Shown: positions 1 to 61,984 of the stretch, in pieces
Layout of the letters: every line of letters begins with the position of its first letter
Numbering within the stretch: the first letter of the stretch is position 1
Source of the DNA: Gelidibacter algens
GTDB taxonomy: Bacteria; Bacteroidota; Bacteroidia; Flavobacteriales; Flavobacteriaceae
NCBI RefSeq assembly: GCF_001678675.1
Contig: NZ_LZRN01000025.1
Coordinates: 1-61,984 of the forward strand
DNA length: 61,984 nucleotides
Direction: 5' to 3'
Translations under genes and position numbers: made by a program
The notes under the pieces: generated by a model
What the model saw: only the letters and a program-made list of their open reading frames with translations
The model's database searches: none
What the model was told of the DNA's origin: nothing

Positions 1-98
1 AATTAATTTTGTTAGGTTTTAAAGAATAAAAAAGGATATTCGCATAAAGTAAGTGATTTTAGAAAAGTAAAACTGATTTTTTTAAAATCACAATATTT

Positions 99-779
99 AT
101 GAACTTAAATGAATTGTCTAAAAACTTCAAAGAATTAATTCAAAAGCCCAAGAAATCAAGGCAAGAATTAGAATTGCAAAATGAGATTGGAATTAAATTA
201 GAAATAGCATTGAATGAGGAAGCTTCAACGTTAGTGGATGAACTCAATGGTATCGGTTTAAATATATCCTCAATATGGGACTTGGTTAACACGAGGAAAA
301 AATACCCCAGAGCTATAAGTATTTTATTAAAACATTTAGTTAAAGATTATAGTGAAAAAAATAAAGAAGGCATAGTAAGAGCTCTGACGGTAAAAGAAGC
401 AATTGGAAAAGCGACACCAACTTTAATCGATGAATATATGAAATTGTCGAAAGATCAAACAATATTGCGTTGGACCATAGGAAATGCCATATTTAAAACA
501 ATTACCAAACATGATGTCGATCGAATAATACCAATAATAAAAGATAAAGAGAATGGTATATCTAGGCAAATGTTTGTTGCAGCCTTAGGAAAAGTCAATT
601 TGCAAAATGTCGAAAATGTATTAATTGATTTACTTGACGATGATGAAGTTGTAGTGCAAGCTATCAAAGCATTAGGTCAATTGAAGTCGTTAAAAGCAAG
701 AGAGAAAATAGTGGTACTTAGCAAGCATTCTAACAAATTAATAAAAACAGAAGCTGAGAATGCATTAAAAGTTTTGTAA
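99..779 (+). CDS. HEAT-repeat-like protein of unknown function
   Basis: The 226-residue protein is almost entirely alpha-helical in character, with two C-terminal units (about residues 150-226) that look like HEAT/ARM repeats: short amphipathic helix pairs with patterns such as VENVLIDLLDDDEVVVQAIK followed by LGQLKSLKAREKI. There is no signal peptide or membrane segment, so it is probably cytoplasmic. HEAT repeats usually serve as protein- or nucleic-acid-binding scaffolds, but no catalytic motif is visible and I do not recognise the family. It reads towards a gene-poor stretch that ends in an integrase gene, so it may be cargo of an integrated element. The ATG at 99 is the first start after a long A/T-rich leader. 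Confidence 0.6.
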   Translation: MNLNELSKNFKELIQKPKKSRQELELQNEIGIKLEIALNEEASTLVDELNGIGLNISSIWDLVNTRKKYPRAISILLKHLVKDYSEKNKEGIVRALTVKEAIGKATPTLIDEYMKLSKDQTILRWTIGNAIFKTITKHDVDRIIPIIKDKENGISRQMFVAALGKVNLQNVENVLIDLLDDDEVVVQAIKALGQLKSLKAREKIVVLSKHSNKLIKTEAENALKVL

Positions 780-857
780 GGTATTTTTAAGTTAAGCGGA
801 TTTTTATTTCACATGGCACAAAAAATTCCTCTTAAGGTATGAATTAAAGTAAGAGAT

Positions 858-902
858 GGGAATAGCAAGAGGGTAACGGGCAGAGCCACGTTACGTATTC
901 CC
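858..902. repeat. nested inverted repeat, oriT-like
   Basis: Outer arms GGGAATA (858-864) and TATTCCC (896-902) enclose inner arms GTAACG (873-878) and CGTTAC (889-894) around a GGCAGAGCCA centre. The nested dyad lies in non-coding DNA about 1 kb from an integrase gene. Such structures are typical of relaxase nick regions (oriT) or protein-binding sites of mobile elements. No relaxase gene is in the window, so the oriT reading is inference. Confidence 0.4.
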
Positions 903-965
903 ACACCAGTACAATTTATTGATTATCAATTAGTTGAAAATACACTGGTTTTTAAAATTTTATCG

Positions 966-1286
966 ATTTGCGTCAAATGGCCTCAAACCGCCTGTCAACA
1001 GGTGAAAATTTGCGTCAATTGATGAATTATCGAGTCTTTATGGGGAAGTTTAAGAATGTCCAAAAGTGTTTAAGAATTTTTAGAAAACTATTCAATTCTC
1101 ATATTTTAGTAAAGGCTATAATGCTCTTTTTTTTCTTTTCAATAGCAATTATGATTAAAGGAAAAAGTGGAAACTTGTAAAGTTTTCAGAAAGACAAGAA
1201 TGATTTTAAAATAAAATCACTAAAAATTGAAAGAAATTTTTCAAAAACATAAAGCCAGTTAATAGCCGTTTGGCCAAAGCCGTTTG
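966..1286. repeat. short direct repeats in gene-free region
   Basis: The 780-1422 interval has no convincing gene. It contains an exact 11-bp direct repeat ATTTGCGTCAA at 966-976 and 1008-1018, a small dyad CCTGT/ACAGG at 991-1002 between them, and an exact 9-bp direct repeat AGCCGTTTG at 1264-1272 and 1278-1286. Paired direct repeats close to an integrase gene could be arm-type or accessory-protein binding sites, but this is not demonstrated. Confidence 0.35.
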
Positions 1287-1359
1287 AATTGAAATTGAAA
1301 CCTGAGCAGTACAAGTCTTTAAAACTAAAATTATGATTTTGAAATTTAGTTTTAGCTGA

Positions 1360-1414
1360 AATTTCCTTTCAAAACACTCCCGTAGCCTTATGAGGAGCGC
1401 ATTGAAAGGAAATT
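1360..1414 (-). terminator. long inverted repeat just 3' of the integrase gene
   Basis: Thirteen-base arms AATTTCCTTTCAA (1360-1372) and TTGAAAGGAAATT (1402-1414) are perfectly complementary; the loop carries a second small dyad, CTCC/GGAG. It begins 8 bp beyond the integrase stop codon. It may act as a factor-independent terminator or mRNA-stabilising hairpin, though no clear U tract follows on the minus strand. A recombination-site role is an alternative. Confidence 0.4.
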
Positions 1415-1422
1415 CATTACCC

Positions 1423-2688
1423 TTAAAAAATTGTTTGTTTGGTTTGGGTCTTTGGTTTCAACTTTTTCGTTTCAAACCGTATCAGCAGATTGTCTATGTC
1501 CTCGCTTATCTTTGACTCCACGACCCTGGCATAAATCTGTGTTGTTGATAGCTTATTATGTCCCAACAGCTTTGATACGGTCTCAATGGGTACGCCATTG
1601 GAGAGCATGACGGTAGTTGCAAAGGTATGTCTGGCAACATGGAACGTTATATTCTTATGGATACCGCAGTCCAGTACAATTTCCTTCAGATATTTATTGG
1701 TCTTCTGGTTGGAGCTGAGCGGTAGGATGATTTTATTGTTCGTTTTTTCGGCTTCGTCCCTATATTTTTCTATAATTGCCAAGGCCTTGGGTAAAATAGG
1801 AATTTTGACCGTTTCATTTGTTTTTTCACGTTTGGTAAAGATCCAATAGTTGTTGTCGATGCCCAGTGTGATATGGTTCAGGGTTAGTTCCCTGACATCT
1901 ATATATGACAGTCCCGTGTAACAGGAAAACATAAAACAGTCCTTGACACGTTCCAACCGCGCATTGGTATAATGTGTATTCTCAATCAGTTCGAGTTCGC
2001 GCTCAGTAAGAAACTGCCTGTCAAATTTATCGAACTTAAGCTGGAACTGGTTGAACGGATTTTTTGGAATCCATTCCAACTTAACAGCAAGGTTGACCAT
2101 CTTTTTAAAGCGCTCCATATGTTTCATAACGCCGTTGTTGGACAGTACCAATTCTTTTTTTGGATTTCTGTAGGCTCTCAGGAACTGCTCAAAATCACAG
2201 ATGAACCGATAGTTCAATTGTTTCAGGTAAATGTCATCCACTTTTGAAACTTTGCTCAGATACTTCAACAGATACCTTTCGGTAGTGTAATAATTCTTCA
2301 TGGTGCCATATTTCAAGATGCTGACCATGTTGGTATTATGGTATGTCATGAGCTCAGTCAAAGTCTTATGGTTCTCGTCCAGACCCAAATAACGTGCTTT
2401 AACGGCGTTTGCGGTAATGATCTTTCCTTCTTCCAGTAATTGCTTATGGCAGTCCAATAAATGGCTGTATACTTGGTCTAGGTAGGTATTGAGGACTTTC
2501 GTTTTGAAGGAGCTCCCACGTGCCCTGTTCTTGTTGCTGTCCCAATCCCTTAAAAGTGTACACCTTTTTAAACTGATTTCTGAACGTTTCTGATTGCATG
2601 TGATACGGGCGAAGATGTTCAATTCATTCGCGTTGCTTCGGGATTTTCTGGTATAGAAAATCACGGCAAAGGTAGTGTTTGTCTGCAT
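1423..2688 (-). CDS. tyrosine-type site-specific integrase (Bacteroidetes mobile-element type)
   Basis: The 421-residue protein has the usual layout of Bacteroidetes integrases: an N-terminal arm-type DNA-binding domain (about 1-100), a core-binding SAM-like domain (about 105-210) and a C-terminal catalytic domain. Visible catalytic residues are H350-x-x-R353 (HVARHTF), H377 (LLGHN) and nucleophile Y386 (TQIYARV). At the position of the first catalytic arginine the motif reads TGLSYIDV, with serine instead of arginine; the same substitution is known in the IntDOT class, so the enzyme need not be inactive. The gene starts 216 bp from the 3' end of a tRNA-Pro gene and is followed by an inverted repeat. 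No relaxase, excisionase or cargo cluster is visible inside the window, so the element is a remnant or continues past the left edge. Confidence 0.9.
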   Translation of the reverse strand: MQTNTTFAVIFYTRKSRSNANELNIFARITCNQKRSEISLKRCTLLRDWDSNKNRARGSSFKTKVLNTYLDQVYSHLLDCHKQLLEEGKIITANAVKARYLGLDENHKTLTELMTYHNTNMVSILKYGTMKNYYTTERYLLKYLSKVSKVDDIYLKQLNYRFICDFEQFLRAYRNPKKELVLSNNGVMKHMERFKKMVNLAVKLEWIPKNPFNQFQLKFDKFDRQFLTERELELIENTHYTNARLERVKDCFMFSCYTGLSYIDVRELTLNHITLGIDNNYWIFTKREKTNETVKIPILPKALAIIEKYRDEAEKTNNKIILPLSSNQKTNKYLKEIVLDCGIHKNITFHVARHTFATTVMLSNGVPIETVSKLLGHNKLSTTQIYARVVESKISEDIDNLLIRFETKKLKPKTQTKQTIF

Positions 2689-2838
2689 TGTAGATGTCTT
2701 TGGTTAAACAAAAATGTTTTAAAGACAAAAGTCAAATCGTTTTTAAAGTCCCTTAAATTTACGACAATTTTGGTAAGAAAGTGCACACCTGATTGTACAC
2801 CTTTTAGTTGTTATGAAATGATATCAAGTGATATCACT
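2557..2838. repeat. repeats and palindromes around the integrase start
   Basis: TGTACACCTTTT occurs exactly at 2557-2568 (inside the integrase gene) and at 2794-2805, near a related GTGCACACCT at 2781-2790. Two TGATATCA palindromes lie 10 bp apart at 2819-2826 and 2829-2836, the second within the perfect 12-bp palindrome AGTGATATCACT (2827-2838). One helical turn spacing suggests an operator or recombination-accessory site between the tRNA gene and the integrase. Function is inferred only from position and symmetry. Confidence 0.35.
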
Positions 2839-2903
2839 AAAAATGAAAAACACTGAGAATCATACGATTAACAGTGTTTTAGTTTGTCCTATTGCTAGGT
2901 TTG

Positions 2904-2978
2904 TCGGGGTGGCAGGATTCGAACCTGCGACCTCCGCGTCCCAAACGCGGCGCGATAACCGGGCTACGCTACACCCCG
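2904..2978 (-). tRNA. tRNA-Pro (UGG)
   Basis: On the minus strand the acceptor arms CGGGGTG (5') and CACCCCG (3') pair, followed by discriminator A. The anticodon stem CCGCG/CGCGG carries the loop TTTGGGA, giving anticodon TGG. The T arm contains the standard GGTTCGAATCC. The 3' end faces the integrase gene, the normal arrangement for a tRNA used as an attachment site. Confidence 0.95.
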
Positions 2979-2999
2979 AGGTGGTTATCAAAAAAATTG

Positions 3000-3083
3000 C
3001 GGAGAGACAGGGACTCGAACCCTGGCGACACTTACGCGTCGACAGATTAGCAATCTGCTCCATTACCACTCTGGCACCTCTCC
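3000..3083 (-). tRNA. tRNA-Ser (GCU)
   Basis: Minus-strand acceptor arms GGAGAGG and TCTCTCC pair, with discriminator G. The anticodon loop TTGCTAA gives anticodon GCT. A long variable arm (CGACGCGTAAGTGTCG) marks it as a class II serine tRNA, and the T loop has GGTTCGAGTCC. It lies 21 bp upstream of tRNA-Pro on the same strand, probably in one transcript. Confidence 0.95.
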
Positions 3084-3177
3084 TATTTTATAAAGAACTT
3101 CCCTTAATTTCGGTTGCAAATGTAGCCTTTCATTACAAAGAACGCAACTATTTTCAAGAATTTTTCTTGTGATTTTA

Positions 3178-5225
3178 CTATTCTGGATATTCTATCCTGA
3201 GATGGAAGATGTTAGCCAATTTATTTTTCAATATTTTTTTGATGGATTCAATCTCTTTAAAGGTAATATCAGCATTTAAGAACTGTCCGTCTTCCATTTG
3301 TTTGTTGATAATATTTTCAACAAAATGATTGATTTTTGTGGAGGATGGATCCTTCAGACTTTTGGAAGCTGCTTCAACACTATCACACATCATCAGAATT
3401 GCAGTTTCCTTACTAAATGGTTTTGGTCCTGGATATCTAAAATCAGCATCATCTGTTGCAATATCAATTTCCTTTTCCTTCATATAAAAATAGTACACAA
3501 CGCTGGTTCCGTGATGGGTTCTAATAAAATCAATTACACGATCTGGCAAATTGTTCTTTTTGGCTATTTCGATACCATCCAAAACATGGGCAAAAATAAT
3601 GTTGGCACTTTCCTGAGCCGACAACTCATCATGGGGATTCAATCCTGTTGATTGGTTCTCTGTAAAATACGTTGGGTTCTTCATTTTACCGATATCATGA
3701 TAAAGAGCTCCTACCCTAACCAACATGGCATTGGCTCCAATTTCATTGGCAGAAGCTTCCGCTAAATTGGCTACATTTAAACTGTGATGGAATGTGCCTG
3801 GTGCCTTATTGGACAATTCCTTTAAAAGTTTGCTATTGGTGTCTGAAAGCTCCAACAAGGACACATCAGAAACTAAACCGAAAAGCTTTTCATAAATATA
3901 AATGAGCGGTTGTACAAACAAGGTGGCCAATCCACATAAAATAAAAAGTCCGAAAGCCTCAAAATTGAGATTCGTGATACTGCCTTCATGAATAACGAAA
4001 AAAGCAAAGTAGGTAATGATATAAACAAGGGTGATCTGCCCTACTGAAATGAATAGATTGGCGCGTTTGTACAATTCAGAAACCGTTAGTATGGTCACTA
4101 TTCCTGCAATAATCTGCAAAAACATATATTCATAACTATTAGGTACAATAAAGCCAAGCAACAAAACAGTCAAGACATGGGAAAAGAGTCCCAATCTGGC
4201 ATCAAAAAAGGCCTTCAATACCAATGGTAATACACAAAGTGGTACAACGTATACATATTTGGAATTATAATTGACAATGAGGGTTGTCAATAGCACCATC
4301 AATAGAATATTAAAAAATATGAAGGTCACTTTTGTATTGTCTAAAAAGACTTCGATGCGGTATTTTCTCAAAAACAATAAAAGCATCAATAAAGTCAATG
4401 CCACCAATAATGAATAAGACACTACTACCCATGTGTAATTGGAGGAGTTCCAAACCTGTGATTGATATTCTGATTCCAAAGATCTTAAAACATCATATTT
4501 CTGACCTTCTACCAATTCGCCTTTAGAAATGATCAAGGTTTCCCGCTCTATATTGCCTCGCGTTTCTGATATCTTATCAAGTTCTTCTTTTAACGCATTT
4601 TGGGTGAGGGATCTGTTGACCTTCAAATTGGGTTCAACCAAATCAAAAAACAAAGACACAAAGACGGCACTAAAATTAGAGTTGCCCTTTTCTTCAAGTT
4701 GTTTTTCCAACAGTTTTCTAAAAGCATCAATTTTAGAGAGTTCAGAATACGTTGTAGAAGCTATTTGATTTTGCCCATCCAATAAAATGACATTCTTGTC
4801 ATTAGGATAATTGTAATCTTCTTCTAAAACACCATTTTTATAGATCTCATCCAAAACTCGCTTGCCTACCCTAAAAAGTTCTGTCTTTTTTCTTCCTAAA
4901 GAATCATCAAAGGTGGTATTGAACTTCTTGTTGTAATCGTCATTCACAAAATCCTTGACCTCTTCAATAAGATCAAAGTAAATGGCGCTGTTTTCAACAA
5001 TGGCCGATTTTTCCTTCTCTAGTTCTTCTGGTGATTTTTGAATGGCAAAATCGAATGGTGCGTAAAGATTTTCAGATTGCCATGGCTTATTCTTATCAAA
5101 ATTGTATTTGAATTTACCGCTTTTGGGAAAGAGATAAACAATTAAAAAAGTAGTTCCTAATAAAAAGGAGTAATTTTGTAAATAAGTGCATGATTTTTAT
5201 ACCACTTGTTTATAATATTTTTCAT
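3178..5225 (-). pseudogene. 7TM-HD family membrane phosphohydrolase, frameshifted near its 5' end
   Basis: The intact downstream frame (3178-4947, 589 residues) contains an extracytoplasmic region, about seven hydrophobic helices (residues about 175-360) and an HD phosphohydrolase domain (GTFHHSLNVANLAE, ALYHDIGKM, HELSAQESA and RTHHGT) as in 7TMR-HD proteins, some of which hydrolyse cyclic di-AMP. Its first start would be GTG at 4947, in the middle of the extracytoplasmic domain. Translation from ATG at 5225 gives MKNIINKWYKNHALIYKITP, then hits TAG; adding one base to the five-T run (plus-strand A run 5162-5166) restores a continuous 682-codon frame through LLGTTFLIVYLFPKSGKFKY, the missing N-terminal membrane anchor. 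So the gene has a one-base deletion, or the sequence has an error here. It is read as disrupted but recent, because the rest is intact. Confidence 0.75.
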
Positions 5226-5320
5226 CAAAGTCTTCTCAATTGTCTTTCAAAAGTAATAAATTATAAGAGGATTAGTTGGTTTAACCTGAGGTTTCATTCC
5301 AAAATCAATTAAAAAATGTT

Positions 5321-5328
5321 TAATTTTG
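5321..5328 (+). promoter_or_regulatory. -7 box of the thiolase gene
   Basis: TAATTTTG matches the Bacteroidetes -7 consensus TAnnTTTG, 27 bp before the thiolase start codon. A well-spaced TTTG -33 element is not evident. Confidence 0.45.
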
Positions 5329-5355
5329 CGTCACGTAAAATAAAACCCATTAAAA

Positions 5356-6534
5356 ATGAGTAAAGAAGTCGTTATTGTATCAGCAGCAAGAACTCCCATA
5401 GGAAGTTTTTTAGGAGCCTTATCTACAGTTCCAGCTCCAAGATTAGGAGCCATTGCCATAAAAGGCGCGTTGGATAAGATCAAACTGAAGCCTGAATTGG
5501 TACAAGAAGTGATTATGGGTAATGTGGTACAAGCAGGAACAGGACAAGCACCTGCCCGTCAGGCGGCCATTTATGCTGGAATTCCTGATACGGTGCCATG
5601 TACTACAATTAATAAAGTGTGTGCTTCAGGTATGAAAGCAGTGATGCAAGCTGCCCAAGCCATTGCCTTGGGACATGCTGATATAATTGTTGCGGGGGGT
5701 ATGGAGAATATGAGTTTGATTCCGCATTATTTATATGCCAGAACAGGAACAAAATTTGGTCCAGCTACCTTAATTGATGGGATGCAAAAAGACGGTTTGG
5801 TAGATGCGTATGATGAAAATGCCATGGGTGTTTGTGCAGACGCATGTGCTACCGAATATAAGTTTAGTAGAGAAGATCAGGATGCTTATGCCATTCAGTC
5901 ATACAAAAGATCTTCAGCGGCTTGGGATGCAGGAAAATTTGATAATGAAGTGGTACCTGTGGAAGTCCCTCAACGTCGTGGAGACGCCATAGTCGTTTCA
6001 AAGGATGAAGAATACACCAATGTTAAGATGGATAAAATTCCATCTTTAAGACCCGCTTTTTCGAAAGATGGTACTGTTACGGCTGCCAACGCCTCCACCA
6101 TTAATGATGGTGCTGGAGCAGTTGTTTTGATGAGCAAGGAAAAAGCCGAAGAACTTGGGCTTAAACCGTTAGCAACCATAAGAGGTTATGCTGATGCGGC
6201 ACAAGAACCGAAATGGTTTACCACCTCTCCTGCCAAAGCGTTGCCAAAAGCACTTGATAAAGCAGGGATTTCAATAGATGATGTTGATTTCTTTGAGTTT
6301 AATGAAGCTTTCGCGGTAGTTGGATTGGCTAATATGAAGCTTCTGGGACTTAATGATAGCAACGTGAATGTTAATGGAGGAGCTGTTTCTTTAGGACATC
6401 CATTGGGATGTTCTGGGGTTCGAATTATCATAACCTTATTGAATGTGTTGGAGCAAAACAATGCTAAGCTTGGAGCAGCGGCCATTTGTAATGGTGGTGG
6501 AGGTGCATCGGCCATAGTTATTGAACGTCCTTAG
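5356..6534 (+). CDS. acetyl-CoA C-acetyltransferase (thiolase)
   Basis: This 392-residue protein is a full-length thiolase. It carries the acyl-accepting Cys89 (NKVCASGMKA), the GHP motif with His348 (LGHPLGCSG) and the proton-transferring Cys378 (CNGGGGASA). The family condenses two acetyl-CoA to acetoacetyl-CoA or runs the reverse thiolysis, acting in the cytoplasm in ketone-body, butanoate or fatty-acid metabolism. The sequence resembles biosynthetic/degradative acetoacetyl-CoA thiolases (AtoB/PhaA type) more than FadA. It appears to be a single-gene unit, with its own -7 box upstream and a gap of 230 bp before the next gene. Confidence 0.92.
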   Translation: MSKEVVIVSAARTPIGSFLGALSTVPAPRLGAIAIKGALDKIKLKPELVQEVIMGNVVQAGTGQAPARQAAIYAGIPDTVPCTTINKVCASGMKAVMQAAQAIALGHADIIVAGGMENMSLIPHYLYARTGTKFGPATLIDGMQKDGLVDAYDENAMGVCADACATEYKFSREDQDAYAIQSYKRSSAAWDAGKFDNEVVPVEVPQRRGDAIVVSKDEEYTNVKMDKIPSLRPAFSKDGTVTAANASTINDGAGAVVLMSKEKAEELGLKPLATIRGYADAAQEPKWFTTSPAKALPKALDKAGISIDDVDFFEFNEAFAVVGLANMKLLGLNDSNVNVNGGAVSLGHPLGCSGVRIIITLLNVLEQNNAKLGAAAICNGGGGASAIVIERP

Positions 6535-6764
6535 GTAGTGATTACCTTCAATTTTCTTTTTATAGTGTCGGACTCACATGGGTTACTTAGTCCTAAAAAA
6601 TAAATATATTCATCATAATGCCTCATCATTGATCTGTATGTTTCCACGAGGGTTTTACATCGAAATTTCTGATTTACCGCTTTTCTTGAGAGGGAAGAGT
6701 TGGCCTTTTCTTATCAATCCTGGGACATAAATCAAATATATAGTCAATAGACCATTTCATCTCT

Positions 6765-7514
6765 ATGCAATACGGAATTGCCAATTTAAGCATCGTCCCT
6801 TTAAGAATTGAACCTGATGATACTACTGAGCTTGTATCTCAAGTATTATATGGTGAAATTTTTAAGGTGACTGAACGCCGGAAAAAATGGAGTAAAATCC
6901 GTTTGGCTTATGATCAGTTTGAAGGTTGGATTGATAATAACCAGTACCTTGAAATTTCTGAAACCGATTATGATTCCGTTATAGAATTATCAGGGAGACT
7001 TTCAGGCGATTTGCTGGAGTTTGTCCAGGATCATAATGACCAATTGATCACCATTCCGTTAGGATCTTCTTTGACCTGTCTCAATTTCTTAAATCATTCA
7101 TTTGATGGCCATAGTATTGAGGGCCTACAGCCAAAATCACATGTAATTGACACCGCTTTTTTATATCGTAATGCGCCCTATTTGTGGGGAGGTAAAACAC
7201 CTTTTGGTATTGATGCTTCAGGTTTAACACAAATGGTGTATAAACTGAATGGGTACAAATTACATCGTACCGTGGAGCAACAGGCAAAGCAAGGCGAGGC
7301 TTTAAGTTTTATTGAGGAAAGTGAGATTGGAGATTTGGCTTTTTTTGATAATAACGAAGGGCAGATTATACATGTTGGCATCATTATGCCTGACAATTAC
7401 ATTATCCATGCCTACGGAAAAGTCCGTATTGACCGATTGGATCATTCAGGTATTTATAATATTGACACCAAAATGCACACGCACAAGCTGAGGGTCATCA
7501 AAAAAATTATATAA
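6765..7514 (+). CDS. SH3b + NlpC/P60-like protein lacking the catalytic cysteine
   Basis: The 249-residue protein has an N-terminal bacterial SH3-like domain (about 1-65), a linker/second SH3-like segment, and a C-terminal NlpC/P60 domain (about 125-249). NlpC/P60 enzymes cleave peptidoglycan stem peptides with a Cys-His-polar triad. Here the diagnostic D-C-S-G motif reads D-A-S-G: Ala151 is encoded by GCT at 7215-7217 inside PFGIDASGLTQ. The histidine at about 203 (IHVGII) and H215 remain. The rest of the domain is well preserved, with PYLWGGKTPFGI and GDLAFFDN. No signal peptide is seen. It is either a non-catalytic muropeptide/protein-binding homologue or has recently lost activity. A shared terminator separates it from the convergent TPR gene. 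Confidence 0.85.
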   Translation: MQYGIANLSIVPLRIEPDDTTELVSQVLYGEIFKVTERRKKWSKIRLAYDQFEGWIDNNQYLEISETDYDSVIELSGRLSGDLLEFVQDHNDQLITIPLGSSLTCLNFLNHSFDGHSIEGLQPKSHVIDTAFLYRNAPYLWGGKTPFGIDASGLTQMVYKLNGYKLHRTVEQQAKQGEALSFIEESEIGDLAFFDNNEGQIIHVGIIMPDNYIIHAYGKVRIDRLDHSGIYNIDTKMHTHKLRVIKKII

Positions 7515-7544
7515 AAAAAGCTACCTCATTGAGGTAGCTTTTGG
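7515..7544. terminator. bidirectional terminator
   Basis: Stem AGCTACCTCA (7519-7528) pairs with TGAGGTAGCT (7530-7539), with an A run before and a T run after. It lies between two convergent genes and can serve both. Confidence 0.85.
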
Positions 7545-7567
7545 TTTACTTACATATGTTGTCAACA

Positions 7568-8839
7568 TTATTGACCTTTTTCCAAAGCTTCTAGTTTAGC
7601 TTTCATGTCTTTCATTTTTGCAGTTTCACCCAAAGCACTATAGATATTGACTAATGTTTTAGCTGCTTGTACATCTGTTGGTCTTAACTTAAGGGTAGTT
7701 TCCAAATAAGGAACAGCTTGCCCATAAAGTTTAGATCTCTCCGCTTTAAGCTCATCGTATTTCTTATTATCAGCCGCAGAACTCCCTAGAGCATTCATCT
7801 TTTCAATGATATCTTGCTCTTGGCTCAAGATTAAAACCGCCATGTTATTATGCACGTCTGTGTAGTCTGGTTTGATTTTCAAGGCTTGTTCGTAGTAGTC
7901 CTTGGCAGCCTCAATATTACCACCTTCAGCGGAAACAATACCTAAATTGAACAACAATTCCGGATTTTCTGGATCGGTAACTAAGGCTTCTTCAATTAGT
8001 TTTTTGAACTCATCTCTATTGCCCATTTTCAATTGCATATTAGCTTCAGAAATAATTAACGTAGCATCATCAGGATTTGCTGCTCTAGCATCTTTCATGG
8101 CTGCAATCGCCTTTTCATTATTGCCTTGACTCATGTAAATCAATGCCACATTCTTAACGATCTCAGCTTGCTTGGATTCTGACTTTTTTGTGGATGGTTT
8201 GATGTGTGTCCCAGCTTTTACTGAAATATCCATCAAGTTTTTAGAAGGAAAATTTTCTTCTTCCTCGGTTTCTTTACTGATAGCAACATACTCTGTTTCA
8301 ATACCAACAAAACCTAAGTTTTTCAGTTCTTCATAATGTCTCAACGCATTGTCATAGTCTTCATCATTTACAGCAGTTGCAGCTGCATAGTAAAGATACA
8401 ACGTGTCTTTAGTTGACATTCTGTAGGCTTTTTCAAACCCGCTTGAAGACGCAGCATAATCCTTTTTCTCTAAAGAGGCGTTTGCTTTAGTTAAGAAAGA
8501 AGTCAACATCAAATCTTTCAAATCTTGCACGTCTTTAGAATGCTTTCCGTTGCTTCCTTCTACTTTCTCAACCATATTGAGACTTTCAATGGCAGTATCC
8601 ATGTCAGCACCTGAACCTGCACCATTTGCATAAAGTGCTTGACCTTTTAGTAAATAGAACTCCGCTTTCAATTTATCATCTGCATTTCCTATTAAGGATT
8701 CTGCAGCATTTATTGCAGTTTTGGCTTCTGCAAAATTACTTTTCTTTATTGCTTTTTCGGCATCTCTCAACTCGCTCTTCTGTGCGAAGGAGAAAGAACC
8801 TACTAAAAGTGCCAAAGCGATCATGACTTGTTTTTTCAT
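7568..8839 (-). CDS. secreted/periplasmic TPR-repeat protein
   Basis: The 423-residue protein begins with a Sec signal peptide (MKKQVMIALALLVGSFSFAQ, cleavage probably after Ala19) and continues as a string of tetratricopeptide-like helix pairs. Clear TPR units include residues about 230-330, with ALIYMSQGNNEKAIAAMKDA and LFNLGIVSAEGGNIEAAKDY. TPR proteins are scaffolds for protein-protein contacts; export suggests a periplasmic role. The specific function is unknown. It lies 25 bp downstream of gyrA in the same direction, so it may be co-transcribed, and ends at a shared bidirectional terminator. Confidence 0.8.
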   Translation of the reverse strand: MKKQVMIALALLVGSFSFAQKSELRDAEKAIKKSNFAEAKTAINAAESLIGNADDKLKAEFYLLKGQALYANGAGSGADMDTAIESLNMVEKVEGSNGKHSKDVQDLKDLMLTSFLTKANASLEKKDYAASSSGFEKAYRMSTKDTLYLYYAAATAVNDEDYDNALRHYEELKNLGFVGIETEYVAISKETEEEENFPSKNLMDISVKAGTHIKPSTKKSESKQAEIVKNVALIYMSQGNNEKAIAAMKDARAANPDDATLIISEANMQLKMGNRDEFKKLIEEALVTDPENPELLFNLGIVSAEGGNIEAAKDYYEQALKIKPDYTDVHNNMAVLILSQEQDIIEKMNALGSSAADNKKYDELKAERSKLYGQAVPYLETTLKLRPTDVQAAKTLVNIYSALGETAKMKDMKAKLEALEKGQ

Positions 8840-8864
8840 TTTTAGTTAATTTAAATATTAAGTG

Positions 8865-11432
8865 TTAATTGTTATTTTCATCATCTGAATTATCAAGAGT
8901 TGTGCCATCTTCACTAGCATCCTGATTGTCAATTGATTCGTCTAATGCGTCCTCAATCAATGGATCTTCTTCTTCTGTCATGACCTTTGCTACTGCAGCA
9001 ATAGAATCATTTCCTTTTAAATTGATCAATTTGACACCTTGGGTAGCCCTTCCCATCACACGAAGATCTTTAACTGCCATACGAATAGCAATACCAGATT
9101 TATTGATAATCATCAGGTCACTATCATCACTTACCGATTTGATAGCCACTAAACTTCCTGTTTTTTCAGTAATAGAAATGGTTTTTACACCTTTTCCGCC
9201 TCTATTTGTTATTCTATAAACAGCTTCTCCATCTTCGGGATCGTCAATATAAGTGCGCTTCCCGTAACCGTTTTCAGAAACAACCAATACTGATTCTTCC
9301 TGCGGATTCTCGATAGTTACCATGCCAATAACTTCATCCTTCGGATTTGCTAATGTGATTCCTCTTACTCCTGACGCGTTTCTTCCCATTGGACGCGTTT
9401 TTGCTTCTTCAAAACGTATGGCCTTACCAGATTTTAAGGCTAACATGACCTGACTGTTCCCAGTAGTTAGTTTTGCTTCCAGTAAAATATCGTCATCTTT
9501 AATAGTAATGGCGTTAATACCATTAGTTCTAGGACGTGAATATTGCTCCAAAGAGGTTTTCTTAACTTGGCCATTCTTGGTTGCCATAATGACATAGTGG
9601 CTATTAATGTACTCTTCATTTTTAAGATCCTGTGTACAAATAAAAGCTTTTACCTTATCATCTTGCTCAATGTTGATCAAGTTTTGAATGGCTCTACCTT
9701 TAGATGTTTTACTGCCTTCAGGAATTTCATAAACCCGCATCCAGAAACATTTTCCTTTTTGGGTAAAGAATAACATGTACTGGTGATTGGTTCCAACAAA
9801 CAAATGCTCTAAGAAATCCTCATTACGTGTGGTAGATGCTTTTTGCCCTACCCCTCCTCTATGTTGGGTTTTGTACTCTGTTAACGATGTACGCTTTATG
9901 TACCCAGCATGAGAAATGGTGATCACCACTTGCTCATCAGGAATCATATCTTCAATGCTCAAATCGCCTCCTGAATATTCAATTGTAGAACGGCGTTCAT
10001 CACCATACTTATCTTTTATAACAGCCAACTCATCCTTGATAATTTGCATACGACGTTCTTTCTTTTCCAGAATGTCTTTCAAATCTTCAATAGTTTTCAT
10101 TAACTCGTCGTATTCAGAACGTAACTTATCTTGCTCCAGTCCTGTCAATTGACGCAAGCGCATCTCAACAATGGCCTTTGCCTGAATTTCAGAAAGCTCA
10201 AAACGGGCAATCAATTTTTCACGGGCTTCATCTGCATTAGAAGATGCTCGGATTAATGCAATAACTTCATCAATATTATCTGAAGCAATGATTAAACCTT
10301 CCAAAATATGGGCGCGTTCTTCGGCTTTGCGAAGTTCATAGGTAGTTCTCCTTACGACCACCTCATGCCTATGCTCCACAAAATGATAGATCATGTCCTT
10401 AAGATTCAATAATTGCGGACGACCTTTAACAAGGGCAATATTGTTGACACTAAAAGACGATTGTAAGGCCGTATGTTTATATAATGTATTGAGAACGATA
10501 TTAGGAATGGCATCGCGCTTCAAAATATAAACGATACGCATACCGTTCCTATCTGATTCATCGCGAATCATTGAAATGCCCTCAATTTTCTTTTCATTGA
10601 CCATGTCAGCCGTTTTCTTGATCATGTCGGCTTTATTGACTTGGTAAGGAATTTCAGTCACGATAATGGACTCTTTCCCCTGTACCTCTTCAATATTGGC
10701 TTTTCCTCTAACAACAATTCTACCACGACCGGTTTTAAAAGCTTCTATAACGCCGTCATAGCCATAAATTGTACCTCCAGTAGGAAAATCTGGTGCCTTT
10801 ATATGGGTAATTAACTCATCGATATCAATGTCGTGATTATCAATATATGCAATGATACCGTCAACAACCTCACTTAAGTTATGTGGCGGCATATTAGTAG
10901 CCATCCCCACAGCAATACCAGAAGCACCATTTATTAATAGACCAGGGACACGTGTAGGTAAAACGGTTGGTTCTTGTAAAGTATCATCAAAATTGAGTTT
11001 ATGATCTACAGTTTCTTTATCAATATCTGCCAACATGTCCTCAGAAATCTTGCGCATACGTGCTTCTGTATAACGCATGGCTGCCGGACTATCGCCATCA
11101 ACAGAGCCAAAATTCCCTTGGCCATCCACTAACATATAACGTAAACTCCATTCTTGAGCCATACGTACCATCGCATCATAAACTGAAGTATCACCATGCG
11201 GGTGATATTTACCCAATACTTCACCAACAATTCTTGCTGATTTTTTATGAGCCGTATTAGACCTAACACCTAGTTCATGCATCCCAAAAAGCACACGCCT
11301 GTGAACAGGTTTTAGACCATCTCTAACATCTGGTAAGGCACGTGACACAATGACCGACATTGAATAATCAATGTAAGCCGATTTCATTTCATCTTCAATG
11401 TTGATAGGGATCAATTTTTCTCCTTCTGCCAT
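8865..11432 (-). CDS. gyrA: DNA gyrase subunit A
   Basis: The 855-residue protein is full-length GyrA, the DNA cleavage-religation subunit of gyrase. The catalytic tyrosine is Tyr121 in [10 protein letters not shown]. The quinolone-resistance region reads [10 protein letters not shown] (residues 77-86), with Thr82 and Ser83 where E. coli has Ser83 and Ala84, and the acidic Asp86 is kept. The C-terminal wrapping domain has the GyrA box in the form HRGGVG in place of the canonical QRRGGKG. It ends in an acidic tail, as in many GyrA proteins. The start ATG at 11432 gives the conserved N-terminal region [20 protein letters not shown]. It is divergent from clpC. Confidence 0.97.
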
Positions 11433-11694
11433 AAATAAAATTAATTAGATTTTTTGTAGGTTTTCAAAACGTGCTAAGATAACCATTTTGTGAGTTGTAA
11501 CGCCACTTTAATGACAAATTTTTGGTATTTGTTATTAACAATAACGCCGCTTTTTTATTTGATAAGTATCTCGTTAAATGTTTTGAAATTGTGAAGTTTT
11601 TTTTGTCACTTAGCAACTATAAAAATATTTAAGGTATAGTTTTTGCCCTAATACTATTGTTTTTATTTATTTTTAATGCAGAAAGGATTTTACT

Positions 11695-14244
11695 ATGGAT
11701 GATAATTTTTCCCCAAGAGTCAAAGATGTTATAGCCTACAGCAAGGAAGAAGCTTTAAGGTTAGGACACGATTTTATTGGTACAGAACATTTAATGCTGG
11801 GATTGCTAAGAGATGGCAACGGCAAAGCAATTGATATTTTAAGCGCACTTGAAATTGATTTAAACCACTTACGACGTAAAGTGGAAATTTTGAGTCCTGC
11901 AAACCTAAGCAATACCGAAATTTCAAATGAAAAGAAAAACCTGCACCTAACAAGGCAAGCAGAGCGTGCTTTAAAAACAACATTCTTAGAAGCAAAGTTG
12001 TTTCAGAGCACGTCTATCAATACCGCACACTTATTATTGTGCATCTTAAGAAATGAAAATGACCCCACCACAAAGCTTTTAAATAAGCTTAAAGTGGATT
12101 ATGATAACGTTAAAGAACAATTCAAATCTATGATAACTAACAACGATGACTACACAGAATCTCCTAAGGCGGAGTCGTTTTCTGATGATGATATGAATGA
12201 TGAAGATGACACAAAACAAAACCCGTTTAGCCAATCCACTTCAAAAGGTGCCAAGAAATCAAAAACCCCCGTTTTAGATAATTTTGGTCGTGATTTGACG
12301 GTTATGGCTGAAGAAGGAAAGCTCGATCCTGTAGTGGGGAGAGAAAAAGAAATACAACGTGTCTCACAAATTTTGAGCCGACGTAAAAAGAACAATCCAT
12401 TACTAATTGGTGAACCTGGGGTTGGTAAATCGGCCATTGCGGAAGGTTTAGCACTCAGAATTATCAAGCGTAAAGTGTCAAGAATCCTTTTCAACAAAAG
12501 GGTTGTGACCTTAGATTTGGCGAGTTTAGTAGCTGGAACAAAGTATCGCGGACAGTTTGAAGAGCGCATGAAAGCGGTGATGAATGAATTGGAAAAGAAT
12601 GATGATATTATTCTTTTTATTGATGAAATTCATACCATTGTTGGTGCCGGTGGTGCTACAGGTAGTTTAGACGCCTCCAATATGTTCAAACCTGCTTTGG
12701 CAAGAGGTGAAATTCAATGTATTGGTGCCACTACCTTGGATGAGTACAGACAGTATATTGAGAAAGACGGTGCCCTTGAGCGTCGTTTCCAAAAAGTGAT
12801 TGTGGAACCTACGACTGTTGAGGAAACCATCCAGATTTTGGAAAATATTAAAGAAAAATACGAAGAACATCACAATGTACAATACACTCCAGAAGCTATT
12901 CAAGCTTGTGTAAAGTTGACCAATAGATACATGACAGAGCGTTTCTTGCCGGACAAAGCTATTGATGCATTGGATGAGGCGGGCTCAAGAGTCCACATCA
13001 CCAATATTGATGTGCCTAAGCAAATTTTAGAGCTAGAAAAGCAATTGGAAGCGGTTAAGGAGACTAAAAACACGGTGGTTAAGAAGCAGAAATATGAAGA
13101 GGCTGCCAAGTTGCGTGATGATGAGAAACGTTTAGAGAAAGATTTGGCATTGGCCCAAGAAAAATGGGAAGAAGAAACCAAACTTCATAAAGAAATTGTT
13201 ACTGAAGATAATGTGGCAGATGTAGTTTCTATGATGACTGGGATTCCGGTAAATCGAATTGCGCAAACTGAAAGCAACAAACTTGCAAAGTTGCCAGAAC
13301 TGATCAAAGGAAAAGTTATAGGACAGGATGAAGCGGTAGCTAAGGTGGTGAAAGCCATTCAGCGTAACCGTGCGGGACTTAAAGATCCCAATAAGCCAAT
13401 CGGGTCGTTTATCTTTTTGGGACAGACAGGTGTTGGTAAAACGCAGTTGGCTAAAGTATTGGCAAGTCAGCTATTTGATAGTGAAGATGCCCTGATCAGA
13501 ATTGATATGAGCGAATACATGGAGAAATTTGCTATTTCAAGACTAGTAGGAGCACCTCCCGGATATGTAGGTTATGAAGAAGGTGGACAGTTGACAGAGA
13601 AAATAAGACGTAAGCCTTATGCCGTATTGTTGTTGGATGAGATTGAAAAAGCACATCCAGATGTGTTCAATATGTTGTTGCAGGTTTTAGATGATGGTTT
13701 CTTAACGGACAGTTTGGGACGCAAAATCGACTTTAGAAATACCATTATCATCATGACCTCTAACATTGGAGCCCGTAAATTGAAAGATTTTGGACAAGGT
13801 GTCGGTTTTGGAACGGCTGCAAAAGTTGCACAAGCAAGTGATAACTCCAGAAGCATTATTGAAAATGCCCTTAAAAAAGCATTTGCACCTGAATTCTTGA
13901 ACCGTATTGATGATGTGATGGTGTTCAACACACTAGAAAAGGAGGATATCAATAAGATTATTGATATTGAATTGGATAAATTAATTCTTCGTATTAAAGA
14001 TTTGGGATATGAACTTATATTGACTACTGAAGCTAAAGATTATATTGCTGAGAAAGGATTTGACAAACAATATGGTGCGCGACCTTTAAAACGTGCCATC
14101 CAAAAGTATGTTGAAGATACCTTGGCGGAAGAAATCATTACTGCTCATATCAATGAGGGTGATTCCATTACCATGGATTTAGATTCAAAAACAAATGAGC
14201 TGGTAATCACTATTGTGAAACCAGAAAAAGAGACGAAATCTTAA
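11695..14244 (+). CDS. clpC: ATP-dependent Clp protease ATP-binding subunit ClpC
   Basis: The 849-residue AAA+ unfoldase has an N-terminal Clp_N double repeat (1-150), a first ATPase domain with Walker A GEPGVGKS (Lys245), a UVR-containing middle domain (about 425-480, with the KYEEAAKLRD motif), and a second ATPase domain with Walker A GQTGVGKT (Lys582). The VGFG loop at 703-706 is of the type that docks on ClpP, so it should feed substrates to the ClpP protease rather than act as ClpB. ClpC with ClpP carries out regulated proteolysis in the cytoplasm. No McsA/McsB adaptor genes are nearby. A strong terminator follows. Confidence 0.95.
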   Translation: MDDNFSPRVKDVIAYSKEEALRLGHDFIGTEHLMLGLLRDGNGKAIDILSALEIDLNHLRRKVEILSPANLSNTEISNEKKNLHLTRQAERALKTTFLEAKLFQSTSINTAHLLLCILRNENDPTTKLLNKLKVDYDNVKEQFKSMITNNDDYTESPKAESFSDDDMNDEDDTKQNPFSQSTSKGAKKSKTPVLDNFGRDLTVMAEEGKLDPVVGREKEIQRVSQILSRRKKNNPLLIGEPGVGKSAIAEGLALRIIKRKVSRILFNKRVVTLDLASLVAGTKYRGQFEERMKAVMNELEKNDDIILFIDEIHTIVGAGGATGSLDASNMFKPALARGEIQCIGATTLDEYRQYIEKDGALERRFQKVIVEPTTVEETIQILENIKEKYEEHHNVQYTPEAIQACVKLTNRYMTERFLPDKAIDALDEAGSRVHITNIDVPKQILELEKQLEAVKETKNTVVKKQKYEEAAKLRDDEKRLEKDLALAQEKWEEETKLHKEIVTEDNVADVVSMMTGIPVNRIAQTESNKLAKLPELIKGKVIGQDEAVAKVVKAIQRNRAGLKDPNKPIGSFIFLGQTGVGKTQLAKVLASQLFDSEDALIRIDMSEYMEKFAISRLVGAPPGYVGYEEGGQLTEKIRRKPYAVLLLDEIEKAHPDVFNMLLQVLDDGFLTDSLGRKIDFRNTIIIMTSNIGARKLKDFGQGVGFGTAAKVAQASDNSRSIIENALKKAFAPEFLNRIDDVMVFNTLEKEDINKIIDIELDKLILRIKDLGYELILTTEAKDYIAEKGFDKQYGARPLKRAIQKYVEDTLAEEIITAHINEGDSITMDLDSKTNELVITIVKPEKETKS

Positions 14245-14262
14245 GTGATTTCGCTTAAGGGT

Positions 14263-14294
14263 AAAAGCATCTGTAAATTTACAGATGCTTTTTT
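14263..14294 (+). terminator. terminator of clpC
   Basis: Stem AAAAGCATCTGTA (14263-14275) pairs with TACAGATGCTTTT (14280-14292), loop AATT, ending in a T run. It lies 18 bp after the clpC stop codon. Confidence 0.88.
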
Positions 14295-14314
14295 ATTATA
14301 TTTTTGTTATTGAC

Positions 14315-14322
14315 TAACTTTG
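14315..14322 (+). promoter_or_regulatory. -7 box very close to the start codon
   Basis: TAACTTTG matches TAnnTTTG and ends only 3 bp before the ATG at 14326. Transcription from it would start at or just inside the start codon, giving a leaderless mRNA. No good -33 element is seen, so the match may be chance. Confidence 0.3.
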
Positions 14323-14325
14323 CGC

Positions 14326-14694
14326 ATGAAAGATTTATTGAAGTTCGACTTTTGTGAAATGCATATTTATGATTCTTACCTTATTGTAATTATAAATGAA
14401 GGTATTACAGTATCTCCCAAACACAATACTGTACTCATAAATGTGGTAGACACCTATTTTCATAATAAGGAATTTGTATACATTACCCATCGTATTAATT
14501 CTTATGCTGTAGATCCTGCCACCTATTTTGAAACGTCGAAGATTAGTAATCTTAAAGGTTTTGCTGTGGTTTCTAAAGATTTTAAGGCCAAATCCAATGC
14601 GGAGGTAGAAAAGTTATTCCTCAAAAAGATGTTTGAAATCTTTGATGATCTTCAAGATGCAGTTGCCTGGGCCGAATCAATTGTGAAGGCGTAA
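14326..14694 (+). CDS. small flavobacterial protein, STAS-like fold suspected
   Basis: From ATG at 14326 this encodes 122 residues with no signal peptide or membrane helix. The pattern of short strands and helices (ILIVIINEGITVSPKH-like start, then NKEFVYITHRINSYAVDP and a C-terminal DLQDAVAWAES helix) resembles small STAS/SpoIIAA-like domains; this is inference. The middle motif YITHRINSYAVDP is clearly related to YISNRVDSYSLEP in the gene at 55609-56028, so the two are distant paralogues. Upstream TTG at 14320 is an alternative but less likely start. The biological role is unknown; neighbours (clpC, hutH) do not suggest one. Confidence 0.7.
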   Translation: MKDLLKFDFCEMHIYDSYLIVIINEGITVSPKHNTVLINVVDTYFHNKEFVYITHRINSYAVDPATYFETSKISNLKGFAVVSKDFKAKSNAEVEKLFLKKMFEIFDDLQDAVAWAESIVKA

Positions 14695-14746
14695 GCTGCT
14701 GCTATCACAATAATCAATCAACCTTTTATAAATATTATTTCTGCTT

Positions 14747-16258
14747 TTATTCAAAAAGAAGGTCATTGTCAATACTAAAATCATCGATAAAATTGACCGA
14801 TTTTTTAATAAGCTCATGGAATATTTCATCCTGGGTCACAAATTTAACCTCACTTTGATAACTCTTTAGGAAGGATTCAATTAATGGGGATGACGTTGTT
14901 GGTTTTCTAAAGGCAATCGCCTGGGACGCATTGAGTAATTCAATGGCCAAAATACGCTCTACGTTATAGACTAAGGTATGAGCTTGGGTTGCTGAATTTG
15001 CGCCCATACTTACATGGTCTTCCTGTCCATTTGAAGACACAATGGAATCAACACTTGCTGGAGTGGCCAATTGCTTATTTGCACTTACAATACTAGCGGC
15101 TGTGTATTGCGGAATCATAAACCCCGAATTGAGCCCGGGATTATCGACCAAAAATGTAGGAAGCCCACGCGAACCAGAAATTAATTGATAAATACGTCTT
15201 TCAGAAATGTTCCCGAGTTCTGCCATGGCAATCTTCAAATAATCTAAAGCCAAAGCCAAAGGTTGTCCATGAAAGTTACCACCGGATATGATCTCGTTTT
15301 CGTTAATGAAAATATTGGGATTGTCCGTAACCGAGTTGATTTCAGTCTTTATGGTTTTATGAATAAACTCTAAAGTATCCTTAGTGGCGCCATGTACTTG
15401 TGGGATGCATCTAAAAGAATAGGGATCTTGAACATGTTGTTTTTGTTGTGAAATGAGGTGACTGCCTTCCAAAAATTCACGAATGCGTTTTGCAGTCTTC
15501 AACTGTCCGTTGTGAGGCCTTACCAAATGTACCAACTCATTAAAAGGCTCGATTCTGCCGTCAAAAGCATCTAAAGAAATACTGCCAATAAGGTCGGCCA
15601 AATAAGAGAGTTTATAAGATTTTAATAATAAATGAACGCCATAGGCACTCATAAACTGAGTTCCGTTTAAAAGCGCAAGCCCTTCTTTGGACAATAAAGT
15701 AATGGGTTGCCAATCAAATTGCTCCAATACTTCTGCAGCAGGCTTTATTTCTCCATCATAAAACACGTCCCCTTTGCCAATTAAAGGTAGCGCCAAATGC
15801 GCTAAAGGTGCAAGATCTCCAGAAGCTCCTAAAGAGCCTTGTGTATATATCACAGGTAAAATATCATGGTTGTAAAAATCAATCAAGCGCTGAACTGTAT
15901 CTAACTGTACGCCACTATGGCCATAACTTAGAGATTGAATTTTTAGCAGCAACATCAGTTTTACAATGCTATTTGGCACTTGGTCTCCAATACCACAGGC
16001 GTGAGACATGACCAAGTTTTCTTGCAACTGTGTTAATTTGTCTTTAGAAATTTTTACATTATATAAGGAGCCAAACCCTGTATTGATGCCGTAAATGGGT
16101 TTTTCCTGTTCAAGCATTCTATTATCGAGATACGCTCTACATTTTTTTATTTTTGAAATTGATTCTTCTGAAAGTTCAATCGTTTTATTATAAAAAAGAA
16201 TATCGCTTATCACAGATAATTCTAAGGTTTTTGAAGATATGGGATGTATTAGATTCAT
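14747..16258 (-). CDS. hutH: histidine ammonia-lyase
   Basis: The 503-residue protein has the self-cyclising MIO triad Ala145-Ser146-Gly147 in GSLGASGDLAPLAHL, plus NTGFGSLYNVKI near residue 60 with the family tyrosine region, and the SVTDNPNIF and QEDHVSMGANSATQ signatures. Histidine ammonia-lyase deaminates histidine to urocanate, the first step of histidine use. The length fits the family. Related aromatic ammonia-lyases/aminomutases share these motifs, so a tyrosine or phenylalanine enzyme is a minor alternative. No other hut genes are adjacent, so it stands alone. Confidence 0.9.
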   Translation of the reverse strand: MNLIHPISSKTLELSVISDILFYNKTIELSEESISKIKKCRAYLDNRMLEQEKPIYGINTGFGSLYNVKISKDKLTQLQENLVMSHACGIGDQVPNSIVKLMLLLKIQSLSYGHSGVQLDTVQRLIDFYNHDILPVIYTQGSLGASGDLAPLAHLALPLIGKGDVFYDGEIKPAAEVLEQFDWQPITLLSKEGLALLNGTQFMSAYGVHLLLKSYKLSYLADLIGSISLDAFDGRIEPFNELVHLVRPHNGQLKTAKRIREFLEGSHLISQQKQHVQDPYSFRCIPQVHGATKDTLEFIHKTIKTEINSVTDNPNIFINENEIISGGNFHGQPLALALDYLKIAMAELGNISERRIYQLISGSRGLPTFLVDNPGLNSGFMIPQYTAASIVSANKQLATPASVDSIVSSNGQEDHVSMGANSATQAHTLVYNVERILAIELLNASQAIAFRKPTTSSPLIESFLKSYQSEVKFVTQDEIFHELIKKSVNFIDDFSIDNDLLFE

Positions 16259-16355
16259 TCATGTCATTTCTATGTCCAAAAATGAACAATACCTTTGCCT
16301 TATCCAACAAATGTTAATAATTAATAAAAGATTCTACTATGTGTGTCCAAACTCT

Positions 16356-16363
16356 TACTTTTG
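16356..16363 (+). promoter_or_regulatory. -7 box of the TlpA-like gene
   Basis: TACTTTTG fits TAnnTTTG and lies 20 bp before the ATG at 16384. This placement supports the downstream start rather than the upstream ATG at 16339, which overlaps the promoter. Confidence 0.5.
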
Positions 16364-16383
16364 AAAACTTAAAAATAAAAACA

Positions 16384-17421
16384 ATGAAAAAAATATTTGT
16401 TTTCTTATGTGCCTTAGCTATTGTGTCATGTAAGGAAGAACCCAAAAATTATGTCACCCTTTCTGGAAAAATTACCAACAAAACAAGTGATTCCATTTTG
16501 TTGAGAAACAGAACCATCACCAAAACCATTCTATTGGCTGATGATGGCACTTTTTCTGATACCCTCAAAATCGATCAACCAGAAGTCTTCGGCATTTTCA
16601 ATGGAAACATTGCTGCGCCTATTTTCTTGAAAAATGGCTTTGACATCAACATGACTGCAGATGTTGAGAACTTTGAAGAAACATTAGAGTTTTCAGGTCC
16701 TGGAGCTGAACACAATAACTTTTTGTCAGAACAAATTCAGTTAGAGAAAAAATTATTGGATCAAGATAAATTGAGCAGCTTGAGTTCTGAAGGTCTTAAA
16801 ACGGAAATTGAGGATATTCGAAAAGAGTTAACCAGCTTCTATAACCAGGATAAGGGCATAGATAGTACGGTCACCAACATGGCGAAATCAAACCTGGAAC
16901 CGATGCTGAACATGTTCCAAAATTATTTTGCAGAATCTATCGCCGTCAGAGAGCAGTTTCCTGTAGGCTCTCCTTCTCCAACGTTTGAAAATTATGAGAA
17001 CTTTAAAGGAGGAACCACATCTCTTAAAGACTTGGAAGGAAAATACGTCTATATAGATGTTTGGGCAACTTGGTGCGGACCTTGTATTGCAGAGATTCCT
17101 GCATTGAAAAAACTTGAAGAAGAGTATGCTGATAAAAACATTCAGTTTGTAAGTATCTCTATTGATGATGCAATGAGAAGTGGTGGCGGAGACCCAGAGG
17201 TAGCCAAAACTAAATGGAGAACGATGATTGAAGAAGAAAATCTTGCAGGCATCCAATTGTTTTCTGATAAAAACTGGAAATCAGATTTTATACAAAACTA
17301 TAAAATCAATGGCATCCCAAGATTTATCCTGATCGATCCAAATGGCAATGTTGTTGATGCGAATGCACCACGACCTTCCAGTAAAAAAATTGAGGAATTA
17401 TTTGATGGGTTGAGTATCTAA
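16384..17421 (+). CDS. TlpA-like thioredoxin-fold lipoprotein
   Basis: From ATG at 16384 the product has 345 residues, starting with a lipoprotein signal (MKKIFVFLCALAIVSC, lipid-attachment Cys16). The N-terminal part (about 20-125) is a beta-rich domain of the DUF4369 type found in Bacteroidetes thiol reductases. The C-terminal domain (about 200-345) is thioredoxin-like, with the redox motif Trp-Cys-Gly-Pro-Cys at 230-234 (cysteines 231 and 234) and the cis-proline in NGIPRFILI. Such proteins reduce disulfides at the periplasmic face, for example during cytochrome c assembly or stress. An ATG at 16339 is in frame but would bury the signal peptide. A terminator shared with the convergent nnr gene follows. 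Confidence 0.9.
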   Translation: MKKIFVFLCALAIVSCKEEPKNYVTLSGKITNKTSDSILLRNRTITKTILLADDGTFSDTLKIDQPEVFGIFNGNIAAPIFLKNGFDINMTADVENFEETLEFSGPGAEHNNFLSEQIQLEKKLLDQDKLSSLSSEGLKTEIEDIRKELTSFYNQDKGIDSTVTNMAKSNLEPMLNMFQNYFAESIAVREQFPVGSPSPTFENYENFKGGTTSLKDLEGKYVYIDVWATWCGPCIAEIPALKKLEEEYADKNIQFVSISIDDAMRSGGGDPEVAKTKWRTMIEEENLAGIQLFSDKNWKSDFIQNYKINGIPRFILIDPNGNVVDANAPRPSSKKIEELFDGLSI

Positions 17422-17443
17422 ATTTTCAAATATTATTAAAGTT

Positions 17444-17477
17444 AAAAACCCGCACCTGACTAAAGTGCGGGTTTTTT
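17444..17477. terminator. bidirectional terminator
   Basis: AAAAACCCGCAC (17444-17455) pairs with GTGCGGGTTTTT beginning at 17465, loop CTGACTAAA. It serves the TlpA-like gene and the convergent nnr gene, whose stop codon begins at 17481 and ends at 17479. Confidence 0.88.
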
Positions 17478-17478
17478 G

Positions 17479-19032
17479 TTAGGATATGTGTTCTTCAGCA
17501 TCAGGATCATGGGGCATTTGAGGTTTTGCAAAAAGATCAAGATATGCTTTGCCCAAATACTCAATCACATGACTTGCCGTCAAACTTTGATACCCATAAT
17601 CTTCTACGGCAATATCTGCAGATTTACCATGGAGATATACGCCAAATAAACTTGCCATTAAGGGCTCATATCCCTGACAAATAAGTCCTGTGATCATACC
17701 TGTAAGCACATCTCCGGTTCCGCCTGTAGAAAGTCCGGGGTTACCCGTTGAATTGATATACATTTTGTTTTCAAATACCGTAATGGTGTGCGCGCCTTTT
17801 ATCACAAGAACACACTGGTGCTTCTTGGAGAAAGCCTTTGCTTTTTTTAACTTGTCAAAATCATTCTTCCATTTTCCAATAAGACGTTCCAGCTCTTTTG
17901 GATGCGGTGTCAAAACCGTTTGAGCTTTCAATAACTTGAGATCTTCTTTGTGCTTTGATAGCAAATTGATGGCATCAGCATCTATAACTAAAGATGCCGA
18001 ATTGGATTCTAGAAACTTCTGAAATGCCACATGTGTTTTTACGTCTGTTCCCATTCCCATGCCAATTCCAATGGCAGTGGGTTCAATGTCAAAACTGATG
18101 TCTGTGAGTTTCTCTTCATCATGATCAGTGAGGGTCATAGCTTCAGGAAAAGAGGACTGCATCGGAATGTAACCGCACTTTGGTATAAACGTAGTCACCA
18201 AACCTGATCCGGAGGCTAACGCCGCCTTTCCTGAAAGCACCACTGCTCCTATTTTACCATAGCTACCGCCAATAATTAGTGCGTGTCCATAGGTGCCTTT
18301 ATTGGAAAATTTTTCTCTTGGTTTATACATTGGAAAAATCTCATTCTTACCAATGAGCTCCACTTCCGTTTCTGTTTCTTTCAAAAACTCAGCATCAATA
18401 CCAATATCCAGCGCTTCCCAGTTTACGGTATATTTTGAAGTATCTGGAAGAAAGAATACCAGTTTGGGAGCCTGAAAACTCAAGGTGTAATTTGCCCAAA
18501 CTACGCCATTTTCATCTTCTGGAACATCATCTGGGTATAGTCCAGACGGCAAATCAACAGACAATGTAAATGCTTTCGACGCTCTAAAATGTTGAAACAG
18601 TCTTTTCACCCAATCATTGGGAGGCCTATTCAGTCCAATTCCAAAAACGGCATCTACAATAATATCATCAGGACCAATTGTGGGAAAATCTGCTTCACAA
18701 TTCAGCATAATTGGCCATTTCTTAGTGGTCTGTTTGATACGGTCATAATTCACCAAAAAATCTTCAGTACGCTTCTCACTGCAATTCACAACATAGGTAT
18801 GGACACTATAACCGTAAGTGATCAAGTGTCTAGCCACCACCAGTCCGTCACCTCCATTATTGCCAATCCCACAAAACACATGAATTGGCACTTGAGCACC
18901 TTGCATGCGCTCGTGTATCCAATTAAAGATTTGCATTCCTGCACGCTCCATCAATTCGGTAGAGCTTATCTTTTGTTTTTTGGCCGTTTGCTGATCCCCT
19001 TTATAGATTTGTTGCTTTGAGAATATCTTCAT
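17479..19032 (-). CDS. nnr: bifunctional NAD(P)H-hydrate epimerase / ADP-dependent NAD(P)HX dehydratase
   Basis: The 517-residue protein fuses a YjeF N-terminal epimerase domain (about 1-215; FCGIGNNGGDGLVVARHL with the GNNGGDG motif) to a C-terminal ribokinase-like dehydratase (about 220-505; NKGTYGHALIIGGSYGKIGA and the NPGLSTGGTGDVLTG catalytic/ATP-binding motif). Together they repair hydrated NADH/NADPH in the cytoplasm: the epimerase interconverts R and S forms and the dehydratase restores the S form using ADP. Length and domain order match the bacterial fusion. It is a single-gene unit ending at a shared terminator. Confidence 0.95.
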   Translation of the reverse strand: MKIFSKQQIYKGDQQTAKKQKISSTELMERAGMQIFNWIHERMQGAQVPIHVFCGIGNNGGDGLVVARHLITYGYSVHTYVVNCSEKRTEDFLVNYDRIKQTTKKWPIMLNCEADFPTIGPDDIIVDAVFGIGLNRPPNDWVKRLFQHFRASKAFTLSVDLPSGLYPDDVPEDENGVVWANYTLSFQAPKLVFFLPDTSKYTVNWEALDIGIDAEFLKETETEVELIGKNEIFPMYKPREKFSNKGTYGHALIIGGSYGKIGAVVLSGKAALASGSGLVTTFIPKCGYIPMQSSFPEAMTLTDHDEEKLTDISFDIEPTAIGIGMGMGTDVKTHVAFQKFLESNSASLVIDADAINLLSKHKEDLKLLKAQTVLTPHPKELERLIGKWKNDFDKLKKAKAFSKKHQCVLVIKGAHTITVFENKMYINSTGNPGLSTGGTGDVLTGMITGLICQGYEPLMASLFGVYLHGKSADIAVEDYGYQSLTASHVIEYLGKAYLDLFAKPQMPHDPDAEEHIS

Positions 19033-19120
19033 TTTAAGAGTCTTTTTTTAGGATATATTTAATAATGTGCTATTTACTTCCAAAACTCAGTTGTAAATTT
19101 TTTTATTAAAGTAAAAATAA

Positions 19121-19128
19121 TACATTTG
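19121..19128 (+). promoter_or_regulatory. -7 box upstream of the thr cluster
   Basis: TACATTTG fits TAnnTTTG. It lies 19 bp before a 30-codon reading frame and about 200 bp before thrA, so the thr mRNA should have a leader of roughly 190 nt. Confidence 0.5.
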
Positions 19129-19146
19129 AAAGGTATAGACCAAGAT

Positions 19147-19239
19147 ATGTATACTTTACAACACATCAAAAATGTTTTCATGACCTTTATCTCTGCAGAA
19201 GGCACGATTTCTATTCACAGTATTACCCTTTGGGGTTAA
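19147..19239 (+). CDS. possible Thr/Ile leader peptide of the thr cluster
   Basis: A 30-codon frame starts 18 bp after a -7 box and ends 82 bp before thrA. Its second half reads GTISIHSITLWG, with threonine and isoleucine making up five of eight residues from Thr20 to Thr27 (T-I-S-I-H-S-I-T). In enterobacteria, thrL is a Thr/Ile-rich leader that controls thrABC by attenuation. The position and composition fit that role, but I find no strong alternative hairpin with a U tract before thrA, and ribosome binding sites are weak in this group. Treat as a candidate. Confidence 0.35.
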   Translation: MYTLQHIKNVFMTFISAEGTISIHSITLWG

Positions 19240-19321
19240 TGTTTATATTTTATCTCGTCGCATATTTTCCAATTCATTTTATTTTTAATATAGTTACTGT
19301 TAATTCATTATACCATCCGCT

Positions 19322-21766
19322 ATGAACGTATTAAAATTTGGGGGAACATCAGTCGGTTCCGCAGAAAACATAAAAAAGGTTATTCAAATTCTAGATAAAT
19401 ATTCAAAAACTGAACCTGTTGTTTGCGTTGTTTCAGCGGTGGGTGGCATTACAGATAAACTGTTGAGAGCTGGCGAACTGGCACAGCAGAAAAACGAAAG
19501 CTATCTTTCTGAATTCAAAACTATTAAAGAGATCCATCTCAATCTTTTATTTGAACTCATCCCTGTACAGAATGACACCGTAAAAGAATATGTTGAGAGT
19601 AAATTAGCAAGTTTAAAAAGCTTGTTGGATGGCATTTATCTTATCAATGAACTGTCTCCTAAAACCTCAGATAAGTTAGTAAGTGTGGGAGAGCTCCTTT
19701 CCTCCTACATCATTGCAGAAACCATGAAAAGCTATGGTTTAGATGTGGTCAGAAAAAATAGTCAAGATCTTTTGGTGACCAACGCTAATTTCACCAAAGC
19801 TGAAGTGAACTACAACATCACAAACGCTAACATTCAACACTATTTTAAGAATGCCAATCAAAAAATCACGATCCTTCCTGGGTTTGTGTCCAAATCTGAA
19901 TCGGGAGAAATTACAACCTTAGGCCGTGGTGGATCTGATTTTACGGCAGCTATTATTGCTGCAGCGTTACACGTCAACCGATTGGAAATCTGGACAGATG
20001 TCAGCGGCATGTTTACGGCAAATCCTAAACTCGTCAAACAGGCGTATCCTATTGAAAGACTATCTTATCAGGAAGCTATGGAACTTTCGCATTTTGGTGC
20101 AAAGGTTTTATATCCGCCTTCAGTGCAACCTGTTTTGGATTTAAATATTCCCATCCACATCAAAAACACGACAGAGCCCGAAGCCCAAGGCACCATCATT
20201 ACTAACGACAAGAACAACGGATTTTCCAAGGCTGCAAAAGGGATCAGCAACATCAGTAATATTGCCTTATTGACTTTGCAAGGGCATGGTATGGTGGGCA
20301 TTCCCGGGTTTTCTAAGCGATTGTTTGAAACCTTGGCGCAAGAAAAAATCAACGTCATCTTTATTACTCAAGCGTCTTCTGAACACTCGATTTGTTTTGG
20401 TATTGATGAAAAAGATGCCAATCTTGCAGCAATGAGTATTAACCTCACATTTGAAAATGAAATCTCATTAAAAAAAATAGATCCTATAATTGTAGAAAAA
20501 GATTTATCTATTGTCGCCCTTGTAGGTGATAATATGAAGAATCATCAAGGTATTAGCGGCAGAATGTTCAGTGCCTTAGGTAAAAATAACATTAATATTA
20601 GAGCCATTGCCCAAGGTGCTTCAGAAAAGAACATTTCTACAGTCATTGCACAAAAGGATGTAAAAAAGGCATTGAATACTATTCATGAACGCTTTTTTGA
20701 AGATCAGACCAAACAGCTGAATGTTTATATCACTGGGGTTGGAAATGTTGGGGAACGACTTGTAGAGCAAATCAAACAACAGAAAAAATATTTGAAAGAG
20801 CAACTGAAAATTAATATGAGAGTGATCGGCTTGTCCAATTCTAGAACCATGATTTTTGATGAATCTGGACTATCCCTAAGATCTTGGAAGGAACAATTGG
20901 CTTCAGGGGAAAAGGCCTCCTTGGAAGGGTTTTTAGAACGCAACAAAAGCTTCAACCTACGCAACAGTATTTTTGTGGATGTTACTGCTAATGAAGACGT
21001 TTCAAAAATTTATGCAGATTATTTAAAAGAGAGCATTGCTGTAGTGGCTTGCAATAAAATTGCCTGTTCAAGTGTGTTTGAAAACTATAGCAATCTCAAG
21101 AGACTTTCGGTAAAATACAATGCGCCATTTTTATTTGAAACTAATGTTGGTGCTGGTTTACCCATCCTTGATACCTTAAATCATTTGATTGCTTCTGGCG
21201 ATAAAATAACGTCCATCAAAGCGGTGCTTTCTGGAAGTTTAAACTTTGTTTTCAATAATTTTGATGACCATACAAATTTTCACGATGTTGTAAAACAAGC
21301 ACAAAAGGAAGGTTATACGGAGCCTGATCCGCGGATTGATTTAAGTGGTGTTGATGTGGCTCGAAAAATCCTGATCCTAGCTCGAGAAAGTGGTACTGAA
21401 ATGAATTTGGAAGACATTGAAAACACGTCGTTTTTAACAAAAAACAATCTAAAAAGTGATTCTGTGGATGATTTTTATCAAACGTTAATAGCTGATGAAG
21501 GCCATTTCCAAAAATTATATGCCTCTGCAAAAAAGAACGACTGCCAGTTGAAATATGTGGCCGAATTTAACGAAGGGAAAGCTAAAGTTGGCCTGCAAGA
21601 AATTCCGTCGGATCATCCTTTTTATAATCTGAAAGGCAAGGATAATATCGTGATGTTTTTTACTCAGCGATATCCACAACAGCCAATGATCATTAAAGGT
21701 GCCGGTGCTGGAGCTGATGTAACGGCTTCAGGATTGTTTGCTGATATTATTAGAATTGGGAATTAG
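19322..21766 (+). CDS. thrA: bifunctional aspartokinase / homoserine dehydrogenase
   Basis: The 814-residue protein joins an aspartokinase (about 1-290; KFGGTSVGSAENI and the GRGGSDFTAA motif), tandem ACT regulatory domains (about 310-455, e.g. TLQGHGMVGIPGFSKRLF and VALVGDNM), and an NAD(P)-dependent homoserine dehydrogenase (about 460-814; YITGVGNVGERLVEQ, NVGAGLPILDT and the PDPRIDLSGVDVARK signature). It catalyses the first and third steps from aspartate towards threonine and methionine. The ACT domains suggest feedback inhibition by threonine. It heads thrA-thrB-(S23)-thrC. The next gene follows after a 101-bp gap that holds a 7-bp repeat array. Confidence 0.96.
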   Translation: MNVLKFGGTSVGSAENIKKVIQILDKYSKTEPVVCVVSAVGGITDKLLRAGELAQQKNESYLSEFKTIKEIHLNLLFELIPVQNDTVKEYVESKLASLKSLLDGIYLINELSPKTSDKLVSVGELLSSYIIAETMKSYGLDVVRKNSQDLLVTNANFTKAEVNYNITNANIQHYFKNANQKITILPGFVSKSESGEITTLGRGGSDFTAAIIAAALHVNRLEIWTDVSGMFTANPKLVKQAYPIERLSYQEAMELSHFGAKVLYPPSVQPVLDLNIPIHIKNTTEPEAQGTIITNDKNNGFSKAAKGISNISNIALLTLQGHGMVGIPGFSKRLFETLAQEKINVIFITQASSEHSICFGIDEKDANLAAMSINLTFENEISLKKIDPIIVEKDLSIVALVGDNMKNHQGISGRMFSALGKNNINIRAIAQGASEKNISTVIAQKDVKKALNTIHERFFEDQTKQLNVYITGVGNVGERLVEQIKQQKKYLKEQLKINMRVIGLSNSRTMIFDESGLSLRSWKEQLASGEKASLEGFLERNKSFNLRNSIFVDVTANEDVSKIYADYLKESIAVVACNKIACSSVFENYSNLKRLSVKYNAPFLFETNVGAGLPILDTLNHLIASGDKITSIKAVLSGSLNFVFNNFDDHTNFHDVVKQAQKEGYTEPDPRIDLSGVDVARKILILARESGTEMNLEDIENTSFLTKNNLKSDSVDDFYQTLIADEGHFQKLYASAKKNDCQLKYVAEFNEGKAKVGLQEIPSDHPFYNLKGKDNIVMFFTQRYPQQPMIIKGAGAGADVTASGLFADIIRIGN

Positions 21767-21770
21767 TTCT

Positions 21771-21812
21771 CAGTCTGCAGTTGGCAGTCGGCAGTCTGCG
21801 GTCGGCAGTTGG
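21771..21812 (+). repeat. 7-bp tandem array, CAGTYKG type, between thrA and thrB
   Basis: Six contiguous heptamers: CAGTCTG, CAGTTGG, CAGTCGG, CAGTCTG, CGGTCGG, CAGTTGG. It begins 4 bp after the thrA stop codon. Period 7 is strict while positions 5-6 vary. A similar CAGTNNN array lies at 58307-58334, upstream of pyrB. Confidence 0.85.
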
Positions 21813-21867
21813 CGTATAAAACAAACAGTCGCGGATGGTTCTGTAAACAAAATTAATAAAAGTACTT

Positions 21868-22794
21868 GTGACAAAAAATGAAATCAAAATATTCTCCCCG
21901 GCAACGGTAGCTAATGTGTCCTGCGGATATGATGTCCTAGGATTTTGTTTAGACACTATTGGGGATGAGATGATTGTTAGAAAAACAGAAAAAAAAGGAA
22001 TTTTTATCACTAAGATCGAAGGATATAAATTGCCATTTGAAGCTAAAAAAAATGTAGCAGGAGTTTCTGCATTGGCAATGCTTGCTGATGCGCAACCTAA
22101 CTGCGGATTTGAAATTGAAATTTACAAAAAAATTAAACCCGGTAGTGGTATTGGCAGCAGTAGCGCCAGTGCATGTGGAAGTGTTTTTGCCATCAATGAA
22201 CTTTTAGGAAGACCTTACAATAAAACCCAAGTGACTGATTTCGCAATGAAAGGTGAAGCTTTGGCAAGCGGTAGTGAGCATGCAGATAATTTAGCTCCAG
22301 GGATTTTCGGGGGATTTACGCTGGTAAAAAGCACATCGCCATTGGAAGTTCTACAATTACCGACGCCAAAAGATATGTATGCAACCATTATCCATCCACA
22401 AATAGAAATTAAAACTTCTGATGCTAGGGCCATTTTACCCAAGGAATTTCCGTTGACGGATGCCATTACACAATGGGCCAACGTGGGAAGTTTTGTCCAT
22501 GCCCTGCACACTAATGATTACGACTTATTGAAAAGAGCACTTCATGACGTTATTGTTGAACCGCACCGTAGCAGATTAATTCCGCATTTTGCGGAAGTCA
22601 AGTCGGCCGCACTTATTCATGGAGCTTTGGGTGCTGGAATTTCTGGCGCTGGACCATCTATTTTTACGCTATCCAAAGGAATTGAAAATGCTAAAAGCGT
22701 TGAAAGAGCGATGCGGGATGTATATTCGAGTACGACCATTGCATTTGAAACTTATGTGTCGCGGATTAATACGGGAGGAATTAAAATCTTATGA
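21868..22794 (+). CDS. thrB: homoserine kinase
   Basis: The 308-residue GHMP kinase has the ATP-binding motif KPGSGIGSSSASACGS (about residues 91-106) and conserved N-terminal FSPATVANVSCGYDVLG and C-terminal HGALGAGISGAGPS motifs. It phosphorylates homoserine to O-phosphohomoserine in the cytoplasm, the substrate of the threonine synthase encoded downstream. The start is GTG at 21868; the nearby ATG at 21879 is out of frame. The gene lies between an upstream and a downstream array of 7-bp repeats. Confidence 0.95.
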   Translation: MTKNEIKIFSPATVANVSCGYDVLGFCLDTIGDEMIVRKTEKKGIFITKIEGYKLPFEAKKNVAGVSALAMLADAQPNCGFEIEIYKKIKPGSGIGSSSASACGSVFAINELLGRPYNKTQVTDFAMKGEALASGSEHADNLAPGIFGGFTLVKSTSPLEVLQLPTPKDMYATIIHPQIEIKTSDARAILPKEFPLTDAITQWANVGSFVHALHTNDYDLLKRALHDVIVEPHRSRLIPHFAEVKSAALIHGALGAGISGAGPSIFTLSKGIENAKSVERAMRDVYSSTTIAFETYVSRINTGGIKIL

Positions 22795-22804
22795 GATAAG
22801 ACTG

Positions 22805-22839
22805 ATGACGGATGACGGATGACGGATGACGGATGACTG
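22805..22839 (+). repeat. 7-bp tandem array, ATGACGG type, 5' of the S23 gene
   Basis: Four perfect ATGACGG heptamers and one ATGACTG, starting 10 bp after the thrB stop codon. An array of the same unit in reverse orientation lies beyond the S23 gene at 23254-23281, so the pair brackets that gene as degenerate inverted repeats. Confidence 0.88.
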
Positions 22840-22874
22840 GTGGCAGAGCTGGTTTTAGCCAAAAAACATGACTT

Positions 22875-23210
22875 ATGAATAAATTTAAATTTGAAAACCT
22901 GATAATCTGGCAAAAAGCAATGGATTTAGGTGAAGAAATTGATGTTCTGACAGCGTCTTTTCCTGATAAAGAAAAATATAATTTATCATCTCAAATAAGA
23001 CGTGCGGCTGATTCTATTGCATCAAATATTTCAGAAGGTTCAATTGGACAAAGCAATCCTGAGCAAAAGAAATTTATAGGCTATGCAATCCGGTCATTGG
23101 CTGAAGTTGTGACATGTCTTTATAAATCAAGAAATAGAAATTATTTAACAATAGCTCAATTCGACAATTTATATGAAAAATCTTATGATGAATATGATGA
23201 TCGCATTTAA
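22875..23210 (+). CDS. four-helix-bundle protein, S23 (23S rRNA intervening-sequence protein) family
   Basis: The 111-residue protein starts FKFENLIIWQKAMDLGEEID and has the family signature SSQIRRAADSIASNISEG (residues about 37-54) and FIGYAIRSLAEVVTCL. S23 proteins fold as pentameric four-helix bundles; they were first found in rRNA intervening sequences and also resemble accessory proteins of retroelements, but their function is unsettled. It sits between thrB and thrC and is bracketed by inverted 7-bp repeat arrays, so it looks like an inserted cassette. The C terminus reads SYDEYDDRI; the +1 frame from 23182 instead gives LMMNMMIAFKNKIN ending at 23226, which looks like the usual family end, so a one-base indel near 23185-23195 has probably altered the tail. 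Confidence 0.85.
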   Translation: MNKFKFENLIIWQKAMDLGEEIDVLTASFPDKEKYNLSSQIRRAADSIASNISEGSIGQSNPEQKKFIGYAIRSLAEVVTCLYKSRNRNYLTIAQFDNLYEKSYDEYDDRI

Positions 23211-23253
23211 AAATAAAATTAATTAAATAAAAATGACCTATCGACACTAACTT

Positions 23254-23281
23254 CGGTCACCCGTCATCCGTCACCCGTCAA
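23254..23281 (-). repeat. 7-bp tandem array, inverted copy 3' of the S23 gene
   Basis: Plus-strand heptamers CGGTCAC, CCGTCAT, CCGTCAC, CCGTCAA; on the minus strand these read RTGACGG-type units, the same unit as the array at 22805-22839. It ends 5 bp before the thrC start codon. Confidence 0.85.
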
Positions 23282-23286
23282 TTACC

Positions 23287-24588
23287 ATGAAATACTACTC
23301 ACTAAATAAAAAAGCCCCAAACTCCTCATTCAAAGAGGCCGTCATAAAAGGTATTGCTCCAGACAAAGGATTATATTTTCCAGAGCGTATCACGCCTTTA
23401 CCAAGCTCTTTTTTTGAAAACATAGATGATCTTTCTTATGAAGACATTGCTTTTGAAGCCATAAAGCAATTCGTGAGTCCAGATATTCCTGAAGCTGTTT
23501 TAAAAACCATTATTTCAGAAACCTTATCCTTTGATTTTCCGATCGTGGAAATTAATGAAAAGATAGCTACACTAGAGTTGTTTCATGGGCCAACTATGGC
23601 ATTTAAAGACGTTGGCGCTCGATTTATGGCGCGTTGCTTAGCGTACTTTAATCAAGATGACACTGGGGAAATCACCGTTTTGGTAGCCACATCAGGTGAT
23701 ACTGGAGGTGCTGTAGCCAATGGTTTTTTAGGCGTGAAGGGTGTCAATGTGGTGATAATGTATCCGAGTGGAAAAGTGAGTGATATTCAAGAAAAACAAT
23801 TGACAACGCTCAAGCAAAACATTACAGCCTTAGAGGTGGATGGAGTTTTTGATGATTGTCAAGATATGGTGAAACGCGCATTTTTAGATGAAGAGTTGAC
23901 CAGTAAAATGCAACTCACTTCAGCAAACTCAATTAATGTTGCACGTTGGTTGCCTCAAATGTTTTATTTCTTTTTCGCCTATAAACAGCTTCATAAAACC
24001 AATAAAAATGTTGTGTTTTCTGTACCAAGTGGTAACTTCGGGAATATTTGCGCAGGCATGATGGCACAGCAATTAGGGTTACCCATACAACATTTTATCG
24101 CTTCAAATAATGAAAATAATGTGGTGACTGAGTATCTTACCTCACAATTATACCAGCCAAAACCTTCGGTTCAAACCATAAGTAATGCCATGGATGTGGG
24201 CAACCCTAGTAATTTTATCAGGATTCAGGAAATTTACAAGAATAATTTTGAGGCGCTCAAATCAAACTTATCGTCCTATAGTTTTTCTGATAATGACACG
24301 AGGAAAGCGCTCAAAGAGCTTTATACTGATTTTTCATATGTTGCAGATCCGCATGGTGCCGTGGGTTATTTGGGCTGTAAAGCGTATTTAAAAAATCACG
24401 ACAATGCACATTGTGTGTTTTTGGAAACCGCACATCCCACAAAATTCTTGGAAGTGGTGGAAGCTGTCATCCAAAAAAACATTGACTTGCCGCCACAAAT
24501 TGAGGCCGTTATGGATAAGGAAAAAGTATCCATTCCAATAGCGCATTACAACGAATTAAAGACCGTTTTATTAAACAGCATTTCATAA
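23287..24588 (+). CDS. thrC: threonine synthase
   Basis: The 433-residue PLP enzyme has the cofactor lysine at about Lys107 in GPTMAFKDVGARF, with VATSGDTGGAVANGF (phosphate-binding and substrate region) and VPSGNFGNICAG. It converts O-phosphohomoserine to threonine, the last step of the pathway begun by thrA and thrB. The N-terminal KYYSLNKKAP and length fit the longer, class I-type threonine synthases. The start ATG at 23287 is only 5 bp after the repeat array, so the array forms the region upstream of the start where a ribosome would bind. Confidence 0.95.
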   Translation: MKYYSLNKKAPNSSFKEAVIKGIAPDKGLYFPERITPLPSSFFENIDDLSYEDIAFEAIKQFVSPDIPEAVLKTIISETLSFDFPIVEINEKIATLELFHGPTMAFKDVGARFMARCLAYFNQDDTGEITVLVATSGDTGGAVANGFLGVKGVNVVIMYPSGKVSDIQEKQLTTLKQNITALEVDGVFDDCQDMVKRAFLDEELTSKMQLTSANSINVARWLPQMFYFFFAYKQLHKTNKNVVFSVPSGNFGNICAGMMAQQLGLPIQHFIASNNENNVVTEYLTSQLYQPKPSVQTISNAMDVGNPSNFIRIQEIYKNNFEALKSNLSSYSFSDNDTRKALKELYTDFSYVADPHGAVGYLGCKAYLKNHDNAHCVFLETAHPTKFLEVVEAVIQKNIDLPPQIEAVMDKEKVSIPIAHYNELKTVLLNSIS

Positions 24589-24615
24589 AAAAAAAGAGGC
24601 AAATTGCCTCTTTTT
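24589..24615. terminator. bidirectional terminator
   Basis: GAGGCA (24596-24601) pairs with TGCCTC (24605-24610), loop AAT, preceded by an A run and followed by TTTTT. It serves thrC and the convergent gene at 24644. Confidence 0.85.
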
Positions 24616-24643
24616 CTAAATTATTTCTAAAACGCTTCCAGGC

Positions 24644-25279
24644 TTATTTACTAGCGAAATTTTCTAGAGCTTTTCCTATTAAGGTGTCTCCTTTCAAAAT
24701 CTCGAAAGATACTTTATTGGCGGTGTCATCATTGAGCACGTGGACAAGTGTTTGTGCCACATCTGCCCTGCTGATTTCTCCGCGTTCTGATAATTTTTCT
24801 TTTAATTTAATATGATTGGTTGCATTGTCATTGTTCAAGCTTCCTGGTCTTACAATCGCATAATTTAATCCGCTGCTTTTCAAATATTCATCCGCATTGT
24901 GTTTTGCTTTCAAATAATCTTGTAATTCCTCTGCTTTTTCTGGGGCATCAGCACCCATAGAACTCAACATCACAAATTTCTTAACATTTGCATTTTTTGA
25001 CGCATCAATCAAGCGTTTTGCGCCATCCTGATCGACGCCTATTACATTTTTCCCACCTGAACCTGCGGCAAATACTACTTTATCTATATTTTTTACGGCG
25101 TGTGACACATCATTTTCCAAATCTGCCAAGACCGCTTCAATGCCGTCGTTTTCAAACTGAGTCATCTCTTCTTTTTTTCTAACCATTGCCACAGGTTTAA
25201 AATACTGTGATTCTGTCAAAAGCTTTACGATCTGTTTTCCGGTGGTGCCATTTGCACCTGCTACTAATACATTTTCCAT
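24644..25279 (-). CDS. NAD(P)-binding atypical SDR protein
   Basis: The 211-residue protein starts with a Rossmann dinucleotide-binding motif, VLVAGANGTTGKQI (GxxGxxG form, residues about 5-15), and continues KVVFAAGSGG, KFVMLSSMGAD and LNYAIVRPGSL, as in atypical short-chain dehydrogenases of the SDR_a5/NmrA-like group. These bind NAD(P) as sensors or act as reductases on unknown substrates. No full Ser-Tyr-Lys triad is evident. It is a single-gene unit with no informative neighbours, so the substrate cannot be named. Confidence 0.85.
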   Translation of the reverse strand: MENVLVAGANGTTGKQIVKLLTESQYFKPVAMVRKKEEMTQFENDGIEAVLADLENDVSHAVKNIDKVVFAAGSGGKNVIGVDQDGAKRLIDASKNANVKKFVMLSSMGADAPEKAEELQDYLKAKHNADEYLKSSGLNYAIVRPGSLNNDNATNHIKLKEKLSERGEISRADVAQTLVHVLNDDTANKVSFEILKGDTLIGKALENFASK

Positions 25280-25595
25280 AGTAATAAGTTAGCAATAATT
25301 TACTTTTGAACACTATTTTAAAAGGTATTTAACTTAAGTTTATCAACTTTTGCTTTCCTCCTATTAATTCCGAAATTTATTTTAGTGCTGATTTTAATCT
25401 TAACGCTCTTTACCATTTTAACATTTTTTTAATCGAAGTCATTCATTTTTAAAACAGATAATTTTCGATACTTTTGTGCTGCAACTATGGAAACTTCCTC
25501 AAAATATTCAAAATTTTATAGGGTTTGCCTTAGCTCAGTTATAAATCAAAACATTTAAAACACATTCTGCCTTGCGGAAACGAAACACATAACTT
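25280..25595 (+). promoter_or_regulatory. promoter and leader region of gcvT
   Basis: TACTTTTG at 25469-25476 fits the -7 consensus and would give a leader of about 115 nt before gcvT. The leader contains a 23-codon frame from ATG at 25487 with no glycine codons, so it is not an obvious attenuator peptide. I see no glycine riboswitch or terminator hairpin. The remainder of the interval is A/T-rich with nothing recognisable. Confidence 0.4.
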
Positions 25596-26678
25596 ATGAA
25601 AAGTACAGCCTTAACGTCCACACATGAAGCTCTGGGAGCAAAATTAGTATCTTATGCAGGTTTCAATATGCCTGTTCAATATGAAGGGGTAAGTATTGAG
25701 CATGAAACGGTACGACAAAGCGTAGGCGTGTTTGACGTGTCGCACATGGGTGAATTTTTAATTGAAGGCCCTCATGCTCTGGAATTGATCCAAAAAGTGT
25801 GCAGCAACGATGCTTCCAAATTAACTATCGGCAAGGCACAATACAGCTATATACCAAATGATAATGGCGGAATTGTAGATGACTTAATCATCTATAAAAT
25901 TAAAGAAGAAACCTATCTGTTGGTCGTCAATGCTGGGAATATTGAAAAGGATTGGAATTGGATCAGTTCCAAGAATGATGTGGGTGCAACGCTAAGAGAT
26001 CTTTCATCTGAATATTCTTTACTTGCTATTCAAGGGCCTAAGGCCGTTGGAGCAATGCAAAGCCTGTCAAGCCATGACCTTTCTGAAATCAAATTTTACA
26101 ATTTTGTGGTGGGGGATTTTGCAGGTATTGAACACGTGATTATTTCGGCAACGGGTTATACAGGTAGCGGCGGATTTGAAATCTATTGTAAAAACTCAGA
26201 AGTAAAGCAAATTTGGGATAAGGTCTTCGAAGCTGGAGCATCTTTTGGTATCAAACCCGTCGGATTGGCCGCTCGTGACACCTTACGTTTAGAAATGGGC
26301 TATTGCCTTTACGGCAATGACATTGACGAAAACACCTCTCCTATTGCCGCTGGTTTGGGGTGGGTAACAAAATTCACCAAAGATTTTACCAATAGTGAAG
26401 CGCTTAAATCTGAAAAAGAAAACGGGCCAGAAAATAAATTGGTCGGTTTTGAGTTGGATGAACGCGGCATTCCACGTCATGGTTACGATATTGTGGATGG
26501 CCACGGTAAAACCATTGGGGTAGTTACTTCTGGCACCATGTCTCCTTCTCTAAATAAAGGGATCGGTTTAGGATACGTACCGGCTATCTATTCTGAAGTT
26601 GGCAGTAAAATTAATATTCAAATTCGAAAAAATGCAGTTCCAGCAACCGTTGTGAAGACTCCATTTTATAAAGCCTAA
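25596..26678 (+). CDS. gcvT: aminomethyltransferase (glycine cleavage system T protein)
   Basis: The 360-residue protein begins [20 protein letters not shown] and carries [11 protein letters not shown] and the folate-binding region [17 protein letters not shown], all diagnostic of GcvT. It transfers the methylene group from the H-protein-bound aminomethyl arm to tetrahydrofolate, releasing ammonia. The length matches bacterial GcvT. The gcvH and gcvP genes are not in the window, so the system is split as in many Bacteroidetes. It is followed within 3 bp by a glutaminase gene, suggesting one operon. Confidence 0.96.
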
Positions 26679-26681
26679 TTC

Positions 26682-27596
26682 ATGATCGATTACCAAAATG
26701 TCATTGATACTATTCACAGTAACTTAAAGGATGAAGTCAACAGAGGGTTGGTGGCTTCTTACATCCCTGAGTTAGCCAATATTGATGTTCAAAATTTTGG
26801 AATCCACCTGCGGCTCATTAACGGAGAAACCTTTGCCACTGGCGATTGGAACAAAAAATTATCCATTCAGAGTATCTCAAAAGTTTTGACACTTGCCATG
26901 GCTTTGCCAATGTATCCTAAAAATTTATGGCAACGTGTGGATGTTGAACCTTCAGGAAACCCTTTCAACCATTTATCGCTTTTAGAGCTAGAAAACGGCA
27001 TTCCGAGAAATCCCCTTATAAATGCTGGAGCACTTGTTATTGCTGATATTTTGGTCACTCTACTTGAAAATCCGAAAGAGGATTTTTTAAATTACGTCAG
27101 ATCTGTCGTTGATGATCCTACCATCGCGTTCAATGAGGATGTGGCAAATTCTGAACGTATGACAGGATATAATAATTATGCCGCTGCAAATTTATTAAAA
27201 GCCTATGGCAATTTGAGAAATGATGTGGATGATGTTTTAGACTTCTATTTTCACCAATGTGCCATTGAAATGACCTGTGAGCAACTGTCTAAGGCATTTT
27301 TTATGTTTGCCAATCATGGCTCTTGCTGTTTACAAAAGAGACATCTTTCTGAAAGTCAAGCCAAACGTATCAATGCCATTATGCTTACCTGCGGTTTTTA
27401 TGACGAAGCAGGAGAATTTGCGTTTGAAGTGGGCTTACCAGGAAAAAGTGGTGTTGGTGGGGGCATTGTAGCGCTCTTACCCAATCACTATACAATTTCA
27501 GTCTGGTCTCCCGGTTTAAATATGCAAGGCAATTCCTTGCTAGGAATGAGAGCCTTGGAGCAGTTTACCTCCATGACTAGATTGTCTATTTTTTAA
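26682..27596 (+). CDS. glsA: glutaminase
   Basis: The 304-residue protein is a serine-dependent glutaminase of the beta-lactamase-like fold. The Ser-x-x-Lys catalytic motif is SISK at about residues 66-69 (LSIQSISKVLTLAMAL). The NALVNAGALV-type motif appears as NPLINAGALV and GKSGVGGGIVA closes the active site. It hydrolyses glutamine to glutamate and ammonia in the cytoplasm. It follows gcvT by 3 bp and precedes an epimerase-like gene by 15 bp, indicating co-transcription, though the pathway link is not obvious. Confidence 0.95.
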   Translation: MIDYQNVIDTIHSNLKDEVNRGLVASYIPELANIDVQNFGIHLRLINGETFATGDWNKKLSIQSISKVLTLAMALPMYPKNLWQRVDVEPSGNPFNHLSLLELENGIPRNPLINAGALVIADILVTLLENPKEDFLNYVRSVVDDPTIAFNEDVANSERMTGYNNYAAANLLKAYGNLRNDVDDVLDFYFHQCAIEMTCEQLSKAFFMFANHGSCCLQKRHLSESQAKRINAIMLTCGFYDEAGEFAFEVGLPGKSGVGGGIVALLPNHYTISVWSPGLNMQGNSLLGMRALEQFTSMTRLSIF

Positions 27597-27611
27597 AAAT
27601 TGCCCCAATAC

Positions 27612-28460
27612 ATGATGACACCAGACAACAAACATCGGATTCTTATCCTTGGCGCCAGTGGCTTTATAGGAAATTCTCTGTATAAAGAACTGTGTTCATA
27701 TTTTAAGACCTTTGGCACCTACCACATTTCAAATAAAACTTTTGATGACAATAAGCACTTTTTCCAATACCGTGTGGAAGAAGATGATATTTTTGAAATT
27801 CTCGACGTCGTAAAACCATCAATCATCATTTCCTGCTTACGTGGCGATTTTCATGCCCAAGTTATTGCCCATCAGCATCTGGCGGAGTATGTGGTTTCTC
27901 ATGATTGCAAAATTATATTCTTTTCATCTGCCAATGTGTTTGATGCCTATAGCAAATACCCAAGTTATGAGGATGATAAAACGCTAAGCGATAGTATTTA
28001 TGGCCATTTCAAGATCAAAATTGAAAATATGTTACTGCGCTTGCCAAAAAGGAAAGTAGTGATTATCAGGTTGCCAATGATTTTTGGCACCCAGTCCCCT
28101 CGCCTCAAAGAAATTAAGCAACATATAGCAGAAAAAACGGCCATTGAAGTGTTTCCAAACCTCATCATGAATGTGACTACAGATTTTAAGATGACCCAAC
28201 AAATCCATTACATCATTAATAGAAATGAGCATGGTGTGTTCCACTTGGGGAGTTCTGATTTGGTGCATCATGATGATTTTATTATGGAAATTGTGGCTTT
28301 GATCACATCAGAATCGGTGCGCTTCAAGCAGGTTTACACTACCAATGAAGACCGTTATTTAGCCGTGATGCCCAAACTGAACAAATTGCCAAAACACCTT
28401 CAATTAAGTAGTACTGAACTTCTTGAAGAATTGGACAATTACATTAATTATAACCCTTAG
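27612..28460 (+). CDS. RmlD/epimerase-like NAD-binding protein
   Basis: From ATG at 27612 the product has 282 residues. It opens with a Rossmann motif, ILILGASGFIGNSLY, and has the dTDP-4-dehydrorhamnose reductase/epimerase-like features IIFFSSANVFDAYSKYPSYEDD and DSIYGHFKIKIEN, where the Tyr-x-x-x-Lys motif appears as YGHFK, followed by VVIIRLPMIFG. It probably reduces or epimerises a nucleotide-linked or free sugar-like substrate, which I cannot specify. TTG at 27600 is an alternative start. It is the third gene of the gcvT operon. Confidence 0.8.
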   Translation: MMTPDNKHRILILGASGFIGNSLYKELCSYFKTFGTYHISNKTFDDNKHFFQYRVEEDDIFEILDVVKPSIIISCLRGDFHAQVIAHQHLAEYVVSHDCKIIFFSSANVFDAYSKYPSYEDDKTLSDSIYGHFKIKIENMLLRLPKRKVVIIRLPMIFGTQSPRLKEIKQHIAEKTAIEVFPNLIMNVTTDFKMTQQIHYIINRNEHGVFHLGSSDLVHHDDFIMEIVALITSESVRFKQVYTTNEDRYLAVMPKLNKLPKHLQLSSTELLEELDNYINYNP

Positions 28461-28516
28461 ATTTAGAATTTGTCAATAATAATTTCTAATTTTAAGAAAC
28501 TAAAAAAATCTAAATT

Positions 28517-28807
28517 ATGTCTCCATTATCTGAAGAAACCATTGAAAAAAAATTATTGCATTTTCCTGATTGGGAATATTATGACAACGCGCTTCATGCG
28601 GAGTTTGAATTTGACAATTTCAAGGATTGTTTTAGTGCGATGAGCAGAATTGCCTTTGAATGTGAAGCGCAAAACCATCACCCAGAATGGAAAAATGTCT
28701 ACAACATGCTCACCATTTCATTATCTACACATAGTGCCAAAGGCGTGACCGAAAAAGATTTTAAATTGGCTGAAGCTATTGAAGCTATCGTTGAAGTTCA
28801 AGAGTAG
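28517..28807 (+). CDS. 4a-hydroxytetrahydrobiopterin dehydratase
   Basis: The 96-residue protein fits pterin-4a-carbinolamine dehydratase (PCD/PhhB/DCoH). The active-site pattern is visible as EAQNHHPEWKNVYNMLTISL followed by STHSAKGVTEKDF, with the paired histidines, the Tyr/Trp and the downstream His and Asp. It recycles the pterin cofactor of aromatic amino acid hydroxylases; in bacteria without these it may serve molybdopterin or other pterin chemistry. No phenylalanine hydroxylase is nearby. The gene lies 56 bp after the epimerase-like gene. Confidence 0.93.
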   Translation: MSPLSEETIEKKLLHFPDWEYYDNALHAEFEFDNFKDCFSAMSRIAFECEAQNHHPEWKNVYNMLTISLSTHSAKGVTEKDFKLAEAIEAIVEVQE

Positions 28808-29276
28808 TCAATTACTCTTTTTCTAACCATGAGTTGTAGATGCTTTCTGATAGCTGTTCAATTGTACTTTAAGAAAACGAGATGTGCGACTCCGCTTATA
28901 GGATATTCGAAAAATCATAGAACTCTTGAAAGTATTCTGAAACAGATAGTTTTTAACATCGAATAGTTCCTTTGGATCAACTGTTCCACAAAGCGGTAAT
29001 GGCATCACTATATAAAACAACCCAATAAATTCTAATGTTCAAGATCCTCTTTGCAACCTAAAATGAGCCTCACATTAATTCTGTCATTAACAATTTTAGC
29101 GATTGGCTTATTTACGATCTCAAGAAATTTTTTACACGCTTTTTTCACCTTTTGAATACCTATTGATGAATTGATTTTTTTAAATTTGTCATCAGTTTGT
29201 GATGGATGGTGGCAGTAAACTAATGGCACAGTCAGATTTAGAATTTTAAACTTATACTTAAAACTTAGAACATAAA
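28808..29276. other. gene-free interval, possibly a decayed gene
   Basis: Two short minus-strand frames, ending at 29032 and 28823, are adjacent and in different frames. They contain plausible coding-like stretches (AIKKACKKFL-like helix, LPLCGTVDPKELFD) but lack starts and overlap the yebC promoter. They may be pieces of one decayed gene that I do not recognise. The plus-strand yebC promoter should lie near 29230-29276. Confidence 0.3.
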
Positions 29277-30005
29277 ATGGGAAGAGCTTTTGAATTTCGT
29301 AAAGCACGTAAAATGAAACGCTGGTCAGCAATGAGCAAAGCCTTTACGCGTATTGGTAAAGACATTGTAATGGCCGTAAAAGATGGCGGTCCTGATCCGG
29401 ATACCAATGCAAGATTGAGAGCTGTTATGCAAAATGCGAAGGCTGTCAATATGCCTAAAGATACTGTGGAACGAGCTATTAAGCGGGCGTCAGATAAGAG
29501 CTTGGGCGATTTTAAAGAAGTACTTTTTGAAGGCTATGCGCCACATGGGATTGCTATATTAGTTGAAACAGCCACTGATAATAACACCAGAACAGTTGCC
29601 AACGTGCGTAGTTATTTCAATAAGTGTGATGGAAGCTTGGGGACGTCAGGCTCAGTCGTGTTTATGTTTGACCACACCTGTAATTTCAGAATCGATGCCG
29701 AAGGTTTGGATCCTGAGGAACTTGAATTGGAATTTATAGATTTTGGAGCCGAGGAAGTGTTTAGGGATGACGATGGCATTTTGATCTACGCCCCGTTTGA
29801 GAGTTTTGGCGCTATTCAGTCTGAATTAGAGAATCGTAAGATTGAAATTTTATCGTCAGGATTTGAACGCATTCCGCAAGTCACTAAAGAATTGACACCT
29901 GAAGAAGCACAAGATGTTGAAAAACTGTTAGAAAAATTGGAAGATGATGATGATATTCAGAACGTATATCATACCATGGAGGAAACTTCTGATGTTGAAG
30001 AATAA
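29277..30005 (+). CDS. YebC/PmpR family regulatory protein (TACO1-like)
   Basis: The 242-residue protein starts MGRAFEFRKARKMKRWSAMS and has the GRxFx, FTRIGKDIVMAVKDGGPDPDTN and MPKDTVERAIKRA family motifs. YebC proteins are cytoplasmic; older work described them as transcription regulators and more recent work links some members to relief of ribosome stalling at proline-rich stretches. The length is full. A very strong terminator follows 18 bp after the stop codon, so the gene is transcribed alone. Confidence 0.95.
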   Translation: MGRAFEFRKARKMKRWSAMSKAFTRIGKDIVMAVKDGGPDPDTNARLRAVMQNAKAVNMPKDTVERAIKRASDKSLGDFKEVLFEGYAPHGIAILVETATDNNTRTVANVRSYFNKCDGSLGTSGSVVFMFDHTCNFRIDAEGLDPEELELEFIDFGAEEVFRDDDGILIYAPFESFGAIQSELENRKIEILSSGFERIPQVTKELTPEEAQDVEKLLEKLEDDDDIQNVYHTMEETSDVEE

Positions 30006-30023
30006 TTAAAACACGCTTTCAAT

Positions 30024-30067
30024 AAAAAGTATAAGGCCAACAAGAAATTGTTGGCCTTATACTTTTT
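30024..30067 (+). terminator. strong terminator of yebC
   Basis: A perfect 20-bp stem (30024-30043 with 30048-30067) has a GAAA tetraloop and a T-rich 3' arm. It is the strongest hairpin in the window. Confidence 0.9.
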
Positions 30068-30068
30068 C

Positions 30069-30087
30069 ATAATAATAATAATAATAA
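30069..30087. repeat. ATA/AAT trinucleotide microsatellite
   Basis: About six uninterrupted ATA units follow directly after the yebC terminator, in non-coding DNA. Confidence 0.8.
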
Positions 30088-30181
30088 TTTCACAATTAAA
30101 AGATAGACACTTACTAATTATGTACGTCACTAATGTATATGCAAATTTGTGATTGAAATTTTATTTGAAATATAGATCAAT

Positions 30182-30212
30182 AAAAAAAGCTATCTCCAAG
30201 AAGATAGCTTTT
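30182..30212. terminator. second hairpin terminator in the yebC-acyltransferase gap
   Basis: AAAAGCTATCT (30185-30195) pairs with AGATAGCTTTT (30202-30212), flanked by an A run and a T run, so it can act on both strands. On the minus strand it could end the transcript of the kdsB cluster, about 175 bp beyond the last stop codon; on the plus strand it would end an unrecognised short transcript. The rest of 30088-30386 shows nothing recognisable. Confidence 0.65.
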
Positions 30213-30386
30213 GTAACAAAAATTTACTGATGTTTCTCTTTAGGGACAAAAAGATTATGTTTACTTTATGTTTCACCAATTAATTCTATAGCTTCTTTTC
30301 AAATTGCATGCCAATCTATTTGCCCAGAAGTTTTGAAACTTAATTATGTGAGTTAGGAATGCTTTGGAACTTTCCCCTTAACACCA

Positions 30387-30905
30387 TCAAAAAAAACTGC
30401 GCATGTACTTAAAATCTGCCACCAAATCTTCGGTAGGGTAAAAAGGTTCTGAAATCTTGTTTTGTTTATGCTCAAAATACGAAAGTAAAACAATGATGAT
30501 AGGCACATTTGCTTTTTTTGCTATGTAGTAAAATCCTGTTTTCCACTCCTCAACTTTCTTTCTTGTGCCTTCTGGAGACAAAGCTAATCTGAATTCTGCC
30601 CTGTTCTCAAACAGTTTGGCAATGGCCTCTACTTTGTTTTGTCCAGGACGCCTGTCTAAAGGTGCGCCTCCAATCGCTCTAAAATAATATCCAAATGGCC
30701 ATTTAAAAAGTTCTTTTTTGGCCACATAATTTGATTTTACACCAATTACCTGTCGCATCATAAGGGCAATGTAAAAATCCTGCCAGCTGGTGTGGGGCGC
30801 CGCGATTATTACTGCCTTTTTAATGGTGTCTTTTGACATCGTGACATTGCCAACAACCTTCCAGCCAAGAATCTTGGAGTATATAAATTTGGATAACCAC
30901 TGCAT
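30387..30905 (-). CDS. lysophospholipid acyltransferase-like protein (PlsC family)
   Basis: The 172-residue protein has the acyltransferase HX4D motif as HTSWQD (residues about 37-42), then GGAPLDRR and the SPEGTRKKVEEWKTGFYYIA region with the EGT glycerophosphate-binding motif. The family adds acyl chains to lysophosphatidic acid or related lipids at the inner membrane. At 172 residues it is shorter than full PlsC and lacks a clear N-terminal membrane helix. Its stop-start spacing to the upstream kdnB-like gene is 1 bp, so it is the last gene of a likely operon with kdsB. A role in acylating a lipid linked to Kdo-containing LPS is possible but inferred. Confidence 0.85.
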   Translation of the reverse strand: MQWLSKFIYSKILGWKVVGNVTMSKDTIKKAVIIAAPHTSWQDFYIALMMRQVIGVKSNYVAKKELFKWPFGYYFRAIGGAPLDRRPGQNKVEAIAKLFENRAEFRLALSPEGTRKKVEEWKTGFYYIAKKANVPIIIVLLSYFEHKQNKISEPFYPTEDLVADFKYMRSFF

Positions 30906-30906
30906 A

Positions 30907-31989
30907 CTACATTTTTTCGTATAAGGCCCTTAACTTTTCTCTTGTGATGGTTTGTTTCCAATTTTTACCCATGGCATTTTCCCACAGCGGTTCCATTGCC
31001 AAGGCAACATCAATCATGGTATTAAATTCATCCTCATCAAGTTTTGAGCAAAGGCCTTGTGGAAGTATAATGCCATGGATTTTTTTCATTCTTTTAAATA
31101 ATGCGACACCTTCCGGATAAAATTCCTCCAAATGATCAAAAACGATACAGTTGCCCAGGCCATGTTTAGTGCCCAATAGGTATCCTAAGCCGTAACTCAA
31201 GGCATGTGCAACGCCCACTTGAGAGTATGCAATACTCATCCCACCATGCCAAGAGGCCATCATGAGTTTGTCTTGCAACTCTTCTTCAGAACCGTCACCA
31301 TCAACAAATATTTCTTTACAAAGTTCAAGCGATTTCTCTCCATAGCTTTGACTAAAAGCATTCAAATAGGTGCCTTTTAATGATTCAACGCAGTGGATAT
31401 AACAGTCCATGCCTGTGTAAAACCATTGGTCCTTAGGAACATCTTTAGTCAATTCAGGATCCAGAATAACTTGATCAAATGGGGTATAATCAGAATTGAT
31501 ACCCAGTTTCTTCTCAGGTCCTGTCAATACGGTAGTTCGGGAAACTTCGGCTCCTGTGCCTGAAATTGTAGGGACGCCAACGTGATATATGGCGGGTGTT
31601 TTTACCAAATCCCACCCTTGATAGTCTTTAGATTCTCCTTCATTGGTGAGCATTATGGCTACGGCTTTTGACAAATCTAATAGTGTCCCGCCTCCAATAC
31701 CAATAATACCTGAAGGGCGATCTGTATGGTTCAAAATAATCTGTTCTACCAGTTCATCTACTTGTGATGTGGTTGGCTCTTCATCTGCTGAAATAAAAAG
31801 TAGTTGATCATCATAAGCCAGAGAAATTCTGGAGGTCAACCAAGCGTTTCCCTTAAAAACATCATCTACCAAAAATATAAATGGTGCTTTGGCATTTAAT
31901 CGTTTTGGGGCTAATATATCGTTCAATTGATTAAAGCTACCGCGTCCAAAAACAACTCTGGACACCATTGGATAATTTTTATAATTCAT
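30907..31989 (-). CDS. iron-containing alcohol dehydrogenase family protein, KdnB-like (Kdo 8-oxidase)
   Basis: The 360-residue protein is a group III metal-dependent dehydrogenase with an NAD-binding stretch IIGIGGGTLLDLSKAVAIM and metal-binding residues in YTGMDCYIHCVESLKG and VGVAHALSYGLG...TKHGLGNCIVFDHL. N-terminal MNYKNYPMVSRVVFGRGSF and overall sequence resemble KdnB, which in Shewanella oxidises the 8-hydroxyl of Kdo on the way to 8-amino-Kdo. That assignment is supported by kdsB two genes upstream in the same operon. The partner aminotransferase KdnA is not in the window. It overlaps nothing and is 16 bp from the HAD gene. Confidence 0.82.
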   Translation of the reverse strand: MNYKNYPMVSRVVFGRGSFNQLNDILAPKRLNAKAPFIFLVDDVFKGNAWLTSRISLAYDDQLLFISADEEPTTSQVDELVEQIILNHTDRPSGIIGIGGGTLLDLSKAVAIMLTNEGESKDYQGWDLVKTPAIYHVGVPTISGTGAEVSRTTVLTGPEKKLGINSDYTPFDQVILDPELTKDVPKDQWFYTGMDCYIHCVESLKGTYLNAFSQSYGEKSLELCKEIFVDGDGSEEELQDKLMMASWHGGMSIAYSQVGVAHALSYGLGYLLGTKHGLGNCIVFDHLEEFYPEGVALFKRMKKIHGIILPQGLCSKLDEDEFNTMIDVALAMEPLWENAMGKNWKQTITREKLRALYEKM

Positions 31990-32005
31990 TTTTTATTGTC
32001 TTAAC

Positions 32006-32725
32006 TTAAGTTTTGGGGTTTTTGTTCAGCAATGGAAGAACATCCAATAAACTAGTCATGATTTTATATTTCTTAGAGTCATATGTATTGGTTACAATTT
32101 GCTCATGGATCCAGGTTGTGTGAAATGGGATATGGATGGCGTGCGCTTTTATGTTTACCAAAGGTAAAATATCTGATTTTAATGAATTGCCTATCATCAA
32201 AAACTCAGAAGGTTTAATATCTAAATGGTTCAATAATTTGGAATAATTTTTTTCCTGTTTATCGCTGAGTATTTCTATATGATGGAAATAATCCAGCAAG
32301 CCCGATTTTTCCAATTTACGTTCTTGGTCTAAAAGATCACCTTTGGTCACAACTATTAATCGGTAGTCTTTAGATAATTCGTATAAGACTTTCTCTACAC
32401 CTTCTAAAAGATCAACTGGTTTATTGAGCATGTCCTTGCCTATATTGAGTATCGCTTCTACAGTAGTATTACTGATAGAGTTATTGGACAGTTCCAGTGC
32501 GATCTCTACCATAGAAAGGATAAACCCCTTAATGCCATAACCGTATAATGGCAAATTTTCAATTTGTCGTTTAAGCAGCTCCTGATCAATTTTATTGACC
32601 GTTTCATAGGGTGCCAAAAGTTTTGCAAACTCAAGTTCAGCATCCCTAAAATAGGTTTCATTGACCCAAAGCGTATCATCAGCATCAAAACCGATTACTT
32701 TTATGTTGGTATAGTCTATTTCCAT
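32006..32725 (-). CDS. HAD-superfamily phosphatase
   Basis: The 239-residue protein has HAD motif I as [14 protein letters not shown] (nucleophile and acid Asp residues around 15 and 17), motif II in LIVVTKGD, the downstream lysine, and motif IV as [12 protein letters not shown]. It has a helical C1-type cap between motifs I and II. HAD proteins of this kind dephosphorylate small metabolites in the cytoplasm. It overlaps kdsB by 10 bp and precedes the kdnB-like gene, so its substrate may be a Kdo pathway phosphate ester; the classical Kdo-8-phosphate phosphatase KdsC is shorter and capless, so this is not that enzyme. Confidence 0.88.
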
Positions 32726-33444
32726 AAACGTTTTGCGCGTTCTAGGTCTTCAGGTGTGTCAATTTCAACACCCTCCACATGGGTTTCTATCATTTTGATC
32801 CGTTTACCATATTCCAAGTAACGAATACATTCAATTTTCTCAGTAGCCTCAATGAATTGCATTGGTAATTTATAAAAATCAAGAAGCGCCTGTTTTCTAA
32901 ACGCATAAATTCCCTTGTGCTTAAAATAGCGCGCGCCTGCGTCTTTATCTCGCGGATAAGGAATGGGACTTCTCGAAAAGTATAGAGCGAAGTTATTCTG
33001 GTCAACAATAACCTTTACCGTATTGGGGTTGCTTATTTCTTCCCAATCGTGAATCTCCACCATTAAGGAAGCCAAATCGATTTCTTTTTGATGGTCGTTT
33101 TTGAAAGCATTCAATACCTTTTCTAAACTTTCCCGTTCTGTAAAAGGTTCATCTCCCTGTACGTTTACTACAATATCAACATCTAAATGCTCTACTGCTT
33201 CTGCAATACGATCACTACCAGATTGGTGTTCTTTTTTACTCATGATGGCTTTCCCACCATTGTTGACAATTTCGTCGTAAATGATACTGCTATCCGTCAC
33301 CACATACACATCATCAAACAAATTAGTGGCCACAGTAGCTTCATACGTTCTGAGAATAACGGTTTTGCCAGCCAAATCCTGCATCAATTTAGCTGGAAAA
33401 CGTGTAGCGCTGTAACGCGCCGGAATCATTGAAATTATCTTCAT
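32716..33444 (-). CDS. kdsB: 3-deoxy-manno-octulosonate cytidylyltransferase
   Basis: The 242-residue protein starts [20 protein letters not shown], the CTP-binding loop of KdsB, and has [24 protein letters not shown] and [12 protein letters not shown], all typical of the family. It activates Kdo, or 8-amino-Kdo in organisms that make it, as the CMP-sugar for lipopolysaccharide core assembly, in the cytoplasm. It heads a probable four-gene operon (kdsB, HAD, kdnB-like, acyltransferase) with overlaps of 10 bp and gaps of 1-16 bp. Confidence 0.95.
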
Positions 33445-33488
33445 AGTTGGCCAAAATTCCTTCCAAAAATAAAACTTTTTGGGGTATT

Positions 33489-34049
33489 TTAGGGTTTGGA
33501 GGGTCTAATCTTTTTATAAAGTTTGAAAATGACAAACAAAACAAAGATCACCAAGACAAAAGCAATAATAGGCAGGAAAATTGAAAAGATGGACATGATG
33601 ATAGAAGTGCCTGTCTCTATGGTTGATACCAACGGATTACCAAATCCTGCAGTAGTGACAGTTGATGTTATTCGTGAAGATCCTGCAGCACTTTTAATGG
33701 TGGCTGCCGTTCCACCGCCTGCGATAATGGCCAACGCCCACGTAATTACAGGACTTAAATCAGACACAGTAGACATCATCACCGCGGTTCCTGCTACGGC
33801 GGCCAATGGAATGGCGATGGTGTCCAATAAATTATCGACCAGCGGGATGTAATACCCCAAGATTTCAATAATGGTAGCAACACCAAAGATGATAACTGCA
33901 GTGAGGCTTCCTACCCAAAGCCACGAGGAGTTCAGCTCCCAGACATTAAAATAAGAGGCCAAACTGAGTGCAAACAACGGCAAAAACACGCGGAAACCCA
34001 CGGAGGCGGCCAATCCAATACCAAGACAAATGCTGATGATGGTTTCCAT
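33489..34049 (-). CDS. DUF4126-type membrane protein
   Basis: The 186-residue protein has about five hydrophobic segments rich in glycine and alanine, including [21 protein letters not shown] at the N-terminus and [20 protein letters not shown] in the middle, then a long C-terminal membrane helix and a basic tail. This matches the DUF4126 family, uncharacterised inner-membrane proteins found in many bacteria. No catalytic residues are evident and neighbours give no clue. It is probably a single-gene unit. Confidence 0.8.
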
Positions 34050-34125
34050 GTTTTATTGGTTTATTTTTTGTTGTCTGTTTTTTTTTGTTGAGTTGTTAAG
34101 GTGTGGATAATGAATTTGCGTTTGT

Positions 34126-35565
34126 TTATACTTCAAAAAAATCCTCCGGAAACCCTATCAAATATAACTTTTCTTTCGCTCTGGTAATAGCGGTATAAAG
34201 CCATCTCAAATAATCTTTATCGATACCGTTTGGCAAATAAGGCTGTTCCACAAAAACGGTATGCCATTGCCCACCTTGCGATTTATGACAGGTAATGGCA
34301 TAAGAAAATTTGACTTGTAACGCGTTGAAATGTTTGTTATTTTTAATTTTCAGGAATTTTTTATAATTGGATGTTTCTTCTTCATAATCTTTTTGTACTT
34401 CCTGATATAACCTGTTGGATTCTTCGTAAGGTAATGAAGGCGATTCTGCCTCGATCGTATCTAAAAGTAAAACTGTTTCAAAGGGCGTCATTTTTGGATA
34501 GTCTACCATTTGGACTTTTACTTCTGCAAATCTAAACCCGTATAGATCTTGAATACTAAAGATTTCCAACACTTGAACGATATCACCGTTTGCAATAAAT
34601 CCTGCCTCAGAGGTTGGTTTTACCCAGAAATAATTATTTTTTACCACCATTAAAAAATCGCCAACAGTAAGTTCATTTTCATTGTTTAAAATGCGTTCCC
34701 TAATTTGTTTGTTATACAAATTGGCCCGTTTATTACTGCGCACAATAATGGCAGTTTCCTCATGGCCTTGGTCTGAATACCCATCATTTATGGCATCCAT
34801 GATTTCATAACCGTCTACAAGACGAACAATATCTGAATATCCTTTTAGATCAAATTTAAAAGACTCATAAAATTCGCCTTCCAAAACCTCACGAAGCTTG
34901 GTGGCATTCATCAAAATCCCTGAATCCTGACCTTGCCGTACCACTTCGTCCAGTTCCATGGTAATAACATTTTTATTATAGTTGAGATTGAGTTGTACAC
35001 TGTCTAATGCCGGACTTAAATCTGATTTCACAGGCGGTAATTGTGCTTTATCGCCTATGAGCAATAATTTACAATTGTGGCCAGAATATACATATTGCAT
35101 CAAATCATCTAGCAAAGATCCGTTTTCAAACAATTTTGAATCTGATGGCGCATCAGGAATCATTGAGGCCTCATCGACAATAAATATAGTATTGCGATGC
35201 TTGTTGGGCTGCATTACAAATTTAACACCGCCACCTTTATCTTTTTTAGGGAAGTAAATCTTTTTATGAATGGTAAACGCTTCCTTACCTGAGTAATTTG
35301 CGATAACCTTGGCGGCCCTTCCCGTGGGTGCCATCAATACCGCACTTACTTTAATATGCCATAAATTGGAAACCAAAGTCCCGATGATGCTTGTTTTTCC
35401 GGTACCAGCAAACCCTTTTAACAAATATAACTGATTGGTATTGGTGTCAAAAACAAAATTTGAAAGCTGATCGAGGACTATATTTTGCTTTAACGTAGGT
35501 TCAAATGGAAATTTTTGTATTAAATGTTTATAAAAATCGGAGGCATTCATATTTGAGAGAGTCAT
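34126..35565 (-). CDS. ATP-dependent RecD-like DNA helicase (superfamily 1)
   Basis: The 479-residue protein has Walker A LLKGFAGTGKTSIIG (about 46-60), motif II TIFIVDEASMIPD, motif III LLLIGDKAQLPPV, and the C-terminal UvrD_C_2-like region YAITCHKSQGGQWHTVFVEQ and WLYTAITRAKEKLYLIG. It is shorter than RecD2 and lacks its N-terminal domain. Such enzymes unwind DNA with 5'-3' polarity during repair or recombination. It is probably a cytoplasmic accessory helicase. ATG at 35565 is used; ATG at 35550 is a possible alternative. The next gene is divergent. Confidence 0.9.
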   Translation of the reverse strand: MTLSNMNASDFYKHLIQKFPFEPTLKQNIVLDQLSNFVFDTNTNQLYLLKGFAGTGKTSIIGTLVSNLWHIKVSAVLMAPTGRAAKVIANYSGKEAFTIHKKIYFPKKDKGGGVKFVMQPNKHRNTIFIVDEASMIPDAPSDSKLFENGSLLDDLMQYVYSGHNCKLLLIGDKAQLPPVKSDLSPALDSVQLNLNYNKNVITMELDEVVRQGQDSGILMNATKLREVLEGEFYESFKFDLKGYSDIVRLVDGYEIMDAINDGYSDQGHEETAIIVRSNKRANLYNKQIRERILNNENELTVGDFLMVVKNNYFWVKPTSEAGFIANGDIVQVLEIFSIQDLYGFRFAEVKVQMVDYPKMTPFETVLLLDTIEAESPSLPYEESNRLYQEVQKDYEEETSNYKKFLKIKNNKHFNALQVKFSYAITCHKSQGGQWHTVFVEQPYLPNGIDKDYLRWLYTAITRAKEKLYLIGFPEDFFEV

Positions 35566-35713
35566 TTTTCTTAAAACGGAAAGGTAATGTTTATAAAGAA
35601 TTGTTGTAACTTTATGACATCCTTTTTAAAAGCATATTGCGATATTTGACACATCAACTTTTTTAATTTTATCATTTTTATAAGGTTTGGTTTTCGTGAA
35701 TAAAAAAAAATTG

Positions 35714-35721
35714 TAGATTTG
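35714..35721 (+). promoter_or_regulatory. -7 box of the 35756 gene
   Basis: TAGATTTG matches TAnnTTTG, 34 bp before the start codon. A TTTG at 35686-35689 lies 24 bp upstream, a longer spacing than the usual 19-21. Confidence 0.5.
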
Positions 35722-35755
35722 CGATAGACCAATTATAAAAATAAACTCACAAACT

Positions 35756-36484
35756 ATGCTAACAGTAATCCTTGCTATTGTAATTGTTATCGTCCTTACG
35801 ATTGGAATCGTATGGTTGATTGACAAATTTGTTCCTAAAAACTTTAAGCCAATTTTGCATATCTTACTATGGGCGGCTATTGCTTTTCTTGGCTACAGCA
35901 CCTTTATGTCAGTGTATGGAGAAATCCAATTCAATCAACTTAAAGACAAACGCTATGCTATTGTTATTGAAAAATTAAATGATATTAGAGATGCTGAAAT
36001 GGCATACAAACAAGTGAATGGTAAATTTACCGATGACTTTGATGCTCTAGTCAACTTTATAGAAACTGGGAAATATACAATTACACAACGTAAGGACTCT
36101 ACCATTGTTGACGAAGAGGCAACGCGACGTTTTGGTGGCGTTACTACTACAAAAGAAATTGTCATTATTGATACTTTAGGTTATGTTCCAGTAAAAGATT
36201 CTTTGTTTGGAGCTGATACCCGTTATAAAACGATGATGAATGTACCTGTAGGGAAACCTGGAGCAAAATTCACCTTGAAAGCAGGTAAATTAGATGATAT
36301 CCCTGTGTTTGAAGCAAGTGTAGATAAAGCCATCATTCTGGATGGTGAGGATAAAAACTTGATTGCAAAAGAAAAACAAGTCATATCTGTTGATGGTGTA
36401 AATGGACCAAAATTAATGGTTGGTTCTATGACGGAAGTCAAAACCATTGGTAACTGGCCTAAAAACTATTCAACCACTGAATAA
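35756..36484 (+). CDS. membrane-anchored protein of unknown function
   Basis: The 242-residue protein has two hydrophobic N-terminal helices (about 2-22 and 32-50), followed by a soluble domain of about 190 residues. The stretch KLNDIRDAEMAYKQVNGKFTDDFDALVNFI just after the second helix recalls a pilin-like globular start, but no prepilin peptidase site is present. The soluble part is rich in charged residues and short beta strands. I do not recognise the family. It is immediately followed by the DUF3822 gene, so both may be co-transcribed with rsmD. Confidence 0.6.
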   Translation: MLTVILAIVIVIVLTIGIVWLIDKFVPKNFKPILHILLWAAIAFLGYSTFMSVYGEIQFNQLKDKRYAIVIEKLNDIRDAEMAYKQVNGKFTDDFDALVNFIETGKYTITQRKDSTIVDEEATRRFGGVTTTKEIVIIDTLGYVPVKDSLFGADTRYKTMMNVPVGKPGAKFTLKAGKLDDIPVFEASVDKAIILDGEDKNLIAKEKQVISVDGVNGPKLMVGSMTEVKTIGNWPKNYSTTE

Positions 36485-36485
36485 A

Positions 36486-37304
36486 TTGGAATTGAAAATC
36501 TTAAAAAAACTGTCCATTCAAATTAGTTTGAGTGGACTTTCTTTTTGTATCCTAAATTGTACAAACTCGAAAGTAACGTATTTAAAGCGTCTTGACTTTA
36601 AAGGCAAAGTTACACCAGAAGTTGTTTTGGAACATCTTAGAAACGCCATCGCAGAGGAGCCGCTTTTAAATGGCACGTTTGATAGCATTTTAGTGTTTTT
36701 TCAAAATGAACTGTCCAATTTAGTTCCAGAGAAATTCTTTGACGAGCAAAATTCAGCAGACTATTTGAAGTTCAGTTCAAAAATCATTAAAACTGATTTT
36801 ATTTCCCACGATAAAATAGAAGCCATTAAAAGCGTCAATGTGTTTGTACCTTATATGAATATTAACAATTATTTGTTTGAGGTCTATGGTGAATTTGAAT
36901 ACAAGCATGCATCCACCATTTTATTGGAACAGGCCCTAAAGCAAGATAAATATTCTAAGGATGACAGCATATATATCAACGTGGAGCCCTTTCATTTTGA
37001 AATGGTGGTCGTCAAAAAAGGACAGCTTCAGCTTTACAACACTTTTGAGTATGACAGCAAAGAAGATTTTATCTACTTTATACTTTTCACCATTGAACAA
37101 CTCCAGTTAAACCCTGAAAACGTGGTTGTTAAATTAACGGGAGCTATTGAAAAAGGTGATGCGTTGTACAAAATTCTTTATACCTATATTCGTTATGTAA
37201 CTTTCGGTAAGCCTTCTAAAAAGTATGCTTATGACACCAATGACAATAGTGCATCCAAACACCAACACACACTTATTTTAAATAGTTTCAACCCATGCGA
37301 ATAA
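36486..37304 (+). CDS. DUF3822 family protein (actin-like ATPase fold)
   Basis: The product has about 270 residues; the conserved domain begins KLSIQISLSGLSFCI. Features such as FNGTFDSILVFFQNELSNLVPEKFF and KLTGAIEKGDALYKILYTYI match the DUF3822 family of Bacteroidetes, which is thought to have an FtsA/PilM-like fold. The function is unknown. No ATG lies at the right place: the TTG at 36486, directly after the upstream stop, and the TTG at 36492 are the best starts, with a TTG at 36447 possible. The 3' end overlaps rsmD by 10 bp, so they are translationally linked. Confidence 0.75.
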   Translation: MELKILKKLSIQISLSGLSFCILNCTNSKVTYLKRLDFKGKVTPEVVLEHLRNAIAEEPLLNGTFDSILVFFQNELSNLVPEKFFDEQNSADYLKFSSKIIKTDFISHDKIEAIKSVNVFVPYMNINNYLFEVYGEFEYKHASTILLEQALKQDKYSKDDSIYINVEPFHFEMVVVKKGQLQLYNTFEYDSKEDFIYFILFTIEQLQLNPENVVVKLTGAIEKGDALYKILYTYIRYVTFGKPSKKYAYDTNDNSASKHQHTLILNSFNPCE

Positions 37305-37837
37305 TCTCAGGTAATTTTAAAGGAAGACGCATTACAGCGCCAAAAAAACTCCCCGTTCGTCCAACGACTGACATGGCAAAGGAAGCTATTTTTAATATCC
37401 TGAACAATAGCTTTTATTTTGATGAGATATCTGTGTTGGACCTTTTTGCAGGTACAGGAAGCATCAGTTATGAATTTGCATCCAGAGGCACGGAAAACAT
37501 CACCTGTGTGGATGAAGATTTTGGCTGTATTAAATTTATCAATAAAACCGCTGAAGAATTTGAAATGGATATTCAAACTATAAAAAGTGATGTCTTTAAA
37601 TTTTTAGAAAGCTCCAAGTTTCAATCTACAATCATTTTCGCTGATCCGCCTTATGCTTTTAGCTTAGAACAATTTTCAAGAATTCCGGAGTTGGTTTTTA
37701 AAAATGAACTTTTGGAAAATGATGGTGTCTTAATTGTTGAGCACGCCAAACAGACCGATCTATCTCATTTGCCCAACTTTAGGTATTCTAAAAATTATGG
37801 AAGTAGTGCGTTTAGTTTTTTTGAGAAATCAGAATAA
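37295..37837 (+). CDS. rsmD: 16S rRNA (guanine966-N2)-methyltransferase
   Basis: The 180-residue protein starts MRIISGNFKGRRITAPKKLP, with RPTTDMAKEAIFNIL, SAM-binding VLDLFAGTGSISYEFASRG and the catalytic Asp-Pro-Pro-Tyr motif in IFADPPYAF. It methylates G966 of 16S rRNA in the assembling 30S subunit. The length matches the family. It begins inside the end of the DUF3822 gene and is convergent with rnpB. Confidence 0.94.
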   Translation: MRIISGNFKGRRITAPKKLPVRPTTDMAKEAIFNILNNSFYFDEISVLDLFAGTGSISYEFASRGTENITCVDEDFGCIKFINKTAEEFEMDIQTIKSDVFKFLESSKFQSTIIFADPPYAFSLEQFSRIPELVFKNELLENDGVLIVEHAKQTDLSHLPNFRYSKNYGSSAFSFFEKSE

Positions 37838-37912
37838 ATTTGTGAGTTACTGTTTCGCAGACATACAGTGAGAAAGCACTGAGATTTACCTAAACTATTT
37901 TTAAAAAACAAA

Positions 37913-37934
37913 GCCCTTTGAAAATTCAAAGAGC
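37913..37934 (-). terminator. terminator of rnpB
   Basis: GCCCTTTGAA (37913-37922) pairs with TTCAAAGAGC (37925-37934) with one G-U pair, and the minus strand then reads into a U-rich stretch (plus-strand A run 37903-37908). It lies about 10 bp beyond the rnpB 3' end. Confidence 0.65.
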
Positions 37935-37939
37935 CTGTT

Positions 37940-38288
37940 AGTTTAAGTAAATCTATAAGCCGAATTCTGTACATTTTCTTTTTGGAAATGAATTCCAGAA
38001 ATAAAAATGCCCTTATCATTTATCTGAGTGTACTGTTACCAGCACACTTTTGCTGTCTACCCTCCAACAATCGAGCGTGCCGCCCTCTCCCGACGGATCG
38101 GGACGTTGGTATACATGACATTGCACCACATAGAGTTTACCTGGTTTCACTACAGCATGACCTGTACATACTTTCTGTTGCACTTTTCCTGATCTCACGA
38201 CCGATGGCCATTAACCATTATGTTGCACTACGGTGTTCGGACTTTCCTCCATCCATTTGCATGAACAGCGATAAGGCGAATTACTTGC
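37940..38288 (-). ncRNA. rnpB: RNase P RNA
   Basis: On the minus strand the sequence contains the universally conserved GAGGAAAGTCCGAACACC near the 5' end and ATTCGGCTTATAGATTTACT near the 3' end. The ends pair (AAGTAA with TTACTT, plus-strand 38281-38286 and 37945-37950) to form helix P1. This is a bacterial type A RNase P RNA, the catalytic subunit that matures tRNA 5' ends. Size is about 340 nt. A -7 box lies directly upstream and a terminator directly downstream. The exact ends are uncertain by a few bases. Confidence 0.95.
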
Positions 38289-38291
38289 GGC

Positions 38292-38299
38292 CAAAGTTA
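38292..38299 (-). promoter_or_regulatory. -7 box of rnpB
   Basis: On the minus strand TAACTTTG fits TAnnTTTG; the expected start falls at the P1 helix of RNase P RNA, supporting both calls. A TTTAG lies near the -33 position. Confidence 0.65.
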
Positions 38300-38526
38300 C
38301 TTTAAAGTTTTAATTGACTAAAGATTTAATTGCCTAAAGTTGCCAATTTCAACATAAACACTCAATACAACACTCTAACGTAGTTTAGACTCTCGGAACC
38401 TATGCCTTTTTTGTTAATAACTAATGCTAAAATCACACCTTGTAATTCCTTTATTAGAACCGATTTTCTAACTTTGTTACTTCAAGTTTGGCATTATCAA
38501 ATACCGGACTGTATGCAACACTATTG

Positions 38527-39600
38527 ATGGAACATTTTATCGTATCGGCACGCAAGTATAGACCACAAACCTTCAAGGATGTTGTGGGCCAGCAGGCTAT
38601 TACCAATACCTTATTAAATGCCATTGAACACAATCATTTGGCCCAAGCCCTACTCTTTACCGGTCCGCGTGGGGTAGGCAAAACCACTTGTGCACGTATC
38701 TTGGCCAAAATGATCAATAGTGATGGTACTGAGAAAGAAGATGAAGACTTTGCATTCAACATTTTTGAATTGGATGCAGCTTCTAACAACTCGGTGGATG
38801 ATATCCGTAATTTGACAGATCAAGTTAGGATTCCGCCACAAGTTGGAAAATATAAGGTCTATATTATTGACGAGGTGCACATGCTCTCTCAAGCGGCGTT
38901 TAATGCCTTCTTGAAAACCTTGGAAGAGCCACCTAAGCACTGCATTTTTATTTTAGCGACCACTGAAAAGCACAAAATTATTCCAACGATTTTGTCACGT
39001 TGCCAAATTTTTGACTTTAAACGCATTACGGTTAAAGATGCTAAAAACTATTTAAAATACATTGCACAAGAACAAGGCATTGATGCCGAGGATGATGCAC
39101 TTCATATTATTGCCCAAAAGGCTGATGGCGCTATGCGTGATGCACTGTCCATCTTTGACAGGGTAGTCAGTTTTTCTGGTAAAAATTTAACCAGACAAGC
39201 CGTTACTGAGAACTTAAATGTTCTTGATTACGAAACCTATTTTACGAGTACCGATTTAATTTTAGAGAATAAAATACCTGAACTGCTCATTCAGTTTAAT
39301 GACACTTTATCTAAAGGTTTTGATGGGCACCATTATATTGCAGGTTTAGCGTCACACTTTAGGGATTTGATGGTTTGCAAAAATGAGCAGACCATAGAAT
39401 TGCTTGAAGTTGGTGAGGATACCAAGCTGAAATACATGGAACAGTCCAGAAAAGCGTCCTACGAGTTTCTGATGAAGGGCATTGAATTGGCCAATGACTG
39501 TGATCTCAAATTTAAAAGCAGTAAGAATCAACGCTTACTCGTTGAACTGACCTTAATGCAGCTTGCCTCTATCACTTTTGATGGAAGAAAAAAAAAATAG
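38527..39600 (+). CDS. dnaX: DNA polymerase III gamma/tau, N-terminal frame (gamma-like product)
   Basis: From ATG at 38527 this frame encodes 357 residues: AAA+ ATPase domains I-II (Walker A FTGPRGVGKTTCARIL, Walker B YIIDEVHMLS, sensor 1 FILATTEKHKIIPTILSRCQIF) and the complete collar domain III ending at QLASITFDG. The cysteine-rich zinc module of E. coli DnaX is absent. The frame stops at TAG (39598-39600) directly after a run of ten A residues (39588-39597). Dropping one A, by transcript slippage, fuses it to the next frame and gives a 576-residue tau. Domain boundaries match gamma exactly, so a short clamp-loader subunit is likely produced. A sequencing error is the main alternative. 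Upstream ATG/TTG starts would lengthen a region not conserved. Confidence 0.9.
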   Translation: MEHFIVSARKYRPQTFKDVVGQQAITNTLLNAIEHNHLAQALLFTGPRGVGKTTCARILAKMINSDGTEKEDEDFAFNIFELDAASNNSVDDIRNLTDQVRIPPQVGKYKVYIIDEVHMLSQAAFNAFLKTLEEPPKHCIFILATTEKHKIIPTILSRCQIFDFKRITVKDAKNYLKYIAQEQGIDAEDDALHIIAQKADGAMRDALSIFDRVVSFSGKNLTRQAVTENLNVLDYETYFTSTDLILENKIPELLIQFNDTLSKGFDGHHYIAGLASHFRDLMVCKNEQTIELLEVGEDTKLKYMEQSRKASYEFLMKGIELANDCDLKFKSSKNQRLLVELTLMQLASITFDGRKKK

Positions 39601-40258
39601 CAAACACTACATAATCCCGGCCTCTTATTTTAAGGCCAAAGGGATAACCCCTATTTCTGTATCGCTTCCTAAAAAAGAAGTATCGGGTAGCACTCCTGTA
39701 ACTGAATCGTTAGAAATCAAGCCTGAACCTGTTATCAAGGAAAAGCAAAGCGATTATTCCCAACAATCAGTTCCTAAAATTGATTTGAAATTTGATAGCA
39801 AACGCACTTCTGGTCTTTCTTTAAAAAGTATTAGGGCTAAAAAGGAACATCTGATTAAACAGATGGAGGTGGTTATTGATCCAAATGATTTACCTTCAGA
39901 AGCATTTACACCAGAAGCCTTCTTCAAAGCGTGGGACACCTATATTAGCTCTTTAAACACAAAAGGAGAAAAGATTATGGTGTCTATGTTGGAAATGAAC
40001 AAGCCGGTTTTAAAAGGCACTGAAATCCATGTGGAATTCCCTCTTGAATCTCTCAAAATAGAATTGGAACGGGCCCAATTCCCGTTGATGGAACATCTCA
40101 GAAAATCACTTCGTAATTATAACTTATCTTTAGAGATTCATGTCAATGAAGAAATTGCAAAGCAATACGCCTTTACGCCCATTGAAAAATACGAGAAATT
40201 GAAAGAGAAAAACCCGAATATTGAGCTCTTGAAAAAAACATTTGGGCTGGATTTATAG
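39581..40258 (+). CDS. dnaX: DnaX tau C-terminal frame
   Basis: This frame carries on from the A10 run at 39588-39597 and encodes about 219 residues after the shift. It starts YIIPASYFKAKG, a linker, then a C-terminal domain (about 100-219) with PEAFFKAWDTYISSLNTKGE and EHLRKSLRNYNLSLEIHVNE, as in the C-terminal part of DnaX in Flavobacteriaceae. This part of tau contacts the polymerase core and helicase in E. coli. ATG at 39581 could start it alone, but that would overlap the first frame by 20 bp; a joined product is more likely. Its good preservation argues against a pseudogene. Confidence 0.8.
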   Translation: MEEKKNSKHYIIPASYFKAKGITPISVSLPKKEVSGSTPVTESLEIKPEPVIKEKQSDYSQQSVPKIDLKFDSKRTSGLSLKSIRAKKEHLIKQMEVVIDPNDLPSEAFTPEAFFKAWDTYISSLNTKGEKIMVSMLEMNKPVLKGTEIHVEFPLESLKIELERAQFPLMEHLRKSLRNYNLSLEIHVNEEIAKQYAFTPIEKYEKLKEKNPNIELLKKTFGLDL

Positions 40259-40300
40259 TTAATTTTTATAACTTTTTATGATGCTTTAATATCTTGTCTT

Positions 40301-40861
40301 ATGAAGAATTTATTAGTATTAGTCGCTTTAGTCTCCATAGTGTGTTTGAGCTGTGATAGCAGAAAAACAAAAAAGGAATCTTTAGAACAGGCTGTTTCTG
40401 CATTTAACTTAAAAACAACACCAGTTCAGAGTGCCACTTATCATCCTGAATCCTATGTGGAGATTGTTACCGATACCATTATCTCAAACAGTGTCCAAGT
40501 TCGGATCAAGAATTACTCACTTCTGGATGAGCAGATATTAATTTCAGATGCCACAAATGGTGTTACTAAAAAAGTGAATTATCAGCGTGTGTTTGAGTCA
40601 GACATAAGCGTTTTTACAGCAACCAAAGATATTTTGAACACTCATATTTCAGCCAAACAAATTAGCGCAATTGATGCTGACCCGTTTTGGGATAACGCGA
40701 CGCTACAGCACGCCTGGGTAAATCAGGAACTATCAACTGCAGAAGACATTAAACTGGACATTACATTTATCAATCCTATAGACGATACACATAAGTTATA
40801 TAGAATGTCGATCGATTCTAACGGACAACAAACCTTGAATTTAATAGAAGCACAAAGTTGA
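40301..40861 (+). CDS. lipoprotein of unknown function
   Basis: The 186-residue product begins with a lipoprotein signal, MKNLLVLVALVSIVCLSC, lipid attachment at Cys18, then a charged linker and a beta-rich domain. Later residues (YVEIVTDTIISNSVQVRIKN and DPFWDNATLQHAWVNQ) show no motif I recognise. Export to the periplasmic or outer-membrane surface is inferred from the signal. It follows dnaX by about 40 bp and precedes miaE by 75 bp, with no evident functional link. Confidence 0.7.
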   Translation: MKNLLVLVALVSIVCLSCDSRKTKKESLEQAVSAFNLKTTPVQSATYHPESYVEIVTDTIISNSVQVRIKNYSLLDEQILISDATNGVTKKVNYQRVFESDISVFTATKDILNTHISAKQISAIDADPFWDNATLQHAWVNQELSTAEDIKLDITFINPIDDTHKLYRMSIDSNGQQTLNLIEAQS

Positions 40862-40936
40862 GTTACTATAAAATTTAAAAAAAATAAAAATCATGTGATT
40901 TCTCTTGGGTAGAAATGACACCAAAATCAGTAAATC

Positions 40937-41518
40937 ATGCTCGGACTTAAATTACCTACAGATCCACGTTGGGTCAATATCGTCGAAAAAAATATTGAAG
41001 ATATTTTGACAGATCATGCTTATTGCGAACAAAAAGCAACCAGCACTGCTATTTCTTTGATTGTCAGTTTTCCGGAATATACTGAATTGGTGCAAGAAAT
41101 GGTGGCTTTGGTAAAGGAAGAGATCAGCCATTTTAAAATGGTGCATGATAAAATTCTTGAAAATGGATGGATTCTTGGTAGAGACCGGAAGGATGAGTAT
41201 GTCATTCAATTGATTGGCTTTTTTCCTAAAGGCGGAAGCAGAACCACACAACTTGTCCACAGACTACTTTACGCGGCTTTGATTGAAGCCAGAAGCTGCG
41301 AGCGTTTTCGTTTGCTTTCGGAAGAATTGGAAGATAAGGAATTAGCTGAATTCTACAGAAAACTAATGGTTAGTGAGGCCAACCATTACACCATGTTTTT
41401 AGGATTTGCAAGACAATATGGCGAAAGAAAAGAAGTGGATCAAAAATGGAATGAACTGTTAGATTATGAAGCTCAAATCATGAAAAATTTGAGTAAAAGT
41501 GAAACGATCCATGGATAG
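40937..41518 (+). CDS. miaE: tRNA-(ms2io6A)-hydroxylase
   Basis: The 193-residue protein matches MiaE, a di-iron ferritin-like hydroxylase of the 2-methylthio-isopentenyl adenosine at position 37 of tRNAs. Visible metal-ligand stretches include DHAYCEQKATSTA, VKEEISHFKMVHD, EARSCERFRLLSE and SEANHYTMFLGF, which supply the paired Glu and Glu-x-x-His ligands. The N-terminal LKLPTDPRWV is typical. It is a cytoplasmic tRNA modification enzyme using O2. A terminator follows 50 bp after the stop codon. Confidence 0.92.
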   Translation: MLGLKLPTDPRWVNIVEKNIEDILTDHAYCEQKATSTAISLIVSFPEYTELVQEMVALVKEEISHFKMVHDKILENGWILGRDRKDEYVIQLIGFFPKGGSRTTQLVHRLLYAALIEARSCERFRLLSEELEDKELAEFYRKLMVSEANHYTMFLGFARQYGERKEVDQKWNELLDYEAQIMKNLSKSETIHG

Positions 41519-41567
41519 ACGCCTTTGTATTTATGGCTCATTTTAACACATCAGTAGAAGCATAAAA

Positions 41568-41600
41568 AAATAAAGCTCCAACAGTATTGGAGCTTTATTT
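41568..41600. terminator. bidirectional terminator
   Basis: AAATAAAGCTCCAA (41568-41581) pairs with TTGGAGCTTTATTT (41587-41600), loop CAGTA. It serves miaE and the convergent beta-barrel gene. Confidence 0.87.
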
Positions 41601-41620
41601 GTAATATATTTTAGTAGATG

Positions 41621-42148
41621 TTATAGTCGATAAGTAAATCCAAATTGCATCACACCTTGCTTAGCTTCCAGGTCCAATTCATCATCAAACACATTTGAAA
41701 TGCCATACAAATAACGGAAATCAATACCAATTTCATCAGTCACCATATACTCGGCAAACCCAACACCTGAAAACACTAAGTTTTTAAATCCGTCATTCTG
41801 TTTGTGGACTTTCAATCCTACCTGCGGACCGACACCAAGCTTAAATCCACCAAAAATATTATAGTTTAAGATTACTGGCAAGTTGAGATAATCTGTTTTG
41901 TAATATTGCAAATTTGCACCTTCGGGAGAATATTGCAATTCTGTCATTACTGCCAAGGTTTCGGTCAGTCCAAAATCTACAAAGGCTCCAAAAACAAACC
42001 CGTTTCTATGTGGATTTGATCTAATTCCATCAACTTCATAATCCATGTTGGACACGTTGGTAGCAAAGTGCACACCGTATTTAATATCTTGAGAAAATGA
42101 GTAGGTTGTAATACCTGCAAAAAGTAGAAGTGTAAAAATTTTTTTCAT
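41621..42148 (-). CDS. outer-membrane beta-barrel protein (PorT-like)
   Basis: Starting at the ATG of MKKIFTLLLFAGITTYSFSQ, the product has about 175 residues with a Sec signal peptide (cleavage near Ser18-Gln) and then alternating hydrophobic strands ending YGVMQFGFTYRL, with a terminal aromatic-Arg-Leu as in small outer-membrane barrels. It resembles the Bacteroidetes PorT/OMP_b-brl_2 barrels. A longer in-frame extension to 42196 exists but lacks sense as a signal peptide. The function is unknown. It is convergent with miaE. Confidence 0.8.
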   Translation of the reverse strand: MKKIFTLLLFAGITTYSFSQDIKYGVHFATNVSNMDYEVDGIRSNPHRNGFVFGAFVDFGLTETLAVMTELQYSPEGANLQYYKTDYLNLPVILNYNIFGGFKLGVGPQVGLKVHKQNDGFKNLVFSGVGFAEYMVTDEIGIDFRYLYGISNVFDDELDLEAKQGVMQFGFTYRL

Positions 42149-42240
42149 AATATAAGATTTGAGTGAGTGAATATAATTTGAAAAATAGTATTTCAATTAT
42201 AAATTAGATATCTAACAATAAAAAGAAGACAAACGGCTTA

Positions 42241-43149
42241 TTATATCAAATTTACACTTGCAACCGTACCAAAATATACACTTTTGATAATCCCATCAGA
42301 AAGCCCAATTTTAGGAACGTAGATGTATTTGGCGTCACTCCATTTCATGGCAGAAAGATAGATTCTGGTTGCCGGAATGATCACATCTGCCCTATCTTGG
42401 TTTAAGTCCAATTCAGTTATGCGCTCTTCATAACTATAGGTTTGGAGCATGTTGTAATAGGAGGTCAAATAGAAATACGTGAGCGGTTTTCCCATAGCCT
42501 TTCCTGATATCTTAAAGATTTTATTGATGTTTCCCCCTGAACCCAAAAGATCAATCTTCTCAAAACCGTTGGTGTGTTGCTTGATCCATGATTCCAACTC
42601 TAACCAGGCTTCTTTTTGGACAATGTCATTTAACAGTCTTACCGTCCCTATTTTAAAAGATTTTGAAGCTGTGGTTACACCTTGATCAATCACAGAAAAC
42701 TCAGAACTCCCACCCCCAACATCAACATATAAGTAGGTTTTGCTTTTATCGATAAAGCTATTCAAATCAGTAGCAGCAATAATTGCGGCTTCCTCTTCGC
42801 CATCAATAACATCTATCTTTATCTGGCATTGTTTTTTTATAAGCTTCACAATGTCATCACCATTATCAGCCTCACGCATTGCTGAAGTAGCGCAAGCTTT
42901 GTAAGCAGTGACCTTATGTGATTTCATGAGCAGCCTAAACGCATTCATGGTATCTACCAAACGCAGTTCATTTTCTTTGGAAATTTGATGCTTTAAAAAC
43001 ACGTCTGCTCCCAAACGAATAGGAACACGCACCAAAGCGCTTTTTTTGAAAAGTGTTGGTTTTCCTTTTTGTTCAATAATATTTGAAATAAGCAAGCGTA
43101 CCGCATTGGATCCAATGTCAATAGCAGCATATTTTTTAATAGTCAGCAT
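42241..43149 (-). CDS. exopolyphosphatase / Ppx-GppA family phosphatase
   Basis: The 302-residue protein begins AAIDIGSNAVRLLISNI, with the second motif YLYVDVGGGSSEFSVI and DVIPATRIYL-like features, all typical of the ASKHA-fold Ppx/GppA family. These enzymes hydrolyse polyphosphate or pppGpp. It is about 300 residues, so it has only the catalytic domain and not the C-terminal HD-like domain of E. coli Ppx. It follows the ppk gene by 3 bp, a typical ppk-ppx operon, so polyphosphate turnover is the likely role. Confidence 0.9.
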   Translation of the reverse strand: MLTIKKYAAIDIGSNAVRLLISNIIEQKGKPTLFKKSALVRVPIRLGADVFLKHQISKENELRLVDTMNAFRLLMKSHKVTAYKACATSAMREADNGDDIVKLIKKQCQIKIDVIDGEEEAAIIAATDLNSFIDKSKTYLYVDVGGGSSEFSVIDQGVTTASKSFKIGTVRLLNDIVQKEAWLELESWIKQHTNGFEKIDLLGSGGNINKIFKISGKAMGKPLTYFYLTSYYNMLQTYSYEERITELDLNQDRADVIIPATRIYLSAMKWSDAKYIYVPKIGLSDGIIKSVYFGTVASVNLI

Positions 43150-43152
43150 AAT

Positions 43153-45213
43153 CTAGTCTTGTAATTTGTTGAGATAATAATTATAGATGGCGAATTGCGC
43201 TCTTACTTTTGGATCATTATTATGTCTGTATTTATTTTCATGGGAGCCTCCTAACAAACGGGCCTTTACGTTATCATTCCATGAGATCTCAAAAACATCC
43301 AAAAGCTCGTTTTTAATATCCTTATCATATATTGGACACGTAATTTCTACTCTATTTTCAATATTTCTTGACATCCAATCTGCAGATGTGATAAACACTT
43401 TGGGATCATTATTGTTACAAAAAATCAATAACCTGGTATGTTCCAAAAACTTGTCAATAATACTGACCACTTCAATGTTTTCGCTCATGCCTTTGATGCC
43501 AGGAACCAAGCAACAGATACCTCTGACAATCATTTGAATTTTCACCCCTGCCCTACTGGCTTCATAAAGCTTATCTACCATCATATAACTGGAGATGCTG
43601 TTGAGCTTCAACTTTATAAACGCAGGTTTTCCGTTTTTGACATTTTCAATTTCAGTATCGATCAGTTTAAATAATTTAGTTTTAGTATAATGTGGCGAAA
43701 CGATAATATGTTTATACCTAAAAATCTTATAGTTGGTTTCAAAGAAATCAAACACCTTGACCACGTCTTTCAAAATTCTTTGGTCTGAAGTGAACAAGGT
43801 AAAATCTGTATAAAGTTTGGCGGTAGATTCATTAAAGTTACCTGTACTTAAAAACCCGTAGCGCTTAATTTTTTGATTTTCTTCACGTTCAATCACGCAC
43901 ATTTTACTGTGTACTTTAAGACCCTTCACACCAAACAGAAGGTTTACACCATCAGTTTCCATTTGTTCAGCATAATCAATATTGGCCTGTTCATCAAAAC
44001 GCGCCTGCAACTCGATGGCCACGGTTACTTTTTTACCGTTTTTTGCCGCATTGATCAACGAGCTGGCGACATGGGAAATTTGTGCCAATCTGTAAATCGT
44101 AATCTTAATGTTTTTAACCCTAGGATCTAATGCAGCTTCCCTTAAAAACTTGACGATGTATGAAAAAGTATGATAGGGCGTATGCAGCAGATAGTCTTTT
44201 TTTGCAATATTATTGAAGATGCTGGTTTCTAAACTCAATCCTTTTACGGGCAACGGTTTTATTTTATCGTACAATAAATCTGTTCTTCCCAAACTTGGAA
44301 AATCCATATAGTCCCGCCTGTTATGATAACGCCCTCCTGGTATCACGCTGTCTTTAGAATCAATACCCATAATGTTCATCAAAAACAGCAAGGTTTCCTG
44401 ATCTATTGTTTTGTCATAAACAAATCGGACAGGTTCTCCCACTTGCCGATGTTTAACGCTGTCAGAAATTTTCTCGATAAAACTTTTGCTCAGGTCACTT
44501 TCAAAATTCAATTCGCCATCACGCGTAATTTTGATCATGTGTGCTGAAACAGATTCATATTCAAAAATATTGAAGATATCATGCATGCAATACCGCAACA
44601 AATCATCAAGCAGGATGATGTAATTGTCATGACCCTTTTTTGGCAGCACCACAAACCGATCCATAGATTTTGGGATCTCAATAAGTGCATATTGTTTTTG
44701 TTGATTGCCCAAGTCCATTTTAATGGCAAGATAGGCCGCACTGTCTTTTAAGGTTGGCAGTTTTACCAAATCGCTCAAAATAATGATCACCAAAGCAGGA
44801 CTCACATTTTGAATAAAGTAATTTTTGATAAACCGATGTTGCCTGTCATCAATTTGGGTTTCATTGATGATATGGATATTTTCATCCTCCAGGCGTTCAT
44901 GTATGGTTGCTAAGATGTCGAGGCTATCACTTTGTTGCTTGATGACGATTTGTGTGATGATCTCCAACAATTCACTTGCTGAAATACCCCCCAACTCACT
45001 CTTGCCAGTTTTTCCGGCTTCGTCAATCCGCTTGACGGTGGCATATCTGACCTTAAAAAATTCGTCTAGGTTATTTGAAAAAATACCCAAAAAACGAAGG
45101 CGTTCAATAAGCGGTACTGTTTCGTCTTCTGCTTCCTGCAAAACACGTTCATTAAACTGTAGCCAGCTCAATTCTCTATTAATATATGTATTGGAGTTTA
45201 TATCTGTAACCAT
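43153..45213 (-). CDS. ppk1: polyphosphate kinase 1
   Basis: The 686-residue protein has the N-terminal YINRELSWLQFNERVLQEA motif, the phosphorylated histidine in GLKVHSKMCVI, LSTGNFNESTAKLYTDF, RGICCLVPGIKG and the second histidine region FLEHTRLLIFCNN, with SADWMSRNIENRVE near the end. It polymerises the gamma-phosphate of ATP into polyphosphate, at the inner membrane or in the cytoplasm. The length matches PPK1. It forms an operon with the Ppx-like gene downstream. Confidence 0.95.
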   Translation of the reverse strand: MVTDINSNTYINRELSWLQFNERVLQEAEDETVPLIERLRFLGIFSNNLDEFFKVRYATVKRIDEAGKTGKSELGGISASELLEIITQIVIKQQSDSLDILATIHERLEDENIHIINETQIDDRQHRFIKNYFIQNVSPALVIIILSDLVKLPTLKDSAAYLAIKMDLGNQQKQYALIEIPKSMDRFVVLPKKGHDNYIILLDDLLRYCMHDIFNIFEYESVSAHMIKITRDGELNFESDLSKSFIEKISDSVKHRQVGEPVRFVYDKTIDQETLLFLMNIMGIDSKDSVIPGGRYHNRRDYMDFPSLGRTDLLYDKIKPLPVKGLSLETSIFNNIAKKDYLLHTPYHTFSYIVKFLREAALDPRVKNIKITIYRLAQISHVASSLINAAKNGKKVTVAIELQARFDEQANIDYAEQMETDGVNLLFGVKGLKVHSKMCVIEREENQKIKRYGFLSTGNFNESTAKLYTDFTLFTSDQRILKDVVKVFDFFETNYKIFRYKHIIVSPHYTKTKLFKLIDTEIENVKNGKPAFIKLKLNSISSYMMVDKLYEASRAGVKIQMIVRGICCLVPGIKGMSENIEVVSIIDKFLEHTRLLIFCNNNDPKVFITSADWMSRNIENRVEITCPIYDKDIKNELLDVFEISWNDNVKARLLGGSHENKYRHNNDPKVRAQFAIYNYYLNKLQD

Positions 45214-45359
45214 GAAGTATGTACTGTAATTTTAATCTATGACAAATATATTCTATTTAAAACTTAAAATAAAGCCACTTCACAGAGAATAGTTATTTGT
45301 CAATATTAAGTCCAGTCTACAAACTATAATTATACAACACTATAGTGTTTAATAGCTAC

Positions 45360-45845
45360 TCACTTAAAATCTCTTGGTTTTAAAATCATTTTAGTTGTGC
45401 CTTGCGTCACCGCTTTCCAAGTTTCGACGTTAAAATGAATCATTACCAAACCAGAAGTAGGCAAATTGTCAATAGCCATATCTCCAAGGCTATTGGTCAA
45501 TGCAGTAAAAGCATGGTTGTGGCCAAAAATCATCACCCTTTCAAAATCATTATCCAATGCCTTTATAAACTGTAGTACTCGGTTCCCTCCAAAGTCGTAC
45601 ACCTGCTCTTCAATGCTTAATAATTCTTCTGATAAACTCAAGTTTTCCATAAAAATATTACAAGTGGATAAGGCTCTTTTTGCGGGACTTGAATAGATGG
45701 CATCAGGTTTAAAATTATAGGCCATAAATGCTTTGGCAAGCAAACTGGCATCAGAAAGACCCCTCTCACTTAAAGGCCGTTTTAAATCATTGACATCATG
45801 ATCCCAAGAGGATTTCGCATGTCTTATAAGTACGATTGTTTTCAT
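45360..45845 (-). CDS. histidine phosphatase family protein, SixA-like
   Basis: The 161-residue protein begins VLIRHAKSSWDHDVNDLKRP, with the Arg-His-Ala catalytic motif near residue 8, then YSSPAKRALSTCN and the second histidine in VMIFGHNHAFTAL. It belongs to the SixA phosphohistidine phosphatase branch. SixA removes phosphate from histidine on phosphotransfer proteins in E. coli; here the partner is unknown. It lies about 150 bp upstream of ppk1 with a separate gap, and is divergent from the T9SS trio. Confidence 0.88.
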   Translation of the reverse strand: MKTIVLIRHAKSSWDHDVNDLKRPLSERGLSDASLLAKAFMAYNFKPDAIYSSPAKRALSTCNIFMENLSLSEELLSIEEQVYDFGGNRVLQFIKALDNDFERVMIFGHNHAFTALTNSLGDMAIDNLPTSGLVMIHFNVETWKAVTQGTTKMILKPRDFK

Positions 45846-46291
45846 ATTGTTGTTCGATTAAATACATTTTTTTTCTACAAACTGATACAGGTTACCACCT
45901 ACTTAGTTTTGGCTTTTCGCGTATAACTGAAAAAAGTAGCCAAATTCAACTGCTAAAAAATGACCCAAATTTATCTTTAGCCTTCAAAACGTGTGTTCTT
46001 AACGGTTTAGTGTGTCGTTTAACAACTTTATTCGACCGATAAAGTGTCTAGACGTCCCCACTTAACGATTATTTCAGTGATTTAACATTTATTTTTGATT
46101 CGAACATATAATCACTCTTTCTTTGTTTGAAGCTATTAATTTATATGATCCCAAATCAAAGTAATTTCTTAATCCATTCTGCACTGCTATTTCCAGGTGT
46201 TTTCCCTCTAGTAAAGTTAGTATTAAAAAATTGTTTGTAGTCATCTATCGTGTAGATGATGTATTGAGATTTTAATTCCAATCGTAACGTC
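45846..46291. other. gene-free interval
   Basis: Between the SixA-like gene and the large surface protein there is no convincing gene. A small hairpin TCATCTA (46241-46247) with TAGATGA (46253-46259) lies about 40 bp before the start of the 1317-residue gene and could influence its translation. Nothing else is recognisable. Confidence 0.5.
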
Positions 46292-49200
46292 ATGAAAATA
46301 ATTATCACTCCTATGGTACTAAAACTAAAATTAGTATTGGTTTTTATTCTGCTAGCAAATGTGTTAGACACAAATGGTCAAACCACATCAGAGCTCGCTC
46401 CCCAAAAAGAAAATATCGGGGTAAATGTTGAAAGTGCTTTCCAGCTTGATAATACTACATTGAGCGAAAGAAGCACTGCAAATTATCAGTCAGCTCCTAA
46501 ATCTGGTAATTTGAGAGCCCCATATAATTGTGAAAGTGGATTAGTTTACATCCTTACTAATGATGGATCTTCTAACGGAAATGTTACCGGACTTTACACT
46601 TACAATTTGGCGACCAATACCCAAACGTTGATTAAAAATCCGTTAATTCCTAGTTCAAGTTCTTCTCAATTTATCAATGCCATTGGTTATAACATCTTGG
46701 ACAACTATCTATACGGCATCCTTCAAGGCACCAACCAAGTTGTAAAAATGGATGACGCAGGGACTCTTGAGTTCTTAACCATTACAGGAGATTTTAAACT
46801 AGGAAGTTATGCTGCTGGTGATATAGACAAAAACGGCGTCCTTTTTGTTTATGGAGAAAACAAGTTCATATCAATAAATTTAAACCCGTCAGCTTCAAAT
46901 TATTTAGTTGCTAATACATTATTGAGCTATTCCACGACAGTCAATGACATCGCATTTAGCCCTATAGATGATAATGTGTACATGATGACTAGTAATAGTA
47001 GCCGAAGATTATTGCGTTATAATGTTACGTCCAATACGGTTACGGATCTTGGTGCCATCAGCGGATTAGCATCTGAAGGCTCCAATTCATTTGGAACAGC
47101 TTTTATGGACAGTATGGGAAACATGTTTGTTTCCAATAATGCTTCCGGAAATATTTATAAAATAGCTTCTCCGCACACTGGAGGGCTTACAGCAACGGCA
47201 TTTAATTCTTTAACCGGAACACCTGGCGATGGCGCCCGCTGCCCAAATCAGGCTGTCGCTCCAAACGCTGTAAAAGATCAAGCTTGTTTAAGTAATGGTC
47301 AAACAATTACTATTGATTTGCTCCAGAACGACGGTGCAGGAACTTACCCTATAAACCTGGCATCTGTTCAACTTATAGATCCTTCTACAAACGCGGCATC
47401 TTCTACAGTTACGGTTTCAGGACAAGGCACGTTTACCGTGAATGGTTCAGGTATTCTAACTTTTACACCTGCTGCAAGTTTTACAGAGGCTTCCATAAAA
47501 TATTCTATTGCTGATACTACAGGTCTTATTTCAAACCAAGCTACAATATCTGTTTCAACAAACACAACCGCTGCTCCAACAGGTGCTAGCGTTCAAGAAT
47601 TTTGCGCTTTAGAAAATCCTACTGTTGCTAACTTAAGTGCTTCAGGCAATGCCATTGCATGGTATAGTGATTTAGCGTCTACAACTCCGCTAGTTGCTTC
47701 CGCTTCTCTTTTAGATGGAACTACATATTATTCTACACAAACTTCTAGTTCAGGTTGTGAAAGTTTGAGTAGATTGGCAGTGACGGTCAACTTTATTGAA
47801 GGACTTGCCCTTGTCAACCCAGAATCTCTTTCTTGCACCAACAGCAAAACGGCCTATATAATTACAGCAACCTTTAAAGGCACAGCACCGTTTATTGCAA
47901 ACGGTACTGGAGCACCTGGCCAATTTACTGATAACGGTGACCAGACCACCACTTGGATTTCTAGCCCTATTGGTTCCACAATAGCAACGTATAATGTTAA
48001 AATACAAGGCGATGATACTTGTGGCATTTTAGATTTATCGGGATCAGCTCCTTTAGACTGCCTAGCAGTTCCATTTGATTGTACTGATGGTTTAGCTTTT
48101 ATAATAACGAATACTGGTACGAGTGAAAGTAATTATGTATCCGGTTTTCATACTTTAAATTTGACCACTAATGTTCAAACCTTAATAAAAGATCCTTTGG
48201 TAGAAGCTTCTTCTACATCACGTTTTATAAATGGTATTGGATACAATACTAAGGATAGTTTCTTATATGGCTTGTTACAAAGCACCAATAAGATCGTAAG
48301 AATAGATGCCAAAGGTGATGTTGAATACTTTGACATTAAAAGTCCTTTTACTACTGGATTTTATAGTTCTGGTGATATGAATAACAATGGAATCTTATAC
48401 TTGCACAGTGGCAAAAAATTCGTGGCTGTAAATCTTGATCCGTTAAGTCCAAATTACTTGACATCCACTGACCTATTAGATTATACTATTGTTATAAATG
48501 ATCTTGCATATAATGCTATAGACAATAGCTTGTATATGATGACAAGTACTGAAAATCCAAAGTTATTCCGTTATGACCTCGCTTCCAATACTGTAATTGA
48601 CTTAGGTTTCGTATCTGGCCTGGAGGCTGAAACAACTAACTCTTATGGTACAGCATTTTTTGATAGTGTTGGTAACCTATTTGTGGCCAATAACAGTTCT
48701 GGTTTAACCTATAAAATTTCTTCTCCACATACCGGCGGTGTTACGGCATCTTTTTATAGTGCAGCTATGCAAGGTTTGCAACCTGGAGATGGCGCTCGTT
48801 GCCAAGATCAAATATCACTACCTGTTGCCAATGATGATACCGCTTGTGGACTATTAGAAACGGATACCGTTATTGATGTACTTGCAAATGATGGTGAAGG
48901 CTCTTATGCTTTGAATCTGTCTTCTGTACAACTCATTGATCCCATTACAGAAACCTATGCCAATACAGTAACCGTTGCTGGGCAAGGGACGTTTACAGTA
49001 GGTGCTAACGGAATGACAACTTTTACGCCTCTAGCCACATTTACTGAAGCATCGGTAACCTATACAATGAGAGACATAGTAGGGAACGTATCACAACCCG
49101 CAACAATTACTGTGAGCTTAGATATCTTTGAAATTGTATGTCCTACCTTCCCTAGTTTGGATGTAGCGTGTTATGATGAGTTACCATCTGCTACAACATA

Positions 49201-50245
49201 TAGCATTCAAGAATTTGAAGCGTTGGGCAATGGAGATGGACGTATTGGAGAGTCGACATGTGGCGTTATCGAAATTACTGCATCTAACAGTAGTGATGAA
49301 GGTACTTGCTCACAAACCATAACACGTACGTATTCTATTACTAAATACCAGGACACAAATAACAACGGATTTCGTGATAATGGTGAAAACACCATTTTAA
49401 ATACTGCTGAATGTGTTCAACTTATAAATATAGCAGATGTATCCGCCCCAACGTTAGTTGGTGATTACGAAACAGAGATTGCAATTACATGTGAAAGTAT
49501 TCCTGAGGTGCCTGCACTTGAATTTGAAGATGGCTGCTCAAACAATATTAATGTTGTTTTTGAAGAAGTATCTACTGCTACAGATAACCTTACTAACTAT
49601 CAAATTGTAAGAACTTGGACAGTATCTGACACCTGCGATAATGATGCTGTATTCAAACAAACAATAAATGTAAACATTGCGAGTACAGTTGTTGGAATTG
49701 ATAGTGAACTTTGTAATAATGATGACATTGATTTTGACCTATTTAATTTACTTAGTGGAACTTTCACTAGAGATGGTCTATGGTCTGTAGAATCGGGAAC
49801 CGCAACATTGGATGGTAGTATATTCAATCCTTACTTATTGCAATTAGGAACCTATACCTTTAAGTATACGACCACTGATAATTTATGTGCGACGGAAACA
49901 CTGGTTAATATTTCTTTAAATGATGATTGTGTGGTATTACCATGCGGTTCAGAAGATGTTGTGATATCAAAAACAGTCACAGCTAATAATGATAACATTA
50001 ATGAGTTCTTCGCCGTTACAGGGGTTGAAACTTGTGGCTTTACTGTAGAAATTCAAATCTACAACCGTTGGGGAGCTTTAATCTATGAGTCCAAAGACTA
50101 TCAGAATGATTGGAATGGTACTGCATCTAGTGCATCAATTGGAAGCTCCAATTTCGTACCAACCGGCACATACTATTATATCGTTAATTTAAAAAATAGT
50201 GGATTAAAACCTTTTGCAGGTCCAATCTACGTAGCAACCAAATAA
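46292..50245 (+). CDS. large T9SS-exported surface protein with duplicated modules and CHU_C-type C-terminal domain
   Basis: The 1317-residue protein starts with a signal peptide (cleavage near residue 30). It contains two homologous modules: a propeller-like segment at about 77-322 and again about 595-845 (YNCESGLVYILTNDG and FDCTDGLAFIITNTG starts, both with GDGARC ends), each followed by a domain with SVQLIDP and GQGTFTV. An Ig-like domain is at about 428-502. The C-terminal about 90 residues (ISKTVTANNDNINEFF through IYNRWGALIYES to NLKNSGLKPFAGPIYV) are a gliding-motility-associated/CHU_C domain, a type IX type B sorting signal. It should be exported through the T9SS and held by the downstream PorP/SprF protein. 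The module function is unknown; adhesion is plausible. Confidence 0.9.
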   Translation: MKIIITPMVLKLKLVLVFILLANVLDTNGQTTSELAPQKENIGVNVESAFQLDNTTLSERSTANYQSAPKSGNLRAPYNCESGLVYILTNDGSSNGNVTGLYTYNLATNTQTLIKNPLIPSSSSSQFINAIGYNILDNYLYGILQGTNQVVKMDDAGTLEFLTITGDFKLGSYAAGDIDKNGVLFVYGENKFISINLNPSASNYLVANTLLSYSTTVNDIAFSPIDDNVYMMTSNSSRRLLRYNVTSNTVTDLGAISGLASEGSNSFGTAFMDSMGNMFVSNNASGNIYKIASPHTGGLTATAFNSLTGTPGDGARCPNQAVAPNAVKDQACLSNGQTITIDLLQNDGAGTYPINLASVQLIDPSTNAASSTVTVSGQGTFTVNGSGILTFTPAASFTEASIKYSIADTTGLISNQATISVSTNTTAAPTGASVQEFCALENPTVANLSASGNAIAWYSDLASTTPLVASASLLDGTTYYSTQTSSSGCESLSRLAVTVNFIEGLALVNPESLSCTNSKTAYIITATFKGTAPFIANGTGAPGQFTDNGDQTTTWISSPIGSTIATYNVKIQGDDTCGILDLSGSAPLDCLAVPFDCTDGLAFIITNTGTSESNYVSGFHTLNLTTNVQTLIKDPLVEASSTSRFINGIGYNTKDSFLYGLLQSTNKIVRIDAKGDVEYFDIKSPFTTGFYSSGDMNNNGILYLHSGKKFVAVNLDPLSPNYLTSTDLLDYTIVINDLAYNAIDNSLYMMTSTENPKLFRYDLASNTVIDLGFVSGLEAETTNSYGTAFFDSVGNLFVANNSSGLTYKISSPHTGGVTASFYSAAMQGLQPGDGARCQDQISLPVANDDTACGLLETDTVIDVLANDGEGSYALNLSSVQLIDPITETYANTVTVAGQGTFTVGANGMTTFTPLATFTEASVTYTMRDIVGNVSQPATITVSLDIFEIVCPTFPSLDVACYDELPSATTYSIQEFEALGNGDGRIGESTCGVIEITASNSSDEGTCSQTITRTYSITKYQDTNNNGFRDNGENTILNTAECVQLINIADVSAPTLVGDYETEIAITCESIPEVPALEFEDGCSNNINVVFEEVSTATDNLTNYQIVRTWTVSDTCDNDAVFKQTINVNIASTVVGIDSELCNNDDIDFDLFNLLSGTFTRDGLWSVESGTATLDGSIFNPYLLQLGTYTFKYTTTDNLCATETLVNISLNDDCVVLPCGSEDVVISKTVTANNDNINEFFAVTGVETCGFTVEIQIYNRWGALIYESKDYQNDWNGTASSASIGSSNFVPTGTYYYIVNLKNSGLKPFAGPIYVATK

Positions 50246-50255
50246 ATTTTAACCT

Positions 50256-51173
50256 ATGAAATTTGTAAAGTTTAATATCGTCGTTTTCATACTGTTCACG
50301 AGCTGGGTGGGAGTAGCACAACAACTACCGCAGTTTACACAGTATATGTACAACACCATTTCTATCAATCCTGCTTATGCAGGTAGCAGAGAAACATTAA
50401 GCGTAGTTGGTTTACATAGAAGCCAATGGGTTGGACTCGAAGGAGCCCCGACCACGCAAACACTATCAGTCCATGCGCCCTTGCGCAATGAAAAGATTGG
50501 CTTGGGTATGTCTTTTATCAATGATGAACTTGGATACCAAAACTTCCAATATCTCTATGCTGATTTTTCATATACTATTCAAACAAGTCAAAATACAAAA
50601 TTGGCTCTGGGTTTAAAAGCTGGTTTCACTGGCTTTAGTTTAGATCCTGACTACCAGACTGCGGAAGCGTATGACCCTGTTATTTACGGCTATGAAAATC
50701 GATGGAAACCTAATATTGGCGCAGGTGCCTATTGGCATTCTGATAAATGGTATTTAGGATTGTCTGCTCCACGATTATTGAATACGGATTACAATGGGGA
50801 AGAGAATTTTGAAGCATTGGAAAGACTGAGTTACTATTTTACGGGGGGTTATGTATTTGAATTAGGTGGAACAACCAAATTTAAGCCGGCATTTTTGGTA
50901 AAAGCAACCAATGGTGCTCCCCTATCTTTAGATCTAACCGCAAACTTCTTGTTTAATGAGAAATTTTGGATAGGTGGTTCATACAGAATGAATGAAGGAA
51001 CTTCAGCTTTAGGAGGTATTGCAGACTTCCAAGTTTCCAAACAATTGCGAATTGGTTATGCCTACGAATATCCTTTCTCTGATCTCAGACCTTATACAAG
51101 CGGTACTCATGAAGTTTTGCTGATGTTTGAAATCTTTAAAAGTAAACGTATTAAATCGCCTCGATACTTCTAA
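50256..51173 (+). CDS. PorP/SprF family type IX secretion membrane protein
   Basis: The 305-residue protein has a signal peptide ending in VGVAQQLPQ and then LPQFTQYMYNTISINPAYAGSRE, the characteristic start of PorP/SprF barrels, with repeated strands and a final IGYAYEYPFSDLRPYTSGTHE motif and arginine-rich KSPRYF end. Outer-membrane PorP/SprF paralogues bind specific type B CTD cargo during and after T9SS export. Its placement 10 bp after the CHU_C-type protein and 5 bp before an OmpA-type gene forms the usual trio, so it is probably dedicated to that cargo. Confidence 0.94.
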   Translation: MKFVKFNIVVFILFTSWVGVAQQLPQFTQYMYNTISINPAYAGSRETLSVVGLHRSQWVGLEGAPTTQTLSVHAPLRNEKIGLGMSFINDELGYQNFQYLYADFSYTIQTSQNTKLALGLKAGFTGFSLDPDYQTAEAYDPVIYGYENRWKPNIGAGAYWHSDKWYLGLSAPRLLNTDYNGEENFEALERLSYYFTGGYVFELGGTTKFKPAFLVKATNGAPLSLDLTANFLFNEKFWIGGSYRMNEGTSALGGIADFQVSKQLRIGYAYEYPFSDLRPYTSGTHEVLLMFEIFKSKRIKSPRYF

Positions 51174-51178
51174 AACCT

Positions 51179-53092
51179 ATGACTATGAAAACAAAATTAT
51201 TTATATTTCTTTTTGCGCTTAGTAGCACGTTTATGGTTGCTCAAAAAAAGCTGGCTGATAAATTCTTTGAAAACTATTCTTATATTAAAGCTATTGAACT
51301 TTATGAAGAGGCTGTTAAAAAAGGAGACAGTAGTGAACATGTGTTAACTCGGTTAGGTGATGCTTACTACAACAACTCAAAATCAAAAGAAGCGGCGTTG
51401 TGGTATGGAAAAGCGGTCAACAAATACAATAATGTCAATCCTGAATATATCTTTAAATACATTCAAAGCTTGAGAAGTATTGGAAGTTACAGAGAAGCTG
51501 ACGATTGGTTAGTAAAATTTAAGGCCATTCAAAATGACGACAGTCGTGTTAAAGATTTTGATGCGAATAATCTTGATATTTACCAAGACTTAGCATCTAC
51601 TGAAAATGTTGTTGTTAAAATCGAGAATATGCCCTTCAATACTGAGTTTTCTGATTTTGGAGGTTACAGCGCTGAGGGTAAACTTTACTTCTCGTCCGCA
51701 AGAGATACAGATGTAAAAAAACGATACGGATGGAATGCCGAACCATTTTTGGATATGTACTACGTAACCGTAACTGATAAAGATGATAAAAAAGAATTTG
51801 GAGAGGCTGAGTTTATCAATTCATCAAAAATAAATACGGCGTATCATGAAGCCTCTATTGCAATCAGTAACGACGGACAAACCATGTATTTCACAAGAGA
51901 TAATTTGAACCGAAGAAACAGATTGGATTATGACCGTAAAGGTACTTCACATCTCAAATTGTACAAAGCGACATTAGAGGATGGTAATTGGAAAAATATT
52001 GTTGAACTCCCGTTTAACGATGATTACTTTTCAAATGGACATCCTACGTTAAGTTCTGATAACACAAAATTATATTTTGTGTCAGATCGTGAAGGAGGTT
52101 TTGGACAGACAGATATTTATCAGGTCAATATTTTAGAGAATGGAAAATATAGTGAGCCACTAAATTTAGGTGAAAAAGTCAATACTGCAGGCCGTGAAAT
52201 GTTTCCTTTTGTAGCTCAAGACAGTACGCTTTATTTCTCGTCTGATGGGTATTTGAATTTAGGTTTATTGGATATTTACAAATCGAATATCATTAAGGAT
52301 GAAAATGCCGAACCTGAAAATATTGGTGCACCCTACAACAGTGGCTATGATGATTTTGCATTTTTCATGAATGACGGCAGTAAAACTGGATACTTCTCCT
52401 CTAACCGTCTAGGTGGAAACGGAAGTGATGATATCTACAGCTTCAATGCTGAACCTTGCAAGCAAAACATTGAAGGCATTGCGAGAAACAGCAAAACCAA
52501 CGCACCATTGGCCAATGTTGAAGTCAAATTGATCAATACTTCTGGAAAGATCATTGCTACGGTAATCACGTCAGAAACAGGAGCCTTTGAGTTTGATGCA
52601 GATTGTGATAAGAACTATACCGTTTTAGGAAGCAAAGCAGATTACAAAGACGCCCTTAAAGAAGTAGCTACGAATGTTGAAAATGGTGTAGTCAATACTG
52701 CAGATCTTTACCTAACACCGTTAATTGACAATGACCAAATTGTAATCAATCCGATCTTCTTTGATTTCGACAAATCAAATATCAGAACAGATGCTGAGTA
52801 TGAACTAGAACACATTGTGGATGTAATGAGAGCACATCCAAATATGGTGATCAAAATTGAATCGCACACAGATAGCAGAGGAAGTGACAATTACAACTTA
52901 AAACTATCTGACAGAAGAGCTAAAGCTACTAAAGATTACATACTATCCCGAGACATTGCCAAAGAGCGTATTGAAAGTGCTATTGGCTATGGAGAAACAC
53001 AATTACTCAACGAGTGTTCAAACGGTGTTAAATGTAGTTCAGAAGAGCACCAGTTAAACAGAAGATCATACTTTTACATCTTAAAGGATTAA
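51179..53092 (+). CDS. TPR-PD40-OmpA family protein (PorE-like)
   Basis: The 637-residue protein has a signal peptide (cleavage near VAQ, residue 21), TPR-like helices (about 25-130), PD40/WD40-like beta-propeller repeats (about 145-420; TMYFTRDNLN, KLYFVSDREGGFGQTDIY, TLYFSSDGYLNLGLLDIY and GYFSSNRLGGNGSDDIYSF), a carboxypeptidase-regulatory-like domain (about 430-510), and a C-terminal OmpA peptidoglycan-binding domain (about 520-637; FDFDKSNIRTDAEYELE and ESHTDSRGSDNYNLKLS). The domain order is that of PorE, which links type IX components to peptidoglycan. Upstream genes support this role. Confidence 0.93.
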   Translation: MTMKTKLFIFLFALSSTFMVAQKKLADKFFENYSYIKAIELYEEAVKKGDSSEHVLTRLGDAYYNNSKSKEAALWYGKAVNKYNNVNPEYIFKYIQSLRSIGSYREADDWLVKFKAIQNDDSRVKDFDANNLDIYQDLASTENVVVKIENMPFNTEFSDFGGYSAEGKLYFSSARDTDVKKRYGWNAEPFLDMYYVTVTDKDDKKEFGEAEFINSSKINTAYHEASIAISNDGQTMYFTRDNLNRRNRLDYDRKGTSHLKLYKATLEDGNWKNIVELPFNDDYFSNGHPTLSSDNTKLYFVSDREGGFGQTDIYQVNILENGKYSEPLNLGEKVNTAGREMFPFVAQDSTLYFSSDGYLNLGLLDIYKSNIIKDENAEPENIGAPYNSGYDDFAFFMNDGSKTGYFSSNRLGGNGSDDIYSFNAEPCKQNIEGIARNSKTNAPLANVEVKLINTSGKIIATVITSETGAFEFDADCDKNYTVLGSKADYKDALKEVATNVENGVVNTADLYLTPLIDNDQIVINPIFFDFDKSNIRTDAEYELEHIVDVMRAHPNMVIKIESHTDSRGSDNYNLKLSDRRAKATKDYILSRDIAKERIESAIGYGETQLLNECSNGVKCSSEEHQLNRRSYFYILKD

Positions 53093-53113
53093 TTTCGATA
53101 ACTATTATATTTT

Positions 53114-53143
53114 AAAAGCAGACCATTGGTCTGCTTTTTTTTT
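53114..53143 (+). terminator. terminator of the T9SS trio
   Basis: AAAAGCAGAC (from 53114) pairs with GTCTGCTTTT, ending in a long T run, about 22 bp after the stop codon. Confidence 0.85.
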
Positions 53144-53660
53144 ATATGTTACTGAACATAACTTACTGATTTCTTACAGACCTTATAAGTGTCAAAGATG
53201 AATGAATTTAGAAATGGCGTCAATAACTAAGCAATAATTGGCAAATCATTAAAAATATGACTATAGTACTACTGGTTTGTGCGAGATATCTAATACTTGC
53301 TGTCTAGTTCATTTTTTATTTCAATGTACCTCACCCTTTTTTGAATTTTCTGTAACCCTTACTTCATTGGCAAATTATAAAGTCGACTCATAACTTTTGT
53401 GAAGGCTGTTTATGTTTTAATTGTAAAAAGGCTATACTTCTAATCATAACATAATTAAATATGAAATTAGCGGCCTCTATTACCTCTACTCGGTCAACAA
53501 CCAAAATATATTCAAATGTAATCTGACGAGATCGGGAACGAAAACACCAGCACAGAGGAGAAATCCTGCATTCAGAAGTCTGTCTATGGACGACATCTTT
53601 TAAGGGAATAAGAGCAGCTAAGTTTTGAAAATAAAAATCGCATAATATCTGCACAAATAA
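53144..53660. other. gene-free interval
   Basis: An 88-codon minus-strand frame exists (53388-53654) but has no recognisable family and unusual composition; I do not call it. No repeats or RNA features are evident. It separates the T9SS trio from the convergent CAP gene. Confidence 0.4.
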
Positions 53661-53680
53661 AAAAACCGCTCATTGAGCGG
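53661..53680 (-). terminator. terminator of the CAP-domain gene
   Basis: CCGCTC (53666-53671) pairs with GAGCGG (53675-53680), loop ATT. The minus strand then reads into a T run (plus-strand A run 53660-53665). Confidence 0.75.
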
Positions 53681-53723
53681 CTTCTTTCAAAATAACTAAC
53701 TAATCTTAAAATTCAATACGAAA

Positions 53724-54218
53724 TTAACGCTTAATAAATATATTTGTAAAGTACCATTTACCTTCAGAATTCTTTTCTGCTGAGATATCAAAATCAGTGA
53801 AATCTCCCTCTATAGTTGCTTTATGTCCTGGGCTGTTTAACCACGCATTAACTACAGACTGTGCAGAACTATACGCATATGCTACATTCTCTGACACTTT
53901 AAGGGCAGCTACATTGTTAACCAAACTTGCTTTACGCTGATAGAAGTTATCATGGTTTACTTGGTTTAGCGTGACCATATAATCGGTATGTGTAAAAGCC
54001 ACAGACTTAATAACGCTTAAATTGTTTAGAGGAGTTAAGTCCTTGCCTATTCTGTAATTATTGATGAGCTCTAAAATCTCAACTTCAATGACTTTGGTTG
54101 CCGGTGCATTTTTTAAAATACTTTGATCTATTGGTTGATCATCAAATTCCTCTGAGGAACATGAAAACGTGAACATGGCAATTAACGCCAACATTGGCAA
54201 GTATAATGTAGTTTTCAT
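53724..54218 (-). CDS. CAP-domain (SCP/PR-1-like) lipoprotein
   Basis: The 164-residue protein begins with a lipoprotein signal (MKTTLYLPMLALIAMFTFSC, Cys20). The CAP domain covers about 45-160: VEILELINNYRIGKDLTPL, VAFTHTDYMVTLNQVNHDNF, KVSENVAYAYSSAQSVVNAWL and NSPGHKATIEG. CAP proteins in bacteria are secreted or surface-bound and mostly uncharacterised; conserved His and Glu residues (H78-like, E107-like) are present. The function is unknown. It is a single-gene unit ending in a terminator. Confidence 0.88.
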   Translation of the reverse strand: MKTTLYLPMLALIAMFTFSCSSEEFDDQPIDQSILKNAPATKVIEVEILELINNYRIGKDLTPLNNLSVIKSVAFTHTDYMVTLNQVNHDNFYQRKASLVNNVAALKVSENVAYAYSSAQSVVNAWLNSPGHKATIEGDFTDFDISAEKNSEGKWYFTNIFIKR

Positions 54219-54545
54219 AAGTAGGTAAATTCGGTTTGGTTTAGCTAATTTAGAAGACTAATTGATAAAAAATGTTAAGGAAATGTTAAAATCGACGAAA
54301 AACATGTTGTTGGTCGGTTTTATATGTAAATCATCGATGAAATGCATTTTTATCCATACGATTTATGCTTTACAACGGTAAGAATTAACGCTTTATCGGT
54401 GTTGTTGTTGAAAAATAGATTTTGAAATTGCACTATGATTAGAATATGCCTTACAAATAGATTGCATATAAATTTAAGCACATGAAATTGAAAATTTATA
54501 GGTTTTAGCACATGGTAAGGCACATGCATCATTATTACACTACTG
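54219..54545. other. gene-free interval
   Basis: The interval between the CAP gene and the PLDc_N-like fragment has no convincing gene or structure. A 60-codon minus-strand frame (54350-54532) looks random. Confidence 0.4.
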
Positions 54546-54764
54546 TTAAAGGAATTTGTTAAGAAAGTAGTCTTGAGATATGAGTTTAGTGAGCTCGCTT
54601 AAATCTCCGTTCAAATTTAGAGGGGCTTTGTCTAATAATTTTCTTCGAAATTGAAAATAGAAAAGGGCTCCTAGAACAGGAAAAAACAAAATGAGCATAA
54701 GTAAAAATGTACGCATGATTGGATTCTTAAATCCTGATTTAGTTATATCAACTAATGCCCACAT
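54546..54764 (-). CDS. small PLDc_N-like membrane protein, N-terminally short
   Basis: The 72-residue product has WALVDITKSGFKNPIMRTFLLM then a hydrophobic helix LILFFPVLGALFYFQFRRKL, the second half of a phospholipase D N-terminal-type membrane domain. The usual first membrane helix before WALVD is missing; in the same frame upstream SLSVLLSM precedes a TAG. So it either starts at ATG 54764 as a short protein or is a truncated relic. Members of this family are small membrane proteins, often linked to phage-shock or bacteriocin-immunity functions, but the role here is unknown. Confidence 0.5.
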   Translation of the reverse strand: MWALVDITKSGFKNPIMRTFLLMLILFFPVLGALFYFQFRRKLLDKAPLNLNGDLSELTKLISQDYFLNKFL

Positions 54765-54878
54765 AGACAGCAGTACCGATAGGCTTATCTATACAAGGAT
54801 TAATGGTGTTTCCTAGCGTATTTTTTATTAAATCTTATAGATGCTATCCAAATAACTTTAAATCTGGAAAATGGCCTC

Positions 54879-55526
54879 TCATGGCGACAGACGCTCCATA
54901 ACCCAATCAAATTTGTCATTTATGGTAAATCTGATCCTGTCGTGTAACCTATTTGGACGCCCTTGCCAAAATTCGATTGAAATAGGTTTTACGATAAATC
55001 CGCCCCAATAATCTGGTCTCGGAATTTCTTTTTCCTCAAATTTCTCTTCCAGCTGCCGTAGATCCTCCTCAAGAACTTTTCTATTTTCTACAACCTCACT
55101 TTGATGGGATACCAAGGCTCCTAATTGACTTCCGCGTGGGCGTGATTCAAAATAGCCGTCGCTCATATTTGGTGCTATTTTTTCGGCATTGCCTTTAATA
55201 ATCACTTGGCGCTCTGCCTTAGGCCAGAAAAATGACAGACACACTTTAGGGTTGTTGAGGATTGCCTTACCTTTTTCACTTTCATAATTGGTATAAAAAA
55301 TGAATCCCTCATGTGTATATTTTTTGAGCAGGACTACCCTACTCTTAGGAAAACCATCCAACCCAAGGGTAGAAATGGTCATGGCGTTGGTTTCACCTTC
55401 ATCAAAATTAGTATCTACTTCATGAAACCATTTTTGGAAAACCTCCATGGGATTATCACTAATATTAGATTCTAACAGCTCTTGCTTCTCGTATGATTTT
55501 CTGTAATTTCCTAAGTCTGTATGCAT
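54879..55526 (-). CDS. pdxH: pyridoxamine 5'-phosphate oxidase
   Basis: The 215-residue protein shows ESNISDNPMEVFQKWFHEVD, AMTISTLGLDGFPKSRVVLLK (FMN and substrate binding), FYTNYESEKGKAI, FWPKAERQVIIKG and the C-terminal WQGRPNRLHDRIRF motif with final WVMERLSP. It oxidises pyridoxine or pyridoxamine 5'-phosphate to pyridoxal phosphate using FMN. The length is full. It is a single-gene unit, divergent from the gene at 55609. Confidence 0.97.
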   Translation of the reverse strand: MHTDLGNYRKSYEKQELLESNISDNPMEVFQKWFHEVDTNFDEGETNAMTISTLGLDGFPKSRVVLLKKYTHEGFIFYTNYESEKGKAILNNPKVCLSFFWPKAERQVIIKGNAEKIAPNMSDGYFESRPRGSQLGALVSHQSEVVENRKVLEEDLRQLEEKFEEKEIPRPDYWGGFIVKPISIEFWQGRPNRLHDRIRFTINDKFDWVMERLSP

Positions 55527-55608
55527 TATAAATTTCTGTAGTGTTAAATAATCTTTTTTCTTTTTTGGATGATCAATTTCTTATAAATTTAAGCATTATT
55601 TGACTATA

Positions 55609-56028
55609 ATGCGATTTGAAGAAAGTATATATTTTAGCTTACTACCACATAACAAATTAGAATTTTCATTTGGGAATTATTATTTGTTTGACAATTTTGT
55701 CATCTCTGAACTTCATGAAGGAATTCATTTTGATTGGGATAAAATATTAGAAGTAATTGGTGCGCTCATAGATTATTATGGTGAGCAGATAGAAATTGCG
55801 TATATCTCCAATAGAGTGGATTCCTACTCTCTTGAACCACAACTATGGCATAAGTTTCATGAGGAATTTGATTTTATAGTCGCCATTGCGACAGTGGCCT
55901 ATAATGATTTTGGTTATTATACTGCATCCATTGAGAAGCAATTTGCTCAAATAAGCCTAAAACGATGTGAGGAGCTCCCTGAAGCGATGGATTGGGTCAA
56001 GAATCTGAAAGAATTCAGACGAAACTAA
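55609..56028 (+). CDS. small flavobacterial protein, distant paralogue of the 14326 gene
   Basis: From ATG at 55609 it encodes 139 residues without signal or membrane segment. The middle motif YISNRVDSYSLEP parallels YITHRINSYAVDP of the 14326-14694 protein, and the C-terminal ELPEAMDWVKNLKEF parallels its DLQDAVAWAESIV end, so both belong to one family, perhaps STAS-like. TTG at 55600 is an alternative start. The function is unknown. It is divergent from pdxH, with which it shares an 82-bp intergenic region. Confidence 0.75.
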   Translation: MRFEESIYFSLLPHNKLEFSFGNYYLFDNFVISELHEGIHFDWDKILEVIGALIDYYGEQIEIAYISNRVDSYSLEPQLWHKFHEEFDFIVAIATVAYNDFGYYTASIEKQFAQISLKRCEELPEAMDWVKNLKEFRRN

Positions 56029-56102
56029 AAGATTATTTATACTATCGTCATAAATCGTAGATTCAATGCAGTTAATAACGAACGAAAAATTGGTTTTAAT
56101 AA

Positions 56103-57011
56103 TTAATCAAAATCAAAGAACTTGCCATCACTTGCCAATTCAACCGGTTTAAAGATAGTCTCCGCTTCGCGCTTAAATTCATTTAGATTGTCATAGCGCG
56201 TTGAAAAATGACCTAAAATAAGAGTTTTGACATTCGCCATTTTGGCAATTAATGCTGCTTCTTTAGCTGTCGAATGCTTTGTTTTTGGTGCTAAATTAGC
56301 ATTCTTCTCCAAAAAAGTAGATTCGTGATAGAGTACATCTACATTTTTAATAATAGGCACTATATCTTCTTTATAGGCTGTATCACTACAAAACGCATAA
56401 CTTTTTGGTGGATTTGGAGGTAGTGTGACTTTGAGATGATCAATGAGCACACCGTCCTTATTCAGTACATCACACCCTTGTTTCAACTTATTGTAATAGG
56501 CCATGTCAATATTGGCTTCTATAACTGATGGCATATGCAAATGGCGTTCACCTTCCTTCTCCTTAAACAAAAACCCATTGGTATATACACGATGGTCTAG
56601 TGGAATAGTCCATACCTCTACTTTCCCATCTTCAAAAATAAGTTCAGAATCACTGGAAGTGAGTTCATGAAAATAGAGCGGATAGTTGGTCCATGAATCC
56701 GCCAATTTCATTTGTAATGTTATGACTTCCTTCAACCCCTTTGGACAGTGTATGTGCAATTCCGTTTCTCTAGTCAATAATCTAAAGGTAGAAATCAATC
56801 CAACCAATCCAAAAAAATGATCCCCATGCAAATGGGAAATAAAAATATGCCTGATGCGGGCAAATTTAATTTTATTACGGCGTAATTCAACCTGAGTTCC
56901 CTCACCACAATCAATTAGGAAAAGATGGTTGTTGATTTCCAAAACCTGAGCAGTAGGATTTGCGTCCTTTCTCGGGGTTGCACTGAAGCAACCAAGTATA
57001 GTCAGTTTCAT
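56103..57011 (-). CDS. rnz: ribonuclease Z
   Basis: The 302-residue metallo-beta-lactamase-fold protein has the zinc-binding motif SHLHGDHFFGLVGLI (HxHxDH, around residue 60), LIDCGEGTQVELRRNKI, YAFCSDTAY, VLYHESTF and LGHFSTRY. It processes tRNA 3' ends in the cytoplasm; bacteria encoding CCA in tRNA genes have it too, with less certain roles. It is the last gene of an apparent operon with pyrR and pyrB, separated from the preceding small gene by 8 bp. Confidence 0.95.
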   Translation of the reverse strand: MKLTILGCFSATPRKDANPTAQVLEINNHLFLIDCGEGTQVELRRNKIKFARIRHIFISHLHGDHFFGLVGLISTFRLLTRETELHIHCPKGLKEVITLQMKLADSWTNYPLYFHELTSSDSELIFEDGKVEVWTIPLDHRVYTNGFLFKEKEGERHLHMPSVIEANIDMAYYNKLKQGCDVLNKDGVLIDHLKVTLPPNPPKSYAFCSDTAYKEDIVPIIKNVDVLYHESTFLEKNANLAPKTKHSTAKEAALIAKMANVKTLILGHFSTRYDNLNEFKREAETIFKPVELASDGKFFDFD

Positions 57012-57019
57012 AACAATGT

Positions 57020-57352
57020 TTAGAAGCCCAAATCACGTTCCATCTCTTCCATCTCTATCACGTCATAAGCTTCTTTAAGGGTTGGCACAACAGCAATCTC
57101 ATCTGGTATTTCATCCAAATTTATTTTATCTGTGACAATAACAAAAGAGTGCTTGGCATGACGGTGGGTATTTGAAATTTCCAAAAACTCAATAATATCC
57201 TGTAAGCTCACTTTGTTGATGACTGCCAAATTAATAATGACGTTGTCATTTTTAAATTTTGGATAGGTTGCCTGAAGTTTTTTCACCAGTTCAATTATGG
57301 TGCTCTTTTCTTGGGTTATAATGGTGGTATTATTGTCTTTATCAAAAATCAT
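57020..57352 (-). CDS. small protein adjacent to rnz, possibly STAS-like
   Basis: The 110-residue protein has no signal or membrane segment. It ends IPDEIAVVPTLKEAYDVIEM and EEMERDLGF, typical of a small flavobacterial protein often placed next to rnz. Alternating strand and helix suggests a STAS-like or anti-sigma-factor-antagonist fold, which is inference. It lies 11 bp after pyrB and 8 bp before rnz, so it is co-transcribed. The function is unknown. Confidence 0.72.
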   Translation of the reverse strand: MIFDKDNNTTIITQEKSTIIELVKKLQATYPKFKNDNVIINLAVINKVSLQDIIEFLEISNTHRHAKHSFVIVTDKINLDEIPDEIAVVPTLKEAYDVIEMEEMERDLGF

Positions 57353-57363
57353 AACTTTTGGTT

Positions 57364-58293
57364 TTAATGTTTAATTTTAGATGCTAATAAGTAGATGACA
57401 GCCATCCTAATGGCGACACCATTTTGAACTTGATCCAAAATAATAGCTTGTTTGGAATCTGCTACATCACTTGTAATCTCCACCCCACGGTTGATTGGTC
57501 CTGGATGCATGATGGTTATTTCTTTATCTAACATATTGAGCAGAGCTCTATTAACACCATATTGCTGCGTATACTCTCTGGTTGATGGAAAATAGGTCAT
57601 ATCCATCCGTTCATTCTGAACACGAAGCATGTTGGCCACGTCACACCATTGGAGCGCTTTTTTAAGATTGGTCTCTACTTTAACACCAAGTTTATCAATA
57701 TACTTTGGCAATAGGGTTTTTGGTCCGCAAACCATCACATTGGCGCCTTGTAGCTGTAAAGCAAAGATATTGGACAGTGCAACACGACTGTGTAAAATAT
57801 CACCTACAATCACGACATTTTTACCCTCAACCTTACCCAAACGTTCTCTTATGGAGTAACTGTCCAATAAGGCTTGGGTTGGATGCTCATGGGCACCATC
57901 TCCAGCATTGATAATACTTGCATTGACATGTTGCGACAAGAATACGCTGGCGCCAGGATTTGGATGTCTCATGACCACCATATCCACTTTCATGGAGAGG
58001 ATATTGTTTACGGTATCAATTAGAGTCTCTCCTTTTGTGACTGAAGATTGAGATGCCGAAAAATTGATGACATCAGCAGAGAGACGCTTCTCAGCCAATT
58101 CAAAAGAGAGCTTGGTACGTGTCGAGTTTTCGAAAAATAAGTTGGCAATGGTAATGTCTCTAAGCGAGGGTACTTTTTTGATGGGCCTGTTGATGACTTC
58201 CTTAAAATGATCGGCAGTCTCAAAAATAAGTTGGATATCTTTTGAATTCAGATATTTAATTCCCAATAAGTGATTGACACTTAATTCGCTCAT
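57364..58293 (-). CDS. pyrB: aspartate carbamoyltransferase catalytic subunit
   Basis: The 309-residue protein has the carbamoyl-phosphate motif FFENSTRTKLSFELAEKRL and HPTQALLDSYSIRE, MRHPNPGAS and the C-terminal MHPGPINRGVEIT. It joins carbamoyl phosphate and aspartate in the second step of pyrimidine synthesis, in the cytoplasm. No pyrI regulatory subunit is next to it. It follows pyrR and one unknown gene in an operon. A 7-bp repeat array lies just upstream of its start, in the 51-bp gap before the previous gene. Confidence 0.96.
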   Translation of the reverse strand: MSELSVNHLLGIKYLNSKDIQLIFETADHFKEVINRPIKKVPSLRDITIANLFFENSTRTKLSFELAEKRLSADVINFSASQSSVTKGETLIDTVNNILSMKVDMVVMRHPNPGASVFLSQHVNASIINAGDGAHEHPTQALLDSYSIRERLGKVEGKNVVIVGDILHSRVALSNIFALQLQGANVMVCGPKTLLPKYIDKLGVKVETNLKKALQWCDVANMLRVQNERMDMTYFPSTREYTQQYGVNRALLNMLDKEITIMHPGPINRGVEITSDVADSKQAIILDQVQNGVAIRMAVIYLLASKIKH

Positions 58294-58306
58294 ACTTTTT
58301 AGTCTT

Positions 58307-58334
58307 CAGTGTTCAGGCTGCAGTTAGCAGTTTT
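58307..58334. repeat. 7-bp tandem array, CAGTNNN type, upstream of pyrB
   Basis: Heptamers CAGTGTT, CAGGCTG, CAGTTAG, CAGTTTT, preceded by TAGTCTT. The unit resembles that of the array at 21771-21812. It occupies the gap between pyrB and the preceding gene, so it may affect pyrB translation. Confidence 0.65.
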
Positions 58335-58344
58335 AATTATCGTT

Positions 58345-58692
58345 TCAAACTTGATTCAATTTGAATTCAAGTTCGTTATGGGTTCCGTCTTCTTTATTGA
58401 AACGCAAATACACCATGGCTTTTTGTAAAAAATCAAATTGCAACAGCATTGGACGCATCAACTTAAATAATTCTTCGGCATTTCTTCCATATGCAAAAAG
58501 TCTTCCGTCGGTATCGTCCATATTCACTTCATGACCGTCATACCTCCCAATATCTTCAGGTATAGTATCAAACATCATAAGGTCAAAACGATGTATTTGA
58601 TCCAAACCGTCAAATGGTCCAAAAGACACAATGACTTCATCCCTATTTTTAGAGATTTTTTTATCTATTAAAAACAACTCTTCACTGTTCAT
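58345..58692 (-). CDS. protein of unknown function between pyrR and pyrB
   Basis: The 115-residue protein is soluble and beta-rich, with a charged N-terminal region MNSEELFLIDKKISKNRDEV and the repeated use of acidic residues (NMDDTDGRLFAYGRNAEEL). I recognise no family with certainty. It is 3 bp after pyrR, in the same operon, so a link to pyrimidine metabolism is possible but not shown by motifs. Confidence 0.65.
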   Translation of the reverse strand: MNSEELFLIDKKISKNRDEVIVSFGPFDGLDQIHRFDLMMFDTIPEDIGRYDGHEVNMDDTDGRLFAYGRNAEELFKLMRPMLLQFDFLQKAMVYLRFNKEDGTHNELEFKLNQV

Positions 58693-58694
58693 TA

Positions 58695-59234
58695 TTAGCT
58701 CTTTATTAAATAAACCGCATCTTCCCCCTCATTCTCTACCCAATTTACTTTTACTTTTTCTTTGTCTATAGCGTCTACTTGTCGACCTCTATAATCTGGT
58801 TGGATGGGTAAATGTCTACTAAAGCGTCTGTCAATTAGCGTCAGTAATTCTATTTCATTAGGTCTACCAAAAGATTGAATGGCCGTTAATGCCGCACGGA
58901 TACTTCTTCCGGTATAAAGTACATCATCTATAAAAACAATATTCTTGTCTTCAACAATAAAATTAATTTCTGTGGTGTTGGCTTCCAATGGTTTTTCACC
59001 ACGACGGAAATCATCCCTAAAAAAAGTGATGTCTAAATGCCCTAATTGAATATGTTTGATCTTATAATCGCTCTTTAAAATTTGAGCGAGCCTATTGGCC
59101 AGAAACTTTCCCCTGGGCTGCATGCCTATAAGAACCGTATTAGAAAAGTCGTTGTGTTTTTCAATCAGTTGACAAGCCAATCGATGGAGAATGATATTTA
59201 TCTCTTTTGCGTTAAGTAGAACTTTTTGGCTCAT
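58695..59234 (-). CDS. pyrR: bifunctional pyrimidine operon regulator / uracil phosphoribosyltransferase
   Basis: The 179-residue protein starts VLLNAKEINIILHRLACQLIE and has the PRPP-binding motif NIVFIDDVLYTGRSIRAAL with IGMQPRGKFLANRL. PyrR proteins have uracil phosphoribosyltransferase activity and, in Gram-positives, attenuate pyr mRNA. Here it begins an operon with pyrB. Whether it binds mRNA cannot be seen: the short upstream region shows no PyrR-type hairpin that I can identify. Confidence 0.94.
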   Translation of the reverse strand: MSQKVLLNAKEINIILHRLACQLIEKHNDFSNTVLIGMQPRGKFLANRLAQILKSDYKIKHIQLGHLDITFFRDDFRRGEKPLEANTTEINFIVEDKNIVFIDDVLYTGRSIRAALTAIQSFGRPNEIELLTLIDRRFSRHLPIQPDYRGRQVDAIDKEKVKVNWVENEGEDAVYLIKS

Positions 59235-59300
59235 AGTTTTCCAAACGTATTTGGTTTACAAATTTAGAATAAATATTCTTGTCTGCAATGGTTTTCTCTT

Positions 59301-59324
59301 GCAAAGACGCAAGGCCGCAGAGAG
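59301..59324 (+). repeat. 8-bp degenerate tandem repeat between pyrR and rpsA
   Basis: Three contiguous octamers GCAAAGAC, GCAAGGCC, GCAGAGAG, with the first flanked by CTCT and the last ending in AGAG as a weak dyad. It is a different unit from the 7-bp arrays but the same kind of intergenic short-period repeat. Confidence 0.55.
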
Positions 59325-59340
59325 GTACAAATTGGAAACA

Positions 59341-59372
59341 AAAAAAGCCTTCAACATGATGTTGAAGGCTTT
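59341..59372 (-). terminator. terminator of rpsA
   Basis: AAAGCCTTCAAC (59344-59355) pairs with GTTGAAGGCTTT (59361-59372), loop ATGAT. The minus strand ends in a T run (plus-strand A run to 59346), about 22 bp beyond the rpsA stop codon. Confidence 0.85.
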
Positions 59373-59394
59373 GATTTATAAATGAATTGAAAGA

Positions 59395-61257
59395 TTACTT
59401 CTTCCCGTCCATTTTGTCTTTAAGAGCTCGTAAAGCATCATTGGCATCACCAAGTGTTGGTTTTGACTCTGCAGCAGAAGCTTCAGCTTTAGCAACAGAC
59501 GCTTTTACGTTTGCAATTTCTTCTTCCTTAAAGATAGCAGTATGAGAAGCAACAACACGTTTGAACTCTTTATTGAACTCAATAATCTTGAATTCAGCAG
59601 TGTCACCTTTTTTCAATTTCTTACCATCTTCCATTTCTAGATGACGTGAAGGAACGAAAGCAACGATATCTTCGTTAAACTCAACAGTTGCACCTTTATC
59701 TACAATTTCAGAAACTTCTGCTTTATGCGTAGTGCCTAAAGCAAATTCAGTTTCATATTTGTCCCAAGGATTGTTAGTTGTTTGTTTGTGACCTAAACTT
59801 AATTTACGTCCTTCAACATCCAATTCTAAAACAACAACATCTAAGTTATCACCTACGTTACAGAACTCACTTGGATGCTTGATTTTCTTAGTCCAAGATA
59901 GATCAGAGATGTAAATCAACCCGTCAATACCTTCTTCCAATTCAACAAACACACCAAAGTTTGTGAAGTTACGCACAATACCGGTGTGCTTAGAGCCTAC
60001 TGGGTATTTGCTTGTAATATCAGTCCATGGGTCTGGAGTCAATTGTTTGATCCCTAATGACATTTTACGGTCTTCTCTATCAAGAGTTAAAATAACCGCA
60101 TCAATTTCATCACCTACCTTTACAAAATCTTGAGCAGATCGTAAATGTGTTGACCAAGACATTTCACTTACGTGAACCAGTCCTTCTACACCTTCTTCTA
60201 CTTCAATAAATGCACCGTAGTCAGCAATAACAACAACTTTTCCTTTCACTTGGTCTCCAACTTTTACGTTTTCGCCCAAAGCTTCCCAAGGATGTTTGCT
60301 CAATTGTTTCAGACCTAATTGGATTCTTGATTTATCTTCATCAAAATCAAGGATAACAACGTTAAGTTTTTGATCCAATTCAACAATTTCATTTGGATGG
60401 TTGATACGTGACCAAGAAAGGTCAGTAATATGAACCAAACCATCTACCCCACCTAAATCAATAAAGACACCGTATGAGGTGATGTTTTTAACAACACCCT
60501 CTAATACTTGTCCTTTTTCTAATTGACCGATGATTTCTTTTTTCTGTTCTTCAATATCAGCTTCGATAAGCGCTTTATGAGAAACCACAATGTTTTTGAA
60601 TTCGTGGTTGATTTTCACAACTTTAAATTCCATTGTTTTATTCACATACTGATCGTAATCTCTAATAGGTTTCACGTCAATTTGAGAACCTGGCAAGAAT
60701 GCTTCAATACCAAATACGTCAACGATCATACCACCTTTAGTACGACATTTTACAAAACCATTTACGATTTCGCCAGTGTCATGGGCATTGTTTACACGAT
60801 CCCAAGCTTTGATTACTCTAGCCTTACGGTGAGATAACACTAACTGACCGTTAGAGTCTTCACGTACATCAATTAACACTTCAACTTTGTCACCAACTTT
60901 TAAGTTTGGATTATAGCGGAACTCGTTAAGAGAAATTACACCTTCAGATTTTGCGTTGATATCAATTATAGCATCACGATCGCTAATATGGATTACCTCA
61001 CCTTCAACAACTTCATCATCAAGGGTGTCCACAAAATTCTCTGATACTAATTTCTCAAATTCCTGAAGTTTTTTGTCATCAACCTGCTCAATACCTTCTT
61101 CGTAATTGTGCCAATTGAATTCTTCTAAAAACTTTTCAGGGTTTGCTTGCGCCTCTGATACTTTAGGAGCTGCTTTTTCAGTAGTTTGAGTTTCTACTGC
61201 TGTTTCTGTTGCTTCAGTAGTTTCTACCTCGGCTTGATTTGTTTCTTTTTCAGACAT
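59395..61257 (-). CDS. rpsA: 30S ribosomal protein S1
   Basis: The 620-residue protein has an acidic, low-complexity N-terminal extension (about 1-80) and six S1 RNA-binding domains, starting at GEVIHISDRDAIIDINAKSE, GEIVNGFVKCRTKGGMIVD, GQVLEGVVKNITSYGVFID, GDQVKGKVVVIADYGAFIE, GSKHTGIVRNFTNFGVFVE and GTTHKAEVSEIVDKGATVE. S1 binds mRNA on the ribosome. In Bacteroidetes, which make little use of Shine-Dalgarno pairing, S1 is thought to be important for start selection. It is a single-gene unit with a terminator after it. Confidence 0.96.
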   Translation of the reverse strand: MSEKETNQAEVETTEATETAVETQTTEKAAPKVSEAQANPEKFLEEFNWHNYEEGIEQVDDKKLQEFEKLVSENFVDTLDDEVVEGEVIHISDRDAIIDINAKSEGVISLNEFRYNPNLKVGDKVEVLIDVREDSNGQLVLSHRKARVIKAWDRVNNAHDTGEIVNGFVKCRTKGGMIVDVFGIEAFLPGSQIDVKPIRDYDQYVNKTMEFKVVKINHEFKNIVVSHKALIEADIEEQKKEIIGQLEKGQVLEGVVKNITSYGVFIDLGGVDGLVHITDLSWSRINHPNEIVELDQKLNVVILDFDEDKSRIQLGLKQLSKHPWEALGENVKVGDQVKGKVVVIADYGAFIEVEEGVEGLVHVSEMSWSTHLRSAQDFVKVGDEIDAVILTLDREDRKMSLGIKQLTPDPWTDITSKYPVGSKHTGIVRNFTNFGVFVELEEGIDGLIYISDLSWTKKIKHPSEFCNVGDNLDVVVLELDVEGRKLSLGHKQTTNNPWDKYETEFALGTTHKAEVSEIVDKGATVEFNEDIVAFVPSRHLEMEDGKKLKKGDTAEFKIIEFNKEFKRVVASHTAIFKEEEIANVKASVAKAEASAAESKPTLGDANDALRALKDKMDGKK

Positions 61258-61545
61258 GTGCTGAATACTAGTTTGTATTCTGGGTGTTCTTGGAAGTTTT
61301 ATGCGATCAACACACAGAAGTGTTATTTGCTTTTATGTTTTATTCCTCTTATCTTCCAATGGGTATCGCTAAAAGGAGTGCAAAAATACAATATAATTCT
61401 CTCATTTACAAATTATTTAAACAACACGAATCTCCAAAGTAACATTCCCAATTGAATTGGTTAATAATCTCTTGTATTTGCGTTATCATATTGGGTATTA
61501 AATTGATACATTTACGTCTACATTAATTTAAATAACTCAATTATC

Positions 61546-61923
61546 ATGGTAAAATCTAAGTATCAAAGTGTTTTAGATCTGGGTCAGGAACTAAACATTC
61601 AAAATGGTGACGTTTCAGAAGAGAACGGCGTCTTAAAAATGAAAGGAACAGCGAAAAATCAATACGAGAAGAATTTGTTGTGGGATAAGATCAAGGCTAT
61701 TGGTGGCGAAAACCCTTCTGATATTAATGCAGACATAAAGGTGGCTGATACTTCTGTTTTTGCGAGGCACACTGTAAAGTCAGGAGAAACTCTTGGTAAA
61801 ATAGCTAAGCAGTATTATGGCGATCCGTCAAAATATCAAAAGATTTTTGCGGCGAATTCTGATATTCTTAAAAACCCTGATATGATTCATCCAGATCAAG
61901 AATTGATTATCCCCAATGTATAA
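61546..61923 (+). CDS. BON-LysM domain protein (Kbp/YgaU-like)
   Basis: The 125-residue protein has an N-terminal BON-like domain (about 1-65; KGTAKNQYEKNLLWDKIKAI) and a C-terminal LysM domain (about 74-125; HTVKSGETLGKIAKQYYGDP and PDMIHPDQELIIPNV). There is no signal peptide. The architecture is that of E. coli Kbp (YgaU), a cytoplasmic potassium-binding protein. LysM binds N-acetylglucosamine polymers, so a cell-wall role cannot be excluded if export occurs by another route. It ends at a terminator near the right edge. Confidence 0.9.
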   Translation: MVKSKYQSVLDLGQELNIQNGDVSEENGVLKMKGTAKNQYEKNLLWDKIKAIGGENPSDINADIKVADTSVFARHTVKSGETLGKIAKQYYGDPSKYQKIFAANSDILKNPDMIHPDQELIIPNV

Positions 61924-61949
61924 TAATCCTTATATGATGAAATAAAAAA

Positions 61950-61984
61950 AACGAAGTACTTTTCGGTTAGTACGTTTTTTTTTT
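61950..61984 (+). terminator. terminator of the BON-LysM gene
   Basis: GTACT (61956-61960) pairs with AGTAC (61969-61973), extended by AAC/GTT with a bulge, followed by a long T run up to the window edge. Confidence 0.75.

Follow-up and report, generated by a model that had tools for sequence, protein, structure and literature searches.

An S23 gene enclosed by inverted heptamer arrays in the threonine operon of Gelidibacter algens may belong to a widespread class of small elements related in plan to rRNA intervening sequences

Results and discussion

The window, the whole 61,984-nucleotide stretch of Gelidibacter algens DNA that was analysed, contains between thrB and thrC a small gene of the S23 family enclosed by two arrays of 7-bp repeats in inverted orientation, as the earlier note had described from the letters alone and as sequence, TRF and a match to PF05635 bear out (Table 1). 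The architecture and the generality of this S23-heptamer plan are well supported, and we lean, with slightly better than even confidence, towards reading the window copy as one of a widespread set of small selfish elements that resemble the intervening sequences (IVS) of rRNA genes and ride in protein operons. Two old puzzles, the function of S23 and the origin of intergenic heptamer arrays, seem to concern a single system; on this reading the rRNA intervening sequence is a special case of a far commoner element. In what follows, G, L and C numbers denote genomes, loci and contigs, respectively.

Table 1. Features of the thrB-thrC element and its neighbours in the window
Feature	Position	Strand	Basis
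Whole element: left heptamer array, S23 gene, inverted right heptamer array	22800..23281	+	thrB-thrC gap
Left array, GGATGAC/ATGACGG units	22800..22839	+	sequence, TRF, shuffles
S23 (PF05635) gene, 111 aa	22875..23210	+	profile match, model; C-terminus out of frame relative to intact G003 copy
Right array, GTCAYCC units, inverted relative to left	23254..23281	+	sequence, TRF, shuffles
Predicted RNA fold, arrays pairing around S23 gene	22795..23290	+	RNA folding
thrB, upstream neighbour	21868..22794	+	annotation of flanks
thrC, downstream neighbour	23287..24588	+	annotation of flanks
Bifunctional aspartate kinase/homoserine dehydrogenase (thrA)	19322-21766	same direction as thrB, thrC
Solo heptamer array, CAGTCGG type, without S23, between thrA and thrB	21771..21813	+	TRF, shuffles

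The element between thrB and thrC

The left array consists of four perfect ATGACGG units followed by ATGACTG (22805-22839; 22800-22837 with period 7 by TRF), and the right array of CGGTCAC, CCGTCAT, CCGTCAC and CCGTCAA (23256-23280 by TRF); both are tandem intergenic 7-bp repeats, the description that defines STRR-type sequences. Dinucleotide shuffling of the window (100 shuffles) gave arrays of the strength of the right one (score of at least 12) at 0.03 per shuffle and none with the score of the left one (28, against a top shuffled score of 14). In the predicted RNA fold, the arrays are joined by 19 pairs around the S23 gene (minimum free energy -112.2 kcal/mol, z -2.68, with 1 of 100 shuffles equally stable), so that in this fold the element has the complementary, stem-forming ends of an rRNA IVS. 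The thrA-thrB gap also contains CAGT-type repeats in G001, G005, G006, G007 and G008, which form long arrays in some of these genomes.

The predicted product is an S23 (23S_rRNA_IVP) family protein by both profile and four-helix-bundle fold: it matches PF05635 with an E value of 4.1e-31 (107.8 bits, curated cut-off 33.8) and TIGR02436, "four helix bundle protein", with 94 bits (cut-off 24), and its AlphaFold model (mean pLDDT 91.3, four helices) resembles the S23 structures 2gsc (TM 0.88) and 2rld (TM 0.80). The model also resembles Avd, the accessory protein of diversity-generating retroelements (4dwl, TM 0.74), a less sure match at E 0.12; PF05635 is likened to Avd in an excerpt of PMC10053308, and the resemblance to retroelement accessory proteins suggested in the earlier note is upheld to this extent. 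No reverse transcriptase is listed in the 15 annotated plasmid stretches that carry S23.

A comparison by eye with the intact G003 copy shows the window frame to be about 5 nt short near its 3' end, which puts its C-terminus out of frame; among the other copies at the thr locus, that of G003 is open, that of G004 has one stop and that of G002 has three. Across the genus, S23 genes are under purifying selection (median dN/dS 0.05 among 57 non-independent pairs), which fits a useful host protein too. The S23 genes of loci L034 and L135, in G005 and G004, are separated by a dS of only 0.12 in genomes whose thrC genes are 79% identical in DNA, possibly reflecting recent transfer.

Heptamer arrays beside S23 genes

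A period-7 array adjoins 126 of 241 unique S23 genes (71 from the genus, 75 from the family, 80 from a cross-phylum set and 15 from plasmids; masked letters left out), and 115 have no array over a threshold that, like the flank length, was set after the first 36 loci had been inspected. These loci were mostly taken from the top of each list by score rather than at random (the 80 cross-phylum loci are the best of at least 588 and, by record title, span at least 15 phyla), five groups of S23 fragments were merged, and the copies are not independent of one another. In the genus and family together, an array is found on either side of 65 of 146 S23 genes versus 32 of 574 control genes located in the same stretches more than 1.2 kb from S23, and arrays on both sides at 19 S23 genes versus none of the controls. 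The corresponding cross-phylum figures are 47 of 80 (counting a masked stretch, L155, as a left array) versus 31 of 238, and 20 versus 5. Arrays also accompany 12 of 15 unique plasmid S23 genes (from 16 matches taken out of 23, with 21 of the 23 records cyanobacterial by name) and 29 of 45 unique S23 genes on viral contigs. The association of S23 genes with heptamer arrays elsewhere, which the earlier note had asked for, is thus strong in all five sets, and its cassette layout with inverted repeat-array ends recurs across phyla. Within the open-licence PMC literature, preprints being outside the scope of the search, no work tying S23 genes in general to heptamer arrays was found.

The association centres on period 7. 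In the genus and family, no other period from 3 to 12 exceeds 5.5%; across phyla, period 8 shows an excess too (10 of 80 versus 7 of 238), far below period 7. A second detector, applied to S23 genes alone without controls, returned period 7 at 35 of 71, 40 of 75, 52 of 80 and 11 of 15 genes, and any other period at no more than 8 of 80 genes (3 of 15 on plasmids). Small genes of the GIY-YIG control family in the same nine genus genomes have an array at 0 of 29 loci (a thirtieth, part of a long gene, was dropped), and a chance origin of the arrays is ruled out by this control and the window shuffles.

The two arms are typically inverted with respect to each other. Where both flanks carry an array (77 S23 genes), the units are reverse complements, matching at 6 or more of 7 positions, in 45; partners shuffled 2000 times give 2.9 on average and never more than 12. 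Such a match is absent in 32 of the 77, and in 8 of the 77 the arms match in direct orientation. Upstream arrays are richer in G than C in 71 of 82 cases and downstream arrays richer in C than G in 72 of 89. Predicted RNA pairing between the arms has a median of -24.6 kcal/mol, versus -7.6 kcal/mol for swapped partners.

All 9 genus genomes searched carry S23, with 6-13 matches each, as do 50 of the 70 family genomes and 45 of the 61 phylum genomes; the 14 control genomes have none. In the family, both neighbours run in the direction of S23 in 72 of 73 cases, versus 235 of 378 controls, and in the genus in 62 of 65, versus 112 of 153; the bias is much weaker across phyla, where, for S23 genes alone without controls, same-direction flanks occur at 46 of 71 cross-phylum and 10 of 14 plasmid genes. 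On cyanobacterial plasmids (L250, L251, L256, L249), S23 genes are found between ribonucleotide reductase genes and inside CRISPR-cas operons, with examples between cas6 and cas4 and one, without an array, between cas10 and a cmr3-type gene. Locus L006 (1489-1848) has S23 with long heptamer arrays between ABC-2 type permease-like and ABC ATPase-like genes, and the 3.3 kb of this locus on contig C11 are identical to L007 on C72, perhaps an assembly duplicate. Phage cargo was considered and rejected, one query having returned no S23 in 50,697 phage records, though 51 viral contigs carry S23.

Heptamer units and S23 lineages

Heptamer units vary from locus to locus, and their sharing rises with relatedness of the adjacent proteins: a unit is common to 65% of S23 pairs above 75% protein identity (43 pairs), 25% of those at 60-75% (96 pairs) and 2-3% of those below 45%. 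Among pairs at 60-75% identity without homologous flank proteins, the unit is still common to 16 of 76, versus 124 of 5630 below 45%. Unrelated S23 genes of a single genome share a unit in 3 of 82 pairs, so the host genome is not supported as its determinant. The unit follows the S23 protein lineage, not the host genome.

Arrays of an S23-associated unit are also scattered through the genome that carries the S23 gene. AGTTCTC has 257 overlapping matches in G143 versus 0-4 in seven other genomes, TAGTGGT has 22 in G141 versus 0-9 in others, and GGGAATC has 105-321 in four genomes (of two Luteimonas loci, a Dokdonella locus and a Pseudoxanthomonas locus) versus 0, 0, 0 and 4; one of these four, G139, has 153 GGGAATC matches, yet the unit beside its S23 locus L147 is GATTGGT. 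A backward-read control pattern was also matched 183 times in G139, where it happens to be a rotation of GATTGGT, and 98 times in G141. The window genome has 30 solo arrays in 800 kb; outside the genus, genomes with S23 have hardly more arrays than S23-free genomes (3 versus 1, in 400 kb each). The 38 S23 units of the genus match 77% of the solo arrays of the window genome, which says little because equal numbers of units from other taxa match nearly as often (67% on average), and the 8 units of its own S23 genes match 48%, versus a mean of 20% and a maximum of 52% in 1000 draws.

The main rival to a selfish element is a regulator in the service of the host: S23 would bind heptamer arrays in mRNA, regulate itself through its own arms and tune operons, with arrays elsewhere as its targets. 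We think this unlikely. Purifying selection on S23, the passage of the unit with the protein lineage and the dispersal of cognate-unit arrays in the same genome all agree with such a regulator, as does the post-transcriptional factor, of unknown identity, that is proposed for TAACTGA arrays in an excerpt of PMC4679880; S23 is, however, patchy at a single locus within one genus, three of the four thr-locus copies are broken, and PMC4990558 presents the rRNA IVS as selfish.

Still less probable is the absence of any functional link, in which arrays would be microsatellites made by slippage and S23 would merely survive in the same permissive intergenic spots. That solo arrays are common in the window genome, and that in many genomes no repeat class is more abundant than heptamers (as stated in an excerpt of PMC4679880), would suit it. 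The array-free GIY-YIG genes and the reverse-complementary arms argue against it, as does a unit that tracks the protein lineage even at loci with different neighbours, and it is already hard to hold.

Presence and absence at two loci

The thrB-thrC gap is 470-495 bp long and contains S23 in four of the nine genus genomes (the window genome, G000, with G002, G003 and G004), and is 89-109 bp long without S23 in the other five (G001, G005, G006, G007 and G008). The earlier note would have counted gene and repeats at this locus in all relatives against an inserted cassette, and this is not the distribution found. By eye, the S23-free spacers are alike and unrelated to the element, and at this locus the original spacer is replaced and not interrupted. 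CACAGAG repeats about 10 nt apart fill the S23-free gaps in L038, L042 and L045 (the spacers of G001, G005 and G006 show CACAGAG). In the thrC tree, G001 and G005 cluster with the filled G002 and G003, apart from the empty G006-G008, which makes the short state look ancestral; the filled state would then have been gained or transferred more than once, or displaced through recombination with empty alleles.

A second locus lies between genes that we take to be a 3-hydroxybutyryl-CoA dehydrogenase-like gene and a DUF1015-like gene. The gap is 18 bp in G006, 21 bp in G007 and 479 bp in G001, where S23 is present with CAGTGTT/ACTGAAC arms. In the remaining six genus genomes it measures 76-173 bp and lacks S23; by eye, inverted CAGT/ACTG arms are clear in three of them (G000, G002 and G005) and weaker in the others (G003, G004 and G008). 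A genome of another genus, G026, has S23 in the same place (L080), and in G055 (L095) the two flank matches are 6 bp apart. Since empty, hairpin and full states all occur at this locus, S23-less hairpins, which may be either relics or targets, occupy sites of the full element in relatives.

Target duplications, which the earlier note had proposed to look for at the ends of the element, are not visible at either of the two loci compared by eye. Its caution that mobility was not established still applies, and movement, which would account for these states, is read from presence and absence only. An alternative in which a transposase acting in trans moves a DNA cassette with terminal inverted repeats, S23 being only a passenger, seems improbable: inverted ends, S23-less derivatives, polymorphic sites and the transposase or integrase genes that adjoin some plasmid S23 copies are what it would lead one to expect, but the ends vary between loci, both loci lack a target duplication, and the near-uniform sense orientation in the family does not favour it, though selection could yield such a bias.

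Comparison with known systems and a proposed model

In REP/RAYT systems, a gene for a RAYT transposase is flanked by inverted short repeats, and many copies of the repeat without the gene are found in the genome. The S23 plan is similar in placing a gene between inverted short repeats with gene-less repeats elsewhere, but S23 is not a transposase and its unit is a tandem heptamer. Unlike an IS element or MITE, it has units that differ between loci and shows no target duplication by eye at the two loci.

The closest parallel is the IVS of Coxiella 23S rRNA, in which, according to excerpts of PMC4990558, an S23 ORF lies between complementary stem-forming ends whose stem is cut by RNase III, with tandem GACAGAT heptamers of variable copy number directly upstream of the ORF and heptamers at the RNase III site; the ORF is decaying in some strains, and the rRNA IVS is called a selfish element and S23 a protein of "no known function". 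The window element shares the plan of heptamers, S23 ORF and complementary ends, together with patchy distribution and decay. It differs in that its host is a protein operon, that heptamers make up both arms and that the unit varies with S23 lineage, and it is not itself an rRNA IVS because it lies between thrB and thrC, outside a 23S rRNA gene.

The arrays further resemble the STRR of cyanobacteria, the GGGAATC repeats of Xanthomonas and the TAACTGA repeats of Beggiatoaceae, all tandem intergenic 7-bp units often found as inverted pairs or hairpins. Excerpts report 70 and 75 inverted GGGAATC pairs in two Xanthomonas genomes (PMC4692102) and hairpins formed by the cyanobacterial repeats, whose "function is still not known" (PMC2670836). 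Unlike these repeats as described, the arrays reported here are tied to S23 genes; the term "S23" has no occurrence in the texts of PMC4679880, PMC4692102 and PMC2670836.

Sense insertion, patchiness, decay and the S23-less forms are best accounted for by a selfish IVS-like element. It would consist of a heptamer array, an S23 gene and the same heptamer inverted, inserted in sense between co-directional genes, and read-through from the host operon would probably provide for S23 expression. Once transcribed, the two arrays could pair in any register, and RNase III might cut the stem and excise the insert from the mRNA by analogy with the rRNA IVS, so that the insert would disturb its host little. 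S23, a four-helix bundle that is a pentamer in a solved relative and akin to Avd, may recognize its own heptamer in RNA or DNA and assist spread or homing of the element, possibly together with a polymerase in trans. The S23-less hairpins and the solo arrays might be its relics or its non-autonomous derivatives, a relation like that of REP sequences to RAYT. Against this reading, no fresh insertion was seen, recombination among old alleles is another possible explanation of the pattern in the nine genomes, and the element has neither a target duplication nor fixed ends.

A bolder form of the proposal, which we regard as doubtful though worth stating, is that S23 proteins are rings, each specific for a heptamer, which copy or lengthen their own arrays with the aid of a polymerase in trans and carry S23 into new transcripts; they would constitute an RNA-level mobile class that seeds the heptamer repeats of bacteria, and the known IVS would be a landing in rRNA. 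The tendency of each S23 lineage to have its own heptamer makes the idea of a single S23-heptamer system directly testable by exchange of proteins and units.

Elsewhere in the window genome, at L345 (1-6300; contig C16, from 20 kb), about 6 kb contain eight heptamer arrays of several units, one of them 640 bp long.
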